From assembly GCF_900143515.1 (NCBI RefSeq), contig NZ_FSQT01000002.1, positions 2,977,501 through 3,041,500 of the forward strand: a stretch of 64,000 bases of DNA, read 5' to 3'. The notes under the pieces were generated by a model. It was given only the letters and a program-made list of their open reading frames with translations. It was not told where the DNA came from and searched no databases. How positions within the stretch are numbered: position 1 is the first letter of the stretch; each line of letters starts with the position of its first letter. Positions 1 through 64,000 of the stretch are shown one piece after another. The position numbers were made by a program, and so were the translations under genes. This stretch comes from Micromonospora cremea. Lineage in GTDB: Bacteria; Actinomycetota; Actinomycetes; Mycobacteriales; Micromonosporaceae.

Positions 1-741
1 GGCCCGCACTACCTGCTCGGCACCCGGGCCGAGAAACTCTCGTACGCCGATGAGCGGCCGGTGCTCGGTCTGGCCGGTGGCGAGCAGCTCGGCTGCGGCG
101 CGGTCGTGATCACCGGTGGGCTGGGCAGCTTCAGCCCTCGGCCGCTGCCCTGCGCCGACAGCGCGCCCGGCGCCGGGATCGTCTACTTCGTACCCGAGCC
201 GACCGAGTTGGCCGACCGGGACGTGCTGATCGTCGGTGGCGGTGACTCCGCGTTCGACTGGGCGTTGACGCTGCAACCGCTGGCCCGCTCGGTGACCCTG
301 GTGCACCGGCGGGAGAAGTTCCGGGCGCACGCCTCGACAGTGGCCCGGGTGCTGTCGCTGCCGGTGCGGGTGGTGGTCAACGCCGAGGTCACCCGGCTGT
401 TCGGGGATGGCACGGTGAGCGGCGCCGAGGTGACCGTACGCGGTGGCGCGACCGAGACGCTGCCGGTGGACACCGTGGTGGCCGCGCTCGGCTTCACCGC
501 CGACCTGGGCCCGCTCGCCGAGTGGGGGCTGCGGCTGGACCGCCGGCACATCCTGGTGGACAGCGCCATGGCGACGAACCTGCCCCGGGTCTTCGCGGCC
601 GGCGACATCACCGAGTACCCGGGCAAGGTCCGGCTGATCGCGACCGGCTTCGGCGAGGCCGCCACGGCGGTCAACAACGCGGCGGTGGCCATCGACCCGA
701 GCGCCCACCTGTTCCCCGGTCACTCGTCCGACGCCGGCTGA
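1..741 (+). CDS. Ferredoxin/flavodoxin-NADP(+) reductase, thioredoxin-reductase fold (5' part missing)
   Basis: Frame 1 is open from base 1, so the gene starts outside the window and only about 246 C-terminal residues are seen. The visible part has a nucleotide-binding motif IVGGGDSAFDWAL (visible residues about 77-89), the region after it with VHRREKFRAH typical of NADPH-binding thioredoxin-reductase-like enzymes, and a C-terminal FAD-contact motif VFAAGDITEYPGK (about residue 197). I see no CxxC redox pair in the NADPH domain, which argues against a true thioredoxin reductase and for the YumC-like type 2 ferredoxin-NADP reductase family. Such enzymes pass electrons between NADPH and ferredoxin or flavodoxin in the cytoplasm. 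The missing N-terminus limits certainty. Confidence 0.8.
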   Translation, partial: GPHYLLGTRAEKLSYADERPVLGLAGGEQLGCGAVVITGGLGSFSPRPLPCADSAPGAGIVYFVPEPTELADRDVLIVGGGDSAFDWALTLQPLARSVTLVHRREKFRAHASTVARVLSLPVRVVVNAEVTRLFGDGTVSGAEVTVRGGATETLPVDTVVAALGFTADLGPLAEWGLRLDRRHILVDSAMATNLPRVFAAGDITEYPGKVRLIATGFGEAATAVNNAAVAIDPSAHLFPGHSSDAG

Positions 742-784
742 CCGCGGTGCCGGCCGCGGGCCGGTTCGCGTCCGTGCCGGTCGC

Positions 785-1480
785 TCACTGCAGGTGGGGC
801 AGGCCGATCAGGTCGGCCATCAGCCCGACCTGGTGGTCGAAGTACACGTCCCGGTGCGCGACGGTCTGGTTCAACCGGCCGAACAGTTCGAAGCTGATCA
901 GCCCGAAGAGCTGCGTCCAACCAGCCATGCCCCGGGCGAGCAGGGCGGTGGGCATCCCGGGGAAGAAGGTGTCGGCCAGCTCGGTCAGGTCGGCGCGCAC
1001 CGGCTCCGGCAGGTCGTCGGCGGGGACCGCGAGCAGGCCGTCGGCCAGGCCGTCGCGGAGGATGCCGACCAGGGTCAGCGGGGGGCGCTGGGCAGGTAGG
1101 ACGGTGTCCTCGGGAGCGGCGTACCCGGGCACCGGGCTGCCGTAGAGCAGCGCGTACTCGGCGGGGTGGGTGAGCGCCCAGTCCCGCGCGGCCCGGCACA
1201 CGGCGTGCCAGCGGCCGCGCAGGTCGTGCCGCTCGGCGCTGCCGTCGGCGGCCTCCACCGTGTCGCCGAGCGCGTCGTACGCCTCGATGATCAGCGCGGT
1301 GAGCAGGTCGTCCCGGCTCGGGACGTAGCGGTAGATGGCGGAGGAGACCATGCCCATGTCCCGGGCGACGGCCCGCAGCGACAGGTTCGCACCCTCGGTG
1401 GTCAGGTGTCGGCGGGCCACGGCCTTGATCTCGTCGAGCATCTCGGCGCGGACGCGGGCGCGGATCGAGGAAGCGGACAT
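785..1480 (-). CDS. TetR-family transcriptional regulator
   Basis: 231 residues. An N-terminal helix-turn-helix (about residues 12-58) contains LSLRAVARDMGMVSSAIYRY, the usual TetR recognition region, followed by a helical ligand/dimer domain with a THPAEYALLYG stretch of the kind seen in PF13305-type C-terminal domains. I chose the ATG at 1478-1480 because a longer reading adds unconserved residues running into the operator region. It is divergent from the NAD(P)-binding epimerase at 1618, and two AGAGC-N3-GCTCT palindromes lie between them. It therefore most likely represses itself and that gene. The ligand cannot be read from sequence. Confidence 0.9.
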   Translation of the reverse strand: MSASSIRARVRAEMLDEIKAVARRHLTTEGANLSLRAVARDMGMVSSAIYRYVPSRDDLLTALIIEAYDALGDTVEAADGSAERHDLRGRWHAVCRAARDWALTHPAEYALLYGSPVPGYAAPEDTVLPAQRPPLTLVGILRDGLADGLLAVPADDLPEPVRADLTELADTFFPGMPTALLARGMAGWTQLFGLISFELFGRLNQTVAHRDVYFDHQVGLMADLIGLPHLQ

Positions 1481-1519
1481 GGGATCACTCTGCCACGAAG
1501 CAGAGCACCAATCAAAATC

Positions 1520-1534
1520 GAGAGCACCGCTCTT
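1520..1534. promoter_or_regulatory. Operator-like palindrome 1 in the tetR/epimerase intergenic region
   Basis: The sequence GAGAGCACCGCTCTT contains AGAGC-N3-GCTCT. It shares its half-site and flank (ATCGAGAGCA) with palindrome 2, 53 bp downstream. It sits 40 bp upstream of the TetR start and is probably bound by that regulator (inference). Confidence 0.7.
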
Positions 1535-1572
1535 GACGGATCGCCGGCCGGCGGGCATGGTGGTGGTGCGCA

Positions 1573-1587
1573 GAGAGCAGTGCTCTC
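1573..1587. promoter_or_regulatory. Operator-like palindrome 2 in the tetR/epimerase intergenic region
   Basis: GAGAGCAGTGCTCTC has perfect 7-bp arms around one central base and is followed by GAT, so that TGCTCTCGAT mirrors the flank of palindrome 1. It lies 30 bp before the epimerase ATG, a position where binding would block transcription. Confidence 0.75.
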
Positions 1588-1617
1588 GATTCGCACCCCT
1601 GCTTCGAAAGGTCTCCC

Positions 1618-2535
1618 ATGTCGCTACACGTCATCGTCGGCACCGGCCCGGTCGGCACCGCCACCGCCCGTCTCCTCGCCGAGCGGGGTGAGCAGGTCCG
1701 CGTCGTCAGCCGCCGGGGCACCGGACCGGAGCACCCCGCCATCGAGCGGATCGCCGCCGACGCCGCTGACGCCGAACGCCTCACCGCACTCACCACCGGC
1801 GCCCAGGCGCTGTACAACTGCGCGAACCCGGCCTACCACCGGTGGTCCACCGACTGGCCGCCACTGGCCGGCGCACTGCTCGCCGCCGCCGAGCGGACCG
1901 GCGCGGTGCTCGCCACGGTCGGCAACCTCTACGGGTACGGACCGGTCGACGGTCCGATGACCGAGCAGAGCCCGCCGGCCGCGACCGGCACCAAGGGCCG
2001 GGTCCGCAACCGGATGTGGGCCGACGCGCTCGCCGCCCACCGGGCCGGTCGGGTCCGGGTCACCGAGGTGCGCGGATCCGACTACGTCGGCGTCGGCGGC
2101 ACCTCGCTGGCGATGATGGTGCTACCCCGGGTACTCGCCGGGCAGCGGGTCTTCCTGCCCGTCAACTGGGACGCCCCGCACACCTGGACGTACATCGCCG
2201 ACGTCGCCCGTACCCTCGTCGCGGCAGCCGCCCAGGAACAGGCCTGGGGGCGGGCCTGGCACGTGCCCAGCGCGCCGGCCGCACCGATGCGCGAGTTGGC
2301 CACCCGAGCGGCGGCGCTGGTCGGCGCACCCGCGCCGAAGCTGATCCGGATGCCCTACCCGGTGCTGTGGCTGGGCGGCCTGACCAACCCGCTCATCCGC
2401 GAACTGCGGGAGACCGCCTACCAGTTCGATCGCCCCTTCCTGATGGACTCGACCGCCGCCACCGCCACCCTCGGCGTCGAGCCGACCCCCCTGGACCGCG
2501 CCCTGAAGGACATCGTCGAGGCCCTGCACGGCTGA
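1618..2535 (+). CDS. NAD(P)-dependent epimerase/dehydratase (atypical SDR)
   Basis: 305 residues. The N-terminal Rossmann motif VGTGPVGTATARLLAERG (about residues 5-22) binds NAD(P). The body has the extended-SDR pattern, with NLYGYGP and a VTEVRGSDYVGVG stretch followed by MMVLPRVLAGQ, but I do not see a clear YxxxK catalytic pair. It may therefore be a reductase-like or sensor SDR rather than a classical epimerase. The ATG at 1618 follows GAAAGG by about 7 bases. It is divergent from the TetR gene and is the likely regulated target. Substrate unknown. Confidence 0.8.
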   Translation: MSLHVIVGTGPVGTATARLLAERGEQVRVVSRRGTGPEHPAIERIAADAADAERLTALTTGAQALYNCANPAYHRWSTDWPPLAGALLAAAERTGAVLATVGNLYGYGPVDGPMTEQSPPAATGTKGRVRNRMWADALAAHRAGRVRVTEVRGSDYVGVGGTSLAMMVLPRVLAGQRVFLPVNWDAPHTWTYIADVARTLVAAAAQEQAWGRAWHVPSAPAAPMRELATRAAALVGAPAPKLIRMPYPVLWLGGLTNPLIRELRETAYQFDRPFLMDSTAATATLGVEPTPLDRALKDIVEALHG

Positions 2536-2569
2536 ACCGCGCCCGTCACCCGCCGCGAGCCGGTTCAGC

Positions 2570-3541
2570 TCAGCGGCGCGCGGGCGGCGCGAGCGCGGCG
2601 ATCAGCACGGCCACCATGGTCAGCGCGGCGCCGAGCAGGGTGTTCGGGCCGGGGTGCGAGGCGGCGGTGGGCAGCACCACGTCCAACAGGACGGCCCCCA
2701 CGATCTGGCCGGCGATCGTGGCGAGGCCGAGCAGCAGCACACCGGTGAAGCGCACGATCGCCGCGGCGATCGCGATGAACACGATGCCGATCGGGCCGCC
2801 CAGGTAGAGCCACGGCTCGGTCGGCAGGTGGCCGGTCGGCCAGCCGCGTATCGCGGTGTCGACCGCGAACGCGGCGAGCAGGGTGACCGTGCCCACCGCG
2901 AAGTTGATCAGCGTGGCGGTCAGCGCGCTGTCGGCCGCCGCCCGGACCCGACCGTTGACCGCCTGCTGCCAGGCGGTGCCCACCCCGGCCACCAGCGGCA
3001 GCAGGGCCAGCACCAGCGTGCCCGGGTCACCGAAGCGGTCGCCGACCGCCAGGCCGACCGCCAGCACGGTGAGCACCGCGCCGGCCAGCCGCTGCCGGGT
3101 GACCGGCTGCCGGCCGGTCGGCCCGATCCCCGCCCGGTCCACCGCGAGACTGCTGCCGGTCTGCCCGGCGACCACCGCGACGGTGAAGACCGCCACGCCC
3201 AACGTGCCAATGGTGAGCCCCTGGGTGGCCACCAGCACCGCCCCGCACATGCCGCCGAGGCACTGCCACGGCCGCAGCGCGCCCGACGCGAGGGCGGTAC
3301 GTACCCCGACCAGCCCGCGCCGCCCGCCGGGGGTGGCCGGCACCAGCACCAGCAGCACCAGCAGGCCGATGCCGAACGAGACGATCGCGGCGGCGAACCC
3401 GTCGGCCAGACGTACCCCCAGCTCGCCGTTGATCCGAGACTGCACCGCCACCGCGACCCCGGAGACCGACGCCAGCGCGACGCCGGTGATCCGGCGGGTT
3501 GCTGACAGGGTCTGCGGCGTCGCCGTGTCGGTGACGCTCAC
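2570..3541 (-). CDS. YdcZ/DUF606-type DMT family transporter (two-repeat form)
   Basis: 323 residues, nearly all in hydrophobic segments; about ten membrane helices can be traced. The family (YdcZ, DUF606) usually has about 150 residues, and actinobacterial members often carry two copies of that unit, as here: motifs with [11 protein letters not shown] near the N-terminus and [16 protein letters not shown] in the second half mark the two repeats. The GTG start at 3539-3541 overlaps the glpX stop codon by four bases (GTGA), so the two are translationally coupled and probably one transcript. Substrate unknown. Confidence 0.82.
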
Positions 3542-4569
3542 TCGTGCTCGGCCAGTGGACGACCGTCGAAGTCGACCGCGGAGTAGAGCGCCAGCTTCTC
3601 CAGCCGGTGGTACGAGTCGATCACGCGGATGGTGCCGCTCTTCGACCGCATCACGATCGACTGGGTGTACGCCCCGCCGGCCCGGTAGCGCACCCCGCGC
3701 AGCAGGTCGCCGGAGGTGACTCCGGTCGCCACGAAGAAGCAGTTGTCCCCGGTGACCAGGTCGTCGGTGCCCAGCACGCGGTCCAGGTCGTGCCCGGCGG
3801 CGAGCGCCTTCTCCCGCTCCTCGGCGTCGCGCGGCCAGAGCTTGGCCTGCATCGCCCCGCCCATGCACTTCAACGCGCAGGCAGAGATGATGCCCTCGGG
3901 GGTGCCACCGATGCCCATCAGCACGTCGACGTCCGACTCGCCCCGGGCCGCCGCGATGGAGCCGGCGATGTCCCCGTCGGAAATGAACCGGATGCCCGCC
4001 CCGGTCCGGCGGATCTGCGCGACCAGGTCGGCGTGGCGGCTGCGGTCCAGCACGCAGACCGTCACCTCGGAGACGTCGGTGCCCTTGACCTTGGCGATCC
4101 GCCGCAGGTTGTCGGCCACCCCGGCGTTGATGTCCACGACGTCGGCGTACGCCGGCCCGACCGCGAGCTTCTCCATGTAGAAGACGGCGCTCGGGTCGAA
4201 CATCGCGCCGCGCTCGGAGACGGCGAGCACCGCCAGCGCGTTCGGCATGCCCTTGCTCATCAGCGTGGTGCCGTCGACGGGATCGACCGCGACGTCCACC
4301 TCCGGGCCGGTGCCGTCGCCGACCTGTTCGCCGTTGAAGAGCATCGGGGCGTTGTCCTTCTCGCCCTCGCCGATCACCACGACGCCGCGCATCTGGATCG
4401 AGTTGATCAGCTTGCGCATGGCGTCGACGGCGGCCCCGTCGCCGCCCTCCTTGTCGCCCCGGCCGACCCAGCGGCCGGCGGCCATCGCCGCGGCCTCGGT
4501 GACCCGGACCAGGTCGAGGGCGAGGTTACGGTCGAGATCCTGTGGGATCCGCGTCCTGGTGTTCGTCAT
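3538..4569 (-). CDS. glpX: Class II fructose-1,6-bisphosphatase
   Basis: 343 residues, full length for GlpX. It hydrolyses fructose 1,6-bisphosphate to fructose 6-phosphate in gluconeogenesis, a metal-dependent cytosolic reaction. Visible motifs are [10 protein letters not shown] (from residue 67) and the lithium-sensitive phosphatase signature [15 protein letters not shown] (about 93-107), followed by [11 protein letters not shown] and [14 protein letters not shown]. The ATG at 4567-4569 follows a strong AGGAGGAG ribosome site. No class I FBPase is seen in the window, and class II is the usual form in actinobacteria. Confidence 0.95.
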
Positions 4570-4728
4570 GACGGCTGCTCCTCCTCGCGACGGTGCGGGG
4601 TGGACCGGCCGCGGGGCGCCTCCCGCTGCCGGCTTTGTCGCTGATCCTCACACGATGGCTGACCCGGCGTCGGCGCGGGGCGGTGATGGGCCGGATACCG
4701 CCGGTCGGGCGGCTGCGAAGATGGCAGG

Positions 4729-5490
4729 GTGGAACCCGCACAGCCAGCCGACCGCGTACCCGACGACCGCACGCCGCCCGACGGCCAGCCGCCGGCGGAC
4801 CTTCCCGCCGGTTCCGGTGCTGAGCCGGCCGCGACCGGCCCGACGACACCGCCGGCCGCCGAGCCGGCCCTGGTCGAGTCGAGCCCCGCGGACGAGCCGG
4901 CCCGCAGCGGTCCCGCCATCGGGACCGACGCCGCCGCCGAGACCGGCGAGCGGCCCGCGCCGCCGCCGCGGGCGGAGGCCGCCCGATCCGAGCGGTCGCC
5001 CAAGGACATGGCGATCTCGCTGCTGGTGCTGCTGATCCCGATCGCGCTGCTGCTGGCGTTCTACCGGGGTTTCCTCGGCGGCGACGAACCGACCACGGTC
5101 GATCCGGCGCCGGCGATCGAGCAGGCCCGCTCGGCGAACGTCTTCCCGGTGAGCCAGCCGGAGGGCCTGGGTTCGGACTGGCGTACGGTCAGCGCCCGCT
5201 ACCAGACGGTGGAAGGCGGCGCGAACCTGCGGATCGGCTACATCACGCCGGAGGGGCGGGGCGTCCAGCTGTTGCAGAGCAACGTGCCGGCGGAGCGGCT
5301 GCTCCCGGCCGAGCTGACCGGCCAGGGTCAGCCACAGGGCCCGACGGAGCTGGCCGGACGCACCTGGCAGCGCTACACCGCACGGGGCAACCAGCAGGCG
5401 CTGGTCCTGCTGGAGCCGGCCCGTACGGTCATCGTCGTCGGCGACGCCCGGGACAACGAACTGCGCCAACTCGCCGACGCGCTGCGCTGA
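4729..5490 (+). CDS. DUF4245 membrane protein
   Basis: 253 residues. Residues 1-90 are a Pro/Ala/Glu-rich, probably disordered cytoplasmic tail. One membrane helix follows (about 93-112), then an extracytoplasmic domain with NVFPVSQPEGLGSDWRTVS and LAGRTWQRYTARGNQQALVL, which match the DUF4245 family. Its function is unknown; in related actinobacteria DUF4245 genes often sit beside glpX, as here in divergent orientation. The start is the GTG at 4729, and no upstream start in this frame is better placed. Confidence 0.85.
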   Translation: MEPAQPADRVPDDRTPPDGQPPADLPAGSGAEPAATGPTTPPAAEPALVESSPADEPARSGPAIGTDAAAETGERPAPPPRAEAARSERSPKDMAISLLVLLIPIALLLAFYRGFLGGDEPTTVDPAPAIEQARSANVFPVSQPEGLGSDWRTVSARYQTVEGGANLRIGYITPEGRGVQLLQSNVPAERLLPAELTGQGQPQGPTELAGRTWQRYTARGNQQALVLLEPARTVIVVGDARDNELRQLADALR

Positions 5491-5611
5491 CGGCGGCCAC
5501 CCCCGCTCCGGTCGGCGGTGGTACGACCGCACGAAGGTCGCCCCGTTCCCGTCGCACGGGCGCGGCGACAACCGGACAGTTGGGTGATTGTGCGACGTGT
5601 CGACTGGGAAC

Positions 5612-5618
5612 AAGGAGG
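5612..5618 (+). promoter_or_regulatory. Near-perfect Shine-Dalgarno sequence not belonging to the annotated downstream gene
   Basis: AAGGAGG lies 116 bases before the lipoprotein ATG, which has its own GGGAG site at 5723-5727. In this reading AAGGAGG serves the small ORF starting at 5621 or 5630. A 7-base match in a gene-free stretch is the main support for that ORF. Confidence 0.55.
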
Positions 5619-5620
5619 AA

Positions 5621-5737
5621 GTGATCCGGGTGCGCTGCTCGGCCCGGGTCGCGCGGCGCAGCCGAAGGTGCTGCTGCGTCGCCCGGTTTCCGGCGCCGTC
5701 CTGGTCGTCGGGTGACCCCCTTGGGAGACACGTATGA
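5621..5737 (+). CDS. Candidate small ORF (38 codons) with three consecutive Cys codons, overlapping the next gene
   Basis: GTG at 5621 (or the in-frame GTG at 5630, 11 bases after AAGGAGG) opens a 38-residue basic peptide containing RRSRRCCCVARF. Its TGA stop at 5735-5737 overlaps the lipoprotein ATG (5734) as ATGA. The three TGC codons (5669-5677) recall the polycysteine uORFs that act as cysteine-responsive attenuators in mycobacteria, but those are leaderless and precede sulfur genes, whereas this one has a Shine-Dalgarno site and precedes an envelope lipoprotein. Codons near the 3' end (GGT, CTT, AGA, GTA) are unlike neighbouring genes, which weakens the case for a functional peptide. Confidence 0.4.
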   Translation: MIRVRCSARVARRSRRCCCVARFPAPSWSSGDPLGRHV

Positions 5738-6600
5738 CTGTTCGACGACTCAGTGCCGGCCTGGTAGCCGCCGCCCTGTTCACGCCCGGTCTGGCCGCCT
5801 GCAACAGCAGTGGGACCCCTACCGCCGGATCGACCGCGTCCCCGACGGTGAGCGCGTCCGGCGCGCCGAGCCCGTCCGGCACGCCGAGCCTGTCCGGCTC
5901 GCCCGTGGCGGGCGACGCCAAGCAGGCGCTGCTCGACTCCACCAAGGAGATCAGCAACGGAAACTTCCGCTTCACCCTCGCCGGCGCCGGCTCCACGGCG
6001 GAGGGCCAGGTGCACCAGCCGAGCCAGAGCGCGGCCATGAAGATCGCCATCGGCGGCCCCTCGTCCGACCTCGCCATGAAGCTCGACGTGATCCACTTCA
6101 AGCCGGACAGCTGGGTGAAGCTGGAGCTGAGCGGCCCCACCGCCGACAGCCTGCCCGCCATCAAGCAGCTCAACCTCGGCAAGTACCAGCACCTGGACCA
6201 GACCCGGATCAAGGGCAACCGGAGCCTCGGCTTCGACTTCGAGAAGGTCGACCCGGCCGGCAGCGCGGTGCTGACCCAGGGCATCACCGAGGTCCGCAGC
6301 ACCGGCACCGGCACGTACGCCGGCACCATCGACGTCACCAAGGCGGCTGAGGCCGGCTCGCTGAACGCCGCCACGATCGCCGCGCTGGGCACGCAGGCGA
6401 AGACGGTTCCGTTCACCGCGAAGGTGGATCCGCAGGGCCGGCTCAGCGAGCTGGTGCTGCAACTTCCGGCCGCCGGGCAGACCGCCGCCCAGGAGATCCG
6501 AATGACGTACTCCGACTACGGTGCCGCCACCGCCGCGCAGAAGCCGCCGGCGAACCAGGTCGTCGAGGCGCCGGCCGAGCTGTACAGCCTGTTCAACTGA
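5734..6600 (+). CDS. Lipoprotein of the LppX/LprAFG type
   Basis: 288 residues. A lipoprotein signal peptide with lipobox GLAAC puts the lipidated Cys at residue 23. A Ser/Thr/Pro/Gly linker follows (to about residue 65), then a beta-rich domain starting at AKQALLDSTKEISNGNFRFTL. The overall pattern (threonine- and glycine-rich strands, VIHFKPDSWVKLEL, RIKGNRSLGFDFEK) resembles LppX_LprAFG proteins, which carry lipids across the actinobacterial envelope. The ATG follows GGGAG by seven bases. It may be coupled to the small ORF that ends at 5737. Family assignment is by pattern and moderately certain. Confidence 0.75.
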   Translation: MTVRRLSAGLVAAALFTPGLAACNSSGTPTAGSTASPTVSASGAPSPSGTPSLSGSPVAGDAKQALLDSTKEISNGNFRFTLAGAGSTAEGQVHQPSQSAAMKIAIGGPSSDLAMKLDVIHFKPDSWVKLELSGPTADSLPAIKQLNLGKYQHLDQTRIKGNRSLGFDFEKVDPAGSAVLTQGITEVRSTGTGTYAGTIDVTKAAEAGSLNAATIAALGTQAKTVPFTAKVDPQGRLSELVLQLPAAGQTAAQEIRMTYSDYGAATAAQKPPANQVVEAPAELYSLFN

Positions 6601-6612
6601 AGGTCGTACGCG

Positions 6613-6638
6613 GGTGGGGCGGCTCCGGTCGCCCCACC
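6613..6638. terminator. Stem-loop between convergent genes
   Basis: GGTGGGGCG and CGCCCCACC form a perfect 9-bp stem around an 8-base loop, 13 bases after the lipoprotein stop and just before the xseB stop on the other strand. No T-run follows on either strand, as is common in high-GC genomes. Confidence 0.65.
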
Positions 6639-6643
6639 GGCGG

Positions 6644-6865
6644 TCAGGAGGAGGGCTCCTGCCGGGCGGCTTCGATCCGCGCCCGGGCGCCGTCCAGCCA
6701 CCGCTGGCAGATCACCGCCAGCGCCTCGCCGCGCTCCCACAGCGCCAGCGACTCCTCCAGGGAGGTGCCGCCGGCCTCCAGCCGCTCCACCACCGAGGCC
6801 AGCTCTGCGCGGGCCTGCTCGTAGCTGAGCCGCTCGTCCGGCTTGGCCTTCGTGTCGTCAGTCAT
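6644..6865 (-). CDS. xseB: Exodeoxyribonuclease VII small subunit
   Basis: 73 residues with [20 protein letters not shown] and [14 protein letters not shown], the helical pair typical of XseB. It binds the long C-terminal helices of XseA in the ExoVII complex, which degrades single-stranded DNA from both ends. The start could be the ATG at 6863-6865 or the in-frame ATG at 6872-6874, three codons earlier; neither has a clear ribosome site. It lies 46 bases downstream of xseA in the same direction, the usual operon order. Confidence 0.9.
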
Positions 6866-6911
6866 CGCGTCCATCTCAGCACACCACTCTCCGACCGCCG
6901 CGCCCCGCCAC

Positions 6912-8126
6912 TCAGCCGTCCACCGTGGCTGCCAGCTCACCGTCGGCCAGGCGGACGCGCAGCGGGTCGCCCTTGCCGACCTCGGCCGCCGCGCGTACCA
7001 CGTGACCGTCCGCGCGCTGCACGATCGCGTACCCCCGGTCGAGGGTCGCGGCGGGTGACAGGGCGCGTAGCCGCGCCAGGGTGTGCCGCAGCTCGTCGTC
7101 GGCCGCGGCGAGCCGGTGGTCCAGGCACCGTCCGGCCCGCTGACGCAGCGCGCTCAGGTCGGTCGCCCGCTGCTCCACCATCACCTGGGGTCGGGCCAGC
7201 ACCGGACGGGAACGCAGCCCGTCGAGCCGGTGGGACTCCCGGTCGACCAGATTGCGCACCGCCCGCTCGAGGCGGTGCCGGGCCTGGCCGATGAGGCGTA
7301 CCTCCTCGGTGAGGTCGGGGACCACCCGCTTGGCCGCGTCGGTCGGGGTGGAGGCGCGGACGTCGGCGACGTAGTCGATCAGCGGGGCGTCCGTCTCGTG
7401 ACCGATGGCGCTGACCACCGGGGTACGGCAGCCGAACACCGCGCGGCAGAGCGCCTCGTCGGAGAAGGGCAGCAGGTCCTCGATGCCGCCGCCGCCCCGG
7501 GCGATGATGATCACGTCGATGCTCGGGTCGGCGTCCAGCACCTTGAGCGCGTCGATGATCTGCGGCACCGCGGACGGGCCCTGCACGGCCACGTTGACCG
7601 TACGGAACTCCACCGCCGGCCAGCGCCGCCGTGTGTTGGTCAGCACGTCCCGTTCGGCGGCGGACGCCCGGCCGGTGATCAGCCCGATCCGGCCGGGCAG
7701 GAACGGCAGCCGGCGCTTGCGGGCCCGGTCGAACAGCCCCTCGGCGGCGAGCAGCTTCTTGAGCTTCTCCAGCCGGGCCAGCAGCTCACCCAGCCCCACC
7801 TGGCGGATCTCGTCGGCACGCAGGCTCAGCGTGCCCCGGGCGGCGTAGAACTCCGGTTTGGCGTGCAGCACCACCCGGGCGCCCTCGCGTAGCTCGGGCG
7901 CGCCGGCGTCCAGCACGTCCCGGTTGGTGGTGACGGTCAGGCTCAGGTCGGCCGACGGGTCACGCAGGGTGAGAAAGACGGTGCTTGCCCCGGGCCGGCG
8001 GCTGATCTGCGCCACCTGTCCGTCCACCCACACCCAGCCGAGCTTCGCGATCCAGGCGCCCACCTTCTGGCTGACCACCCGGACCGGCCACGGCTCCTCC
8101 GCGCTGCTCCGCGCCCCGTCACTCAC
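6912..8126 (-). CDS. xseA: Exodeoxyribonuclease VII large subunit
   Basis: 404 residues. An N-terminal OB-fold (about 15-110, [20 protein letters not shown]) is followed by the catalytic Exonuc_VII_L domain with [34 protein letters not shown] and [20 protein letters not shown], then a helical C-terminal arm. It degrades single-stranded DNA and acts in mismatch repair and damage processing. The GTG start is six bases after a TAGGGT -10 box (8133-8138, minus strand), so the transcript is probably leaderless. xseB follows 46 bases downstream. Confidence 0.95.
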
Positions 8127-8138
8127 CCGCCCACCCTA
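8127..8138 (-). promoter_or_regulatory. -10 box of a leaderless xseA promoter
   Basis: On the minus strand TAGGGT (8138-8133) lies six bases from the GTG start, placing the predicted first transcribed base at or next to the start codon. No good -35 is visible. Confidence 0.6.
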
Positions 8139-8157
8139 CGACCCACCCCACCCGATT

Positions 8158-8220
8158 CGTTGATCATGAAGTTGTCGCCCGCCTTTGGCGGTGTATCGCG
8201 CAACAACTTCATGATCAACG
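8158..8220. repeat. Perfect 18-bp inverted repeat between xseA and ispH
   Basis: CGTTGATCATGAAGTTGT (8158-8175) and its exact reverse complement (8203-8220) enclose a 27-base loop. It lies between divergent promoters, so it is not a simple terminator. A degenerate copy of the same arm lies at 23054-23110. This looks like a dispersed extragenic palindrome. Confidence 0.85.
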
Positions 8221-8277
8221 GGGGCTGGGCGGAGCTGGCGCGGGGTCGCAGCCGCTGCCGCCGGGAAATCGGACACG

Positions 8278-8289
8278 TACGATGGGTGG
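8278..8289 (+). promoter_or_regulatory. -10 box of a leaderless ispH promoter
   Basis: TACGAT (8278-8283) ends six bases before the GTG start at 8290. There is no Shine-Dalgarno sequence in that gap, consistent with a leaderless message. Confidence 0.6.
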
Positions 8290-9276
8290 GTGACCGAGGC
8301 TCAGGCGACCCCCCAGACCGGCAAGCGCGTGCTCCTGGCCAAGCCCCGCGGCTACTGCGCGGGCGTCGACCGCGCGGTGCAGACCGTCGAGGAGGCGCTG
8401 AAGCTCTACGGCGCCCCGATCTACGTCCGCAAGCAGATCGTGCACAACAAGCACGTCGTGCAGACCCTGGAGGCCCAGGGCGCGATCTTCGTGGAGGAGA
8501 ACGAGGAGGTCCCGGAGGGCGCCACCGTCATCTTCTCCGCGCACGGCGTGGCCCCCGAGGTCTACGAGCAGGCGAAGGAGCGCTCGCTGAAGGCGATCGA
8601 CGCGACCTGCCCGCTGGTCACCAAGGTGCACCAGGAGGCGAAGCGGTTCGCCGCCGAGGACTACGACATCCTGCTGATCGGTCACGAGGGGCACGAGGAG
8701 GTCGTCGGCACCGCCGGCGAGGCTCCCGCCCACATCCAGCTGGTGGACGGCCCGGACGGCGTCGACAAGATCACCGTCCGCGACCCGGAGAAGGTCGTCT
8801 GGCTCTCCCAGACCACGCTCTCGGTGGACGAGACGCTGGAGACGGTCGCCCGGCTCAAGCAGCGGCTGCCGCTGCTCCAGTCGCCGCCCAGCGACGACAT
8901 CTGCTACGCCACCTCCAACCGGCAGCACGTGGTCAAGGAGATCGCCCCGGACTGTGACGTGGTGATCGTCGTCGGCTCGCGGAACTCGTCCAACTCGGTC
9001 CGGCTGGTCGAGGTCGCCCTGGACGCCGGTGCCCGTGCCGGTCACCTGGTCGACTTCGCCCACGAGATCGACGACGCCTGGCTGGCCGACGCCCGCACCG
9101 TCGGCGTGACCTCCGGCGCGAGCGTCCCGGAGGATCTGGTCCGGGACGTGCTGACGCACCTGGCCGCGCACGGTTTCGGCGACGTCGAGGAGATCACCAC
9201 CGCCAACGAGCGGCTCACCTTCTCGCTGCCGCAGGAGCTGAAGCGGGACATGAAGGCCGCGGCGGCCCGCGGTTGA
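8290..9276 (+). CDS. ispH: 4-hydroxy-3-methylbut-2-enyl diphosphate reductase
   Basis: 328 residues. This is the last step of the MEP pathway, making isopentenyl and dimethylallyl diphosphate with an iron-sulfur cluster. The three cluster-binding cysteines are visible in GYCAGVDRA (Cys23), [11 protein letters not shown] (Cys107) and [10 protein letters not shown] (Cys205). The histidine motifs VHNKHV and FSAHGV and the acid-base motif LIGHEGHEE are intact. The GTG start is set by the preceding -10 box at leaderless distance. It stands alone, divergent from xseA. Confidence 0.97.
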
Positions 9277-9334
9277 GTGGCGTCGGCAGGGTTCGGGTGG
9301 GAACGGCCCGCCACCGCGGCGCGTCGAAACCGGC

Positions 9335-9778
9335 ATGAGGACCTTTCGGCTCGTCGTCTCCGCCCTGGTGGTCTGCGCGGCGCTGAGCGCCTGCGGCGAC
9401 ACGGACGGGCCCGCCACCCCCACCCCGAGCGGATCGTCACCGGCGACCGGGCAGCCCAGCCCGTCGGCGCAGCCCAGCCCGTCGGCGACCGTCCCGTCGA
9501 CCCCCGGCCCGGGGACACCCACCCCCTCCTCGCCGCTCAAGCCACCCGGTGGACCCACCGTCCCGCCGCCGGTCGGAGCCACCGAGCTCACCGGCACGAT
9601 CACCCCTGGCGTGGAGCCGAACTGCGTGCTGCTCGACGGCTACCTGCTGCTCGGCGGTCCGCGGGACGTGCTGAGGGCCGGCGCCAAGGTGACCGTCACC
9701 GGCCGGGTGGAGCCCGGCATGATGACCACCTGCCAGCAGGGCACGCCGTTCGTCGTGGAGGGCGCGCACCGTAACTGA
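9335..9778 (+). CDS. Small putative lipoprotein
   Basis: 147 residues. Signal peptide with lipobox ALSAC gives a lipidated Cys20. A Pro/Ser/Thr-rich linker (about 25-85) leads to a small domain of about 60 residues: TELTGTITPGVEPNCVLLDG, then VLRAGAKVTVTGRV. This short beta-rich region with a Cys pair resembles the OB-like DUF5818-type domains that bind or sense ligands outside the cell, but I cannot name the family with confidence. It is convergent with rmuC. Confidence 0.7.
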   Translation: MRTFRLVVSALVVCAALSACGDTDGPATPTPSGSSPATGQPSPSAQPSPSATVPSTPGPGTPTPSSPLKPPGGPTVPPPVGATELTGTITPGVEPNCVLLDGYLLLGGPRDVLRAGAKVTVTGRVEPGMMTTCQQGTPFVVEGAHRN

Positions 9779-9803
9779 CCCGGCTCCGGTGGGCCGGCGG
9801 GTG

Positions 9804-9824
9804 GCCCGCTGCCCACCAGCGGGC
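9804..9824. terminator. Stem-loop between the lipoprotein gene and rmuC
   Basis: GCCCGCTG and CAGCGGGC form an 8-bp stem with a 5-base loop in the 53-base gap between two convergent genes. There is no T-run. Confidence 0.5.
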
Positions 9825-9831
9825 GAACCGG

Positions 9832-10995
9832 TCAGCGGTCGCGGTCGACGGGGACGGCGTCGTCCAACAGCTCGGGCGCCTGGGGCTGGCGGGGGGTCAG
9901 CTCGACCTGGGCCGGGCTGGCCAGCTCCTCGTCCGAGACGCCCAGCTCGGCGAGCTTGCGGGCGCTGACCAGCACCCGGGCCTCCAGCGAGCCGACCGCC
10001 CGGTTGTACGCGGTCACCGCCCCGGCCAGCGACGAGCCGAGCTTGCCCACGTGGTCGCCGAGGGTGGCGAGCCGGCTGTACAGCTCCCGGGCCAGCGTGT
10101 GCACCGCCAGCGCGTTGCGGGCCAGCGCCTCCTGCCGCCAGGAGTAGGCCACCGTGCGGAGCAGGGCGACCAGGGTGGCCGGCGTGGCCAGCACCACGTT
10201 GCGGGCGAAGGCGTGCTCCAGCAGCGTCGGGTCACGCTGGAGCGCGACGTCGAGGAACGGGTCGGCGGGGACGAACAGCACCACGAACTCCGGCGAGCTG
10301 TCGAACGCGGCCCAGTAGGACTTGGCCGCCAGGGCGTCGACGTGCCCCCGCAGGTGCCGGGCGTGCGCGTCGAGGTGGGTGTCCCGGCCGCGCTCGTCGC
10401 GGGCCTCCATCGCGGTGAGGTACGCGTCGAACGGCGCCTTGGCGTCCACCACCACCGACCGGCCGCCGTGCAGCCGGACCACCAGGTCCGGGCGGACGAC
10501 CTGCTCGTCGGTGGCGGCGGTGACCTGCTCGGAGAAGTCGCAGTGCTCCAGCATGCCGGCCGCCTCGACGATCCGGCGCAGCTGGTGCTCGCCCCAGCGG
10601 CCCCGCACCTGCGGCGCGCGCAGCGCCGCCACCAGCTGCTTGGTCTCGGTGCGCAGCTCGCCGGAGACCGCGTTCATGGAGCGCACCTGCTCACGCAGCT
10701 CGGCGTACGCGTCGACCCGGTCGTGCTCCAGATCGGCGACCCGCTGCTCGTAGCGGCGCAGGGTCTCGTGCAGCGGCGCCACCGCACGGGCCACCGCCTC
10801 CTGGGACTGGGCGGTGGCCTCGTAGCTCAGCGCCCGCATGGACTGCTCCAGGCGCCCCTCGCCCTCGCGGGTCGCGGTCAGCGTGGCGTCCAGCCGGGCG
10901 ATGTCGGCCGCCGACCGGGACCGGGCCGCGAGCCAGCCCACCGCCCCGCCGGCGCCGAGGCACACGATCACCAGGAGCAGCGTCGAGACGTCCAT
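9832..10995 (-). CDS. rmuC: RmuC-family DNA recombination protein
   Basis: 387 residues. An N-terminal membrane helix (STLLLVIVCLGAGGAVGWLAA) is followed by a coiled-coil region (about 25-120) and the RmuC nuclease-like core with KQLVAALRAPQVRGRWGEHQL, VVVDAKAPFDAYL and EFVVLFVPADPFL. RmuC limits inversions at short inverted repeats in E. coli; the core belongs to the PD-(D/E)xK fold. The start at 10995 is chosen because the membrane helix follows at once. It is divergent from the glycine-rich protein gene. Confidence 0.92.
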   Translation of the reverse strand: MDVSTLLLVIVCLGAGGAVGWLAARSRSAADIARLDATLTATREGEGRLEQSMRALSYEATAQSQEAVARAVAPLHETLRRYEQRVADLEHDRVDAYAELREQVRSMNAVSGELRTETKQLVAALRAPQVRGRWGEHQLRRIVEAAGMLEHCDFSEQVTAATDEQVVRPDLVVRLHGGRSVVVDAKAPFDAYLTAMEARDERGRDTHLDAHARHLRGHVDALAAKSYWAAFDSSPEFVVLFVPADPFLDVALQRDPTLLEHAFARNVVLATPATLVALLRTVAYSWRQEALARNALAVHTLARELYSRLATLGDHVGKLGSSLAGAVTAYNRAVGSLEARVLVSARKLAELGVSDEELASPAQVELTPRQPQAPELLDDAVPVDRDR

Positions 10996-11036
10996 CACCG
11001 GAGCTTGCCAGACGGATACGACGTGGAACCCGCGGG

Positions 11037-11049
11037 TACGTTCGATGAC
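11037..11049 (+). promoter_or_regulatory. -10 box of a leaderless promoter
   Basis: TACGTT (11037-11042) ends seven bases before the ATG at 11050, placing the expected transcription start at the start codon. Confidence 0.55.
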
Positions 11050-11895
11050 ATGGAACTTGTCCTGTGCCTCGCCATCGTGGTGATCGGCGCGGTGGCCGCC
11101 GCGGCGCTCATCCGCGCCCAGGCCACCGCCCGGCAGCGCACTGAACTCGGTGACGCTCGCGCGGAGGCGCAACGCTGGTACGAGCGCCTCGGCGGCCAGT
11201 TGATGACCCTGCACGGCGACGAGCCAGCGGTCCGCCAGGCGCTGTCCGATGCCGGTGAGCGGTACAACGCGGCGGGCTCGCAGCTGGAGCAGGCGCGTAC
11301 GCCGCACCAGTTCGCTCTGGCTCGGGAGACCGCGCTGGAGGGGCTGGCGTACATCCGGGCGGCGCGGACGGCGCTGGGGATCGACCCGGGGCCCGAGGTG
11401 CCGGCGCTGGCCGCCGCGCGGGGCGTCGGGCAGCTCACCAAGGAGCGGGAGGTCGACGTGCAGGGGCAGACCTTCCGGGCCGGTCCGCAGCCGGGTCGGG
11501 AAACGCCCTACTACTACCCCGGGGGCCGTTACCAGGGCCGTCCGGTGCCGGCGGGCTGGTACTCGACGCCGTGGTGGAAGACGGCGCTGGGTGCCGGCGC
11601 CGGTGTGCTCGGCGGCGTCCTGATCGCCGACGCACTGTTCTCGCCGGCCTTCGCCGACCCGGGGTACGGCTACGACGAGGGCTACCAGGAGGGCTTCGGT
11701 GACGGCGTCGACCAGGGCGCGGACGGCGGTGACCAGGGCTTCGACGGTGGGGACCAGGGCGGCGACGTCGGCGGCGGTGACTACGCGGGCGGGGACTACG
11801 CGGGTGGCGACTTCGGTGGCGGCGGTTTCGGTGGTGGCGACTTCGGCGGTGGCGGTGACTTCGGCGGCGGTGACTTCGGTGGTGGCGACTGGTGA
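11050..11895 (+). CDS. Membrane protein with glycine-rich repeat tail
   Basis: 281 residues of unassigned function. Residues 1-22 form a membrane helix. A predicted helical domain follows (about 25-125, with LGDARAEAQRWYERLGGQL and ETALEGLAYIRAARTALG). A Tyr/Pro-rich linker (PYYYPGGRYQG) leads to a second hydrophobic stretch (about 178-200). The last 75 residues are almost only Gly, Asp, Phe, Gln and Tyr in units such as GGDFGGG. Similar proteins occur in related actinobacteria, sometimes labelled DUF1542, but I cannot confirm that. Start ATG is supported by the upstream -10 box. Confidence 0.75.
   Translation: MELVLCLAIVVIGAVAAAALIRAQATARQRTELGDARAEAQRWYERLGGQLMTLHGDEPAVRQALSDAGERYNAAGSQLEQARTPHQFALARETALEGLAYIRAARTALGIDPGPEVPALAAARGVGQLTKEREVDVQGQTFRAGPQPGRETPYYYPGGRYQGRPVPAGWYSTPWWKTALGAGAGVLGGVLIADALFSPAFADPGYGYDEGYQEGFGDGVDQGADGGDQGFDGGDQGGDVGGGDYAGGDYAGGDFGGGGFGGGDFGGGGDFGGGDFGGGDW
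11750..11892 (+). repeat. GGN-rich tandem repeat coding for the glycine-rich tail
   Basis: Repeats of the type GGTGGCGACTTCGG encode the Gly-Asp-Phe-Gly tail of the preceding protein. Unit length varies between 9 and 18 bases, so copy number could vary between strains. Confidence 0.7.
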
Positions 11896-11914
11896 GCGCC
11901 GCTGAGTGACACGA

Positions 11915-11949
11915 GAACAGGCCCCGGTCGCGGAGACCGGGGCCTGTTC
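11915..11949. terminator. Strong bidirectional stem-loop between convergent genes
   Basis: GAACAGGCCCCGGTC and its exact complement form a 15-bp stem around GCGGA. It is placed 20 bases after the glycine-rich gene and 11 bases from the ppc stop, so it can serve both. Confidence 0.85.
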
Positions 11950-11959
11950 GTGCTGTCGC

Positions 11960-14746
11960 TCAGCCGGTGTTGCGCATCCCGGCGGCGATGCCGTTCACCG
12001 TGGTGAGCAGCGCCCGTTCCAGGGCCGTGCCGTCGCTCGGGGCGCGCCGGCCACCCGGCGCGGTCGCCACCGCCCGTCCGGCGGCACCGGACTCGCGGTA
12101 CTGCCGCAGCAGCGCCACCTGGAGGTGGTGCAACGGCTCCAGGTAGGTGTCCCGCACCGCCAGGGTGCGCTGCAGCACCGGCGAGTTCTCCAACAGGGCG
12201 GGCGAGGCGGTCACCGCCAGCACCTCCCGCTTGGTCAGCTCGTACTCCTGCTCGATCTGCTCGAAGATCGGGTGCAGCTTCTTCGGCACCAGCGTCTCGA
12301 CGTACCGGCGGGCGATGCTCAGGTCGGTCTTGGTCAACATCATCTCGACGTTGGACAGGAACGTGCGGAAGAAGTGCCAGTTGCGGTGCATTTCGGCCAG
12401 CACGTCCGCCAGCCCGGCCTCGCGGGCGGCGGCCAGCCCCGCGCCGACGCCGAACCAGCCCGGCACGATCTGCCGCGTCTGCGTCCAGCCGAACACCCAC
12501 GGGATGGCCCGCAGCCCGGACAGCCCGGCACCGGTGTTCGGGCGCTTCGCCGGCCGGGAGCCGATGTTCAACGCGCCGAGCAGTTCGGTGGGGGTGGACG
12601 CCCAGAAGTACGCCGGCAGGTCCGGGTCCTCGACCAGCGACCGGTACGACCGGAAAGCCGACTCGGAGACCACGTCCATGGCGGCGTCCCAGCGTTCGAG
12701 CATCTCCGCCGGCTGCCGGGGGCCGGTGTGCAGCAGCGTCGCCTGGAGCACCGCGGCGAGGGTGAGCTCCAGGTTCTCCCGGGCCAGCGAGGGCAGGCTG
12801 TACTTGTCCGAGATCACCTCGCCCTGCTCGGTCACCTTGATCGCGCCGTCCAGCGTGCCGTACGGCTGCGCCAGGATCGCCTCGTGCGTCGGGCCGCCGC
12901 CGCGCCCCACCGTGCCGCCCCGGCCGTGGAACAGCCGCAGGTGCACCCCGTGCCGGGCGGCCACGTCGCGCAGCGCGCGCTGTGCCCGGTGGATCGACCA
13001 CTGGCTGGTGGTGATCCCGGCCTCCTTGTTGGAGTCCGAGTAGCCGAGCATGACCTCCTGCACGTCACCCCGGGCGGCCACCAGCGCCCGGTACGCGGGC
13101 AGCGACAGCAGCTCGTCGAGGAGTTCGCCGCCGGCGTTCAGCTCGGCCGGGGTCTCCAGCAACGGCACGAAGCCGACCCGGGCCCGGCCGCTGTGCACGT
13201 CGACCAGCCCGGCCTCGCGGGCCAGCACCACCGCGGCCAGCACGTCGTCCACCCCGAGGGTCATCGAGATGATGTACGACTCGATGACCTCGTTGCCGAA
13301 CCGGTCCTGCGCCTCCCGGATGGTGCTGAACACGTCGAACGTCTTACGGGTGGCCTCGGTCAGTGGGGTGTCCACCGTGGACAGGGGGCGGCGGCCGGTC
13401 AGCTCGTCGGCCAGCAGCTTGGTGCGCTCCAGACGGGTCAGCGCCGGGTAGTCGGAGACCTCACCGACGGCCCCGTACAGCTGGGCGAGCACCGCGTGGT
13501 GCGCCTCGGCGTGCTCCCGGACGTCCATCGTCGCCAGGTGCAGGCCGAACGCGGAGACCGTCCGGATGGTGGAGGCCAGCCGGCCGACGGCGGTGAGCTG
13601 CCCGGAGTTGCGGGCCAGCGAGGCGCGCAGCAGCTCCAGGTCGGCGATCAGCTCGGCCGAGCCCCGGTAGTCCCGGCCCGGCACGTGCGCGGTGCCCTGG
13701 CGCAACCGCTGCCGGGTGTTGGCCAGCTTCGCCTTCACGCAGCGCGCCTTGAGCCGGTACGGCTCCTCGGCGTTGACCCGGCGGAACCGGGGTGCCACCT
13801 CGGGCAGCGCGTCCAGATCGGCGGCGAGGCTGGCGGAGAGGTCCAGTGACACCCCGCGCAGCCGACGGGAGACCGAGACCTCGTTGATGAGGTGGTCCAT
13901 CGCCTTCTCGGTGGCCGCGATGCCGTGCTCGTGCTGAATGGTCAGCACCTCGCGGGTGACCGCCGGGGTGACGAAGGGATTGCCGTCCCGGTCACCGCCG
14001 ATCCAGGTGCCGAAGCTCAACGGGCGGGCCGTCGGCGAGGTTTCCACGCCGAGCGTGCGCAGCGTGTCGGCCAGGTCGTCGAGCACCTGGGGGGCGGCCT
14101 CGGCGTACAGGTCACGCAGGTAGTAGATCGCGTTGCGGGCCTCGTCGGTCGGGTCCGGCCGGTCCAGCCGCAGCTCGTCGGTCTGCCACATCAGGTCCAG
14201 AAGCTCGGCCAGCCGGCGGTTCGCCGGGCCCTCGTCGCTGGCGCCGTAGAGGATCGCGTTGGCGGTCTCGGTGTCCAGCTCGTCGGCGATGGCCCGCAGC
14301 TTGGACAGGATCGAGCGGCGGGCCGCCTCGGTGGGGTGCGCGGTGAAGACCGGCCGGACCGCCAGCCGGCGGGCCGCGGCGGCGATCTCCTCGGCCGGCA
14401 CCCCGCGCTCGGCGATCATCTTGGCCGCCTGGTCCAGCCAGCCGCCCTGCACGGCGCGGCGGCGGCGCAGGTCCCGGGCACGGTGCACCTGCTCGGTGAT
14501 GTTGGCCAGGTGGAAGTAGGTGGAGAAGGCGCGGGCCAACTTGGTGCCGGTGGTCACGTCCAGCCCGCCGAGCCGCTGGGCGGCCGCCGGGGCGTCGGTG
14601 CGGACCTGGGCGCGGATCTCCTCGACGAGGTCGAGCAGTGGTCGGCCCTCCTGGCGGGCCAGGGTCTGCCCGAGGAGGGTGCCGAGCCGGCGGATGTCGG
14701 CGCGCAGTGCGGCGTCCGGGCCGTCGTGGTCGTGCTGGTCGGTCAC
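11960..14746 (-). CDS. ppc: Phosphoenolpyruvate carboxylase
   Basis: 928 residues, full length. It carboxylates phosphoenolpyruvate to oxaloacetate, refilling the TCA cycle. Seen: [13 protein letters not shown] with the catalytic His137, [49 protein letters not shown], and the C-terminal GMRNTG with the invariant NTG end. The GTG start at 14744-14746 follows AAGGAG by six bases. A perfect 14-bp palindrome lies 26 bases upstream. Monocistronic as far as visible. Confidence 0.97.
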
Positions 14747-14771
14747 GATGCGCTCCTTACGTCAGTACGAA

Positions 14772-14785
14772 GGACAGCGCTGTCC
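14772..14785. promoter_or_regulatory. Perfect palindrome upstream of ppc
   Basis: GGACAGCGCTGTCC is self-complementary over 14 bases and lies 26 bases before the ppc start codon, a place where a dimeric regulator could act. No regulator gene is adjacent. Confidence 0.5.
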
Positions 14786-14997
14786 GACTCCCTGGATGGT
14801 ATCCGCGTCGGGCCGGATGGCAGGAGGGGCTCTCCGCATGGTGCGCCGTGACGCGGAACACCTCGGAGATCACCTCAACGCCCGCGGGTGTCGCCCGACC
14901 GCCCCGTCCGGCTCCTCGTCCACCAGGCCAGACTAGGGAGGCTTCCTGCCCGGCTCGCGGTGTTTCGGCGGGCGGAAAATCCGCTGGTTCTGCCCGC

Positions 14998-15009
14998 TAC
15001 CGTCTGATC
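14998..15009 (+). promoter_or_regulatory. -10 box of a leaderless promoter
   Basis: TACCGT (14998-15003) ends six bases before the ATG at 15010; no ribosome site in between. Confidence 0.55.
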
Positions 15010-16050
15010 ATGGATGCCCCGCGATATCCCACCAAGCCGAAGCCGGGCGACCGGGTCGCTGTCGTCTCACCCTCCGCCGGTCTGCCGGGCCTCTTCCCGC
15101 ATGTCCACGAGCTGGGGCTGCGGCGACTGCGCGAGGAGTTCGGCCTGGAGCCGGTGGAGTACCCGACCACCCGCGTGATGGGAGCCGACCCGCGTGACCG
15201 GGCCCGCGATCTGACCGCTGCCTTCGCCGACCCGACGATCACCGCCGTGCTCGCCACCGTCGGCGGGGAAGACCTGATCACGGTCACCCCGCACCTCGAC
15301 GACGACGTGCTGCGCGCCAACCCGAAGCCCTACTTCGGCTACTCCGACAACACCAACGTGCTCAACCACCTGCACCGGCTGGGGATCGTGGCGTACCACG
15401 GCGGGTCCGTGCTGGTGCACCTCGGCCGGCCGGGTGCGCCGCACCCGCTGACCTTCGACTCGCTGCGCGCGGCGCTCTTCAGCAGCGACTGGTACGACCT
15501 CACCCCCGCGACCGAGTGGGGCGACGAGCCGCGCGACTGGCGTGACCCGGCGACGCTCGCCGAGGAGCCGGTGATGCTGCCGGGTGAGGGCTGGCACTGG
15601 CAGGGCCCGGCGCGCGTGGTCCGGGGACGCACCTGGGGCGGCAACCTGGAGGTGCTCAACTGGCTGCTCGCCGCCGACCGGGTGGCCCCGGCCGCGTCGC
15701 TGGCCGGCTCGGTGCTGCTGATCGAGACCTCTCAGGAGTTGCCCTCGGGCACCGAGGTGTACCGGATCCTGCGCAACCTGGGGGAGCGCGGCCTGCTCGC
15801 CAGCTTCCCGGCGGTGCTGGTCGGGCGGGCCAAGGCGTGGGACTTCGACCGGCCGCACACCGTCGACGAACGCCGGGCGTACGTGGCGGCCCAGCGGGGC
15901 GCGGTGACCCGGGCCTGCGCCGAGTACGCGCCCGACGCCGTGCTGGTCTTCGACGTCGACTTCGGGCACACCGACCCGCAGCTGATCATCCCGTACGGCG
16001 GAGAGGCCCTGGTCGACGCCGAGGCCCGCCGCATCGCGGTCCGCTACTGA
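15010..16050 (+). CDS. S66 family peptidase (LD-carboxypeptidase/MccF-like)
   Basis: 346 residues. The family includes LD-carboxypeptidases, which trim peptidoglycan tetrapeptides, and MccF enzymes, which cleave microcin C-like acyl-adenylates. The nucleophile motif FGYSDNTNVLNHL (Ser112), the Glu-containing RTWGGNLEVLNWLL and the His motif VDFGHTDPQLIIPYGG are all present. No signal peptide is visible, so a cytosolic MccF-like role is more likely than a periplasmic one. It stands alone, starting from a leaderless promoter. Confidence 0.88.
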   Translation: MDAPRYPTKPKPGDRVAVVSPSAGLPGLFPHVHELGLRRLREEFGLEPVEYPTTRVMGADPRDRARDLTAAFADPTITAVLATVGGEDLITVTPHLDDDVLRANPKPYFGYSDNTNVLNHLHRLGIVAYHGGSVLVHLGRPGAPHPLTFDSLRAALFSSDWYDLTPATEWGDEPRDWRDPATLAEEPVMLPGEGWHWQGPARVVRGRTWGGNLEVLNWLLAADRVAPAASLAGSVLLIETSQELPSGTEVYRILRNLGERGLLASFPAVLVGRAKAWDFDRPHTVDERRAYVAAQRGAVTRACAEYAPDAVLVFDVDFGHTDPQLIIPYGGEALVDAEARRIAVRY

Positions 16051-16080
16051 CCTGTCCGGCCGCCGGGCTGGTTCTTCGCC

Positions 16081-16135
16081 ACTTCCGGGAAGTAGTGGTG
16101 TCCGGGTGCACCGGAGGCCACTACTTCCGTGAAGT
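16081..16135. terminator. Imperfect 18-bp inverted repeat with nested hairpin
   Basis: ACTTCCGGGAAGTAGTGG (16081-16098) pairs with 16118-16135 with two mismatches, enclosing TCCGG...CCGGA. It sits 30 bases after the S66 peptidase gene and before the convergent cyclase gene, so it may end both transcripts. Its size and layout resemble the other extragenic palindromes in the window. Confidence 0.6.
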
Positions 16136-16213
16136 TGTGTAGATCTTGGGCGTGGGACGCGGCCTCTCCGGCGATGCGGCCAACGCTGGAAGGCTCGTCC
16201 GGTGTGAGCGCTG

Positions 16214-17128
16214 TCAGTTGTCGACGATGGCGAAGGCGCGGACCGGAAACGTGCCCATGCCGGCCACCATCGGTGGCGCCGCGGTGAACCGGAAGCCGCT
16301 CGGCGGCAGGGCGTCCAGGCCGGTCAGGTGCTCCACGATCGGGATGCCGGCGGCGAGCAGCGTGCTGTGCGCGGGGCGTTCACCGCCGGCCGCGGGGCTC
16401 ATGTCGTCGATGTTGATCGAGTCGATGCCGGCCAGGGCCACGCCGGCGTCGGCCAGTGCCTGGGCGGCGTCCCCGGTCAGGTGCGGCGCCTCCGGCGCGC
16501 CGTACCGCTCGGTGCCGAAGTGCGCATCCCAGCCCGTGTGCAGCAGCACCGCGCGCCCCGCGACCTCGTACGGGGCGAGCATCAACCGGTCCACCGCCCG
16601 CGTGCCGGGCGGCACCCGGACCACGACGCCGGGCAGGTCGACGAGCCGGTCCAGCGGCACCCCGGCCAGGTCATCGCCGCCGGCCCAGCGGTGTGCCGGT
16701 GTGTCCAGGTACGTGCCGGTGTTGGCGATCATGTCGATCCGAGCCACCCGGAACTCGGTGCCCGGCGCATACCTCGCGCGGGACGCCGCGAACGTCAGCC
16801 AGTCGCCGATCTGCGGGGCGGGCCAACCGGGCAGGGTGCTCATCCCGTCACTGATCACGTGGCTCAGCTCGACCAGTCGCCGGCCGGCGCCGGGTTCGCC
16901 GACGGCGACGCCACGACCACCCTTGTGCGGCTCCTCGATGATCGTCTTCGCGCTGATCCGGACCTCGGCGACCATCAGCAGCCCGAGGTGTCGGACGAAC
17001 AACGCCGCCAGGTCCTGGTCGGTGATCTCTCGACCGGGGATGTCCAGCCGGAACCCCTCGGTGCGCAGCCCACCGCCATTGGCGAAGCTCACCTCGGCGT
17101 CGAACTGCGCCCGCCACTGCCCGCTCAT
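16214..17128 (-). CDS. Cyclase-family metal hydrolase with N-terminal extension
   Basis: 304 residues. Residues about 85-300 match the cyclase/kynurenine-formamidase family (PF04199): LVELSHVISDGMSTLPGWPAP, then IANTGTYLDTPAHRW, then DSINIDDM and a C-terminal FRFTAAPPMVAGMGTFPVRA. The usual metal motif is HxGTHxDxPxH; here the first His is Asn and the second His is Tyr, while Asp and the last His are kept. About 80 extra N-terminal residues contain EVSFANGGGLRTEGFRLDIPG. Substrate unknown. The start ATG at 17126-17128 is the first in the frame with a plausible domain. Confidence 0.75.
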   Translation of the reverse strand: MSGQWRAQFDAEVSFANGGGLRTEGFRLDIPGREITDQDLAALFVRHLGLLMVAEVRISAKTIIEEPHKGGRGVAVGEPGAGRRLVELSHVISDGMSTLPGWPAPQIGDWLTFAASRARYAPGTEFRVARIDMIANTGTYLDTPAHRWAGGDDLAGVPLDRLVDLPGVVVRVPPGTRAVDRLMLAPYEVAGRAVLLHTGWDAHFGTERYGAPEAPHLTGDAAQALADAGVALAGIDSINIDDMSPAAGGERPAHSTLLAAGIPIVEHLTGLDALPPSGFRFTAAPPMVAGMGTFPVRAFAIVDN

Positions 17129-17209
17129 GCCAAGACCCGATCACGACCCCCGCTCCCCGTCAAGATCGATGTTCGTCCGGTCCGTCCGCGTGCTCCGCCC
17201 GACCGGACC

Positions 17210-17340
17210 CGGCAGCGCCGGCAGCGCGGGGAGGGTGTGAAGCGCGGGCAGCGCGGAGTGCGCGGGCAGCGCGCGGAGCGCGGGCAGCGCGGGAGGGCGT
17301 GAAGCGCGGGGGAGCGCGGGACAGCGCGAAGATCCACACA
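17210..17340. repeat. Degenerate GCGCGGGCAGCGCGG tandem repeat
   Basis: At least four related units of 14-16 bases, with an 18-base longer match (one mismatch) between 17231-17248 and 17293-17310. The spacing is irregular and there are no unique spacers, so this is not a CRISPR array. Confidence 0.7.
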
Positions 17341-17422
17341 ACTTTCAGGGAAAGGACGCGGGGGTTTCGGGGCGGCGCGGCGTGGACCTGGGCGGAAAGG
17401 GGTGGCTGTCGGTGGACGGGGA

Positions 17423-17435
17423 TAGGCTGGTCGTC
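17423..17435 (+). promoter_or_regulatory. -10 box before the mfd uORF
   Basis: TAGGCT (17423-17428) ends seven bases before a GTG at 17436, the spacing seen for other leaderless genes in this window. Confidence 0.45.
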
Positions 17436-17498
17436 GTGCACCCCCCGTCCGACCGGACGAGGGGCAGCCGTCGTGTGCGTCGACTCCCCTGGAAGTGA
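17436..17498 (+). CDS. Candidate leaderless uORF upstream of mfd (20 codons)
   Basis: GTG at 17436 opens a basic 20-residue peptide (from VHPPSDRTRG to RRLPWK) that stops with TGA at 17496-17498, four bases before the mfd ATG. The weak mfd ribosome site GGAAG lies inside the last codons of this ORF, so ribosomes finishing it could re-initiate on mfd. The peptide has no known relatives that I recognise. Confidence 0.35.
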   Translation: MHPPSDRTRGSRRVRRLPWK

Positions 17499-17502
17499 TC
17501 AC

Positions 17503-21150
<3,648 letters not shown>

Positions 21151-21163
21151 GCCCGGGGGCTTC

Positions 21164-21214
21164 GCGATCAGGGATGGTGTCGGTGCCGGGTGCGCCGGCA
21201 CCATCCCTGATCGC
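21164..21214. terminator. Perfect 16-bp inverted repeat after mfd
   Basis: GCGATCAGGGATGGTG (21164-21179) and its exact complement (21199-21214) surround a second possible stem, GGTGCCGG/CCGGCACC (21182-21189/21195-21202), which would compete with the inner end of the outer stem. It lies 14 bases after the mfd stop and before the next co-directional gene, a terminator position, but there is no T-run. Confidence 0.65.
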
Positions 21215-21284
21215 CCGGACTGCGTGGGGCGCGTGAGGTGGGGGGCGTCACAGCGACGTGTCCTGCCGTGAGAGAGTGACCGTC

Positions 21285-22061
21285 ATGCGTGCTCGCCGTC
21301 TTGTCGCCGTCGCCAGCGTGGCGGTCGGTCTCGTCGCCCTCTCCGGTTGCCGTGCCGAGCCCGGTATCGCCGCCTACATCGGTGATCACCGCATCACCGA
21401 TGACCGCGTCGCGGCCGTGCTGAAGGACCTGCGGGACAAGAACCCGAAGCCGACCCCGTCGGCGACCCCGTCGTCCACCGTCAGCGGCCAGCCCGCGCCG
21501 CCGGAGCCGCAGCTGCCCGGGGCCGTCCAGGTGGCCAGTGTGCTGGTGCTGAGCGAGGTGTGCGAGCAGATCTCCGAGGAGAAGAACTACCAGCCGCGTG
21601 GCCAGGTGGCGCCCGAGCAGGTCGCTGAGGTTCTCATGCTGGCGCCCGGGACCGGGTACGTGCGGCAGGTGGCCGAGCTCTACACCTGCCTGTCCGGTGT
21701 GCCGTCCGAGCCGGTCGCGCCGACCGAGCAGGAGATGGCCGCTCTGATCGGGGTCGGCCGCGAGGCGGGCCTGATCCCGGCCACCACGACCGACGAGGAC
21801 GCCGCCCGCCAACTCGACGGCGAGCAGCTGCGTGGCGCGCTGGCCACCCGACGGTCGCTGGTCGAGGCGGCCGAAGGCTACGACGTGACGGTCAGCCCCC
21901 GCTACCGCCCGCTCGAGTTCCCGGTGCTCAGCTTCCCCGGCGACGTGCCCGCCGTGAGCGTGCCGCTGGGTGAGCTGGGCTCCGACGCGGTCACCGACAT
22001 CTCCACCCCGGAGCCGGTCCGGTCGACCGCCACTCCGGAGACCGAGGGCACGGCCAGCTGA
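21285..22061 (+). CDS. SurA_N-like lipoprotein
   Basis: 258 residues. Lipoprotein signal with lipobox ALSGC gives lipidated Cys22. The mature protein begins with IAAYIGDHRITDDRVAAVLKDL, the pattern of SurA/PrsA-type chaperone N-terminal domains (a glycine-containing beta strand followed by helices), but no peptidyl-prolyl isomerase domain follows. The tail (about 225-258) is Pro/Ser/Thr-rich. A role in exported-protein folding is an inference. The ATG at 21285 follows GAGAG; a GTG nine bases upstream is possible. mazG starts three bases after its stop, so the two are likely cotranscribed. Confidence 0.72.
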   Translation: MRARRLVAVASVAVGLVALSGCRAEPGIAAYIGDHRITDDRVAAVLKDLRDKNPKPTPSATPSSTVSGQPAPPEPQLPGAVQVASVLVLSEVCEQISEEKNYQPRGQVAPEQVAEVLMLAPGTGYVRQVAELYTCLSGVPSEPVAPTEQEMAALIGVGREAGLIPATTTDEDAARQLDGEQLRGALATRRSLVEAAEGYDVTVSPRYRPLEFPVLSFPGDVPAVSVPLGELGSDAVTDISTPEPVRSTATPETEGTAS

Positions 22062-22063
22062 GC

Positions 22064-23056
22064 ATGGCCGCGCGGATCATCCTGCTGGTCACCTCGCCCC
22101 GGCTGCCGGCCGGTCTGCTGACCTCCGCCGCCTGGGACGTCGTACGCCAGCATCCGGTGCTGACCGGCGCGGAGAGCGAGCTGGCCACGGCCGTGCGCCA
22201 GGCGGGCGTCGAGGTCACCGTCGTGGACGGCCCGGCGACGCAGCCGCTGCTGGACGCGGTCGCGGCGCACGGGGCTGCGGTCTGGCTGGCCGGCCCGGCC
22301 GGCGACGAGTCCCTGGCCCGGGAGCTGGGTCTGCGGCTGGCCCGGGAGCCGGGGTTGGCCGATTTGGAGCTGATGTACGGCTCGTGGGATCCGCCGGGCG
22401 CCCGGCTGCTGGACGCGGTGGCCGTGCTGGACCGGCTGGCCTCGCCGGGCGGCGACCCGTGGAAGCGGGCGCAGACGCACCGCAGCCTCGCCGGTTATCT
22501 GCTGGAGGAGAGCTACGAGGCGTACGACGCGATCAGCGCCGGCGACACCGACGCGCTGCGCGAGGAGTTGGGCGACGTGCTGCTCCAGGTGGTGCTGCAC
22601 GCCCGGCTCGCCGAGGAACTGCCCGAGGGCGAGCGGTGGAACGTCGACGACGTGGCGGGTGGCCTGGTCGACAAGATGATCCGGCGCAATCCGCACGTCT
22701 TCGCCGGCGCGGAGGCGGGCACGCTGGAGGAGATCACCGCCAACTGGGAGCGGATCAAGCGGGCGGAGAAGGCGCGCGACTCGGTGCTGGACGGCGTGGC
22801 GCTGAGCCAGCCCGCCCTCGCCCTGGCCGCGACGATCCTGGACCGCGCCGCCCGCGTCGGGCTGGCCGTTCCGCCGCCACTGGCCGACTCCCAGGTGGAC
22901 GCCGAGGCGAGGCTCGGCGCCAGCCTCCTGGCCACGGTCGCGGCGGCCCGCCAGGCCGACCTGGACCCGGAGGCCGCGCTGCGCCGCACCACCCTGGCCT
23001 ACGCCGAGGCGGTCCGCGCCGCCGAAGTCTCCACCCCGCCCGCCGAACCACGCTGA
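22064..23056 (+). CDS. mazG: Nucleoside triphosphate pyrophosphohydrolase MazG
   Basis: 330 residues. The MazG catalytic domain (about 130-235) has DPWKRAQTHRSL, LLEESYEAYDAI (EExxE), and LREELGDVLLQVVLHARLAEE (second acidic motif). It cleaves NTPs or dNTPs to monophosphates and pyrophosphate, clearing damaged nucleotides. The first 115 residues form an extra N-terminal domain common in actinobacterial MazG, of tetrapyrrole-methylase-like remnant type (inference). The usual CPWD motif reads DPWK here. The ATG at 22064 lies three bases after the upstream gene. Confidence 0.9.
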   Translation: MAARIILLVTSPRLPAGLLTSAAWDVVRQHPVLTGAESELATAVRQAGVEVTVVDGPATQPLLDAVAAHGAAVWLAGPAGDESLARELGLRLAREPGLADLELMYGSWDPPGARLLDAVAVLDRLASPGGDPWKRAQTHRSLAGYLLEESYEAYDAISAGDTDALREELGDVLLQVVLHARLAEELPEGERWNVDDVAGGLVDKMIRRNPHVFAGAEAGTLEEITANWERIKRAEKARDSVLDGVALSQPALALAATILDRAARVGLAVPPPLADSQVDAEARLGASLLATVAAARQADLDPEAALRRTTLAYAEAVRAAEVSTPPAEPR

Positions 23057-23110
23057 TCATGAGGTTGACGGCCGGCGTTGGGTGCGCTGGCCTCGCCAAC
23101 CCCATGATCG
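23054..23110. repeat. Extragenic palindrome overlapping the mazG stop
   Basis: TGATCATGAGGTTG (23054-23067) pairs with CAACCCCATGATCG (23097-23110), with two weak pairs. Its arm matches the arm of the element at 8158-8220 (TGATCATGAAGTTG) except for one base. The mazG TGA stop is the first three bases of the element. Confidence 0.75.
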
Positions 23111-23136
23111 CCGCCGCCCGCGTCGGTGGGGGTCGG

Positions 23137-23148
23137 TAGGGTCGGGGG
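23137..23148 (+). promoter_or_regulatory. -10 box of a leaderless promoter
   Basis: TAGGGT (23137-23142) ends six bases before the GTG at 23149. The sequence between is C and G only, with no adenine-containing ribosome site. Confidence 0.6.
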
Positions 23149-24768
23149 GTGGAAGCGTTTGGGGTTCTGGCGGAGCGGGTCGTCGAGGCGTTGTTGGAGA
23201 GTCGACCGGGTGTCGCGACCGCGGCGGGGGACCACCGCTACGACGACCGGCTGCCGGATCTGTCCGCCGACGCGCTGGCCACTGACCGGGCGATGCTCTC
23301 CGACGCGGCGAACGCGCTGTCCGAACTGGACCCTGACTCGCTCGACGTCGAGGAGCAGGTGGACCATGCGCTGCTCACCTCGTTCGTGGATCGGGAGCTG
23401 TTCGAGCTGACCGAGATCCGGTCGCACGAGTGGGATCCGCTGCACCACAACCCCGGCCCGCTGCTGCACCCGCTGCTGGCCCGCCCGTACGCCCCGGCCG
23501 AGGTGCGGCTGACCCACCTGGCCGGCCGGCTCGCCGCCGTACCGGACGCGCTGGCGACCGCCCGCGCGACGCTGCGGGACATGCCACGGATCCACGCCGA
23601 GACGGCGGTCGGGCAGTTCACCGGCACGGCCGCGCTGATCCGCGACGAGCTGCCGCCGCTGCTCGCCCAGGCGCCTGGCAGCTTCGACCGGGTGGAGCCG
23701 GCGGCCACCGCGGCGATCGCCGCGCTGGAGGAGTTCGTCGCCTGGCTGCGCATCGGCCTGGCCGCCGACAGCGGCCCCGGCCGTGACCCCCGCCTGGGCC
23801 GCCGCCGCTGGGAGGCCCGGCTCTGGCACACCCTGGACACCGAGCTGGGCGCCGCCGAGATCCAGCGCCGCGCCTGGGCCAACCTGGACCGGGTCACCGC
23901 GGAGATCCGCGAGGCGTCCGTCGAGCTGGTCGGCGGTCGGGCCGACGACGCGGCGGTACGCCGGGCGCTGGATGTGCTCGCCGCCGAGCACCCGGACGAC
24001 CGGACCATCGTCGAGCTGGCCGGGGTGACCCTGGACGAGGCGACCGATTTCGTCCGCGCGCACGACCTGATCACCCTGGTCGACGACCGGTGCGTGATCC
24101 AGGAGATGCCGGAGTTCGCCCGGGGCGTCGCGGTGGCGTACTGCGACTCGCCCGGCCCGCTGGAGACCGCGGCACTGCCGACGTTCTACTGCATCGCGCC
24201 CACCCCCACGGACTGGCCGGCGCACCGGGTCGAGTCGTTCTACCGCGAGTACAACGACCACATGATCCGCAACCTGACCGTGCACGAGGCGATGCCCGGG
24301 CACTTCCTCCAGCTCGCCCACGCCCGCCGTTACGTCGGTGGCACCCGGGTCCGGGCGCTGGCCGAGTCGGGCCCGTTCATCGAGGGCTGGGCCGTGTACG
24401 CCGAGGAGCTGATGGCCGGGCTCGGCTTCGGCGGCCTGCCGGTGCGGTTGCAGCAGCTCAAGATGCAGCTGCGGATGACCATCAACGCGCTGCTCGACCA
24501 GTTGGTGCACGCCGAGGACCTGCCCGAGGCCGAGGCGATGGCGCTGATGACCGGGCGCGGCTTCCAGGAGGAGGGCGAGGCCGCCGGCAAGTGGCGCCGG
24601 TCGCTGCTCACGTCCACCCAGCTCTCCACCTACTTCGTCGGGTACAGCGAGGTGGCCGAGATCGCCGCCGCCCGCCCGCACGGGGTGTCGGTGCGTGACT
24701 GGCACGACGCGATGCTCGCCCACGACTGCCCGCCCCCGCGCCACCTGCGCACTCTGCTCGATGTCTGA
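23149..24768 (+). CDS. DUF885 family protein (putative metallohydrolase)
   Basis: 539 residues, the full length of DUF885. The motif VHEAMPGHFLQLAHARRY (about 379-396) holds a His-Glu pair and a second His as in zinc peptidases, and downstream EGWAVYAEELM supplies a possible third ligand Glu. No signal peptide is visible, so it probably acts in the cytoplasm, perhaps on peptides or esters. The next gene overlaps its stop by eight bases, so the two are translationally coupled. Confidence 0.88.
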   Translation: MEAFGVLAERVVEALLESRPGVATAAGDHRYDDRLPDLSADALATDRAMLSDAANALSELDPDSLDVEEQVDHALLTSFVDRELFELTEIRSHEWDPLHHNPGPLLHPLLARPYAPAEVRLTHLAGRLAAVPDALATARATLRDMPRIHAETAVGQFTGTAALIRDELPPLLAQAPGSFDRVEPAATAAIAALEEFVAWLRIGLAADSGPGRDPRLGRRRWEARLWHTLDTELGAAEIQRRAWANLDRVTAEIREASVELVGGRADDAAVRRALDVLAAEHPDDRTIVELAGVTLDEATDFVRAHDLITLVDDRCVIQEMPEFARGVAVAYCDSPGPLETAALPTFYCIAPTPTDWPAHRVESFYREYNDHMIRNLTVHEAMPGHFLQLAHARRYVGGTRVRALAESGPFIEGWAVYAEELMAGLGFGGLPVRLQQLKMQLRMTINALLDQLVHAEDLPEAEAMALMTGRGFQEEGEAAGKWRRSLLTSTQLSTYFVGYSEVAEIAAARPHGVSVRDWHDAMLAHDCPPPRHLRTLLDV

Positions 24769-25213
24769 GGAAACTGCCGGGCTGCACGCGCTCCCCCAGG
24801 TCAAGGAGTGGGTGGACGGTTGGGGGAGCTTCGATCACGGGTCCTTCGTGCTGGTCAACACCACTGTCGCGGAGGCCGTGGTGCTGGCCGACATCCTCTG
24901 GCCCCGGTTCGTCGAGTACCGCGGCGGTGTGTTCCTCGGCTTCCGCTTCGACGCCGAGGGGGTGGACACCTGGCTCGCCGAGCTGGATGGTGACGTCCCA
25001 CGGGTGGAGTCGATGATCAACCACCTGCACCTGTGGGACATCATGAACCCGGCGGGCGACGCCGAGTATGTCGCGCTGTCGGCGCTGGCGCCGCGGATCG
25101 CCGAGGCGTGGCGGGCCGCACTACTGCTCCGGTTGCCCGACCGCGATTTCGTGGTCACCGTCGCCGACGACCCGGAGGACTACGGGCCCACCCTCTACCT
25201 GGCCTCGGCCTGA
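24761..25213 (+). CDS. Conserved-looking protein coupled to the DUF885 gene
   Basis: 150 residues I do not recognise. It is a compact soluble alpha/beta-looking sequence with FDHGSFVLVNTTVAEAVVLAD, WPRFVEYRGGVFLGFRFDA and SMINHLHLWDIM. No membrane helix or metal motif. The ATG at 24761 overlaps the end of the DUF885 gene by eight bases, suggesting a partner function or at least linked expression. It ends before a stem-loop shared with the convergent nudC gene. Confidence 0.7.
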   Translation: MSEETAGLHALPQVKEWVDGWGSFDHGSFVLVNTTVAEAVVLADILWPRFVEYRGGVFLGFRFDAEGVDTWLAELDGDVPRVESMINHLHLWDIMNPAGDAEYVALSALAPRIAEAWRAALLLRLPDRDFVVTVADDPEDYGPTLYLASA

Positions 25214-25215
25214 CC

Positions 25216-25241
25216 GCTGCCTCCGGCGCACCCGAGGCAGC
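25216..25241. terminator. Stem-loop between convergent genes
   Basis: GCTGCCTC and GAGGCAGC form a perfect 8-bp stem with a 10-base loop in the 41-base gap between the 150-residue protein gene and nudC. Confidence 0.6.
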
Positions 25242-25254
25242 AACGTCGCGAAAG

Positions 25255-26117
25255 TCACCGCCGTCCGGCGGTCGCCGTCGCGTCGATCAGCCAGCGCGAG
25301 ATGGAGTACGCGGGCGGCAGCTCCGCCGGCAGCGCGTCCAGGCCGAACCAGCGGGCCTCGGTCAGCTCCCGGCCGTCGACCACCGGCTCGGCCAGCGGGT
25401 CGGCGGCACGGGCGGTGAAGCCGGCGAGCAGCACCCCGGGACCGGAGATCGCCCACGGCTGGCTGCCGAAGTAGGCCATCCCGTCGACGCTGAGCCCGAC
25501 CTCCTCGCCGACCTCCCGGTGCACTGCCGCCTCCAGGGTCTCGCCGGCCTCGACGAAACCGGCCACCAGCGCCCACAGCCCGGTCGGGCCGGTGGCGTGC
25601 CGGACCAGCAGCAGCTCGTCGGCGCGACCGGACGGGCCGGGCCGGGTGATCGCGACCAGCACCGCGGCGGAGAGCTGCATCGGGACGTATAGGCCGCAGT
25701 CGGGGCAGCGCCGGGAGGTCTCGCCGGGCTGGTCGGTCAGCTCGGCACGGCAGGCGCCGCACCACCGGTGGGTACGTCGCCAGGTGACCACGGCCAACGC
25801 CCGGCCGGCCAGCGTGGCGAGCGGCTCGGGCACCTCGGCGGCGAGCGACGCCCATCCCCGCGCCCGGCCGGGGACCCCGTCGGCGGTGGCCAGGTCGGTC
25901 GCCCACGCGGGCACCCCGTCGAGGGTGCCCAACGGCACCCAGGGGGTGTCGGCGGGCAGGTCGGCGACCCGGGCCACCGTCCCGTCGGCGGTGGTCAGCA
26001 GCTTCGCGCCGATCACCGGCAGGGCCAGGTCGGTGGGCGCGGGCGGGCGGCCGAGGTCGGCCCCCGGCTGGAACCCGGCGCGCTGCGCGGTGGGCGCGGA
26101 CCCGACGGCAGGGCCGG

Positions 26118-26121
<4 letters not shown>
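25255..26121 (-). CDS. nudC: NAD(+) diphosphatase (NADH pyrophosphatase)
   Basis: 288 residues. It splits NAD(H) into AMP and NMN(H) and can remove NAD caps from RNA in characterised NudC enzymes. Seen: a four-cysteine zinc ribbon (RWCGAC and RRCPDC), the Nudix box GFVEAGETLEAAVHREVGEE and the NADH-specific SQPWAISGPG motif. The usual SQPWPFPxS reads slightly differently here. The GTG start overlaps the stop codon of the upstream lipoprotein gene by four bases, so the two form an operon. Confidence 0.93.
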
Positions 26122-28307
<2,186 letters not shown>

Positions 28308-28339
28308 GACGCGCGAAGCCTCGGGGGAGGGGTGTGACG

Positions 28340-28981
28340 ATGCAGCAGCGCCGCACACCGGGTGGTCAGCGTCCCGCCCGCCGGCCGGGTCAGTCCGGTC
28401 GGCCGGGCGGCGGCCGCGCCACGCGGGGATCGGTCCGGGAGGCCGGCGTACGCGCCGAGCCGCGCGGCGCCGCTGGTCGGGCGCCGGGCGCGGCCCGGAG
28501 CGCCGAGGGGGTTCGCTCCGCGAACCGTCCGGCGGCGGCCCGGCGTACCGCCGCCGGTGGTGCCGTCAAGCGGCTCGCCGCACCCCACCCCCGTCGCTTC
28601 ACCGGCCGGGCCACCGTGCTGTTCGCGGTCCTGATCGCGCTCGCCCTGGCCTACACCTACCCGGTCCGGGTCTACCTGGACCAGCAGGCCGACATCGAGC
28701 GGATGGAGGCCGCCCAGGCGGCGCAGGAAGAAGAGATCGGCAAACTCGCCGCCGAGGCCGCCAAATGGCAGGACGACGAGTACATCAAGACCCAGGCCCG
28801 GGAACGGTTCTTCATGGGCCGGCCGGGCGAGAAGATGATGGTGGTGCTCCACGACCCGGAGGGCGCTGCCCGGGACGCCGGAAAGTCGGCCGGAGCGGCC
28901 GCCCCGGCCGGTCCGGTGACCTGGTACGACACGCTCTGGTCGAGCGTTCAGGCGGCGGACAGCCAGCAGCCGGGTAAGTGA
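28340..28981 (+). CDS. Septum formation initiator family protein (DivIC/FtsB-like)
   Basis: 213 residues. About 90 N-terminal residues are Arg/Gly/Ala/Pro-rich and cytoplasmic. One membrane helix follows (about 93-112), then a coiled coil (about 115-145, QADIERMEAAQAAQEEEIGKL is within it) and the short motif DDEYIKTQARERFFMGRPGE typical of DivIC/FtsB. These proteins join the divisome with FtsL. The long basic tail is a usual actinobacterial feature. ATG 28340 is nine bases after GGAGG; a GTG six bases upstream is possible. Confidence 0.88.
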   Translation: MQQRRTPGGQRPARRPGQSGRPGGGRATRGSVREAGVRAEPRGAAGRAPGAARSAEGVRSANRPAAARRTAAGGAVKRLAAPHPRRFTGRATVLFAVLIALALAYTYPVRVYLDQQADIERMEAAQAAQEEEIGKLAAEAAKWQDDEYIKTQARERFFMGRPGEKMMVVLHDPEGAARDAGKSAGAAAPAGPVTWYDTLWSSVQAADSQQPGK

Positions 28982-29006
28982 ACCACCGACCAGCGCACCA
29001 GGAGAG

Positions 29007-29573
29007 ATGGGCACCGTGACTGTCGCACCACCGCCGGAGTCGGCGGCGGATTCCGTACCCCTGCCGCACCGCGAGCCGGCCACCGAGGCCGACCTGGCCG
29101 CGGTGGGCGCGCAGCTCGGCCGCCCGCCACGTGGGACCCGGGCGGTGGCGCACCGCTGCCCGTGTGGTCTGCCGGACGTGGTGGAGACGACGCCCCGCCT
29201 CGCCGACGGCACGCCGTTCCCGACGCTGTACTACCTGACCTGCCCCCGGGCCACGGCGGCGTGCAGCCGGCTGGAGTCGGCCGGGCTGATGAAGGAGATG
29301 GCCGACCGGCTGACGACGGATCCCGAGCTGGCCGCCCGCTACCGGGCGGCGCACGAGGATTACCTCACCCGCCGGGAGGCGATCGGCGAGGTGCCCGAGA
29401 TCGCCGGCATCTCGGCTGGCGGCATGCCTGGCCGGGTGAAGTGCCTGCACGTGCACCTGGGGCACGCGCTGGGTGCCGGCCCCGGGGTGAACCCGTTCGG
29501 CGACGAGACGCTGGCGCTGGTCGAACCTTGGTGGACGGCCGGCCCGTGCGTGGACGTGCCGGCGGGCGAATGA
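29007..29573 (+). CDS. DUF501 protein
   Basis: 188 residues. Cys/His-containing core: VAHRCPCGLPDVVETTPRLA, then PTLYYLTCPRATAACSRLES and GRVKCLHVHLGHALGAGPG. These match DUF501, an actinobacterial family of unknown function regularly found between divIC and ppx. The Cys and His residues could bind metal (inference). The ATG follows AGGAGAG. The next gene overlaps its stop by four bases. Confidence 0.88.
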   Translation: MGTVTVAPPPESAADSVPLPHREPATEADLAAVGAQLGRPPRGTRAVAHRCPCGLPDVVETTPRLADGTPFPTLYYLTCPRATAACSRLESAGLMKEMADRLTTDPELAARYRAAHEDYLTRREAIGEVPEIAGISAGGMPGRVKCLHVHLGHALGAGPGVNPFGDETLALVEPWWTAGPCVDVPAGE

Positions 29574-30112
29574 GCGCGGACGCCGGGTGGTCGGCACCGG
29601 CTGCCGAGAGCCAGATCCTGGTGCGGCGTGCCCGCACCGGGGACGTGCGTGGCATCCGGCGGCTGGTCGACACGTACACCGACGACCGGCGGCTGCTGAG
29701 CAAGGCCACCGTCACCCTCTACGAGGACGTGCAGGAGTTCCGGGTGGCGGTCCGCGCCGAGGACGGCGCCGTGGTGGGCTGTGGCGCGCTGCACGTGATG
29801 TGGGAGGACCTGGCCGAGATCCGCACGGTCGCGGTGGATCCGTCCTGCCGGGGCCAACGGATCGGGCACCGGCTGGTCGGTGAGCTGATCGACGCTGCTC
29901 GGGAACTGGGCGTGGCCCGCATCTTCGTGCTCACCTTCGAGACCCGGTTCTTCGCCTCGTTCGGGTTCCAGGCGATCGACGGCGCGCCGGTGCCGCAGCC
30001 GGTCTACGAGCAGCTGCTGCGCTCGTACGACGAGGGTGTCGCGGAGTTCCTGGACCTGGAGCGGGTGAAGCCGAACACGCTGGGCAACACCCGGATGCTG
30101 CTGCGGCTCTAG
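29570..30112 (+). CDS. GNAT N-acetyltransferase, amino-acid acetyltransferase type
   Basis: 180 residues. One GNAT domain with acetyl-CoA motif VDPSCRGQRIGHRLVGELID. ETRFFASFGFQAID and the overall length resemble short ArgA-type acetyltransferases of actinobacteria, which start arginine synthesis by acetylating glutamate. No amino-acid kinase-like domain is present. The ATG overlaps the DUF501 stop (ATGA). Its stop codon overlaps the convergent esterase stop within CTAG, leaving no room for a terminator. Confidence 0.82.
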   Translation: MSADAGWSAPAAESQILVRRARTGDVRGIRRLVDTYTDDRRLLSKATVTLYEDVQEFRVAVRAEDGAVVGCGALHVMWEDLAEIRTVAVDPSCRGQRIGHRLVGELIDAARELGVARIFVLTFETRFFASFGFQAIDGAPVPQPVYEQLLRSYDEGVAEFLDLERVKPNTLGNTRMLLRL

Positions 30113-31002
30113 GTGGTGGCCTTGCGGGGGTGCGCGGCGAAGAACTCCCACATCAGGTCGGTGGCCGACAGACCGGCGGTGGGTGCGGCGAACTGACCGG
30201 TTGTCGCCCCCGGCCAGCTGTGGCCCATGCTGGCGATCGTGTAGATGCTGACCTCGCTGCCGTCCGCGCAGCGGGCCATGGTCCGGGTAACCCCCGGCAC
30301 TCCGGAGGCCTTCGGGCTGGGCTTGCACCGGAGTCGCTGCTGCCAGGTCCGCATGCCCGCCTCGAAGACCGAGTCGTTCCGGTCCTGCGACCCGATGAAG
30401 GTGATCACCGAAACGGGGCTCTTCGGTATGTAGTTGTCGGGTGTGGTCATAGGGCCGATGTAGCCGCCGCTGACCACCCCGATCGCGGCGAAACGGCCCG
30501 CACTCTCCACCGCCGCCCGGAAACTCATGTCGGCACCGTTCGAGATGCCGGTGAGGAAGACCCGGGTCGGGTCGACCCGCCAGGTCTGTACCAGGTGGTC
30601 GGTGAGTGCGTTGAGGAAGCCGACGTCGTCCGTCTTGCCGCAGCAGATCAGCGCGTTGAAGCCGCCACCCTGCCCGTCGGGGTAGGCGACCAGGACGTTG
30701 TCCTTGTCGGCCTTGGCGTCCAGACCGGTCAGCTCCCGCATGGCGGAGCCGGTTCCGGGAAAGAAGTGCAGCGCGATGACCAGTGCGGGTGACCGGCTGG
30801 GGTCGTACCCGTCTGGTGCGTGCAGCAGGTAGGCGCGGTCGAGCCCGTTGTGCTTCAGGGTGAGCCGGTGATCGCCCGGCGCTGGGCGTTCAGCCGACGG
30901 GGAGGGTGCGGCTGAAGGGGCCGACGAAGGCTGCCCCCGCTCGCAGGCCGCGGCGGCCACGATGAGACAAAGCCCCGTCAACACTGCCATCGTCCGACGC
31001 AC
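30109..31002 (-). CDS. Secreted or lipid-anchored esterase, PHB-depolymerase type
   Basis: 297 residues. The N-terminal segment RRTMAVLTGLCLIVAAAACE gives a signal peptide with a possible lipobox (AAAAC). The alpha/beta-hydrolase domain has LVIALHFFPGTGS (oxyanion region), the nucleophile elbow GISNGADMSF, and a His in SMGHSWPG. It resembles feruloyl-esterase/polyhydroxyalkanoate-depolymerase-like enzymes. Start: GTG at 31000-31002, which adds two Arg before the hydrophobic core; the ATG four codons later also works. Substrate unknown. Confidence 0.78.
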   Translation of the reverse strand: MRRTMAVLTGLCLIVAAAACERGQPSSAPSAAPSPSAERPAPGDHRLTLKHNGLDRAYLLHAPDGYDPSRSPALVIALHFFPGTGSAMRELTGLDAKADKDNVLVAYPDGQGGGFNALICCGKTDDVGFLNALTDHLVQTWRVDPTRVFLTGISNGADMSFRAAVESAGRFAAIGVVSGGYIGPMTTPDNYIPKSPVSVITFIGSQDRNDSVFEAGMRTWQQRLRCKPSPKASGVPGVTRTMARCADGSEVSIYTIASMGHSWPGATTGQFAAPTAGLSATDLMWEFFAAHPRKATT

Positions 31003-31099
31003 GCTGGCCACCCCCCGTCGATCCCGACGTCCACACTGGAGGCAGCCGGCGTCTGGATCAACCCTTTCGGTCCTGGCCGAAGGCAGGCAGGCTGTCCCC

Positions 31100-32134
31100 A
31101 TGCTTCGCCTCGAGCTCGGGCCGGCGGACCTGTGCCGGGTGCGGTTCGCCGACCGGCTGCACCCGGTCGGGACCGCGCTGCTGGCCGGTCAGTGGCTGCG
31201 TGATCCCACGGTCGCGATGATGGCGCCGTCCCTGGCCGAGCACGCGGGGGCTGTCGAGGCTGTCGGCGTCGCCCAGGCGGCCACCGCGATTCTGCGGCAC
31301 CTCCTGCCCGGTCGGGGGAGCCTGCCGGATTTCGTCACCCCCTTCGACGGCATGGAGTCGCTGGCGGCCGGTCTCGAGGCGATCCGGGCCACCCCGGCGC
31401 GCCGGGTCCGGGCCGAGATCACCGCCGCGTACGCCGATGTGGCCGCGAGCCCGCTGCGGCGACGGTTCGCGGCGGCCGACCCGGAGACGCTGGACCTGTT
31501 CGGCGGGGCCGTGCGCACCTGGTTCGAGGCTGTCCTGGCGCCGCACTGGCCCGATCTGGTGGCGGCGTACCGCCAGCAGGTGACCTGCGCCAGCCAGCGG
31601 TTGGCCCGGCACGGCCTGACCAACCTCTTCGACGATCTGCACCCGGCGATCCGCTGGCGGGAACCGGTGCTGGAGGTGCGGACCTGGTGGCACGGAGAGC
31701 TGACCGGCACGGGGCACGGGCTCATCCTGTCGCCCTCCCCGTTGGCGGGTCCCCGCCCCCGGGTGCTGTTCGAGCCGGGTCGGCCGATCCTGCTCGTCTA
31801 CCCGGTGCCGATGCCTCGCCGGGCGGCCTCCGCGGGGGTCGACTCCCTCGGCCGGCTGCTCGGCACCACTCGGGCGCTGGTGCTCCGCCGGCTCGCGGAC
31901 GACGGCGGGCTGACCACGACGGTGCTGGCCCGGGCCGTCGGGATCAGTCTCTCCTCGACGTCGGAGCACGCCAGCGCGCTGCGGTCGGCCGGGCTGATCG
32001 CCAGCGAGCGGGACGGCGGGGCCGTGCGGCACCACCTGACACCGCTCGGTGCGCAGCTGCTGGACGCCGGCTCGGAGGCGTCGGTGCCGGACCTCTCGGC
32101 GGCGTGGCCCTCGACCGGACAACCCGCCGGGTGA
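31100..32134 (+). CDS. ArsR-type winged-helix regulator with DUF5937-like N-terminus
   Basis: 344 residues. Residues about 1-250 form an uncharacterised domain (GPADLCRVRFADRLHPVGTA at the start) of the DUF5937 type found fused to winged helices in actinobacteria. The C-terminal part (about 255-325) is a winged helix with ALVLRRLADDGGLTTTVLAR and ISLSSTSEHASALRSAGLI, as in ArsR regulators. Metal-binding cysteines of classical ArsR are absent. It is divergent from the esterase gene, which may be a target. The ATG at 31100 has a weak ribosome site. Confidence 0.8.
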   Translation: MLRLELGPADLCRVRFADRLHPVGTALLAGQWLRDPTVAMMAPSLAEHAGAVEAVGVAQAATAILRHLLPGRGSLPDFVTPFDGMESLAAGLEAIRATPARRVRAEITAAYADVAASPLRRRFAAADPETLDLFGGAVRTWFEAVLAPHWPDLVAAYRQQVTCASQRLARHGLTNLFDDLHPAIRWREPVLEVRTWWHGELTGTGHGLILSPSPLAGPRPRVLFEPGRPILLVYPVPMPRRAASAGVDSLGRLLGTTRALVLRRLADDGGLTTTVLARAVGISLSSTSEHASALRSAGLIASERDGGAVRHHLTPLGAQLLDAGSEASVPDLSAAWPSTGQPAG

Positions 32135-32149
32135 CCGCCTGGCCTGCCG

Positions 32150-32162
32150 TAAGGTTGCTGCC
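32150..32162 (+). promoter_or_regulatory. -10 box of a leaderless ppx promoter
   Basis: TAAGGT (32150-32155) ends seven bases before the GTG at 32163. Confidence 0.55.
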
Positions 32163-33104
32163 GTGACGACGCGTGTGGCGGCCATCGACTGCGGGACCAA
32201 CTCGATCCGACTGCTGGTCGCCGACCTGCCCGACCCAGCGGCCGGACCGCAGGCTCCGCTGACCGACCTGACCCGACGGATGGAGATCGTCCGGCTGGGG
32301 CAGGACGTGGACCGGACCGGCCGGTTGGCGCCGGAGGCGATCGAGCGGACCAGGGTGGCACTGGCGTCGTACGTCGCCGACATCGAGAAGCTGGGTGCGG
32401 AGCGGGTGCGGATGTGCGCCACCTCGGCGTCCCGGGACGCGGCCAACGCCGACGACTTCACCGAGATGGTGCGGCGCACCCTCGGGGTCGCGCCCGAGGT
32501 GGTCAGCGGTGATGAGGAGGCGCGGCTGTCCTTCACCGGCGCGGTGCGGGGGCTTCCCGCGGACGCGAAGGAGCCGTTCCTGGTCGTGGACATCGGCGGC
32601 GGCTCCACCGAGTTCGTGGTCGGTGACCGGGCCGGCGGGGTGCGGGCCGCGATATCGGTGGACATCGGGTGCGTCCGGATGACCGAGCGGCACCTGCTGG
32701 GCGATCCGCCGACTCCGGAGCAGATCGCCGCCGCGCAGGCCGACATCGCGGCGGCGGTGGACCGGGCGCTCGCGGCGGTGCCCGGCCGGGAGGCGGCCAC
32801 GCTGGTCGGTCTCGCCGGGTCGGTCACGACCGTGGTCGCCATGGCCCAGGGCCTGCGGGAGTACGACCCGGAGCGCATCCACCACGCCCGGGTCTCCTAC
32901 GACGCGGTGGCTGAGGTGACGGCCGACCTGCTGGGTCGGACCCGTGAGCAGCGGCTGGCGATTCCGGTGATGCACCCGGGCCGGGCCGACGTGATCGGCG
33001 CGGGCGCGCTGGTGCTCCGGCTGATCATGGAGCGGGCCGGGATGCCGTCGGTGGTCGCATCGGAGCACGACATCCTCGACGGGATCGCCTGGAGTCTTCA
33101 GTGA
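32163..33104 (+). CDS. ppx: Ppx/GppA exopolyphosphatase
   Basis: 313 residues. Actin-like ATPase fold with AIDCGTNSIRLLVAD at the N-terminus, SGDEEARLSFTGAVRGL and LVVDIGGGSTEFVVG, the standard Ppx/GppA signatures. It removes phosphate from polyphosphate or from pppGpp. It is the short form (about 310 residues) without a C-terminal HD domain, usual in actinobacteria. Start: GTG at leaderless distance from TAAGGT. Confidence 0.93.
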   Translation: MTTRVAAIDCGTNSIRLLVADLPDPAAGPQAPLTDLTRRMEIVRLGQDVDRTGRLAPEAIERTRVALASYVADIEKLGAERVRMCATSASRDAANADDFTEMVRRTLGVAPEVVSGDEEARLSFTGAVRGLPADAKEPFLVVDIGGGSTEFVVGDRAGGVRAAISVDIGCVRMTERHLLGDPPTPEQIAAAQADIAAAVDRALAAVPGREAATLVGLAGSVTTVVAMAQGLREYDPERIHHARVSYDAVAEVTADLLGRTREQRLAIPVMHPGRADVIGAGALVLRLIMERAGMPSVVASEHDILDGIAWSLQ

Positions 33105-33180
33105 AGACGTCGCACTGATCGTCGTCGAACTGTGACGAGGTTGATGCCCCAGGCCGACGCTGGGCTGTGACCGTCGGAGG

Positions 33181-33714
33181 ATGAGCCTTCACGCGCGGAC
33201 GGTGTGCCGGGCGGCCGCTCGGCTGGCCGTGGCGGTACTGATCCTCGGCGGATTGACCTCCTGCTCGCCGGAGAGGAAGGGCATCACCGGCCTGACCGTT
33301 GATGCCGCTGGCCGCCCGCTCGCGGCGCTGGCCTGGTGTTCGGATCGGCCGCCCGACATCGTGTCGCTCTTCACCGTCAGGGAGGCGACGTCGCCGACCC
33401 CGTCGGGCCGGCCGACGCCGTGGCCGATGTGGCCGGGGGAGAAATACACCGTGCCACGTGCAGCGACCTCGCCCACCACCGTGCCCCTGGAGAGCTTCCC
33501 GCCTGGGTCGGGTGCAGACCCGGACGTCGCCTACGCGATGTATGGAGTCGCTGACGACAACAGCTTCACCACGCACCGGGTGGACTTTCGCGTTGGCGAA
33601 CTGACCGATCTGGCGGCCGGATCGGTCCTGGTCACGGAGATCGTCGAAGGCGAGGAAGTGCAGGTGACCCTCTCCCTCGAGGAGTTCGCGCATCGAGGAG
33701 AGAACGAATGCTGA
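33181..33714 (+). CDS. Small putative lipoprotein
   Basis: 177 residues. Signal peptide with lipobox GLTSC (Cys28). The mature part has no recognised family; it begins ITGLTVDAAGRPLAALAWC, similar to short beta-domains with a carboxypeptidase-regulatory look, and has a PTPSGRPTPWPMWPG loop. The start is uncertain: GGAGG lies directly before the ATG at 33181 with no spacing, and the in-frame GTG at 33202 would still leave a usable signal peptide. Confidence 0.65.
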   Translation: MSLHARTVCRAAARLAVAVLILGGLTSCSPERKGITGLTVDAAGRPLAALAWCSDRPPDIVSLFTVREATSPTPSGRPTPWPMWPGEKYTVPRAATSPTTVPLESFPPGSGADPDVAYAMYGVADDNSFTTHRVDFRVGELTDLAAGSVLVTEIVEGEEVQVTLSLEEFAHRGENEC

Positions 33715-33736
33715 CCGGCGCGTCGAGGCCGAATCG

Positions 33737-33773
33737 TTGACGCTATTTCGCATTGCACAGTAGTGTGCAGTGC
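33737..33773 (+). promoter_or_regulatory. PadR promoter with embedded palindrome, leaderless
   Basis: A -35 TTGACG (33737-33742) and -10 TAGTGT (33761-33766) are 18 bases apart. The -10 ends seven bases before the GTG at 33774, so the message is likely leaderless. The palindrome TGCACA-GTAG-TGTGCA (33754-33769) covers the -10 and fits autoregulation by the PadR protein. Confidence 0.75.
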
Positions 33774-34106
33774 GTGGACACCACACAGTTACTGAAGGGC
33801 GTGCTCGATCTGGCCGTCCTGGCCGTGCTCCGGGAGGAGGACGGCTACGGCTACGACATCCTGCGCCGGCTCCGCGAGGCCGGGCTGGAGGAGGTCGGCG
33901 ACGCCTCGGTCTACGGCACGCTGCGCCGCCTCTTCGCGGCCGGCCTGCTCACCACCTACGTCGTGCCGAGCGAATCCGGGCCGCACCGCAAGTACTACTC
34001 GCTCAACGCCGCCGGGCGCGACCAGTTGACCCGCTCCGGCAAGCTCTGGCGCTCGTTCGCCACCACCATGGACAGTCTGCTCGACGATCGGGGGATGGCG
34101 GCATGA
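33774..34106 (+). CDS. PadR-family transcriptional regulator
   Basis: 110 residues. Winged helix with LLKGVLDLAVLAVLREEDGY and GYDILRRLREAGL at the start, SVYGTLRRLFAAGLLTTY as recognition region, and RKYYSLNAAGRDQL in the wing, all typical of PadR. The next gene, a HAAS-type membrane protein, overlaps its stop by four bases. PadR plus HAAS/permease pairs commonly control membrane stress or multidrug functions. The GTG start is fixed by the leaderless promoter. Confidence 0.93.
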   Translation: MDTTQLLKGVLDLAVLAVLREEDGYGYDILRRLREAGLEEVGDASVYGTLRRLFAAGLLTTYVVPSESGPHRKYYSLNAAGRDQLTRSGKLWRSFATTMDSLLDDRGMAA

Positions 34107-35116
34107 CCGTCACGGAGCAGGAAATCACGGACTATGTGGCGCGGGTCCGAGCGGCGCTGGCCGACCTGCCGCCCACCCAACGCGACGAGCTGACCGAGGA
34201 TCTGGCCGACCACCTCGCCGAAGTGGCCGCCGAGGCCGACGGCACCCTCGTCGAGCGGCTCGGGGAGCCCGAGACGTACGCCGCCGAGCTGCGCGCCGCG
34301 GCCGGCGCACCGGGCGGTGGGCGCAACCTCGACCAGCGGGTCGCCACCGCGGTGGTCCGGGTCCGCAGCCGACTGCGCTCGATCGACTCCCGGCTCGGCC
34401 CACCGCTGGGGTACGAGACGGCCAGCGACTTCCTCCGGTTGCTGCGCCCCGGCTGGTGGGTGCTGCGCGGCTACCTGGCGGCGATGCTGATCACCATGAT
34501 CACCACTGGTGACGGCTTCGGGCTGCTGCCCCGGTTCGGTGGAGAGCTGCTCGCCGGCCTGATCATGCTGGTCGGTCTCGTGCTCGTCTCGATCTGGCTC
34601 GGTCGCCGCTCCGAGCGGTTGAGCCGCTGGCCGCGTTGGGCACTGCACGCCGGCAGCCTGGTGCTGGTGTTCTTCGCGCTCGCCGCGCTGGCCAACGCCG
34701 AGGACCGGCTCGGCTACAGCGACTACTACTACGACCAGACCTCGGTCGACAGCCAGTACAGCCAGGTCCGGGATGTCTTCGTCTACGACAGCGAGGGCCG
34801 GCTGGTGGAGAACGCCCGGCTCTTCGACCAGAACGGCGACCCGATCCGGCTCGGCCACCCGGACTGCGCGGACCCGGCCGACGTCTACGGCAAGCCGCTG
34901 CTGCGGGCGTACCCGTACTGCCCGGACCAGGCACCCTTCGGACCCTGGGCTCCGGGCGCGCCGATGCCGGCCCCGACCGCGACGCCGATGCCGGCCCCGA
35001 CCGCGACGCCCGAGCCGACCGCGACGCCCGGGCCGACCGGGACGGCCACCGCTGAGCCCACGGTGGGCCCGACCGCGACGCCCACCGGCGCACCGACCCC
35101 CGCCGCGACGGGCTGA
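34103..35116 (+). CDS. HAAS-domain membrane protein with Pro/Ala/Thr tail
   Basis: 337 residues. The N-terminal HAAS-type helical domain (about 1-70) has ITDYVARVRAALADLPPTQR and LTEDLADHLAEVAAEADGT. Hydrophobic segments from about 115 to 205 make roughly three membrane helices. An extracytoplasmic part follows with many Tyr and Asp. The last 55 residues are repeats of PTATP/PAPTATP units. HAAS proteins are usually paired with PadR regulators, as here; their action is unknown. Translationally coupled to padR (ATGA). Confidence 0.8.
   Translation: MTVTEQEITDYVARVRAALADLPPTQRDELTEDLADHLAEVAAEADGTLVERLGEPETYAAELRAAAGAPGGGRNLDQRVATAVVRVRSRLRSIDSRLGPPLGYETASDFLRLLRPGWWVLRGYLAAMLITMITTGDGFGLLPRFGGELLAGLIMLVGLVLVSIWLGRRSERLSRWPRWALHAGSLVLVFFALAALANAEDRLGYSDYYYDQTSVDSQYSQVRDVFVYDSEGRLVENARLFDQNGDPIRLGHPDCADPADVYGKPLLRAYPYCPDQAPFGPWAPGAPMPAPTATPMPAPTATPEPTATPGPTGTATAEPTVGPTATPTGAPTPAATG
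34955..35110 (+). repeat. Tandem repeat encoding Pro-Ala-Thr-Pro tail
   Basis: Units close to CCGACCGCGACGCC recur at least eight times and encode the extracellular Pro/Thr tail. Such tails often act as flexible spacers through the cell wall. Confidence 0.65.
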
Positions 35117-35180
35117 ACGACGGTGTGAACAGGATCATGCACACGAAGCTGGGAAATAGCTGAACGGACGAGGCGAGCGG

Positions 35181-35217
35181 GACGACACCGGAAATCAATG
35201 ATCGTTACGGTGTCGTC
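35181..35217. promoter_or_regulatory. 10-bp inverted repeat before the LppU-like gene
   Basis: GACGACACCG and CGGTGTCGTC surround a 17-base AT-richer loop. It lies 65 bases after the HAAS gene and 29 bases before the LppU-like GTG. It could end the upstream transcript or act as an operator or leader hairpin. Confidence 0.5.
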
Positions 35218-35246
35218 TGCTCATCAACCCCTCGGAAGGAACCCCC

Positions 35247-35729
35247 GTGTCAGAGCAGGTCGCACCGCCCCCCGCGTCCGACGTCGCGCCGCCCCAGCCG
35301 GCCGTCGAGACGCCGTCGCCGGTCGAGCCGGAGGCGAAGAAGCCCGGTGCAAAGAAGGCCCTCGGCATCATCGGCGCGATCGTCGTGTTCGTCGTCATCG
35401 CCGGCCTGAAGTTCGGTCTCGCGACCACGATCGGCAACTTCCTGAACAAGGACGAGACGGCCGACGCCAAGGCCGGCGACTGCATCGCCGAGCTGCCCGA
35501 GCTCACCGGCACCGAGGAGGAGGAGGTCGACGGCGCCAAGGTCGTCGAGTGCACCTCCACCGACGCGGCGTACAACGTGGTCGGTCGGCTCGACGGGCAG
35601 ACCGAGGCGCAGGCCAAGGCCCCCACCGCGTGCGACCAGTACCTCAAGGAGGGCGAGGAGGGCTACGTCTTCTACAACATCGAGCAGGGCAAGACGGGCT
35701 ACGTGCTCTGCCTGACCCAGAAGGCCTGA
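35247..35729 (+). CDS. LppU/SCO3897 family membrane protein
   Basis: 160 residues. A Pro/Ala/Glu-rich cytoplasmic head (1-35), one membrane helix (about 38-60), then a small extracytoplasmic domain with AGDCIAELPELTG, KVVECTSTDAAYNVVGRL, ACDQYLKEGE and YVLCLTQKA. The four cysteines and order match the LppU/SCO3897 family. Function unknown, envelope located. The GTG start at 35247 follows GGAAGGA. Confidence 0.82.
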   Translation: MSEQVAPPPASDVAPPQPAVETPSPVEPEAKKPGAKKALGIIGAIVVFVVIAGLKFGLATTIGNFLNKDETADAKAGDCIAELPELTGTEEEEVDGAKVVECTSTDAAYNVVGRLDGQTEAQAKAPTACDQYLKEGEEGYVFYNIEQGKTGYVLCLTQKA

Positions 35730-35758
35730 CCGGAGCCTCAGCAGACCGGGCAGCAGCA

Positions 35759-35796
35759 CCGACGGCGGCGGGGGAACCTACCCCCGCCGCCGTCGG
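35759..35796. terminator. Strong stem-loop after the LppU-like gene
   Basis: A perfect 16-bp stem (35759-35774 with 35781-35796, CCGACGGCGGCGGGGG and complement) with loop AACCTA begins 29 bases after the stop codon. Confidence 0.85.
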
Positions 35797-35941
35797 CGTA
35801 CGCGGAGTCACCACCCGGCGAACGGGAGGTGAATGCCACTGTTCCCGCGTCTTCCCGGCGGCGGCGCGGCATGGCAGGCTACCGGCACGTAGGACCACTG
35901 GGCGACCAGCCAACGATGACTGACCGCTAGGAGGACGGCCG

Positions 35942-36628
35942 ATGGGCGAGATGGTGAGCTACCGCAGCAACGGGGGCACGAGCGAGGGGTATCTCGCGAT
36001 ACCCGCCAGCGGCATCGCCAGCCCCGCCGTCATCGTCATCCAGGAGTGGTGGGGCCTGGTCCCGCACATCCGGTCGGTGGCGGACCGGTTCGCCGAGGCC
36101 GGTTTCGTCGCCCTCGCCCCGGACTTCTACCACGGTGAAGCCACCAGCGAGCCGGACGAGGCGCAGCGACTGCTGATGGCGATGCGGATGGACGAGGCGG
36201 CCAAGGACATCGCCGGCGCCGCCGACTACCTCGCCGGGCGGCCGGAGGTCACCGGCAAGGTAGGGGCGGTGGGCTTCTGCGCCGGCGGCAGCCTGGCTCT
36301 CTGGTCGGCCACTCTCTCCGAGCGCATCGTCGCCAGCGTGGGCTTCTACCCCGTTCTGCCCTGGGAGTCGATGCGCCCCGACTGGGCCGACTACGCCGGC
36401 AAGGCCGCCGTCATCCACTGCTCCGAAGAGGACGGTACGTCCGCCGCCGATGGCGTGCAGACCGCCCACCGGGCCATCGAGGAGGCCGGCGGCACCTGCC
36501 ACCTCTACGACTACCCGGGCACCTCGCACGCCTTCTTCAACGACGACCGGCCGGAGGCGTTCGACCAGCGCGCCGCCGCCAGCGCCTGGGCCCGCACCCT
36601 GGAACTCTTCCGGGCCAAGCTTGGCTGA
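35942..36628 (+). CDS. Dienelactone hydrolase family protein
   Basis: 228 residues. Alpha/beta hydrolase with Glu in VIQEWWGL (residue 35), nucleophile elbow [10 protein letters not shown] (Cys113) and His in GTSHAFFND, the Cys-His-Glu arrangement of dienelactone hydrolases. These open lactone rings in aromatic degradation, but many family members have other esters as substrates and no aromatic pathway lies nearby. The ATG follows AGGAGG. Its last codons overlap the TTG start of the UDG gene. Confidence 0.88.
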
Positions 36629-37361
36629 GCCGCGTACCCCCGAGCAGGTGGTCGCCCGCGCCGCGCGGGCGACCGACCTGGCCGACCTGGACGCGGAGGT
36701 GAGCGACTGTTTCGCCTGCCCTCGACTCGTCCGGTGGAGGGAGGAGGTGGCCCGCACCCGCCGGGCCGCCTTCCGTGAGCAGGAGTACTGGGGCCGGCCG
36801 GTCCCGGGCTTCGGCGCCGTCGACGCGCGGATCGCCATCCTCGGGCTGGCGCCCGCCGCGCACGGTGGCAACCGCACCGGCCGGATCTTCACCGGCGACC
36901 GGTCGGGTGACGTGCTCTTCGCCGCCCTGCACCGGGCCGGGCTGGCCAACCAGCCGACCAGTATCGCCGCCGACGACGGGCTGACGCTGCGGGACACCCG
37001 CATCTTCTCGGCCGTCCGGTGCGCGCCGCCGGACAACAAGCCCACCCCGGAGGAGCGGGACACCTGCGCGCCCTGGCTGCACCGTGAGGTCGCGCTCATC
37101 CGGCCCACGCTGCGCGTCGTGGTCGCGCTGGGCGCGTTCGCCTGGACAGCGTGGTGGCCCGTGCTGCACCAGGTGTACGGGCAGCGCCCGCCCAGCCCGC
37201 GACCGAGGTTCGGCCATGGGGCACACTGGTCCGGCACGGCCGCACCGGAATTGCTCGGCTGCTACCACGTCAGCCAGCAGAACACCTTCACCGGGCGGCT
37301 GACACCAGAGATGCTGGACGATGTCTTCGGCAGGGCCAAGCAGCTGGCCGGAGTGGACTGA
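36621..37361 (+). CDS. Family 5 uracil-DNA glycosylase (UdgB-like)
   Basis: 246 residues. The pattern [19 protein letters not shown] is the active-site motif of type 5 UDG. The N-terminal iron-sulfur region starts [11 protein letters not shown], and further cysteines in VRCAPP and DTCAPW complete the cluster set. The distal motif [12 protein letters not shown] is present. It removes uracil and some deaminated bases from DNA. The TTG start at 36621 overlaps the end of the hydrolase gene by eight bases; no ATG/GTG is better in this frame. Confidence 0.88.
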
Positions 37362-37381
37362 GAGTGCGTGGGGCGGTGGCC

Positions 37382-38179
37382 ATGACGGACGGAACGCGCC
37401 CGCCCACGCCGTACCCCGCCGGCGAGCCTGGGGTGCTGCGCCAGGTGCTCGGCCTGCTCCGCCGATGGTGGCCGGTGGGTGCGGTCGCCGTCCTGCTCGC
37501 CGGGGCTGCGCTGGCGTCCGCGCATTCGTCGATCGGGGCCAGCCGGATCCCCCCGGTGGAACAGGTCCCGTGGGTTCCCGAGTACCCGACCGCCGAGCCG
37601 CCGGCGTCGATTCCGGTGGAGCCGCGCGACGCCGGCGAGGTCACTCAGGCGCACATCCCGCAGTGGATCGCCACAGTGGCGATGGTGCTGCTCGGGCTGG
37701 CCATCGTCGTTGTGTTCGGTTACCTCGCCTGGATCCTCATTCGCGGCGCGGTGCGCCGTACCACCCGGGCACTGCCGGCGCAGCGGGCCCGGCGTACGGC
37801 CGAGGGCACCGCCCGCGAGGTGGTCGCCGCCCTCGACGCCGGCCTGGTGGAGCTGGACGACCGGGACACCGATCCCCGGGTCGCGGTGATCGCCTGCTGG
37901 GTGCGCCTGGAGGAGGCCGCCGCCACGGCCGGTGTTCCCCGGCGGACCGGCGACACCCCCACCGACCTGGTCACCCGGCTGCTGCGCGGCGACCCGTCGG
38001 CCGGGGTGCCGGCGATCGTCAGCGCCGACGTGCTGGCCGAATTCGCGCACGTCTACCGGGAGGCCCGGTACGCGACCCGCCCGGTCGACGAACGCACCCG
38101 CGACCAGGCCCGAGCCGCGCTGCGCCGGCTGCGCCACGAACTGGCCACGGTGGCCCCCAGCCCGGAGGTGCCGGCTTGA
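37382..38179 (+). CDS. DUF4129 membrane protein
   Basis: 265 residues. Two membrane helices (about 27-47 and 96-118) bracket an extracytoplasmic loop; the cytoplasmic C-terminus has AVIACWVRLEEAAATAGVPRR, TPTDLVTRLL and FAHVYREARYATRPVDE, the DUF4129 pattern. These proteins accompany MoxR ATPases and DUF58 proteins, as here. The start may be ATG 37382 or the in-frame GTG at 37364, two bases after the UDG stop. The next gene overlaps its stop by four bases. Confidence 0.8.
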   Translation: MTDGTRPPTPYPAGEPGVLRQVLGLLRRWWPVGAVAVLLAGAALASAHSSIGASRIPPVEQVPWVPEYPTAEPPASIPVEPRDAGEVTQAHIPQWIATVAMVLLGLAIVVVFGYLAWILIRGAVRRTTRALPAQRARRTAEGTAREVVAALDAGLVELDDRDTDPRVAVIACWVRLEEAAATAGVPRRTGDTPTDLVTRLLRGDPSAGVPAIVSADVLAEFAHVYREARYATRPVDERTRDQARAALRRLRHELATVAPSPEVPA

Positions 38180-38757
38180 GCAGCACCAGCATCGACGACC
38201 TGCTCGCCTTCGAGGAGGAACCGGCACGGGCCGACCCGCAGTCGCGTGGCGGTCGGGCCCGCCTGGTGCTGCGCTCGCTCGCGGTCGCGGCCGCGCTGGT
38301 CGCGGTGCTGCTCGCCGGGCTGCGCGCGGTCGGCCTCCAGGTCTCCCTGCCCGTGCTGATCGCCGGGGTGCTCGCCGTGCTGGCGGTCCGCCGGGTCACC
38401 GGCCTGCTCGCGCCGCCGCCCCCGCCGCCGGGCGGCCGGATGGCGACGGGCGAGGAGGACGGCAGCTACAACTGGGGCGCCCGGGACGCGCTGCGCACCG
38501 CGGTCAACCGCTGGGAATGGCCGCTCGACTGGTCCACGACGCGACCCGAACGCTTCACCGGAGTGGTCCTGCCCCGGATCGCTGAACTGGCCGACGAGCG
38601 GATGCGCCTGAAGCACGGCGTCACCCGCGAATCGGACCCGGCCCGCGCCCATGTCCTGCTGGGCGAGCGGCTGTGGACGTTCCTGGAGAGCCCGCCTCGC
38701 CGCCCCCCGTCGCCGCGCGACCTCGCGGTGATCGTCGCCGAACTGGAGAAGATCTGA
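38176..38757 (+). CDS. Membrane protein of the MoxR cluster
   Basis: 193 residues. Two membrane helices (about 32-50 and 54-75), then a Pro-rich linker and a cytoplasmic domain with WGARDALRTAVNRWEWPLDW and DLAVIVAELEKI. No named family is certain; such short proteins regularly sit between DUF4129 and moxR genes in actinobacteria and probably belong to the same complex. It starts with TTG overlapping the previous stop (TTGA) and shares one base with the moxR ATG. Confidence 0.7.
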   Translation: MSSTSIDDLLAFEEEPARADPQSRGGRARLVLRSLAVAAALVAVLLAGLRAVGLQVSLPVLIAGVLAVLAVRRVTGLLAPPPPPPGGRMATGEEDGSYNWGARDALRTAVNRWEWPLDWSTTRPERFTGVVLPRIAELADERMRLKHGVTRESDPARAHVLLGERLWTFLESPPRRPPSPRDLAVIVAELEKI

Positions 38758-39764
38758 TGAACGACGTGGACCCGAGCATGCCCGCCGCCGAGGTCGGCCG
38801 TCTGGCCCGGGCGGTGCTGGACGCGGTCGGCACCGTCGTGGTCGGCAAGCGGGACGCGTTGGAGCTGGTCCTCGCCGGCATCCTGGCCGGTGGGCACGTC
38901 CTGCTGGAGGACCTACCGGGTCTGGGTAAGACGCTCACCGCCCGCTCCTTCGCCCAGGCGCTCGGGCTGGACTTCCGGCGGCTCCAGTTCACCCCGGACC
39001 TGCTCCCCGCCGACGTCACCGGCTCGTTCCTCTACGACCAGCGCAACGGCGACTTCACCTTCCGGGCGGGCCCGGTCTTCACCAACCTGCTCCTCGCCGA
39101 CGAGATCAACCGGACGCCCCCGAAGACCCAGTCCGCGCTGCTGGAGGCGATGCAGGAGAAGCAGGTCTCCGTGGAGGGGGTGACCTACAAGCTGGACGAG
39201 CCGTTCCACGTGCTGGCCACCGCCAACCCGATCGAGTACGAGGGCACCTATCCGCTGCCCGAGGCGCAGCTGGACCGGTTCCTGCTCCGGGTCTCCTTCG
39301 GCTACCCGGAGCACGAAGAGGAGTGGGAGGTGCTGCGCCGCCGGATGGGCCGCCGCCGCGAGGAGGCGGAGATCAAGCCGGTGGTGGACGCGGGCACCCT
39401 GCGGGCGATGCAGGCAGCCCTGGAGGACGTGGTGGTGGAGGACTCCATCGGCCGCTACATCGTTGCGCTCACCGCGGCCACCCGGGAGCACCCGTCGGTG
39501 CTGGTCGGCGCGTCGCCGCGCGGCTCGCTGGCGCTGTTGCTGCTGGCCCGGGTCCGTGCCGTGTTCGGCGGCCGGGACTACGTGGTGCCGGAGGACGTCA
39601 AGGAGGTGGCGGCGCCCGCGCTGGCCCACCGGATCACCCTGCGCCCGGAGATGTGGCTGCGCCGGGTCGACCCGGCGTTCGTGGTCGGTGAGGTGCTGGA
39701 GGGCACCCCGGCGCCGGCCAGCGGCGCGCTGCCCAGCTACGCCGCCGGCGGGCCCCGACGCTGA
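38757..39764 (+). CDS. MoxR-family AAA ATPase
   Basis: 335 residues. Walker A in LLEDLPGLGKTLTARSFAQ, Walker B in LLLADEINRTPPKTQSALLE, sensor region TANPIEYEGTYPLPEAQLDR and the lid ASPRGSLALLLLARV. MoxR ATPases act as chaperones that insert cofactors or assemble complexes together with VWA/DUF58 partners. The ATG overlaps the upstream stop (TGATG), and its own stop overlaps the DUF58 start, so the cluster is tightly coupled. Confidence 0.93.
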   Translation: MNDVDPSMPAAEVGRLARAVLDAVGTVVVGKRDALELVLAGILAGGHVLLEDLPGLGKTLTARSFAQALGLDFRRLQFTPDLLPADVTGSFLYDQRNGDFTFRAGPVFTNLLLADEINRTPPKTQSALLEAMQEKQVSVEGVTYKLDEPFHVLATANPIEYEGTYPLPEAQLDRFLLRVSFGYPEHEEEWEVLRRRMGRRREEAEIKPVVDAGTLRAMQAALEDVVVEDSIGRYIVALTAATREHPSVLVGASPRGSLALLLLARVRAVFGGRDYVVPEDVKEVAAPALAHRITLRPEMWLRRVDPAFVVGEVLEGTPAPASGALPSYAAGGPRR

Positions 39765-41197
39765 TGACCGGACCGACCGTGCCCGCGCAGCGATCCGCCG
39801 AGCCGGAGCCGTCCACCGGCTGGGCGCCCACCTGGGCACTCGGCCGGGCGGTGCTGCTCGCCGGCCTGTTGCTGGTGGCGGGGGTGCTGCTGGGGCGGGT
39901 CGACCTGATCGTGCTGGCCGCCCCGTTCGCGCTCGGCACCGCGTACGCGCTGCGCCGCCGGCCCTCCGCGCTCCCGCAGGTGTGGATCACCCCGGGTGAC
40001 GACGGGCCGATGGTCGAGGGCGGCGAGGTGACGGCGGCGGTGAGCGTCGGCAACCCGGACACGGTCGACTACGACCTGGTGGTGGTGCGGTCCCGGGTCT
40101 CTCCATGGCTGCGGATCGAGCGGGCCGGCTTCGGCCTCGACGCGTCGTCCGGCGACGCGACGCCCAGCGGTGGTGCGGCACCGGCCGACGCCACGGGGCG
40201 CTCCGTCGCCGACCGGCCGTTCGTGACGTCGGTGCCCAGGGCGACGGCGGTGGACCTCGAACTGGCCGGCAGGGCCCTGCGCTGGGGTCGGCACCCGGTC
40301 GGTCCGGCCGGCGCGCGGGTCGCCACGGCGGGTGGTCTGCTGGTCTCCCGGGCGGTGATCACCGAGCCGGTCCGGGTCCGGGTCTATCCGCGAACCGAAC
40401 CGTTCGAGGCGGTGGAGGCGATGCCGCGAGCCGCCGGCCTGGTCGGAGCGCACCACTCCCGGCGGCCCGGGGAGGGTGGCGAGCTGGCCGGCGTCCGGAT
40501 CTTCGGGCCCGGTGACCGGTTGCGCCGCATCGACTGGCGGGTGTCGCTTCGTGCCCGGCAACTGCACGTGGCGGCCACCCTCTCCGACCGGGACGCCGAG
40601 GTGGTGGTGCTGCTCGACGTGCTCGCCGAGGCGGGCCGCTCGGGTGGGGTGGGCGGCGCGGCTTCCGTGCTGGACACCACGGTGCGGGCCACCGCCGCGA
40701 TCGCCGAGCACTATCTGCACCGGGGCGACCGGGTCTCGCTGCTGGAGTACGGGCCGGCGGCCCGACGCCTGCGCCCGGCCGCCGGCCGCCGGCAGTACCT
40801 GACCGTGCTGGAGTGGCTGCTCGACGTACGCGCCGAATCCTCCCCGCACGAGCCGTACGACCAGGTGTTCGGCCCGCAGCTGCTCTCCTCGGACGCGCTG
40901 GTGGTGGTGCTCACCCCGCTGCTGGACGAGCGGTCGGCGCAGATGCTGGCCCGGCTGGCCCGCGCCGGGCGGTTCGTGGTGGCGGTCGACACGCTGCCGG
41001 CCGACCTGACGCCGCCGAAGGACCGGGGCTGGGCCGAGGTGGCGTACCGGCTGTGGCGGCTGGACCGGGAAATCATGATCGGGCAGCTCCGGGAGCACGG
41101 TGTCCCCGTGGTGCGCTGGGCGGGCGCCGGAAGCCTCGACCAGGTGCTGCGGGATGTCGCACGGCTGGCGATGGCACCGCGGGTCGGTGCCCGGTGA
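39764..41197 (+). CDS. DUF58 domain protein
   Basis: 477 residues. Two N-terminal membrane helices (about 23-63), a beta-rich region, then the DUF58 core with RIFGPGDRLRRIDWRVSLRA followed by a von Willebrand-like fold (VVVLLDVLAEAGRSG, YLHRGDRVSLLEYG). DUF58 proteins pair with MoxR ATPases. An inserted low-complexity loop (about 125-147) is rich in Ala, Gly, Asp. The start overlaps the moxR stop by one base. The stop lies inside the first copy of a 21-base direct repeat. Confidence 0.88.
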   Translation: MTGPTVPAQRSAEPEPSTGWAPTWALGRAVLLAGLLLVAGVLLGRVDLIVLAAPFALGTAYALRRRPSALPQVWITPGDDGPMVEGGEVTAAVSVGNPDTVDYDLVVVRSRVSPWLRIERAGFGLDASSGDATPSGGAAPADATGRSVADRPFVTSVPRATAVDLELAGRALRWGRHPVGPAGARVATAGGLLVSRAVITEPVRVRVYPRTEPFEAVEAMPRAAGLVGAHHSRRPGEGGELAGVRIFGPGDRLRRIDWRVSLRARQLHVAATLSDRDAEVVVLLDVLAEAGRSGGVGGAASVLDTTVRATAAIAEHYLHRGDRVSLLEYGPAARRLRPAAGRRQYLTVLEWLLDVRAESSPHEPYDQVFGPQLLSSDALVVVLTPLLDERSAQMLARLARAGRFVVAVDTLPADLTPPKDRGWAEVAYRLWRLDREIMIGQLREHGVPVVRWAGAGSLDQVLRDVARLAMAPRVGAR

Positions 41198-41267
41198 GCG
41201 CGAGGAGTGAGCTTGCAAGCCCCGCAGTCGCGAACGAAGGCGAATTCCGGTGAGCGCGAGGAGTGAG
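41191..41267. repeat. 21-base direct repeat pair between the DUF58 gene and the next gene
   Basis: CCGGTGAGCGCGAGGAGTGAG occurs at 41191-41211 and 41247-41267. The first copy contains the DUF58 stop codon. The spacer CTTGCAAGCCCCGCAGTCG... has the look of a repeated extragenic unit. Confidence 0.8.
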
Positions 41268-41278
41268 GGCGGAAACAG

Positions 41279-41842
41279 ATGATCGACGCCGTCACCGGAC
41301 GGGTCAGGGCGGCCCAGAACGCCTTCGCCCGGATCAGCCCCGCCCCGCTCATGGTTCGGGCCGGGATCTTCGTCACCGTGCTGGCCGGGTTCGCGGTGGC
41401 GTTCCCCGCCGAGGTGCTGTCCGGCCGGCCGCTCCTCTTCATGGCGGTGGCCGCGCTGCTGCCCGCGGTGGGTCCGCGTCGGGTCTGGCCGACCTTCGCG
41501 GCGCTGGTCACGGTCGGCGGCTGGCTGCTCGCCACCGACGGTTACGGCCGGCCGGTGGCGCTCTGGCGGCTGCTCGCCCTCGCCGCGCTGCTCTACCTGG
41601 GGCACACCCTCTGCGCGCTGGCCGCGCTGCTGCCCTACGACGCGGTGCTGGATCCGGAGCTGATCACCCGATGGCTGCTGCGGGCGGCCGCGGTGCTGCT
41701 GGGTACCGCCGTGCTGGGGGTGCTGCTGTTGCAGGTGGCGGGTTTGGGCGGGGAGAGCGGCCACCAGTGGGTGACCGTGCTCGGTCTGCTCGTCGCGGTG
41801 GGGATCGCCGCGTTGCTGGGCTGGCTGCTGCGACGCAAATAG
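41279..41842 (+). CDS. Integral membrane protein of the MoxR cluster
   Basis: 187 residues with about five membrane helices (for example GIFVTVLAGFAVAFPAEVLS and LLGTAVLGVLLLQVAGLG). No named family recognised. It follows the DUF58 gene by 81 bases that hold a direct repeat, in the same direction, and is probably the last gene of the MoxR transcript. The ATG at 41279 has no strong ribosome site. Confidence 0.7.
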   Translation: MIDAVTGRVRAAQNAFARISPAPLMVRAGIFVTVLAGFAVAFPAEVLSGRPLLFMAVAALLPAVGPRRVWPTFAALVTVGGWLLATDGYGRPVALWRLLALAALLYLGHTLCALAALLPYDAVLDPELITRWLLRAAAVLLGTAVLGVLLLQVAGLGGESGHQWVTVLGLLVAVGIAALLGWLLRRK

Positions 41843-41945
41843 CCCCGTGGGGTGCCAGGGTTACGCAGGTCACACGGGTTGTGCTCCGTCACAGATGAGG
41901 GCCGCAAGCGGGATTACCTGAGCCGACCGGGGAAAGATAGATGAC

Positions 41946-43277
41946 GTGAATCCGAAGCGGATCCTTGTGGTGGGTGCCGGGCACGTCGGTCTCTATGCGG
42001 CCCTGCGCCTTTCGAAGAAGCTCAGCTCCCGTGAGGCTGAGGTCATCGTGGTGGACCCCCAGCCGCACATGACGTACCAGCCGTTCCTGCCCGAGGCAGC
42101 GGCGGGCAACATCTCCCCGCGGCACTCCGTGGTGCCGCTGCGACGGGAGTTGCGGCGGTGCACGGTTGTGGCGGGCACGGTCACCCGTGTCGAACACGAA
42201 CGCAAGGTGGCCACCGTGCAGCCGATCGTCGGCCCGGCCCGGGAGATCGCGTACGACCACGTGATCGTGGCGCCGGGTTCGGTGTCCCGGACGCTGCCGA
42301 TCCCCGGCCTGCACGAGCAGGGCATCGGGTTCAAGACCATCGGCGAGGCGATCTACCTCCGCAACCACGTGCTGGACCGGCTGGACGTGGCTGCCGTCAC
42401 CCCGGACCCCGAGGTTCGCCGTTCTGCGCTGACCTTCACCTTCGTCGGTGGTGGGTACGCCGGCATCGAGGCGCTCGCCGAGATGGAGGACATGGCCCGG
42501 GACGCCATGCGCTACTACCCGGAGCTGAAGCCCGAGGAGATGCGCTGGGTGCTGGTCGAGGCCACCCAGCGGGTGCTGCCCGAGGTGGACCGGGACATGG
42601 GCGCCTACACGGTGCAGCAGCTGCTCAAGCGGAACATGGACATCCGGTTGGACACCAGGCTGGAGTCCTGCATCGACGGGGTGGTCAAGCTCTCCGACGG
42701 CGACAGCTTCCGCTCCGACACGATCGTCTGGACGGCCGGCGTGAAGCCGTCGCCGATGCTGGACGCCACCGACTTCCCGCGCGACGACCGCCGGCGGGTC
42801 ACCTGCCTGCCGACTCTCCAGGTAGTCGACGGTGACCGGGTGGTCGAGGGCGCGTGGAGCGCCGGCGACTGCGCGGCGGTGCCCGACCTGACCAAGGAGC
42901 CGGGCAACTTCTGCTCGCCGAGCGCCCAGCACGCGGTGCGTCAGGCCGCCCGGATGGCCGACAACATCGCGGCGGTGATCCGGGGCCGCGAGCCGGTCGA
43001 CTACAAGCACAAGCACGTCGGCAGCGTCGCCAGCCTCGGCCTGCACAAGGGCGTCGCCCAGGTGTACGGCGTCAAGATGACCGGCTGGCCGGCCTGGTTC
43101 ATGCACCGGACGTACCACATGAGCCGGATCCCGTCGTTCAACCGCAAGATTCGGGTGGTGGTGGACTGGTCGCTGGCGTTCTTCCTCAAGCGTGAGGTGG
43201 TCGCCCTGGGCCAGCTGCACGACCCGCGCGAGGAGTTCGTCGAGGCGTCCCAGCCGGTCGGCGCCCCCCGCGTCTGA
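41946..43277 (+). CDS. ndh: Type II NADH dehydrogenase (NAD(P)/FAD-dependent oxidoreductase)
   Basis: 443 residues. FAD-binding motif VVGAGHVGLYAALRL (from residue 8), NADH-binding motif TFTFVGGGYAGIEALAEM (about 158-175) and the second FAD contact GAWSAGDCAAVPDL. The region VVDPQPHMTYQPFLPEAAAG is typical of NDH-2. It passes electrons from NADH to menaquinone at the membrane without pumping protons. A C-terminal amphipathic tail (about 380-425, with VVVDWSLAFFLKREVV) would dock to the membrane. Start GTG 41946. Specific substrate within the family not certain. Confidence 0.85.
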   Translation: MNPKRILVVGAGHVGLYAALRLSKKLSSREAEVIVVDPQPHMTYQPFLPEAAAGNISPRHSVVPLRRELRRCTVVAGTVTRVEHERKVATVQPIVGPAREIAYDHVIVAPGSVSRTLPIPGLHEQGIGFKTIGEAIYLRNHVLDRLDVAAVTPDPEVRRSALTFTFVGGGYAGIEALAEMEDMARDAMRYYPELKPEEMRWVLVEATQRVLPEVDRDMGAYTVQQLLKRNMDIRLDTRLESCIDGVVKLSDGDSFRSDTIVWTAGVKPSPMLDATDFPRDDRRRVTCLPTLQVVDGDRVVEGAWSAGDCAAVPDLTKEPGNFCSPSAQHAVRQAARMADNIAAVIRGREPVDYKHKHVGSVASLGLHKGVAQVYGVKMTGWPAWFMHRTYHMSRIPSFNRKIRVVVDWSLAFFLKREVVALGQLHDPREEFVEASQPVGAPRV

Positions 43278-43290
43278 CCCAGCTGCAAAG

Positions 43291-43332
43291 AAAGGGCCCC
43301 TTCCCGCCGTTTCCGGTGGGAGGGGGCCCTTT
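43291..43332. terminator. Bidirectional stem-loop between convergent genes
   Basis: AAAGGGCCCCTTCCCGCC (43291-43308) pairs with 43315-43332 with two wobble pairs and a 6-base loop, followed by TCTC. It contains the GGGCCC core seen in the repeats around 52.8 and 53.9 kb. Confidence 0.85.
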
Positions 43333-43358
43333 CTCACATCCGATCCGGGTCCGGGCGG

Positions 43359-45233
43359 TCAGACCCGCCAGATCCAGGCGTCGGCGATCCGGGTGGCCGG
43401 GCCATAGAGCTGCTCCAGGGTCGCGCGCAGGCTCTCCGCGTGGGGGGCGTCGTCCGCCAGCGCCACACAGGAGGCGCCCCAGAAGTCCGCGTCCCGGGTG
43501 GCCTGCCGGCGCTGCTCGTCGCCGATGGCCGGCTGGTCGCCGCGCCGCGCGACGTCCGCCAGCAGGGCGGAGGTGGGCTGCTTGAAGGTGCCCATCGCCG
43601 CAGTGCCGCCCCGCCCGTACGGCCCGATGAAGAATCCCTCGGGCAGACCGAAGCCGGCGTCGGCGGCGGCCGCCCAGCGCATCGGCCACGGTTCCTTGGG
43701 CGTGGGCAGCGGCACCGGGACCAGCACCCCGCCGGGGCGGACGCACTGCCGCCAGTGCCCGCCTGTGATGAACTCCGGCAGGGCGGGCCGCTCGGCGGTC
43801 GGCAGCGGGGTCGGGAAGATCGGCAGCAGTGCCGCGACGACGGCCAGCGGCACCAGCCGCCGCGCCCGACCGGTGCTTCGGAGGGCCTTGTCGAGTGCGA
43901 GCACCAGCAGCGTCGCGACGATCGGGAGCAGCGCCAGGCCGAACCGCATCGGCAGCGCGCCGTCCACCACCGGCAGACCGGCCAGCAGGGCGTACGGGCC
44001 GGGCAGCGCCGTCCTGGTGCCGCCGAGCACCACCTCCGGGCCGAGCGAGAGCGCGCCCATCACCAGCGCCGCGACCACGCAGGCGAGCACCAGCCGGCGC
44101 CGCCCCACCCAGACCCAGATTGTGCAGACCGCGGTGACCAGCAGCAGCGGCAGGCCGAGGAAAGTGTTGTACTCAGCCGGGCCGGTGGTCAGCCGGGCGG
44201 ACCCGGCGCTGCCGGCCACCGACAAGGGGGAGACGGTCCACCAGCTGCTCAGGTCGGCGGAGAAGTAGGCCGGACTGAACATCCCGTCGGCGACTCCCTG
44301 CGGCCCGGCGAACTGGAACCACAGCGGATATCCGAGCACCAGCAGGGCCAGCCCGGCGGCGACCGCCAGCCCGCCGGCGAAGGTGGGCAGCGCCCGGCGG
44401 GCCAGGTCCCGGTCCGCCACGGCGTAGCTGACCGCCATCACCAGCAGCGTGACGGCGGCGAGGAAGAGCACCTCCTCGCCGATGAAGACCTGCGCGGTGA
44501 CCGCCGTGGCCAGCCCGGCCGCGGAGCTGAGCATGCGCCGCCGGTCCGGTCCGGCGGGCAGCGCGCAGTCGGACCCGGCGCGGTTGGCGGGTGGCGTGGG
44601 CCCCGGGTCGGACGCCCGCAGCAGCCGGACCACCAGCCAGACGATCACCGGCACCAGCCACTGGGCGGTCATGTGCAGATGGCTGTTGGTCTGCGAGATC
44701 ATGCCGGGGCCGAACCCGCACAGCGCTCCGCCGAGGGCGGCGGCGAGCCGGCGGGCGCGCATCGCCCGGTGGAACAGCAGGTACCAGGCGACGGCAGTGC
44801 CGGCCAGGTTGACGGCGGCGAGCAGCGCGAAGGTGACCGGGGCGCCGAGCAGCAGGGTGATCGGCGCGCAGACGATGCCGAGCGCGATGACCGTGGTGTT
44901 GGCCATCAGGTTGACCCCGTCGGGGGCGTTGAGCCGGTCGGTGAGCAGGCTGAAGTCGCCGAGCAACGCTCGCGCGTCGACCGCGAGGAACCACTCGTAG
45001 AGGGCCTGGTCCTCGGGGTTCAGCGCCAGCGTCCGGCCGGCCGGGTCGGGCCACAGTCCGTGGGTGAGCCAGCCGGCCACCACCGTGCAGATCAGCGCGA
45101 CGAGCAGGTCCGCCCGGTGGCGGCGGACGGCGGCCAGCAGCCGGACGGCCCAGGCTTGGCGGTTGACCTGATCGGCGAGGCGGAAGGCCTGCTCAGGGGC
45201 GGCGTCGGGGGCCGTAGGGGCTGCGCTGCTCAC
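43359..45233 (-). CDS. Large polytopic membrane protein, GT-C-like
   Basis: 624 residues with about eleven membrane helices and a soluble C-terminal part (about 510-624). Early acidic loops (LALNPEDQALYEWFLAVDAR and TDRLNAPDGVNLMANTTV) resemble lumen-side loops of GT-C glycosyltransferases that use polyprenyl-phosphate sugars, but I see no decisive signature, so this is only a resemblance. The GTG start at 45231-45233 is seven bases from a TAGGGT -10 box, so the gene is probably leaderless. Confidence 0.75.
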   Translation of the reverse strand: MSSAAPTAPDAAPEQAFRLADQVNRQAWAVRLLAAVRRHRADLLVALICTVVAGWLTHGLWPDPAGRTLALNPEDQALYEWFLAVDARALLGDFSLLTDRLNAPDGVNLMANTTVIALGIVCAPITLLLGAPVTFALLAAVNLAGTAVAWYLLFHRAMRARRLAAALGGALCGFGPGMISQTNSHLHMTAQWLVPVIVWLVVRLLRASDPGPTPPANRAGSDCALPAGPDRRRMLSSAAGLATAVTAQVFIGEEVLFLAAVTLLVMAVSYAVADRDLARRALPTFAGGLAVAAGLALLVLGYPLWFQFAGPQGVADGMFSPAYFSADLSSWWTVSPLSVAGSAGSARLTTGPAEYNTFLGLPLLLVTAVCTIWVWVGRRRLVLACVVAALVMGALSLGPEVVLGGTRTALPGPYALLAGLPVVDGALPMRFGLALLPIVATLLVLALDKALRSTGRARRLVPLAVVAALLPIFPTPLPTAERPALPEFITGGHWRQCVRPGGVLVPVPLPTPKEPWPMRWAAAADAGFGLPEGFFIGPYGRGGTAAMGTFKQPTSALLADVARRGDQPAIGDEQRRQATRDADFWGASCVALADDAPHAESLRATLEQLYGPATRIADAWIWRV

Positions 45234-45246
45234 GGCATCGACCCTA
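45234..45246 (-). promoter_or_regulatory. -10 box of a leaderless promoter
   Basis: On the minus strand TAGGGT (45246-45241) is followed by seven bases and the GTG start at 45233. Confidence 0.55.
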
Positions 45247-45334
45247 ATGCGGCCTGCCTGGCGGGGTACGCCGGGTCGCCGCGAACCGGCTACGGTGACA
45301 CTGCACCGTGCGTGTCGGCGCGCCGGTGTCACCC

Positions 45335-45418
45335 GCCCGGGTGGTGGAACGGCAGACACGGCCGCCTTAAAAGCGGCTGCCGCAAGGCGTGCGGGTTCGA
45401 CCCCCGCCCCGGGCACCA
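45335..45418 (+). tRNA. tRNA-Leu (anticodon UAA)
   Basis: 84 bases with encoded CCA. Acceptor stem GCCCGGG/CCCGGGC with discriminator A. Anticodon stem GCCGC/GCGGC with loop CTTAAAA, giving anticodon TAA. A long variable arm (TGCCGCAAGGCGT) marks a class II tRNA, and the T arm is GCGGG-TTCGACC-CCCGC. In high-GC actinobacteria this tRNA reads UUA, the rare codon linked to bldA control in Streptomyces; that role is not shown here. Confidence 0.96.
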
Positions 45419-45529
45419 GCGGGCGCGGGCGCGGACACATTCTCATTCGTGATCACCAGGAGTTGGTTGGGCCGTTTACTCTTGGAGGGCACGTTCACGT
45501 GCAAACGACCCCCTGAGGGAGGCCAGACA

Positions 45530-46345
45530 GTGAAGACCTCGAACCCGGTGCTCGCCCGGCTCGGCCAGGCGGCCGAGCGGGAGCGTTCCGCCGGGTACGC
45601 CCCGACCGGGCCGTACGGACAGCCCGGCATTCCCCAGCAGTACCCGTCCCAGGCCGGTTACCCGGCAGCGCCGCCGACCGTGGCGCCCATGACCGTCGAC
45701 GACGTGGTGGTCAAGACCGTCGCCCTGCTCGGCATCCTCGGCATCTCCGCCGCGGCCGCCTGGGTGCTCGTGCCCGACGCGCTGGTCGGTGTCGCCTGGA
45801 TCGGCGCGGCGGTCGTCGGCCTGGTGCTCGGCCTGATCATCTCGTTCTCCCGGATGGCCAACCCGGCGCTGGTCATCACGTACGCGGTCGTCGAGGGCGT
45901 CTTCGTCGGCATGGTCAGCAAGGCGTTCGAGACGGCGTACGACGGCATCGTGCTCCAGGCCGCGGCGGCCAGCTTCGGCATCTTCTTCCTGATGGCGATG
46001 CTCTACCGGGCGAAGGTCATCCGGGCCACCCCGGCCTTCGTCAAGGGCATGATCGCGGTGATGACCGGCCTCTTCGCGGTCATGCTGATCAACCTGGTGC
46101 TGGCCCTGTTCGGCGTCAACACCGGCCTGCGCGACGGCAGCCCGCTGGCGATCGGCTTCAGCCTGGTGTGCATCGTGGTCGCCTCGCTGAGCTTCGTGCT
46201 CAGCTTCAAGGAGATCGAGGACGGCGTCCGGATGGGCCTGCCGCAGCGCTACTCCTGGACGGCCGCCTTCGGCATCCTGGTCAGCCTGGTCTGGCTCTAC
46301 ATCGAGATCCTCCGACTGCTGAGCTACTTCCAGGGCGACGACTGA
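45530..46345 (+). CDS. Bax inhibitor-1/YccA family membrane protein (copy 1)
   Basis: 271 residues. A cytoplasmic head with Tyr/Pro/Gln repeats (PTGPYGQPGIPQQYPSQAGY) precedes about seven membrane helices from residue 60. The motifs NPALVITYAVVEGVFVGMVS and LSFVLSFKEIEDGVRMGLPQ match the actinobacterial YccA/BI-1 group. BI-1 proteins are pH-sensitive calcium leak channels in studied bacteria. The GTG start at 45530 follows GGGAGG by seven bases. A paralog follows 146 bases downstream. Confidence 0.9.
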   Translation: MKTSNPVLARLGQAAERERSAGYAPTGPYGQPGIPQQYPSQAGYPAAPPTVAPMTVDDVVVKTVALLGILGISAAAAWVLVPDALVGVAWIGAAVVGLVLGLIISFSRMANPALVITYAVVEGVFVGMVSKAFETAYDGIVLQAAAASFGIFFLMAMLYRAKVIRATPAFVKGMIAVMTGLFAVMLINLVLALFGVNTGLRDGSPLAIGFSLVCIVVASLSFVLSFKEIEDGVRMGLPQRYSWTAAFGILVSLVWLYIEILRLLSYFQGDD

Positions 46346-46364
46346 CCTCGTCCGCGCTGCTGAC

Positions 46365-46400
46365 CGGCGCCCGCCCCCGCTCCTGCGGGGGCGGGCGCCG
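46365..46400. terminator. Strong stem-loop between the two BI-1 genes
   Basis: A perfect 16-bp stem CGGCGCCCGCCCCCGC (46365-46380) with 46385-46400 and loop TCCT, starting 20 bases after the first BI-1 stop. No T-run. It suggests that the second copy has its own promoter or is partly attenuated. Confidence 0.8.
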
Positions 46401-46490
46401 TCGTCTGCGCCGGCCATGCCGTTTACCCGCCGCCGCCGGTCCGCCCGGGGCAGAGTGACTGCGAGGGGTACGCGGGCGAAGGAGGCGGCG

Positions 46491-47249
46491 GTGCGGAGCA
46501 ACAACCCGGTGCTCAACCGGCTGGACGAGACCGGCCGGTTGGAGGCCCGGGTGCTCGGTGCCCGCGACGTCGAGGCGATGACCGTCGATGACGTGGTGGT
46601 CCGCACCGTCGGGTTGCTGCTGCTCACCGGCGCGGCCGCGGCGGTCTCCTGGGCGGTGGTGCCGGAGGCGGCCTGGGTGCCCGCCGCGCTGGCCGGTAGC
46701 GCGCTCGCCTCGATCGCGCTGGTCCTGGTCATCTCGCTGCGCGGGATCACCAACCCGGTGCCGATCGTCGGCTACGCCCTGCTCCAGGGGCTGCTGCTGG
46801 GGGTGGCCAGCCGTGCCTTCGAGCTGGTCTATCCGGGCATCGTGGTGCAGGCGGTGGCCGGCACCTTCGGCGTCTTCCTCGGCATGGCCGCGCTCTACCG
46901 GGCCCGGATCATCCGGGCGACGCCCCGGCTGGCCCGCCTGGTGATCGGCGCGCTGCTCGGCATCGCCGTGCTCAGCGTGGTCAACCTGGTGTCGTACCTG
47001 ATCTCGGGGCGGCCGGGGCTGGCGGTCTACAGCGTCAGTGGCGAGGTCGGCTGGCTGCCGTACGCCTTCTCGGTCGTGGCCATCATCGCCGGCGCGCTCA
47101 GCTTCATCCTCGATTTCGACCTCGTCGAGCGCTCGGTGCGCGACGGCCGACCCCGCCGGTACGCGTGGCTGAGCGCGTTCGGCCTGCTCACCGGGCTGGT
47201 CTTCCTCTACTGGCAGCTGCTGCGGCTGCTCAGCTACCTGCGCCGCTGA
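46491..47249 (+). CDS. Bax inhibitor-1/YccA family membrane protein (copy 2)
   Basis: 252 residues. It shares with copy 1 the start (SNNPVLNRL against SNPVLARL), MTVDDVVVRTVGLLLL, the YRARIIRATPRLARL loop and the end LRLLSYLRR, but lacks the Tyr/Pro/Gln head. About seven membrane helices. The GTG start at 46491 follows AAGGAGG. The pair appears to be a tandem duplication that has diverged. Confidence 0.9.
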   Translation: MRSNNPVLNRLDETGRLEARVLGARDVEAMTVDDVVVRTVGLLLLTGAAAAVSWAVVPEAAWVPAALAGSALASIALVLVISLRGITNPVPIVGYALLQGLLLGVASRAFELVYPGIVVQAVAGTFGVFLGMAALYRARIIRATPRLARLVIGALLGIAVLSVVNLVSYLISGRPGLAVYSVSGEVGWLPYAFSVVAIIAGALSFILDFDLVERSVRDGRPRRYAWLSAFGLLTGLVFLYWQLLRLLSYLRR

Positions 47250-47281
47250 CCGGCCCGACGTCCCGCGGCCGGCGCCGGCCG

Positions 47282-47295
47282 TAGACTCGGCGGCG
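47282..47295 (+). promoter_or_regulatory. -10 box of a leaderless promoter
   Basis: TAGACT (47282-47287) ends eight bases before the ATG at 47296. Confidence 0.5.
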
Positions 47296-47616
47296 ATGAG
47301 CGCAGCGGAGTTGGACCAGGCCGTGCAGTTGCTGGTCCGTCAGGTCGGGCACTGGCAGCAGCCCCGCTGGGCGGCGGCCGCGACCACTGGCAACATGTCC
47401 CGCGCCGACCTGGTGCACCGGCTCGTGCAGGAGATCGCCAACCTGGCCGCCGACGCCGAGGGCGAGCCTCGCCGGGTGGTGCCCCGGCTGGACAACGACC
47501 TGGCCCTGCCCGACCAGGTACGCGTGGTGGTGGCGGACCTGATCACCGCCGGGCCGGGTGCCGAGGTGCTGGCGCGGGCCGCCGCCGAGGTGACGGCGAC
47601 CCGCAGCGCGCTATGA
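47296..47616 (+). CDS. Small protein of unknown function
   Basis: 106 residues, soluble, helix-rich, rich in Ala, Val and Arg. It begins SAAELDQAVQLLVRQVGHWQ and has DLVHRLVQEIANLAADAEGE and LPDQVRVVVADLITAG. No family recognised. The TAGACT box at leaderless distance and consistent codon use support it as real. It is convergent with the thiolase gene, with only 12 bases between stops. Confidence 0.7.
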   Translation: MSAAELDQAVQLLVRQVGHWQQPRWAAAATTGNMSRADLVHRLVQEIANLAADAEGEPRRVVPRLDNDLALPDQVRVVVADLITAGPGAEVLARAAAEVTATRSAL

Positions 47617-47628
47617 GGGACTGTCGGC

Positions 47629-48891
47629 TCAGCTGAGCCGCTCCAGCACCATGGCCATGCCCTGACCGCCGCCGACGCACATGGTCTCCAGACCGATGGT
47701 CTTGTCGTGCCACTCGAGTGCGTTGAGCAGGGTGCCGGTGATCCGGGCGCCGGTCATGCCGAACGGGTGGCCGACGGCGATCGCGCCGCCCATCACGTTC
47801 AGCTTCTCCTCCGGGATGCCCAGCTCCCGGTAGGAGGGGATGACCTGCGCGGCGAACGCCTCATTAATCTCGACCAGGTCGACGTCGTCGATGGTCATGC
47901 CGGCCCGGCGCAGCGCCTGCCGGGACGCCTCGACCGGACCGAGGCCCATGATCTCCGGCGACAGCGCGGTCACGCCGGTGGAGACGATCCGGGCCAGCGG
48001 GGTCAGCCCGAGCTCCTCAGCTCGCTGCGCGCTCATCACCACCACGGCGGCGGCGCCGTCGTTGAGCGGGCAGCAGTTGCCGGCGGTGATCCGCCCGTCC
48101 GGACGGAACACCGGCTTCAGGCCGGCCACGCCCTCCAGGGTGACGCCCGCCCGTGGGCCGTCGTCGGTGCTCACCACTGTGCCGTCCGGCGTGGTGACCG
48201 GGGTGATCTCCCGGGCCCAGAAGCCGTCGGCGATGGCCTTCTCGGCGAGGTTCTGGCTGCGGACGCCGAACGCGTCCATGTCGGCGCGGGTGACGTCGTA
48301 CACCTGGGCCAGGTTCTCCGCGGTCTGCCCCATGGTCAGGTAGATGTCCGGCTGCTCGCCGGACTCGCGCGGGTCGGCCCACACCTCGGCGCCGCCCTGC
48401 GCGCGACGCTTCGACCGCTCAGCGGCCGCCGCGAAGCGCGGGTTCTCCCAGCCGCCGCCGACGAGCGCCTGCGCCTCCGGGGGCAGCCCGTCGGAGCTGC
48501 CCCGGGCGTACCGGGAAACCATCTCCACGCCGGCGGAGATGAACACGTCGCCCTCGCCGGCCCGGATCGCGTGCATGGCCATCCGGGTGGTCTGCAAGGA
48601 GGAGGCGCAGTAGCGGGTCAGCGTGGCGGCGGGCACGGTGTCCAGCCCGAGCAGCGTGGCCACCACCCGGCCCATGTTGAAGCCCTGCTCGCCACCGGGC
48701 AGGCCGCACCCGAGGTAGAGGTCGTCGATCGTGGTCGGGTCGAGCTGGGGGATCTTGTCCAGGGCCGCCTGGACGATGGTCGCGGCGAGGTCGTCGGAGC
48801 GGACATCGCGCAGGGACCCCTTGTGCGCCCGGCCGATGGGGGAGCGGGCGGTGGCGACGATGACGGCGTCGCGGGACGACTCAATCGGCAT
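47629..48891 (-). CDS. Acetyl-CoA acyltransferase (thiolase)
   Basis: 420 residues. Thiolase fold with the acyl-accepting Cys95 in [15 protein letters not shown], the [10 protein letters not shown] motif, the catalytic His in [16 protein letters not shown] and the second Cys in [11 protein letters not shown]. It cleaves 3-ketoacyl-CoA or condenses acetyl-CoA. No hydroxyacyl-CoA dehydrogenase gene is adjacent, so a FadA-like degradative or an acetoacetyl-CoA role cannot be separated. The ATG lies six bases after a TAACGT box (48898-48903, minus strand). Confidence 0.93.
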
Positions 48892-48903
48892 GGAACCACG
48901 TTA
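48892..48903 (-). promoter_or_regulatory. -10 box of a leaderless thiolase promoter
   Basis: On the minus strand TAACGT (48903-48898) is six bases from the ATG at 48891. Confidence 0.55.
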
Positions 48904-48969
48904 ACCCGCCGGTAACTTGGCGCGGAAGAAGCCGGCCCGGCGGGAAATGTCACCCCGAGCCCGGTCGAT

Positions 48970-49782
48970 CTAGCGCCGCGAGGCGACCGCCGCAGCGGCC
49001 GCGACGGCGGGGAGCAGGGCGTGCGCCCACACCCGGTAGCCGTCGGCGGAGGGATGGAAGCCGTCGTGGCAGAACGTCCCCGCGTCGGCCCGGAACACCG
49101 GCCCGGTCTCGGTGCCCAGATCGACCACCGCGCCGCCAGCATCCAGCACGGCCGTGGTCTGGGCGCGGGCCACGCGGCGCCCGGACCAGCCGACGAGCTG
49201 GCGCAACGGGGGCGCGAGGGCCCGTACGGCGCCGAGATCGGGGCAGGTGCCCACCACCACCTCGACCCCCGCCTCGCGCAGCCGGTGCACCGCCGCACCG
49301 AGATACGCCGCCGCGTCGGCGGGCCGGCGCAGCCCGGTGGCGTCGTTCGCCCCGATCAGGACCAGCGCAACGTCCGGCCGTTCGCCGAGCAGGGCTCGGG
49401 CCACCTGGGTGGTCAGGTCCGTCGAGCGGGACCCGGAGACGCCGACGCTGGACAGGTGCACCCGCCGCCCGGTCGGACCCTCGGCGAGCAGGTTGGCCAA
49501 CTGCCCGCCGATGGTGTCCTCGAGCCGGTCGACGCCCACGCCCAACGCCGACGAGTCGCCGAGCAGCACCAGCCGCAGCGGCGGCGCGCCGGCCCGGCCG
49601 ATCGTGGCTCGCAGCGCCAGCCCCAGCTCCGGCTGGGCGTAGCGCCGGTGCCGGGCGACGAACGCCTCGCCGGCCAGGACGGCAGCGCCGCCCACGGTGC
49701 CGGCGAGCAGCGAGAGCGCCGCCGCCCGACCCAGTCGGACCGGGAAACCGGCGGTCACGTCCCGCTCGCTGCGCTCGTTCAT
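48970..49782 (-). CDS. SGNH/GDSL hydrolase (second of a tandem pair)
   Basis: 270 residues. Block I GDSSALGVGVDRLEDT, block III IGANDATGLRRP and block V DGFHPSADGY give the Ser-Gly-Asn-His set of SGNH esterases. An N-terminal hydrophobic segment (about 17-37) could anchor it to the membrane. The ATG at 49782 follows GGAGGG and overlaps the stop of the upstream SGNH gene by four bases. The first codons (NERSERD) are spelled by a CGCAGCGAGCG-type repeat, so a GTG a few codons later is a possible alternative start. Confidence 0.88.
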   Translation of the reverse strand: MNERSERDVTAGFPVRLGRAAALSLLAGTVGGAAVLAGEAFVARHRRYAQPELGLALRATIGRAGAPPLRLVLLGDSSALGVGVDRLEDTIGGQLANLLAEGPTGRRVHLSSVGVSGSRSTDLTTQVARALLGERPDVALVLIGANDATGLRRPADAAAYLGAAVHRLREAGVEVVVGTCPDLGAVRALAPPLRQLVGWSGRRVARAQTTAVLDAGGAVVDLGTETGPVFRADAGTFCHDGFHPSADGYRVWAHALLPAVAAAAAVASRR

Positions 49783-50831
49783 GCCAGTCCCTCCACTGTC
49801 GAGGTGTCCGGTGCGGCCCCGCGCTGCGGCACCGCACCGACACCGAAGAACGCCCGGCGGCGCAGCTGCGCCCACCGGCCGGCCGGCCCACGGTCGTGGC
49901 CCCGGACCTGGGTGCCGCTGACCTCCGTGCCGGCGTGCCGGGCCGCCTCCTGCGCGGCCTCCGGCAGCGACCGTACGCCCTCGCCCGGTGTCGGTGTGAC
50001 CCGTCGTTCCTGCCCCGCGCCGAGTGCGGAGAGCATCGTCGGCAGCAGCGCGGCGGCGGCCACCGCGTACCCCTCGGCGGAGGGATGGAACCGGTCCCAG
50101 GCGAACATCCGGTGCGGCTCGGCGGCGAAGCGGGGGCCGAGCAGGTCGCCGAGGGAGACCGTCCAGCCGCCCGCCTCGACCACGGCCACCGTCTGTGCGG
50201 CGGCGAGCTGTCGGCTCCACCGGTGCGCCAGCCAGCGCAGCGGTGGCTGGATCGGGCGGATCGCGCCCAGATCGGGGCAGGTGCCGACGACCACCTCGCA
50301 ACCGGCGTCGCGCAGCGTGCGGACCGCCTCGACCAGGTAGCGCACGGCCAGCCCGCGCGGGGTGCGGTTGGTGATGTCGTTGCCGCCGATCAGGATCACC
50401 GCGATGTCGGGCTGGCGCTCCAGCGCCGCCTCCACCTGGTGCCGGAGCACTGCCGAGATGGCCCCGACCACCGCGAAACGGTGCAGCCGCACCGGCCGGT
50501 GCAGCCTCCGGGACAGGCCCGTGGCGAGCAGCGCGCCGGGCGTCTCCCGGCGGCGGTGCACCCCGTAGCCGGCCGCCGACGAGTCGCCGAGCACGACCAT
50601 GGTGAGCGCCGGGCCGGGGAACTTCGCGCCGTACACGCCGTCACAGCGCGGCGGCGGCGCCTCGGCCATCGGGATGGTGCGCCGGGCCTGGCGGGCCTGG
50701 CCGAGCAGCACGCCGCCGGTCGCGATCGCGGCCGCCGCCGTGGCGCCCGTCCCGATGGCCGCCAGACGGGCGACCCGCCGGGCCTGCCGCCAGCGCGGAT
50801 CAACGGGTACGACGGAACCAGCCACCCCCAT
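49779..50831 (-). CDS. SGNH/GDSL hydrolase (first of a tandem pair)
   Basis: 350 residues. A membrane anchor (about 22-45) precedes the SGNH domain: VVLGDSSAAGYGVHRRRET, LIGGNDITNRTP, TCPDLGAIRPIQPPLRWL and WDRFHPSAEGYAVAA. It is clearly related to the next gene (shared TCPDLGA and block motifs) and is 80 residues longer at the C-terminus, with a Gly/Thr/Ala-rich tail. Likely a lipase/esterase acting at the cell surface; substrate unknown. The ATG lies six bases after TAATGT on the minus strand. Confidence 0.88.
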   Translation of the reverse strand: MGVAGSVVPVDPRWRQARRVARLAAIGTGATAAAAIATGGVLLGQARQARRTIPMAEAPPPRCDGVYGAKFPGPALTMVVLGDSSAAGYGVHRRRETPGALLATGLSRRLHRPVRLHRFAVVGAISAVLRHQVEAALERQPDIAVILIGGNDITNRTPRGLAVRYLVEAVRTLRDAGCEVVVGTCPDLGAIRPIQPPLRWLAHRWSRQLAAAQTVAVVEAGGWTVSLGDLLGPRFAAEPHRMFAWDRFHPSAEGYAVAAAALLPTMLSALGAGQERRVTPTPGEGVRSLPEAAQEAARHAGTEVSGTQVRGHDRGPAGRWAQLRRRAFFGVGAVPQRGAAPDTSTVEGLA

Positions 50832-50843
50832 ACCACGACATTA
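50832..50843 (-). promoter_or_regulatory. -10 box of the leaderless SGNH operon promoter
   Basis: On the minus strand GATAATGT contains TAATGT (50843-50838), six bases from the ATG at 50831. One of the best -10 matches in the window. Confidence 0.65.
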
Positions 50844-50981
50844 TCTCGCCGGGCCGACACGCCGCTGTCGTCGTGACGGCTCGCGGGTGCCTGGAAACCG
50901 ACGCGACGGGGTACCTGTCCGGGGGAGGCCGGCCGACTTGCGCCGACCCGCCACGCTGATCCGGCGGAGAGGAGCGCGACG

Positions 50982-51338
50982 ATGGGGAAGACACTGAAGC
51001 GCAGCGCGGCGTTCACGGCCCTGGTCCGGGCACTGGCGGCCGGGGCACGCGGCGGGCCGTCGCTGGGCGCCCGGTTGGCGGCGCTGCCCCGGATGATGCG
51101 GGCCACCGCCCGTGGGCAGTACGACGGCGGGCTCCGGCTGGCCCTGATGACCGCGGCGACGGCGTACATCGTGTCGCCGATCGACCTGCTCCCCGAGATC
51201 CCACTGGCGATCTTCGGGCTCGCCGACGACGCGGTCATGATCACTTGGCTGGCCGGGAGCGTGCTCGCCGAGACCGACCGCTTCCTGGAGTGGGAGGCCC
51301 GGCGCAGCTCGGTCATCCCCGGGGGGCTGGTGCCCTGA
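50982..51338 (+). CDS. DUF1232 (YkvA-like) membrane protein
   Basis: 118 residues. The DUF1232 motif is ATAYIVSPIDLLPEIPLAIFGLADDAVMI (shown in part: YIVSPIDLLPEIP), a conserved hydrophobic hairpin. Function unknown. The ATG follows GAGAGGAG by eight bases. It lies 72 bases before the cystathionine beta-synthase gene. Confidence 0.88.
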   Translation: MGKTLKRSAAFTALVRALAAGARGGPSLGARLAALPRMMRATARGQYDGGLRLALMTAATAYIVSPIDLLPEIPLAIFGLADDAVMITWLAGSVLAETDRFLEWEARRSSVIPGGLVP

Positions 51339-51410
51339 CGGCACGTACCCTGGGCGGCGAGGAAACGTCTGCCCGGCCGCCGTCGCCGGCGCCGCAACGA
51401 AGGGCACACC

Positions 51411-52781
51411 GTGCAGTACTACGACAACGTCGTCGACATGATCGGCAACACCCCGCTGGTACGTCTGCGTAACGTTACCGAGGGCATCCAGGCCACCGTG
51501 CTCGCCAAGGTCGAGTACGTCAACCCGGGCGGCTCGGTGAAGGACCGGATCGCGCTGCGGATGGTGGAGGACGCCGAGGCGGCCGGCCTGCTCAAGTCCG
51601 GCGGTACCATCGTCGAGCCGACCAGCGGCAACACCGGCGTCGGCCTGGCCCTGGTGGCCCAGCTCAAGGGCTACCGCTGCGTCTTCGTCTGCCCCGACAA
51701 GGTCAGCCAGGACAAGCAGGACGTGCTCCGGGCGTACGGCGCCGAGGTGGTGGTCTGCCCGACCGCCGTCGCCCCGGAGGATCCGCGCTCGTACTACAAC
51801 GTCTCCGACCGGCTGACCCGGGAGATCCCCGGCGCCTGGAAGCCCAACCAGTACAGCAACCCGGCCAACCCGCGCTCGCACTACGAGACGACCGGCCCGG
51901 AGCTGTGGAAGCAGACCGAGGGCGGGCTCACCCACTTCGTGGCGGGCGTCGGCACCGGCGGCACCATCTCCGGCATCGGCCGCTACCTCAAGGAGGCCTC
52001 CGAGGGCCGGGTGCGGATCATCGGGGCGGACCCGGAGGGCTCGGTCTACTCCGGCGGCACCGGCCGGCCGTACCTGGTGGAGGGCGTCGGTGAGGACTTC
52101 TGGCCGGAGACGTACGACCGGGGCATCGCCGACGAGATCGTCGAGGTCTCCGACAAGGCGTCCTTCGAGATGACCCGGCGGCTGGCCCGCGAGGAGGGGC
52201 TGCTGGTCGGCGGTTCCTGCGGGATGGCGGTGGTCGCCGCGCTGGAGGTGGCTCGCCGGGCCGGCCCGGACGACGTGGTGGTCGTGCTGCTGCCGGACGG
52301 CGGCCGGGGCTACCTTTCCAAGATCTTCAACGACTCGTGGATGGCCCGGTACGGCTTCCTCGACAACTCCGGCACCGAGCCGACGGTGGCCGACGCGCTG
52401 GCGGGCAAGCCGGGCGGGCTGCCCGAGTTGGTGCACGTGCACCCGACCGAGACGGTCCGCGACGCGATCGACTACATGCGCGAGTACGGCGTCTCGCAGC
52501 TGCCGGTGCTCAAGGCCGAGCCGCCGGTGGTGACCGGCGAGGTGGCCGGCTCCATCGCGGAGCGGGACCTGCTCGACGCGCTGTTCACCGGGCAGGCGCA
52601 CCTGCACGACACCATCGAGCGGCACATGGGTGACCCGCTGCCGATGATCGGTGGTGGCCAGCCGGTCAGCGAGGCCGTCGGCCTGCTGGAGAAGTCCGAC
52701 GCCGCCCTGGTCCTCGTCGACGGCAAGCCCAAGGGCGTCCTCACCCGCCAGGACCTCCTCGCCCACCTCGGCGCCCGCTGA
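51411..52781 (+). CDS. cbs: Cystathionine beta-synthase
   Basis: 456 residues. A PLP-dependent fold-type II domain (1-320) has NPGGSVKDRIALRM with the cofactor Lys44, PTSGNTGVGLAL and VGTGGTISGIGRYL. A pair of CBS domains (about 335-456) forms the regulatory tail. It joins serine and homocysteine into cystathionine. With cystathionine gamma-synthase or lyase activity at 57 kb this allows cysteine from methionine. No heme-binding N-terminus. Start GTG 51411 after AAGGG. Confidence 0.95.
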   Translation: MQYYDNVVDMIGNTPLVRLRNVTEGIQATVLAKVEYVNPGGSVKDRIALRMVEDAEAAGLLKSGGTIVEPTSGNTGVGLALVAQLKGYRCVFVCPDKVSQDKQDVLRAYGAEVVVCPTAVAPEDPRSYYNVSDRLTREIPGAWKPNQYSNPANPRSHYETTGPELWKQTEGGLTHFVAGVGTGGTISGIGRYLKEASEGRVRIIGADPEGSVYSGGTGRPYLVEGVGEDFWPETYDRGIADEIVEVSDKASFEMTRRLAREEGLLVGGSCGMAVVAALEVARRAGPDDVVVVLLPDGGRGYLSKIFNDSWMARYGFLDNSGTEPTVADALAGKPGGLPELVHVHPTETVRDAIDYMREYGVSQLPVLKAEPPVVTGEVAGSIAERDLLDALFTGQAHLHDTIERHMGDPLPMIGGGQPVSEAVGLLEKSDAALVLVDGKPKGVLTRQDLLAHLGAR

Positions 52782-52785
52782 GCGG

Positions 52786-52841
52786 TAAGGAAGGGCGCCT
52801 TCTTGACGCCCCGTCTAGAGCAGGGGCCCCTTGTTGACACG
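52786..52841. repeat. Extragenic repeat with two GC-rich palindromic cores
   Basis: AAGGAAGGGCGCCTTCTT (52787-52804) and CAGGGGCCCCTTGTTGACACG (52821-52841) are joined by a TCTAGA-containing spacer. The second half recurs exactly, inverted, at 53898-53918. The layout resembles repeats I associate with Micromonosporaceae genomes (from memory, not checked). It also separates the cbs and protease stop codons and could act as a terminator. Confidence 0.75.
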
Positions 52842-52873
52842 CTCGGCCGCCGGGCAGCCGGCGGCCGAGAGCG

Positions 52874-53830
52874 TCAGGCGCGCAGCTCGGTCGGGACCGC
52901 GACGACGTCGACGAACGCGCCCTTGCGCAACACGGTCACCGGCAGCCGGGCGCCGATGGCCGGGCCGAGCATCAACCGCTGCAACCCCTGACCGTCTGCC
53001 ACCGTCCGTCCGCCGGCGCTGAGGATGATGTCGCCCAGGTAGATTCCGGCCACTCCGGCCGGGCTGCCCGGCACCACCTCCACCACGCGCAGCCCGCGCC
53101 GCTGACCGGTACGCGCCGTCAGGTCCGGCGGCAGCGGCACGGGTACGCCGGCCACGCCGAGCCAGGCGCGGCGGACCCGGCCGGCGGTGGTCAGCTCGGC
53201 GATGATCTGCCGGGTGGTGGTGTTGATCGGCACCGCCAGTCCCAGTCCGTAGCCGGCGACGGCGGTGTTCACGCCGATCACCCGCCCGGCGGAGTCGGCC
53301 AGCGCGCCGCCGGAGTTGCCCGGGTTCAGCGCCGCGTCGGTCTGGATCACGTCCTCGATCAGCCGGGTGACCCGCCCGTCCCGGGCGGGTAGCGAGCGGC
53401 CGAGCCCGGAGACCACCCCGGCGGTCACCGAACCGGCCAGCCCCATCGGGTTGCCAACGGCCACCACCAGCTGGCCGATCCGCAGTGCGTCGGCGTCGCC
53501 CAGCTCCACCGGGGGCACGGTGGTCTCCTCGACCCGCAGCACGGCGAGGTCGGAGAGCGGGTCGGCGCCGACCACCCGGAACGTCGTCTCGGTGCCGTCG
53601 CCGAACGCCGCCGAGCCGCCGGCGGCACCCTGCACCACGTGCGCGCTGGTCAGCAGCAGGCCGTCGGTGCCCACGGTGACCGCGGAGCCGGCGCCGGCAC
53701 CGCGCGCGGTCCGCACCGACAGGGCGGCCACGCTGGGCAGCACGCGGGCCGCCACGGTCGTGACCACCCGGGAGTACGCGTCCAGTGCGGCCTCCTCGGC
53801 CGGGTCGGACGTGGTGTGATCGGTGTCCAT
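52874..53830 (-). CDS. HtrA-like trypsin/PDZ serine protease
   Basis: 318 residues. The protease domain has His64 in LTSAHVVQG, Asp94 in DPLSDLAVLRV and Ser173 in LNPGNSGGALADS, a complete triad. A C-terminal PDZ domain (about 225-310) has GLRVVEVVPGSPAGVAGIYLGD and GARLPVTVLRKG. HtrA proteases degrade misfolded envelope proteins, but here neither the ATG at 53830 nor an alternative in-frame ATG at 53887 gives a signal peptide or membrane helix, so it may be cytoplasmic or exported otherwise. Perfect 21-base inverted repeats flank the gene. Confidence 0.9.
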   Translation of the reverse strand: MDTDHTTSDPAEEAALDAYSRVVTTVAARVLPSVAALSVRTARGAGAGSAVTVGTDGLLLTSAHVVQGAAGGSAAFGDGTETTFRVVGADPLSDLAVLRVEETTVPPVELGDADALRIGQLVVAVGNPMGLAGSVTAGVVSGLGRSLPARDGRVTRLIEDVIQTDAALNPGNSGGALADSAGRVIGVNTAVAGYGLGLAVPINTTTRQIIAELTTAGRVRRAWLGVAGVPVPLPPDLTARTGQRRGLRVVEVVPGSPAGVAGIYLGDIILSAGGRTVADGQGLQRLMLGPAIGARLPVTVLRKGAFVDVVAVPTELRA

Positions 53831-53897
53831 GCCCGGCCCAACGCCACCCGCGGCCCCGGCATGCCCCGATCCGCCGAGAGCGAACATCGACCGGCGC

Positions 53898-53918
53898 CGT
53901 GTCAACAAGGGGCCCCTG
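53898..53918. repeat. Inverted copy of the 21-base repeat, upstream of the protease gene
   Basis: CGTGTCAACAAGGGGCCCCTG is the exact reverse complement of 52821-52841. Together the copies bracket the protease gene at a distance of about 1.1 kb. Confidence 0.9.
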
Positions 53919-53943
53919 TACCACCGGAGGCGCTGATACGGCC

Positions 53944-54459
53944 TTACCCGGCCAGGGGGCGGGTGTAGCGGAGTTGTGGGGTGAGGGCGGCGCCGATGTG
54001 CTCCTCGCCTTCGGCACCCGTGGGGGTCCAGCCGCCGCGCTGGTAGAAGGCGCGGGCGTGGGCGTTGTCGCGGAGCACCCAGAGCACCGCTCGCCGCCAG
54101 CCCCGCGCCCGCATGGCGTCCAGCGCGTCCACCATCAGCAGGCGGCCGATGCCCCGTCCCTGCTCGGCCGGGTCCAGGTGGATGGCGTTGAGCAGCCCGG
54201 TCGCGGGGTCGTCCTCGTCGTCCGGGCCCAGGTGGCTGAACCCGACCAGCGTCCCGGCGCGCTCCGCCACGGTCAGCCGGTGGGTGTCCCGCTCCCAGAT
54301 CCACCGTTCGGTCCAGTACCGGCCCATCGCTTCCGGCGTCGGGTCGGCCAGCGCCTCGGCCGGCAGGAAGGAGGAGTATGCGGCGACCCGGGAGCGCTGG
54401 TGCAGGGCACCCACCCCCATCAGGTCGTCACCGGTGGCGGGGCGGAGCGTGACGGTCAC
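53944..54459 (-). CDS. GNAT-family N-acetyltransferase
   Basis: 171 residues. Acetyl-CoA motif [20 protein letters not shown] (about 107-126) and the C-terminal FYQRGGWTP hairpin identify a single GNAT domain. Substrate unknown. The GTG start (54457-54459) overlaps the RNase Z stop by four bases, so it is translated from the RNase Z message. Confidence 0.9.
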
Positions 54460-55385
54460 CCGGCCGAGGTTACCCGGCGTGGTGGGAGCTGCACGATGGT
54501 CAGGTCCTCGGCGATGATCAGGTCGCCGTCGAAGTGCGCGCGCGCCTCGTCGTGGAACCGGAGCGGGTCGGAATACCGCTGGGAGAAGTGGGTGAGCACC
54601 AGCCGGCGCACCCCGGATTCGGTTGCCACCCGGGCGGCCTGCGCCGCGGTCAGGTGGCCGACCTCGGCGGCGAGCGCCGCCTCCGACTCCAGGAAGGTCG
54701 ACTCGATGACCAGCAGGTCGGCGTGCTCGGCCAGGGCGTAGACGCCGTCGCAGAGGCCGGTGTCCATCACGAAGGCGAACCGTTGCCCCGGCCGGGGCAC
54801 GCTCACCTCGTCCCGGGTGACGCGGCGTCCGTCCAGGTCCAGGTGCCCCACCCGGATCAGCTCGCCGACGGCCGGCCCGGCGATGCCGTACTCGGCCAGC
54901 TTCTCCGGCAGCATCCGGTAGCCGTCCGGCTCGACCAGCCGGTAGCCGTACGTCTCGATGGGGTGCCGCAGCCGGCGCGCCTCCAGCGTGCCGCAGCCCA
55001 GGGTGATCCGCTGCCCGTCGGTCTCGATCGGCTCGACCCGCAGTTCGGCGGTCTCGTAGAAGGAGGTGGCGTGCCGCAGCCGGGCGAAGTATTCGGCGCC
55101 GCCGGCCGGGAAGTGCACGGCGACCGAATGCGTCACCCGGTCCAGCGAGAGCCGCTGGATGGTGCCGGGCAGACCCAGGCAGTGGTCGCCGTGGAAGTGG
55201 GTGACGCAGATCCGGGTCAGGTCGGTGGCGGTGACCGTGGTGTGCAGAAGTTGCCGCTGGCTGCCCTCGCCCGGGTCGAAGAGGATCACCTCGTCGTCCC
55301 AGCGCAGCACGTACCCGTTGTGGTTGCGCCGCCGGGTCGGTGCCTGGCTGGCCGTTCCGAGCACCACCAGCTCGCGCATCGACAC
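54456..55385 (-). CDS. rnz: Ribonuclease Z
   Basis: 309 residues. Metallo-beta-lactamase fold with the zinc motif [13 protein letters not shown], an MDTGLCDGV segment and [11 protein letters not shown]. It trims the 3' ends of tRNA precursors that lack encoded CCA. I chose GTG 55383-55385, six bases after GGAGGAG, over the ATG two codons later. The gene follows a long structured leader with its own promoter and is coupled to the GNAT gene downstream. Confidence 0.93.
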
Positions 55386-55437
55386 GGTGCTCTCCTCCGG
55401 CTGACCTGACCGGCCCGGCCCCTGCCGGCAGATGAAG

Positions 55438-55502
55438 CGACCCCCGGGGTGTTCCGCGCTTTCGCGCGGGCCGGCTGGACTGGGCCGGCACCCCGGGGGT
55501 CG
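55438..55502 (-). ncRNA. Candidate structured leader element: three-way junction with GNRA tetraloop
   Basis: On the minus strand a perfect 14-bp helix CGACCCCCGGGGTG (55502-55489) with 55451-55438 encloses a hairpin CCGGC-CCAGTCCA-GCCGG and a hairpin CCGCGC-GAAA-GCGCGG. The tetraloop is GAAA only on this strand, which favours an RNA in the rnz direction. It abuts the helix formed by 55616-55607 and 55512-55503. It is not a known riboswitch class that I recognise. Confidence 0.6.
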
Positions 55503-55616
55503 GGTGGCTGTCGTGGATTCGCCGCACCGCTGCCACACGGTCTCGACGTTTGGTACTGGTGCCCGCCTCGCGGCGGACCGATCACTGTCGAGGACAGCGG
55601 CTAGCGGACAGCCACC
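55503..55616 (-). promoter_or_regulatory. Long-range leader helix overlapping the end of the small ORF
   Basis: GGTGGCTGTC (55616-55607) pairs perfectly with GACAGCCACC (55512-55503). The first strand is codons 15-18 of the small ORF, so a ribosome near its stop would open the helix. Inside lie CCGCTG/CAGCGG and a CCGCC-GCGA-GGCGG hairpin with a GNRA loop. Confidence 0.55.
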
Positions 55617-55660
55617 TCACGAGTCCGATTGCTATACAAGTCTGGACCACCTCCCTTCAC
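55601..55660 (-). CDS. Candidate 19-residue leader ORF upstream of rnz
   Basis: GTG at 55660-55658 starts a peptide reading [19 protein letters not shown], ending in TAG at 55603-55601. The -10 TAGCGT is ten bases upstream, so the message would begin about four bases before the GTG. An internal GGGAGG followed eight bases later by TTG (55639) could also start a shorter peptide ([12 protein letters not shown]). Codon use is unlike the neighbouring genes (TTG, TAT, CGT, GCT). Conservation of the peptide must decide if it is real. Confidence 0.4.
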
Positions 55661-55670
55661 GTGTACCGCC

Positions 55671-55700
55671 ACGCTATCGAGTCCCGGCCGGGCTCTGCAA
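55671..55700 (-). promoter_or_regulatory. Promoter of the rnz leader
   Basis: On the minus strand TTGCAG (55700-55695) and TAGCGT (55676-55671) are 18 bases apart. It lies directly after the msrA terminator hairpin. Confidence 0.6.
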
Positions 55701-55727
55701 CGGATTTCGATCACACGCCAGACGGGA

Positions 55728-55757
55728 ATGCCCGGCCGCCTCTCGGCGGCCGGGCAT
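55728..55757 (-). terminator. msrA terminator hairpin
   Basis: ATGCCCGGCCGCC (55728-55740) and its exact complement (55745-55757) form a 13-bp stem with a 4-base loop, 18 bases after the msrA stop on the minus strand. Confidence 0.8.
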
Positions 55758-55775
55758 CCTGGTCGTGCGGGTGGG

Positions 55776-56438
<663 letters not shown>

Positions 56439-56510
56439 GTGGAACTCCTCTCGTACCTCTGCCGCGTGCAACGCCGGCGGGCCCAGGTTCCTTACCCGCC
56501 AGGCCGGCAG

Positions 56511-56945
56511 TCAGGCCGCCGGCCCGGGCGGGGGTGGCAGCGCGTCGGCCACCCGGGCGGCGACGTCGCGGGCGTCTTGATCGCTCGGGTAGCGGGTGCG
56601 CGGCCAGAAGAACCCGCGCAGCCCGTCCTTCTTCGTCCGGGGCACCACGTGGGTGTGCAGGTGCGGCACCGATTGGGACACCTTGTTGTTCATCGCCACG
56701 AACGTCCCACCGGCGCCCAGGCCGGTTTCCACCGCCACCGCCAGCCGCTGGACCAGCGCGAAGTAGCCCGGCAGCAGGTCGGCCGGCAGCTCGGCCAGGG
56801 TCACCAGGTGGACCCGGGGGACCACCAGCACGTGCCCCTGGAAGACCGGGCGGGTGTCCAGGAACGCCACGCCGTCCGGCTCGTCGGCCACCCGGAACGC
56901 CGGCACCTCGGCGGCCACGATCCCGCAGAAGACGCACCCGCTCAT
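56511..56945 (-). CDS. HIT family protein
   Basis: 144 residues. The N-terminal CVFCGIVAAEVPA and the histidine triad SVPHLHTHVVPR (HxHxH) define the family; such proteins hydrolyse adenosine nucleotides with phosphoamide or polyphosphate links. The C-terminal segment KKDGLRGFFWPRTRY is typical of a common actinobacterial subgroup. The ATG is six bases after TAGCCT on the minus strand. It is divergent from the cystathionine gamma-synthase gene. Confidence 0.92.
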   Translation of the reverse strand: MSGCVFCGIVAAEVPAFRVADEPDGVAFLDTRPVFQGHVLVVPRVHLVTLAELPADLLPGYFALVQRLAVAVETGLGAGGTFVAMNNKVSQSVPHLHTHVVPRTKKDGLRGFFWPRTRYPSDQDARDVAARVADALPPPPGPAA

Positions 56946-56957
56946 CGGTCCAGGCTA
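56946..56957 (-). promoter_or_regulatory. -10 box of a leaderless HIT-gene promoter
   Basis: On the minus strand TAGCCT (56957-56952) is six bases from the ATG at 56945. The divergent gene uses the same hexamer. Confidence 0.55.
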
Positions 56958-56999
56958 TGCCGGCTGCCCGGCCCCGCCCCAGACCGCCGGGCGGGGCAC

Positions 57000-57012
57000 T
57001 AGCCTCACCAGA
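57000..57012 (+). promoter_or_regulatory. -10 box of a leaderless promoter for cystathionine gamma-synthase
   Basis: TAGCCT (57000-57005) ends seven bases before the ATG at 57013. Confidence 0.55.
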
Positions 57013-58155
57013 ATGAACCACGGCTTCGAGACGCTCGCCATTCACGCCGGTCAGGACCCTGAGGCCCGCACCGGCGCGGTGATTCCACCGATCTACCAGA
57101 CCAGCACGTACGCGCAGGACGCGGTCGGCGCGCCCCGGCTCGGCTACGAGTACAGCCGCTCCGGCAACCCGACCCGCGACGCGCTCCAGGAGTGCCTGGC
57201 CGCGCTCGAGGGCGGGCCCGTGGGGCTCGCCTTCGCCAGCGGCCTGGCCGCCGAGGACACCCTGCTGCGGGCCGTCTGCCAGCCGGGCGACCACGTGGTC
57301 ATCCCGGACGACGCGTACGGCGGCACGTACCGGCTCTTCGCCCGGGTCGCCCAGCGGTGGGGCCTGGAGTTCACCCCGGCCAAGGTGTCCGACGCGGCCG
57401 CGGTCCGGGCCGCCGTGCAGCCGGGCCGCACGAAGGTCGTCTGGGTGGAGACGCCGACCAACCCGCTGCTCGGCATCGCCGACATCGCCGCCCTAGCCGG
57501 CGTTGCGCACGACGCGGGCGCGCTGCTGGTGGTCGACAACACCTTCGCCTCGCCGTACCTGCAACAGCCAATCGCGCACGGCGCGGACGTGGTGGTGCAC
57601 TCCACCACCAAGTACATCGGTGGGCACTCCGATGTGGTGGGTGGCGCGCTCGTCGTCGCCGACGCCGCGCTCGGCGAGGAGCTGCGCTACCACCAGAACG
57701 CGATGGGCGCGATCAACGGGCCGTTCGACGCCTGGCTCACCCTGCGCGGCATCAAGACCCTCGGGGTACGGATGGACCGGCACTGCGACAACGCCGAGCG
57801 GCTCGCCGGATACCTCGACGGGCACGCCAAGGTGGCCCAGGTGATCTACCCCGGGCTGGCCTCGCATCCCGGTCACGAGGTGGCCGCCAAGCAGATGCGC
57901 CGATTCGGCGGCATGATCTCCTTCCGTGCGGCCGGCGGCGAGGACCACGCCGTGGAGATCTGCAACCGGGCCAAGCTCTTCGTGCTCGCCGAGTCGCTGG
58001 GCGGGGTCGAATCCCTGATCGAGCACCCGGGCCGGATGACACACGCAAGTGCTGCCGGCTCGCCGCTTGAAGTTCCCGGCGATCTCGTGCGACTGTCTGT
58101 CGGCATCGAGACGGTCGACGACCTGCTCGCCGATCTGGAGCAGGCATTGGGCTGA
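57013..58155 (+). CDS. metB: Cystathionine gamma-synthase (Cys/Met metabolism PLP enzyme)
   Basis: 380 residues. Fold-type I PLP enzyme with YEYSRSGNPTRDALQECLA, ASGLAAEDTL, VVWVETPTNPLL and the cofactor Lys200 in HSTTKYIGGHSD, then ESLGGVESLIEHPGRMTH. It makes cystathionine from an activated homoserine and cysteine; related enzymes run the lyase reaction, and sequence alone does not fully separate them. Leaderless start. The amidase gene follows 12 bases after its stop. Confidence 0.9.
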   Translation: MNHGFETLAIHAGQDPEARTGAVIPPIYQTSTYAQDAVGAPRLGYEYSRSGNPTRDALQECLAALEGGPVGLAFASGLAAEDTLLRAVCQPGDHVVIPDDAYGGTYRLFARVAQRWGLEFTPAKVSDAAAVRAAVQPGRTKVVWVETPTNPLLGIADIAALAGVAHDAGALLVVDNTFASPYLQQPIAHGADVVVHSTTKYIGGHSDVVGGALVVADAALGEELRYHQNAMGAINGPFDAWLTLRGIKTLGVRMDRHCDNAERLAGYLDGHAKVAQVIYPGLASHPGHEVAAKQMRRFGGMISFRAAGGEDHAVEICNRAKLFVLAESLGGVESLIEHPGRMTHASAAGSPLEVPGDLVRLSVGIETVDDLLADLEQALG

Positions 58156-58167
58156 CCGCTGGGGAGG

Positions 58168-59577
58168 ATGGCCGTGCAGGACATCATGGCGACCTGGGTC
58201 GGAGCGACCGCCAAGCAGATCGCCCGGGGCGTACGCAGGGGAGACGTCTCGGCCACCCAGGTCGTCGCCGACCACCTCGAGTACATCGCGCGGGCCGACG
58301 GCGAGCTGGCCGCGTTCCGCGCCGTGCGCGGCGGCGAGGCGATCACCGAGGCGGAGAAGGTCGACGAGCAGGAGGACCTGGCCAACCTGCCGCTGGCCGG
58401 GGTGCCGGTGGCGGTCAAGGAGAACACTCCGGTCGCCGGCCTGCCCACCTGGAACGGCTCCGCCGCGGTGCGTACCGAGGTGGCCGAGGCCGACCACGAG
58501 GTGGTGCGCCGCCTGCGTGGCGCCGGCGCGGTGATCCTCGGCGTGACCCGGATGCCCGAGCTGGGGCTGTGGGCACTCACCGACGACAACAGTGCGGTGA
58601 CCCGCAATCCGTGGGACAGCGGGCGTACCCCCGGCGGCTCCTCCGGCGGCGCCGCCGCCGCGGTGGCCGCCGGGCTGGTGCCGATCGCGCACGGCAACGA
58701 CGGCCTCGGTTCGATCCGGATCCCGGCGGCGTGCTGTGGCCTGGTCGGGCTCAAGCCCGGCCGGGGCGTGGTCCCCTGTCAGCTCGGCGCGGAAGACTGG
58801 TTCGGCCTCACCGAGCACGGCATGTTGACGAGCACGGTGGCGGACGCGGCGGTCGGATTCTCGGTGCTCGCCGGTCGGCGACCGGAGAAGCTGGTCCCGC
58901 CGCAGCGGCTGCGGGTGGGCGTCTCGCTGCGCTCCCCGGTGCGCGGTGTCTCGCCGGACGCGCCCAACCGCGACGCGGTCGCCGCCGCCGGCCGGCTGCT
59001 CGCCGCAGCCGGGCACGACACCGTGCCGGCCGATCCGGTCTATCCCACCGCGCTGGGCCTGCAGGGCATCGCCACCTGGTTCGCCGCCGCTGCCGCCGAC
59101 GTCCGGGCCGGCGGGCTGGACCGGCGCGACCTGCAGCGGCGCACCCGGCGACACGTCGCGCTGGGCGAGTGGGCGCAGCGCCGCGGCTACGTCCGGGAGG
59201 CCGACCGGGCCGCCTGGCGGCAACGGTCGATCGACTTCTTCACCGACCACTCCGTCGACCTGCTGCTCACCCCGGCGCTGGCCAGCGCGCCGCCGGAGGC
59301 CGCACGCTGGTCCGACCGGTCCTGGCGGGCGAACATGACGGCCAACATCCGGTACGCCCCGTTCGCGGCGCCGTGGAACATCGCCGGTCTGCCGGCGATC
59401 GTGGTGCCGGTGGGTCGCCGCCCGGACGGGCTGCCCGTCGCGGTGCAGCTGGTCGGTCCGCCCGGCTCGGAGCTGCTGTTGCTCGGCGTGGCCGGTCAGT
59501 TCGAGATGGCCGCCCCCTGGTCCCGGCACGCCCCCGGCTATCCCCGGGTCGGAACGGGGTCGCCGGCCGCCGCATGA
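58168..59577 (+). CDS. Amidase signature family hydrolase
   Basis: 469 residues. The Ser-cisSer-Lys triad is visible: Lys84 in VPVAVKENTPVAG, Ser158 in RTPGGSSGGAAAAV and Ser182 in GLGSIRIPAACCGL. The family cleaves amides; the substrate here is unknown. It is not GatA, since no gatB/gatC is nearby and the sequence differs. ATG at 58168 follows GAGG closely; it may be cotranscribed with the gamma-synthase. Confidence 0.9.
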   Translation: MAVQDIMATWVGATAKQIARGVRRGDVSATQVVADHLEYIARADGELAAFRAVRGGEAITEAEKVDEQEDLANLPLAGVPVAVKENTPVAGLPTWNGSAAVRTEVAEADHEVVRRLRGAGAVILGVTRMPELGLWALTDDNSAVTRNPWDSGRTPGGSSGGAAAAVAAGLVPIAHGNDGLGSIRIPAACCGLVGLKPGRGVVPCQLGAEDWFGLTEHGMLTSTVADAAVGFSVLAGRRPEKLVPPQRLRVGVSLRSPVRGVSPDAPNRDAVAAAGRLLAAAGHDTVPADPVYPTALGLQGIATWFAAAAADVRAGGLDRRDLQRRTRRHVALGEWAQRRGYVREADRAAWRQRSIDFFTDHSVDLLLTPALASAPPEAARWSDRSWRANMTANIRYAPFAAPWNIAGLPAIVVPVGRRPDGLPVAVQLVGPPGSELLLLGVAGQFEMAAPWSRHAPGYPRVGTGSPAAA

Positions 59578-59623
59578 TCGCCTACGGTGTGCGCGCACAG
59601 TCGCGCGAACCCGAGGGACACCA

Positions 59624-60535
59624 ATGGGCTGCCAGACCTGTGGGGACGCCGCGTCCCCCGAGCACCACGAATGCCAGCGTTGCTACACGCCCCTCGGTCA
59701 GCCCGCAGTCACTCCGGGGCTGCCGACCTACTCCGTACGCGGCATCGGCCTGGCTGCCCGCATCGCGGTTGGCGCGACCGCTGTTCTGTACCTCGTAGCG
59801 GCACTCGCTCCGCAGCTCGCGGGGTTGGTGCTGGCCCGGCAGGCCCGGGACGACGGCGACACGGATCTGCTGGTCGGCGCGGCGGTCGTCGAGGCGCTGT
59901 TGGCGTTGCCCATGCTCGCCGCGTACCTCACCGCCGCCGTGCTGGTGATCATCTGGACGTGGCGGGCGCGGAAGAACATCGAGGCGTTCCCCGGTGCGCT
60001 GCCGTCGCTCGCGGCCGGCTGGGCGATCGCCGGTTGGCTGGTGCCGTTCGCGAACTTCGTGATGCCGGCCCGGGTGATGGCCAACGTGGCCCGGGCGAGC
60101 CTCTGGCGACGATTCACGCCGGACCTGGTGTACGTCTGGTGGGCCGCCTGGTTGGTGTTCATCGTCGGCGAGCGGCTGGTCAGCCGCCTCGGCGGCCAGG
60201 CGTACGACAAGCTGCCGGAGATCCCCTTCACCGACGCCGGCTACCAGGCGTACATCGACTACTACCGGGACTCCCTGCTCCGCAACGCCGTGCCCGCGGT
60301 GGCCTGCGTGGTCGCCGCCGTGGCGCTGATCGTGCTGGTCCGGCGGATCTCCACCATGCAGGAGGCGCGCATCGCCCGGGCCATGCCGGCCTGGCCGGTC
60401 GCCGCGCCGGGCTGGCCGGCGCCCCCGGTCCTCGGCGCGCCGGTCCCGGGTGAACCCGCGCCGACCGCGTTGCCTCCGACGACCACGGTGTCGCCGCAAG
60501 GGGCGCCGGCGGCGGGTGGCACGATCGGTGCATGA
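59624..60535 (+). CDS. DUF4328 membrane protein with N-terminal zinc ribbon
   Basis: 303 residues. CQTCGDAASPEHHECQRC at residues 3-20 is a Cys4 zinc ribbon. About five membrane helices follow, with WRARKNIEAFPGALPSLAAG and WLVPFANFVMPARVMANVAR, the DUF4328 pattern, and a Pro/Ala/Thr tail (about 255-303). Function unknown. The ATG follows GAGGG. The stop overlaps the threonine deaminase ATG by four bases. Confidence 0.85.
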   Translation: MGCQTCGDAASPEHHECQRCYTPLGQPAVTPGLPTYSVRGIGLAARIAVGATAVLYLVAALAPQLAGLVLARQARDDGDTDLLVGAAVVEALLALPMLAAYLTAAVLVIIWTWRARKNIEAFPGALPSLAAGWAIAGWLVPFANFVMPARVMANVARASLWRRFTPDLVYVWWAAWLVFIVGERLVSRLGGQAYDKLPEIPFTDAGYQAYIDYYRDSLLRNAVPAVACVVAAVALIVLVRRISTMQEARIARAMPAWPVAAPGWPAPPVLGAPVPGEPAPTALPPTTTVSPQGAPAAGGTIGA

Positions 60536-61752
60536 CGGAACTGGTCGGTCTCGACGACGTGCGGGCCGCGCGGGAACTGCTCGCCGGCGTCACCCGGACC
60601 ACCCCGCTGGAGCCCTTCCGGCCGCTGAGCGCGGCGCTGGGTGGGCCGACGTGGCTGAAGTGCGAGAACGTGCAGCGGGCCGGCTCGTACAAGGTGCGCG
60701 GCGCGTACGTGCGGATCTCCCGGTTGTCGGCGGCGGAGCGGGAACGCGGCGTGGTCGCGGCGAGCGCGGGCAACCATGCGCAGGGCGTGGCGCTGGCCGC
60801 CGGCCTGGTCGGCACGCACGCCACGGTCTTCATGCCGGTGAACGCGCCGTTGCCGAAGGTGGCCGCCACCAAGGGATACGGCGCACAGGTCGAGTTGGCC
60901 GGCAACACGGTCGACGAGGCGCTGGTCGCCGCGCACACGTACGCCGAGCGCACCGGCGCGGTGCTGATCCACCCGTTCGACCACCCCGATGTGATCGCCG
61001 GCCAGGGCACGGTGGCGCTGGAGATCCTCGAACAGTGCCCGGACGTGCGGACCATCATCACCGGGGTGGGTGGCGGCGGTCTGATCTCCGGCATGGCGGT
61101 GGCCGCGAAGGCGCTGCGACCCGACGTCCGCATCATCGGAGTGCAGGCGGCCGGCGCGGCGGCCTTCCCGCCCTCACTGGTGGCCGGGGAACCGGTCCGG
61201 TTGCCCGCCTTCTCGACCATCGCGGACGGCATCGCGGTCGGCCGGCCGGGGGAGATCACCTTCAGCCACGTCCGCAAGCTGGTCGACGAGATCGTCACGG
61301 TCTCCGAGGAGGACATCTCCCGGGCGCTGCTGATGCTGCTGGAGCGAGGCAAGCAGGTGGTCGAGCCGGCCGGCGCGGTCGGCGTGGCCGCGTTGCTGGC
61401 CGGTGTGGTGGAGGTGGAGGCCCCAGTGGTCGCGGTGCTCTCCGGCGGCAACATCGACCCGCTGCTGATGCTGCGGGTGATCGAGCACGGTCTGGCCGCC
61501 GCGGGTCGCTACCTGAGGGTGACGGTGCGCTGCTCGGACCGGCCCGGGCAGCTGGCCTCGCTGCTCACCCAGATCGCCGAGCACCGGGCCAACGTGGTGG
61601 ACGTGGGGCACCAGCGGGCCAACCCGCACCTCAGCCTCGGCGAGGTGGAGGTGGCGCTGTCCGTGGAGACGCGGGGCGTGGAGCACTCGGACACGCTGAT
61701 CAGCGCACTGCGGGCCAGCGGTTACCAGGTGGTCTTCGCCGGCGAGGCGTGA
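60532..61752 (+). CDS. ilvA: Threonine ammonia-lyase with ACT domain
   Basis: 406 residues. PLP Lys54 in GSYKVRGAYV, SAGNHAQGVAL, and the glycine loop GVGGGGLISGMAVA. The C-terminal ACT domain (about 325-406, YLRVTVRCSDRPGQLASLL) senses an amino acid. It deaminates threonine to 2-oxobutyrate for isoleucine. One ACT domain and about 400 residues resemble the TdcB/short IlvA form. Coupled to the DUF4328 gene by ATGA overlap. Confidence 0.93.
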   Translation: MTELVGLDDVRAARELLAGVTRTTPLEPFRPLSAALGGPTWLKCENVQRAGSYKVRGAYVRISRLSAAERERGVVAASAGNHAQGVALAAGLVGTHATVFMPVNAPLPKVAATKGYGAQVELAGNTVDEALVAAHTYAERTGAVLIHPFDHPDVIAGQGTVALEILEQCPDVRTIITGVGGGGLISGMAVAAKALRPDVRIIGVQAAGAAAFPPSLVAGEPVRLPAFSTIADGIAVGRPGEITFSHVRKLVDEIVTVSEEDISRALLMLLERGKQVVEPAGAVGVAALLAGVVEVEAPVVAVLSGGNIDPLLMLRVIEHGLAAAGRYLRVTVRCSDRPGQLASLLTQIAEHRANVVDVGHQRANPHLSLGEVEVALSVETRGVEHSDTLISALRASGYQVVFAGEA

Positions 61753-61813
61753 CACCCCGCAGGTGCCACGCCTCGGCGGCGTACGCCTCATCCTGTGGTG
61801 GGGCCGGTGGCGA

Positions 61814-62311
61814 TCAGCCGGAGAACGGCTCGAAGCTGACCACCGTCACCTTGATGTCGGCGCCGCTCGGTGCCGTGTAGGTGCAGGTCTGCCCCGACCG
61901 ACCGCCCAGGATCGCCTTGCCGAGCGCCGACTCGGGGCTGTAGACGGTCAGGTCGGTGGTGGCCGCGATCTCCCGGGAGCCGAGCAGGAAGGTCTCGGTG
62001 TCCTCGGTGTCGTCGTCGAAGTAGATCGTCACCACCATGCCGGGCGACACCGCGTCCGCGGTCGGCGCCTCGCCGACCTTGGCGGTGCGCAGCAGCTCCT
62101 GCAGGTAGCGGATCCGGCCCTCGGCCTTGCCCTGCTCCTCGCGGGCGGCGTGGTAGCCGCCGTTCTCCCGCAGGTCGCCCTCCTCGCGCCGGGCGTTGAT
62201 CTCCGCGGCGATCGCCGGGCGGTTGGCGATGTGCTCGTCGAGCTCGGCCTGGAGGCGGTCGTACGCGTCCTGGGACAGCCAGGTGGCGGGCGCCTCGTTG
62301 CCAGTGGACAC
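61814..62311 (-). CDS. greA: Transcription elongation factor GreA
   Basis: 165 residues. N-terminal coiled coil (about 1-80) with AEINARREEGDLRENGGYHA and the acidic tip DLRENGGYHAAREEQGK, then the C-terminal FKBP-like domain with SPESALGKAILGGRSGQ. It rescues backtracked RNA polymerase by stimulating transcript cleavage. The GTG start at 62311 follows GAGGAG by seven bases. Confidence 0.95.
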   Translation of the reverse strand: MSTGNEAPATWLSQDAYDRLQAELDEHIANRPAIAAEINARREEGDLRENGGYHAAREEQGKAEGRIRYLQELLRTAKVGEAPTADAVSPGMVVTIYFDDDTEDTETFLLGSREIAATTDLTVYSPESALGKAILGGRSGQTCTYTAPSGADIKVTVVSFEPFSG

Positions 62312-62357
62312 AGGCGGTCTCCTCAGTTGTGCGTGGCTGGCTGACAGGTGAACTACC

Positions 62358-62363
62358 AAGTTA
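62358..62363 (-). promoter_or_regulatory. -10 box of the greA promoter
   Basis: On the minus strand TAACTT (62363-62358) would give a 5' UTR of about 40 bases that includes the GAGGAG site. Confidence 0.4.
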
Positions 62364-62479
62364 CCAGTGCGGTACGACACAGGGTGTCGGCGATCACCGC
62401 TGGTGTCCGCATCACACACCCGGAGTACGTGGCCCGCAGGGGCGTTCACAGCCGCCTGTCGCGGCGCTGTCCCGGCAGC

Positions 62480-62920
62480 TCAGGCCGGGGCTCGGCAGCG
62501 CAGCACCTCGCCGATGAACGGCCGCGCGGTGGTGGCCAGGCGGTGCCGGGTGGTCACGTGCCGGTTGCCCGGCCCGGCGTTCACCGTGACCTCCTCGCGG
62601 GCCACCTCGGAGCCGGCGCGGTCCCGGGCGCGCAGCACGCAGACCGCCGATCCGCCCGGTGGCACGGTCACCCGGAAGTCGACCAGCACCTGGTTGTCCG
62701 TGATGTCTGTATAGGTGATCACTTGGGCGTCGTAGACCGGGTCGCCGTACTGCCGGTAGAGCCGGACCGAGATCAGGCTCAGCGCTCCCACCAGCACCAG
62801 CAGCGCCAGCGCGGCCAGCAGCGTGCGGCGGCGCCCGCCGCCGGTCGCCCGACGGCGGCCGTAGCGGCCGGCCGGGAAAATCGGCTCGCCCGTCGAAATT
62901 GTGGCGTGCGTCTCGGTCAC
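62480..62920 (-). CDS. DUF4307 membrane protein
   Basis: 146 residues. An Arg-rich head (AGRYGRRRATGGGRRRTLL) precedes one membrane helix (about 33-53), then an extracytoplasmic beta domain with VDFRVTVPPGGSAVCVLRAR and GEVLRCRAPA. This matches DUF4307, an actinobacterial family usually placed next to mca and greA, as here. The GTG start (62918-62920) follows AGGAG by ten bases. Confidence 0.88.
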   Translation of the reverse strand: MTETHATISTGEPIFPAGRYGRRRATGGGRRRTLLAALALLVLVGALSLISVRLYRQYGDPVYDAQVITYTDITDNQVLVDFRVTVPPGGSAVCVLRARDRAGSEVAREEVTVNAGPGNRHVTTRHRLATTARPFIGEVLRCRAPA

Positions 62921-63116
62921 CGGCGGGTATCTCCTGGCGTTGTTGTCGGCGGCATCAGCAAGAATGACAGAGTCCATCCTCCCAGCCCAGCTCAGTGGCA
63001 GGAATGGCAGGTCGGGCCCGTGATGCCGACCGGCGAGCGGGTGCGGAGGATCCCGGCTGGTCAGCCGGTCGAGCCCGGTCGGGTCCACCGGCCGGCACAG
63101 ACGAGGAGTGCCGAAG

Positions 63117-63998
63117 TTGGCAGAACAGCTGCGTCTCATGGCCGTGCACGCGCACCCCGACGACGAGTCGAGCAAGGGTGCGGCGACCATGGCCAAGTAC
63201 GTCGCCGAGGGCGTGGATGTCCTGGTCGTGACGTGCACCGGCGGGGAGCGCGGCAGCGTGCTCAACCCCAAGCTCGACCGCCCCGACGTCTGGGCCAACA
63301 TCGGTGAGATCCGCCGCGCCGAGATGGACGCCGCCCGGGCGATCCTCGGCATCGAGCAGGCCTGGCTCGGCTTCGTCGACTCCGGGCTGCCCGAGGGCGA
63401 CCCGCTGCCGCCGCTGCCCGAGGGCAGCTTCGCCCTCCAGGACGTCGAGGTGGCCGCCGGCCCACTGGTGCGGCTGATGCGCGAGTTCCGTCCGCACGTG
63501 GTCACCACGTACGACGAAGAGGGCGGCTACCCGCACCCCGACCACATCATGTGCCACAAGGTGAGCGTGGCGGCCTTCGAGGCGGCCGGCGACCCGGAGC
63601 GCTACCCGGAGTTGGGCGCCCCGTGGCAGCCGCTGAAGCTCTACTACGACATCGGCTTCTCCAAGGCCAAGATCATGGCTTTGCACGAGGGCATGCTCGC
63701 CGCCGGCCAGGAGTCGCCCTACGAGGAGTGGCTCAAGCGTTGGGAGGATCGGCCGGACAAGGGCCCCCGGATCACGACCCGGGTGGAATGTGCCGAATAC
63801 TTCCCGGTCCGCGACGACGCGCTACGCGCCCACGCCACCCAGGTCGACCCGGACGGCTTCTGGTTCCACGTGCCGATGGAGCTCCAGCAGCGCGCCTGGC
63901 CGACGGAGGACTACGAGCTCGCCCGTTCGGTGGTGGACAGCCCGATGCCCGAGTCCGATCTCTTCGCGGGAGTGCGGGAGACGGCGCACGCGCGCTGA
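63117..63998 (+). CDS. mca: Mycothiol S-conjugate amidase
   Basis: 293 residues. LmbE-type zinc amidase with [19 protein letters not shown] (metal ligands His13, Asp16) and [15 protein letters not shown] (third ligand). It cleaves mycothiol S-conjugates in detoxification; the close relative MshB acts in mycothiol synthesis, and [15 protein letters not shown] with [11 protein letters not shown] favours Mca. The TTG start at 63117 lies eight bases after GAGGAG; the GTG at 63108 overlaps that site and is less likely. Confidence 0.93.
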
Positions 63999-64000
63999 TT

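Follow-up and report, generated by a model that had tools for sequence, protein, structure and literature searches.

A small RNA gene of the Ms_IGR-5 family beside rnz in Micromonospora, with a conserved micro-ORF and a covarying long-range fold

The minus strand between msrA and rnz in a 64,000-nucleotide stretch of the Micromonospora cremea genome (contig NZ_FSQT01000002.1; referred to here as the window) carries a predicted promoter, a short open reading frame (ORF) and an elaborate RNA fold that ends just ahead of the ribonuclease Z gene. This raises the question of whether the element is a leader of rnz, as a preliminary description had proposed, or a gene in its own right. An Rfam scan of the window returned two matches over the cut-off, a tRNA and RF02471 (Ms_IGR-5). 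The latter covers the model at full length (positions 1-184) with a score of 94.6 bits against a cut-off of 45, and the claim that this is an undescribed RNA class therefore falls. The locus is the sole match in the genome, both to RF02471 and to R1, our 75-position model of the 5' domain. Rfam types Ms_IGR-5 as an sRNA and restricts its title to Actinobacteria. In the Rfam structure the Shine-Dalgarno (positions 14-19) is paired to positions 55-60, and there are middle and 3' hairpins; unlike the anatomy found here, it has no P1, long-range P3, pseudoknot or ORF. Rather than an RNase Z switch, the element is most likely an independent gene for a small RNA, from a family that is known but unexplained. 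What is new here is the anatomy of Ms_IGR-5; the family itself has already been described. The features of the locus are as follows.

55695..55700, minus strand: -35 element TTGCAG, read from the sequence
55671..55676, minus strand: -10 element TAGCGT, read from the sequence, with an 18-base spacer to the -35
55432..55664, minus strand: small RNA gene, Rfam RF02471 Ms_IGR-5 (gathering cut-off 45 bits)
55660..55663, minus strand: 5' strand of P1, CACG, partner 55618-55621 (three P1 pairs with many two-sided changes)
55644..55658, minus strand: Shine-Dalgarno GAAGGGAGGTGGTCC, 15 nt, complement of the 16S 3' tail with two G-U pairs
55601..55639, minus strand: micro-ORF of 12 codons, TTG at 55639 to TAG at 55601 (stop position kept in relatives)
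55622..55626, minus strand: strand X, GGACT, which forms the pseudoknot with the loop of the 3' hairpin (permutation test and exchanges)
55618..55621, minus strand: 3' strand of P1, CGTG (same covariation data as the 5' strand)
55613..55618, minus strand: second Shine-Dalgarno-like motif GAGGTG, within the ORF, 9 nt ahead of the stop
55607..55616, minus strand: 5' strand of P3, GGTGGCTGTC (strand-swap helix score)
55503..55512, minus strand: 3' strand of P3, GACAGCCACC (strand-swap helix score)
55595..55600, minus strand: predicted 5' strand of P4, CCGCTG, predicted partner 55527-55532 (sequence and single-sequence folds)
55527..55532, minus strand: predicted 3' strand of P4, CAGCGG (sequence and single-sequence folds)
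55515..55520, minus strand: box GAATCC just ahead of the 3' strand of P3, unpaired in the model
55438..55502, minus strand: P5, three-way junction, taken as the terminator (sequence and fold)
55477..55481, minus strand: AGTCC, the segment of the P5a loop that pairs with X (permutation test and sequence)
54456..55385, minus strand: rnz (ribonuclease Z), neighbour outside the RNA (NCBIfam NF000805, 529.8 bits)

What the preliminary description had read from the sequence of this region was borne out: the promoter pair with its spacer, the perfect 10-bp helix 55616-55607/55512-55503, the three-way junction, the upstream msrA (PF01625) and the assignment of rnz, whose GTG lies at 55385, 52 bases past the junction. 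P5 consists of a 14-bp closing helix (55502-55489/55451-55438), P5a with its 8-base loop and P5b with a GAAA loop. The transcript start is predicted at about 55664, the position at which the Rfam match begins. An upstream TANNNT was found in 188 of 267 related loci, compared with 18% in shuffled sequence; a loose TTG-containing -35 match was found in 193 of 267, a count with no shuffled control behind it. A GAAUCC-like box precedes the P3 3' strand in 233 of the 267 loci, again by a loose pattern with no control.

The name IGR-5 reportedly comes from a 2013 study of M. smegmatis. Other reports place the M. smegmatis transcript ncMSMEG15794c over the earlier IGR-5 (PMC10454040), assign an sRNA transcription unit of S. 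avermitilis to Ms_IGR-5 (PMC8780764) and give it RNA-seq support in S. lividans (PMC8079986). By analogy with S. avermitilis and M. smegmatis, the RNA may be an independent transcript in Micromonospora. In a further report, MS_IGR-5 carries ribosome footprints in both M. abscessus and M. smegmatis, and the authors caution that footprints on noncoding RNAs may derive from other particles (PMC4974804). Our literature search, which covered few subscription papers, turned up neither a functional study of Ms_IGR-5 nor any mention of an ORF or pseudoknot in it.

The loci compared here came from several searches. A set of 139 comprises 30 loci found with Rfam and 109 of the 118 found with a search pattern (among the matches listed, in named genomes); the pattern contained both Shine-Dalgarno motifs but not the stop codon. 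Nine pattern loci (L043, L050, L073, L087, L099, L102, L104, L123 and L129) were dropped by eye as chance matches. This choice preceded the count of stop codons but drew in part on how that very region looked; to treat the dropped loci, none of the nine having the stop, as controls is circular, and 18 viral matches to the pattern are the cleaner control. The wider set holds 267 loci, 251 of them distinct in sequence; one locus too near a contig end was left out (227 of 228 kept). For the search of the window's own genome, R1 was trained on 92 sequences, including the window. Sequence conservation in these sets is partly ascertainment, in that the first set was selected by pattern and R1 was trained mainly on that set.

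The gene neighborhood was examined with a home-made ORF scorer, which found no downstream gene in 7 of the 139 loci. In the other 132, the nearest downstream gene lies on the strand of the RNA in 65, as expected without a cis link. Only three of the 139 loci have rnz among the three nearest genes on either side: the window (L001), L010 from the same genus and L146 from Micromonospora trifolii. Within the window's family, the Micromonosporaceae, rnz adjoins the RNA in 14 of 31 loci, the window included; the remaining 17 have no rnz within about 1.5 kb, and none of the loci examined outside the family has rnz beside the RNA. A conserved same-strand position upstream of rnz was not found. In the window no T-run follows the last hairpin, so read-through is possible; a clear, terminator-like T-run follows it in six of eight non-actinobacterial loci inspected. 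A cis-acting, translation-coupled leader of rnz, as originally proposed, would fit the missing T-run, the same-strand rnz start 52 bases downstream and the 14 family loci with rnz at hand, but the 17 family loci without rnz nearby and the 65 of 132 same-strand count speak against it, and we consider this explanation very unlikely.

The 16S tail, GGATCACCTCCTTTC, occurs exactly at two places in the genome, both of them 16S ends, and the Shine-Dalgarno of the window pairs with it at 15 of 15 positions, two of them G-U. All 15 positions can pair, wobble counted, in 231 of 251 distinct loci, and all 15 pair in 135 of 153 distinct loci found with the covariance model. With up to two mismatches allowed, the genome contains 14 matches to the tail or to its complement, among them the two 16S ends and the site in the window. 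Pairing with the whole tail suggests that 30S subunits can load even on weak starts such as TTG, CTG or ATC. Five loci (L022, L107, L111, L119 and L126) combine a very strong site with a weak start, the sole starts behind their 15-nt Shine-Dalgarno being CTG, ATC or ACG.

The preliminary description had begun the ORF at GTG 55660. That 19-codon GTG...TAG frame exists at 55660-55601, but the position of its start codon, taken at a fixed distance before GGAGGTG without gaps, holds ATG, GTG or TTG in just 7 of 251 distinct loci. The conserved frame is instead the 12-codon TTG ORF at 55639-55601. An ORF running from a start behind the Shine-Dalgarno to a stop 14 to 15 nt after the beginning of GAGGTG is present in 249 of 251 distinct loci; the other two, L243 and L245, have the stop at 17. 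The start, 4 to 13 nt behind GGAGGTG and in a frame open to the conserved stop, is ATG, GTG or TTG in 223 of the 251 and a near-cognate codon at the same place in 26. The stop lies exactly five codons past GAG in all 139 kept loci (TAG in 102, TGA in 24 and TAA in 13; the pattern-found part of both counts is among the matches listed). Without the choice by eye, it does so in 30 of 30 loci found with Rfam and in 109 of 118 pattern-found loci among the matches listed, and in 0 of the 18 viral matches.

The second motif, GAGGTG, was present in 152 of 153 distinct covariance-model loci, as located with a pattern that itself demands AGGTG. Its two codons, GAG and GTG, show no synonymous change in 150 of 150 covariance-model loci that use this frame, and in 7 of 159 loci the same nucleotides are read in another frame. 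We take this invariance, together with the seven frame-changed loci, to mean that selection acts less on the peptide than on the RNA and the process of translating it, and from these comparisons it is probably the RNA that is constrained. In L229, L231, L234, L237, L238, L241 and L244 the stop lies 14 nt after the motif and the frame reads GGA GGT (GTA GGT in L244); these shifted-frame relatives encode another peptide from the same nucleotides, with the stop position nearly kept. The frame ends in EV(A/T)xx in most actinobacterial loci. In other phyla, a stop at +15 and a frame ending EV(A/T)xx were found in 40 of 41 loci, at least 5 of these 40 having been seen in earlier sets; the remaining locus, L302, was left out because it failed the AGGTG-requiring pattern by which the second motif was located. 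Three loci (L318, L323 and L327) have no ATG, GTG or TTG start in that frame. The N-terminal half and the length of the ORF vary, and the third residue of the C-terminal motif is neither A nor T in some loci.

P1, P3 and a pseudoknot covary, although relatedness of the loci inflates the covariation and permutation tests used. For P1 and P2 together, 74 cells were changed on both sides, compared with 25.6 (SD, 4.1) after shuffling, and the covariation score was 0.294 against 0.126; none of 500 shuffles was as high in either measure. The number of P1 and P2 pairs with any two-sided change, five, was not above that of the shuffles (mean, 5.4), and pairs 8-61, 9-60 and 11-59 of P1 hold most of the changes. 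The P3 helix score, computed on 116 sequences less than 80% identical, was 22.2; it fell to 18.85 (SD, 0.24; 12 permutations) when 5' strands were swapped between these sequences and to 18.1 with shuffled targets. P3 beat its own shuffles in 123 of 139 loci (the pattern-found part among the matches listed) and appeared in 68 of 116 single-sequence energy folds, that of the window included.

The pseudoknot, which the preliminary description had missed, joins GGACU (55626-55622) to AGUCC (55481-55477) in the 8-base loop. The mean longest complement was 5.31, compared with 4.71 for swapped regions (SD, 0.066; maximum of 300, 4.91), 4.44 for shuffled regions and 3.84 for a neighboring 10-nt stretch, a modest excess in length. 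The loop stretch contains GUCC in 87 of 107 loci with GGAC (the other 20 are without it) and AUCC in 9 of 11 loci with GGAU. Of the 23 non-GGAC loci, 13 had a match, while 1,000 shuffles gave 5.2 on average and never more than 13. The exchanges include GGAU/AUCC, AGACC/GGUCU, GUGACC/GGUCAC and GCGCGACC/GGUCGCGC. No clear partner was found at the tested place in the deep relatives L040, L066, L088, L100, L103 and L117. Since the same anatomy recurs in relatives and P1, P3 and the pseudoknot covary, the structured leader first noticed in the window is more than a chance arrangement. Of the translation-coupled switch that it was taken to be, the structured RNA, the overlapping ORF and the P3 strand inside that ORF stand, and are conserved far beyond the family; with that strand inside the ORF, the position of a ribosome should decide whether P3 forms, and the switching itself we infer.

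At an E value of 0.001 or less, 57 of 296 genomes from the window's phylum contained an RF02471 match, which exceeded the cut-off in 26, and R1 matched 118 of the 296 (90 loci collected; the weakest matches partly inspected). R1 matched 106 of 121 genomes in the window's family. None of the seven sampled genomes of one genus of the family (g208) matches R1; this is possibly a clean loss of the RNA, which could be compared for phenotype. In other phyla, named here by the title of the locus that led to them, R1 matched 15 of 18 genomes (L100, Nitrospinae), 21 of 60 (L103, Zixibacteria), 4 of 80 (L144, Spirochaetia) and 1 of 99 (L080, Deltaproteobacteria), this one being the starting genome itself. 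The single match in 150 genomes of the phylum of L123 (titled Alphaproteobacteria) was judged false. L066, L088, L103, L117 and others come from metagenome-assembled genomes, and mis-binning may explain single cases but hardly 15 of 18 or 21 of 60. The Zixibacteria locus L103 also scored 55.9 bits against RF02471, over the cut-off despite the Actinobacteria title. RNAs of the Ms_IGR-5 type thus appear to occur outside Actinomycetota, in several phyla.

A further family may be related. The consensus of CC2171 (RF01867), a Caulobacter sRNA, opens with the same GAAAGGAGGUGAUCC, followed by a GUG frame; it differs in its longer ORF and is a separate Rfam family. The window is absent from the RF01867 matches at E values up to 1, and L243, L245, L040 and L100 match weakly, at 20.6 to 28.1 bits against a cut-off of 75, 28.1 being the best for any locus of the Ms_IGR-5 type; we treat the relationship as a lead and not as membership. 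The alphaproteobacterial locus L286 scored 69 bits against RF01867, below the cut-off, and its ORF, in the stretch 1500-1700 of the plus strand, ends GAG GTT xxx xxx xxx stop, with GAG five codons before the stop. R1 scored L286 at 12.8 bits, no better than antisense 16S (13.3). This one subthreshold member and the Rfam consensus suggest that the long Shine-Dalgarno and a micro-ORF are features of CC2171 as well. CC2171, too, may be translated rather than noncoding.

What might such an RNA do? The reading that we favor, while holding it at somewhat less than an even chance, is that Ms_IGR-5 is a stand-alone RNA whose fold is opened by each translating ribosome and which acts in trans as a reporter of translation. 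A small RNA gene with its own promoter and terminator would give a transcript whose 5' Shine-Dalgarno pairs with the whole 16S tail. The ribosome would then read about 12 codons, to a stop codon 9 nt behind the second Shine-Dalgarno-like motif, and on its way would have to disrupt P1, P3 and the pseudoknot with the 3' loop. With its usual footprint, a ribosome halted at the stop should cover both the second motif and the 5' strand of P3, so all three pairings should be undone in every round of translation. In the untranslated, closed state P1, P3 and the pseudoknot would be formed; in the open state, with a ribosome at the stop, the GAAUCC box, the CAGUCACC-type strand and the GUCC loop would be freed. 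Such a translation-dependent state could itself be the signal, by which the RNA would report translation in trans. Since one partner of the pseudoknot is the last hairpin's loop, the pseudoknot should form only after almost all of the RNA has been made. Classic attenuation of a downstream gene is less likely for this reason, and we infer a role in trans. The gene, the ORF, the pairings and the distribution find support in the sequence comparisons; translation in Micromonospora, the two states and the action in trans are the conjectural parts of this reading. In a broader form, to which we give a distinctly lower probability, Ms_IGR-5 and CC2171 would be two branches of an ancient bacterial RNA gated by ribosomes: pairing with the full 16S tail would load a ribosome, the second Shine-Dalgarno would park it at a stop codon whose position is fixed, and the state of the pseudoknotted fold opened in this way would be sensed in trans to gauge translation initiation or termination.

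Parts of the same anatomy could be explained otherwise. Complementarity to the 16S tail at all 15 positions, as in those 231 of 251 distinct loci, would suit a 30S or 70S sink, in which ribosomes are retained by the 15-nt duplex together with the second Shine-Dalgarno and occupancy is itself the function, as storage or titration. A sink has no need of a covarying P3 and pseudoknot, however, and would require a very high copy number of the RNA; we regard it as improbable. In a more conventional proposal, translation merely shields the RNA from nucleases or exposes it to them and base pairing of the GUCC loop or the CAGUCACC strand with mRNAs is the function, as in a classic sRNA. Rfam's typing of the family and the frequency of GUCC in the loop (87 of 107 GGAC loci) are in keeping with this, but the loop is accounted for by the pseudoknot within the RNA, and we place the probability of this proposal lower than that of the sink. 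Lower again is the probability that the RNA is an mRNA whose functional product is a micro-peptide with the ending EV(A/T)xx. The recurrence of this C terminus, found in most actinobacterial loci as well as the 40 usable ones from other phyla, would be expected of such a peptide; a variable N-terminal half and length, a third residue outside A and T in some loci, E and V without synonymous codons in 150 loci and the 7 of 159 loci read in another frame would not.

A family filed as an actinobacterial sRNA thus appears to be built around a translated micro-ORF with a long-range covarying fold and to extend over several phyla. The ribosome footprints reported for M. abscessus and M. smegmatis point the same way (PMC4974804). 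Centered on a micro-ORF, this anatomy makes the function of Ms_IGR-5 directly testable, and it suggests the same check for other "noncoding" families with a long 16S complement, CC2171 among them. Ms_IGR-5 has the look of a long-standing connection of an RNA with translation.

Two kinds of known system invite comparison with this putatively ribosome-opened RNA. In translation-coupled leaders and attenuators, for example the trp and whiB7 leaders, the position of a ribosome on a short ORF decides the fold of the RNA, and the same would hold here; unlike those leaders, Ms_IGR-5 has no fixed downstream gene, and the loop of its last hairpin takes part in the pairing. Dual-function sRNAs are RNAs of regulatory size that also bear a small ORF, and Ms_IGR-5 resembles them in both respects. 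It differs from them in the overlap between its ORF and the structural strands, and its peptide seems not to be what is conserved.
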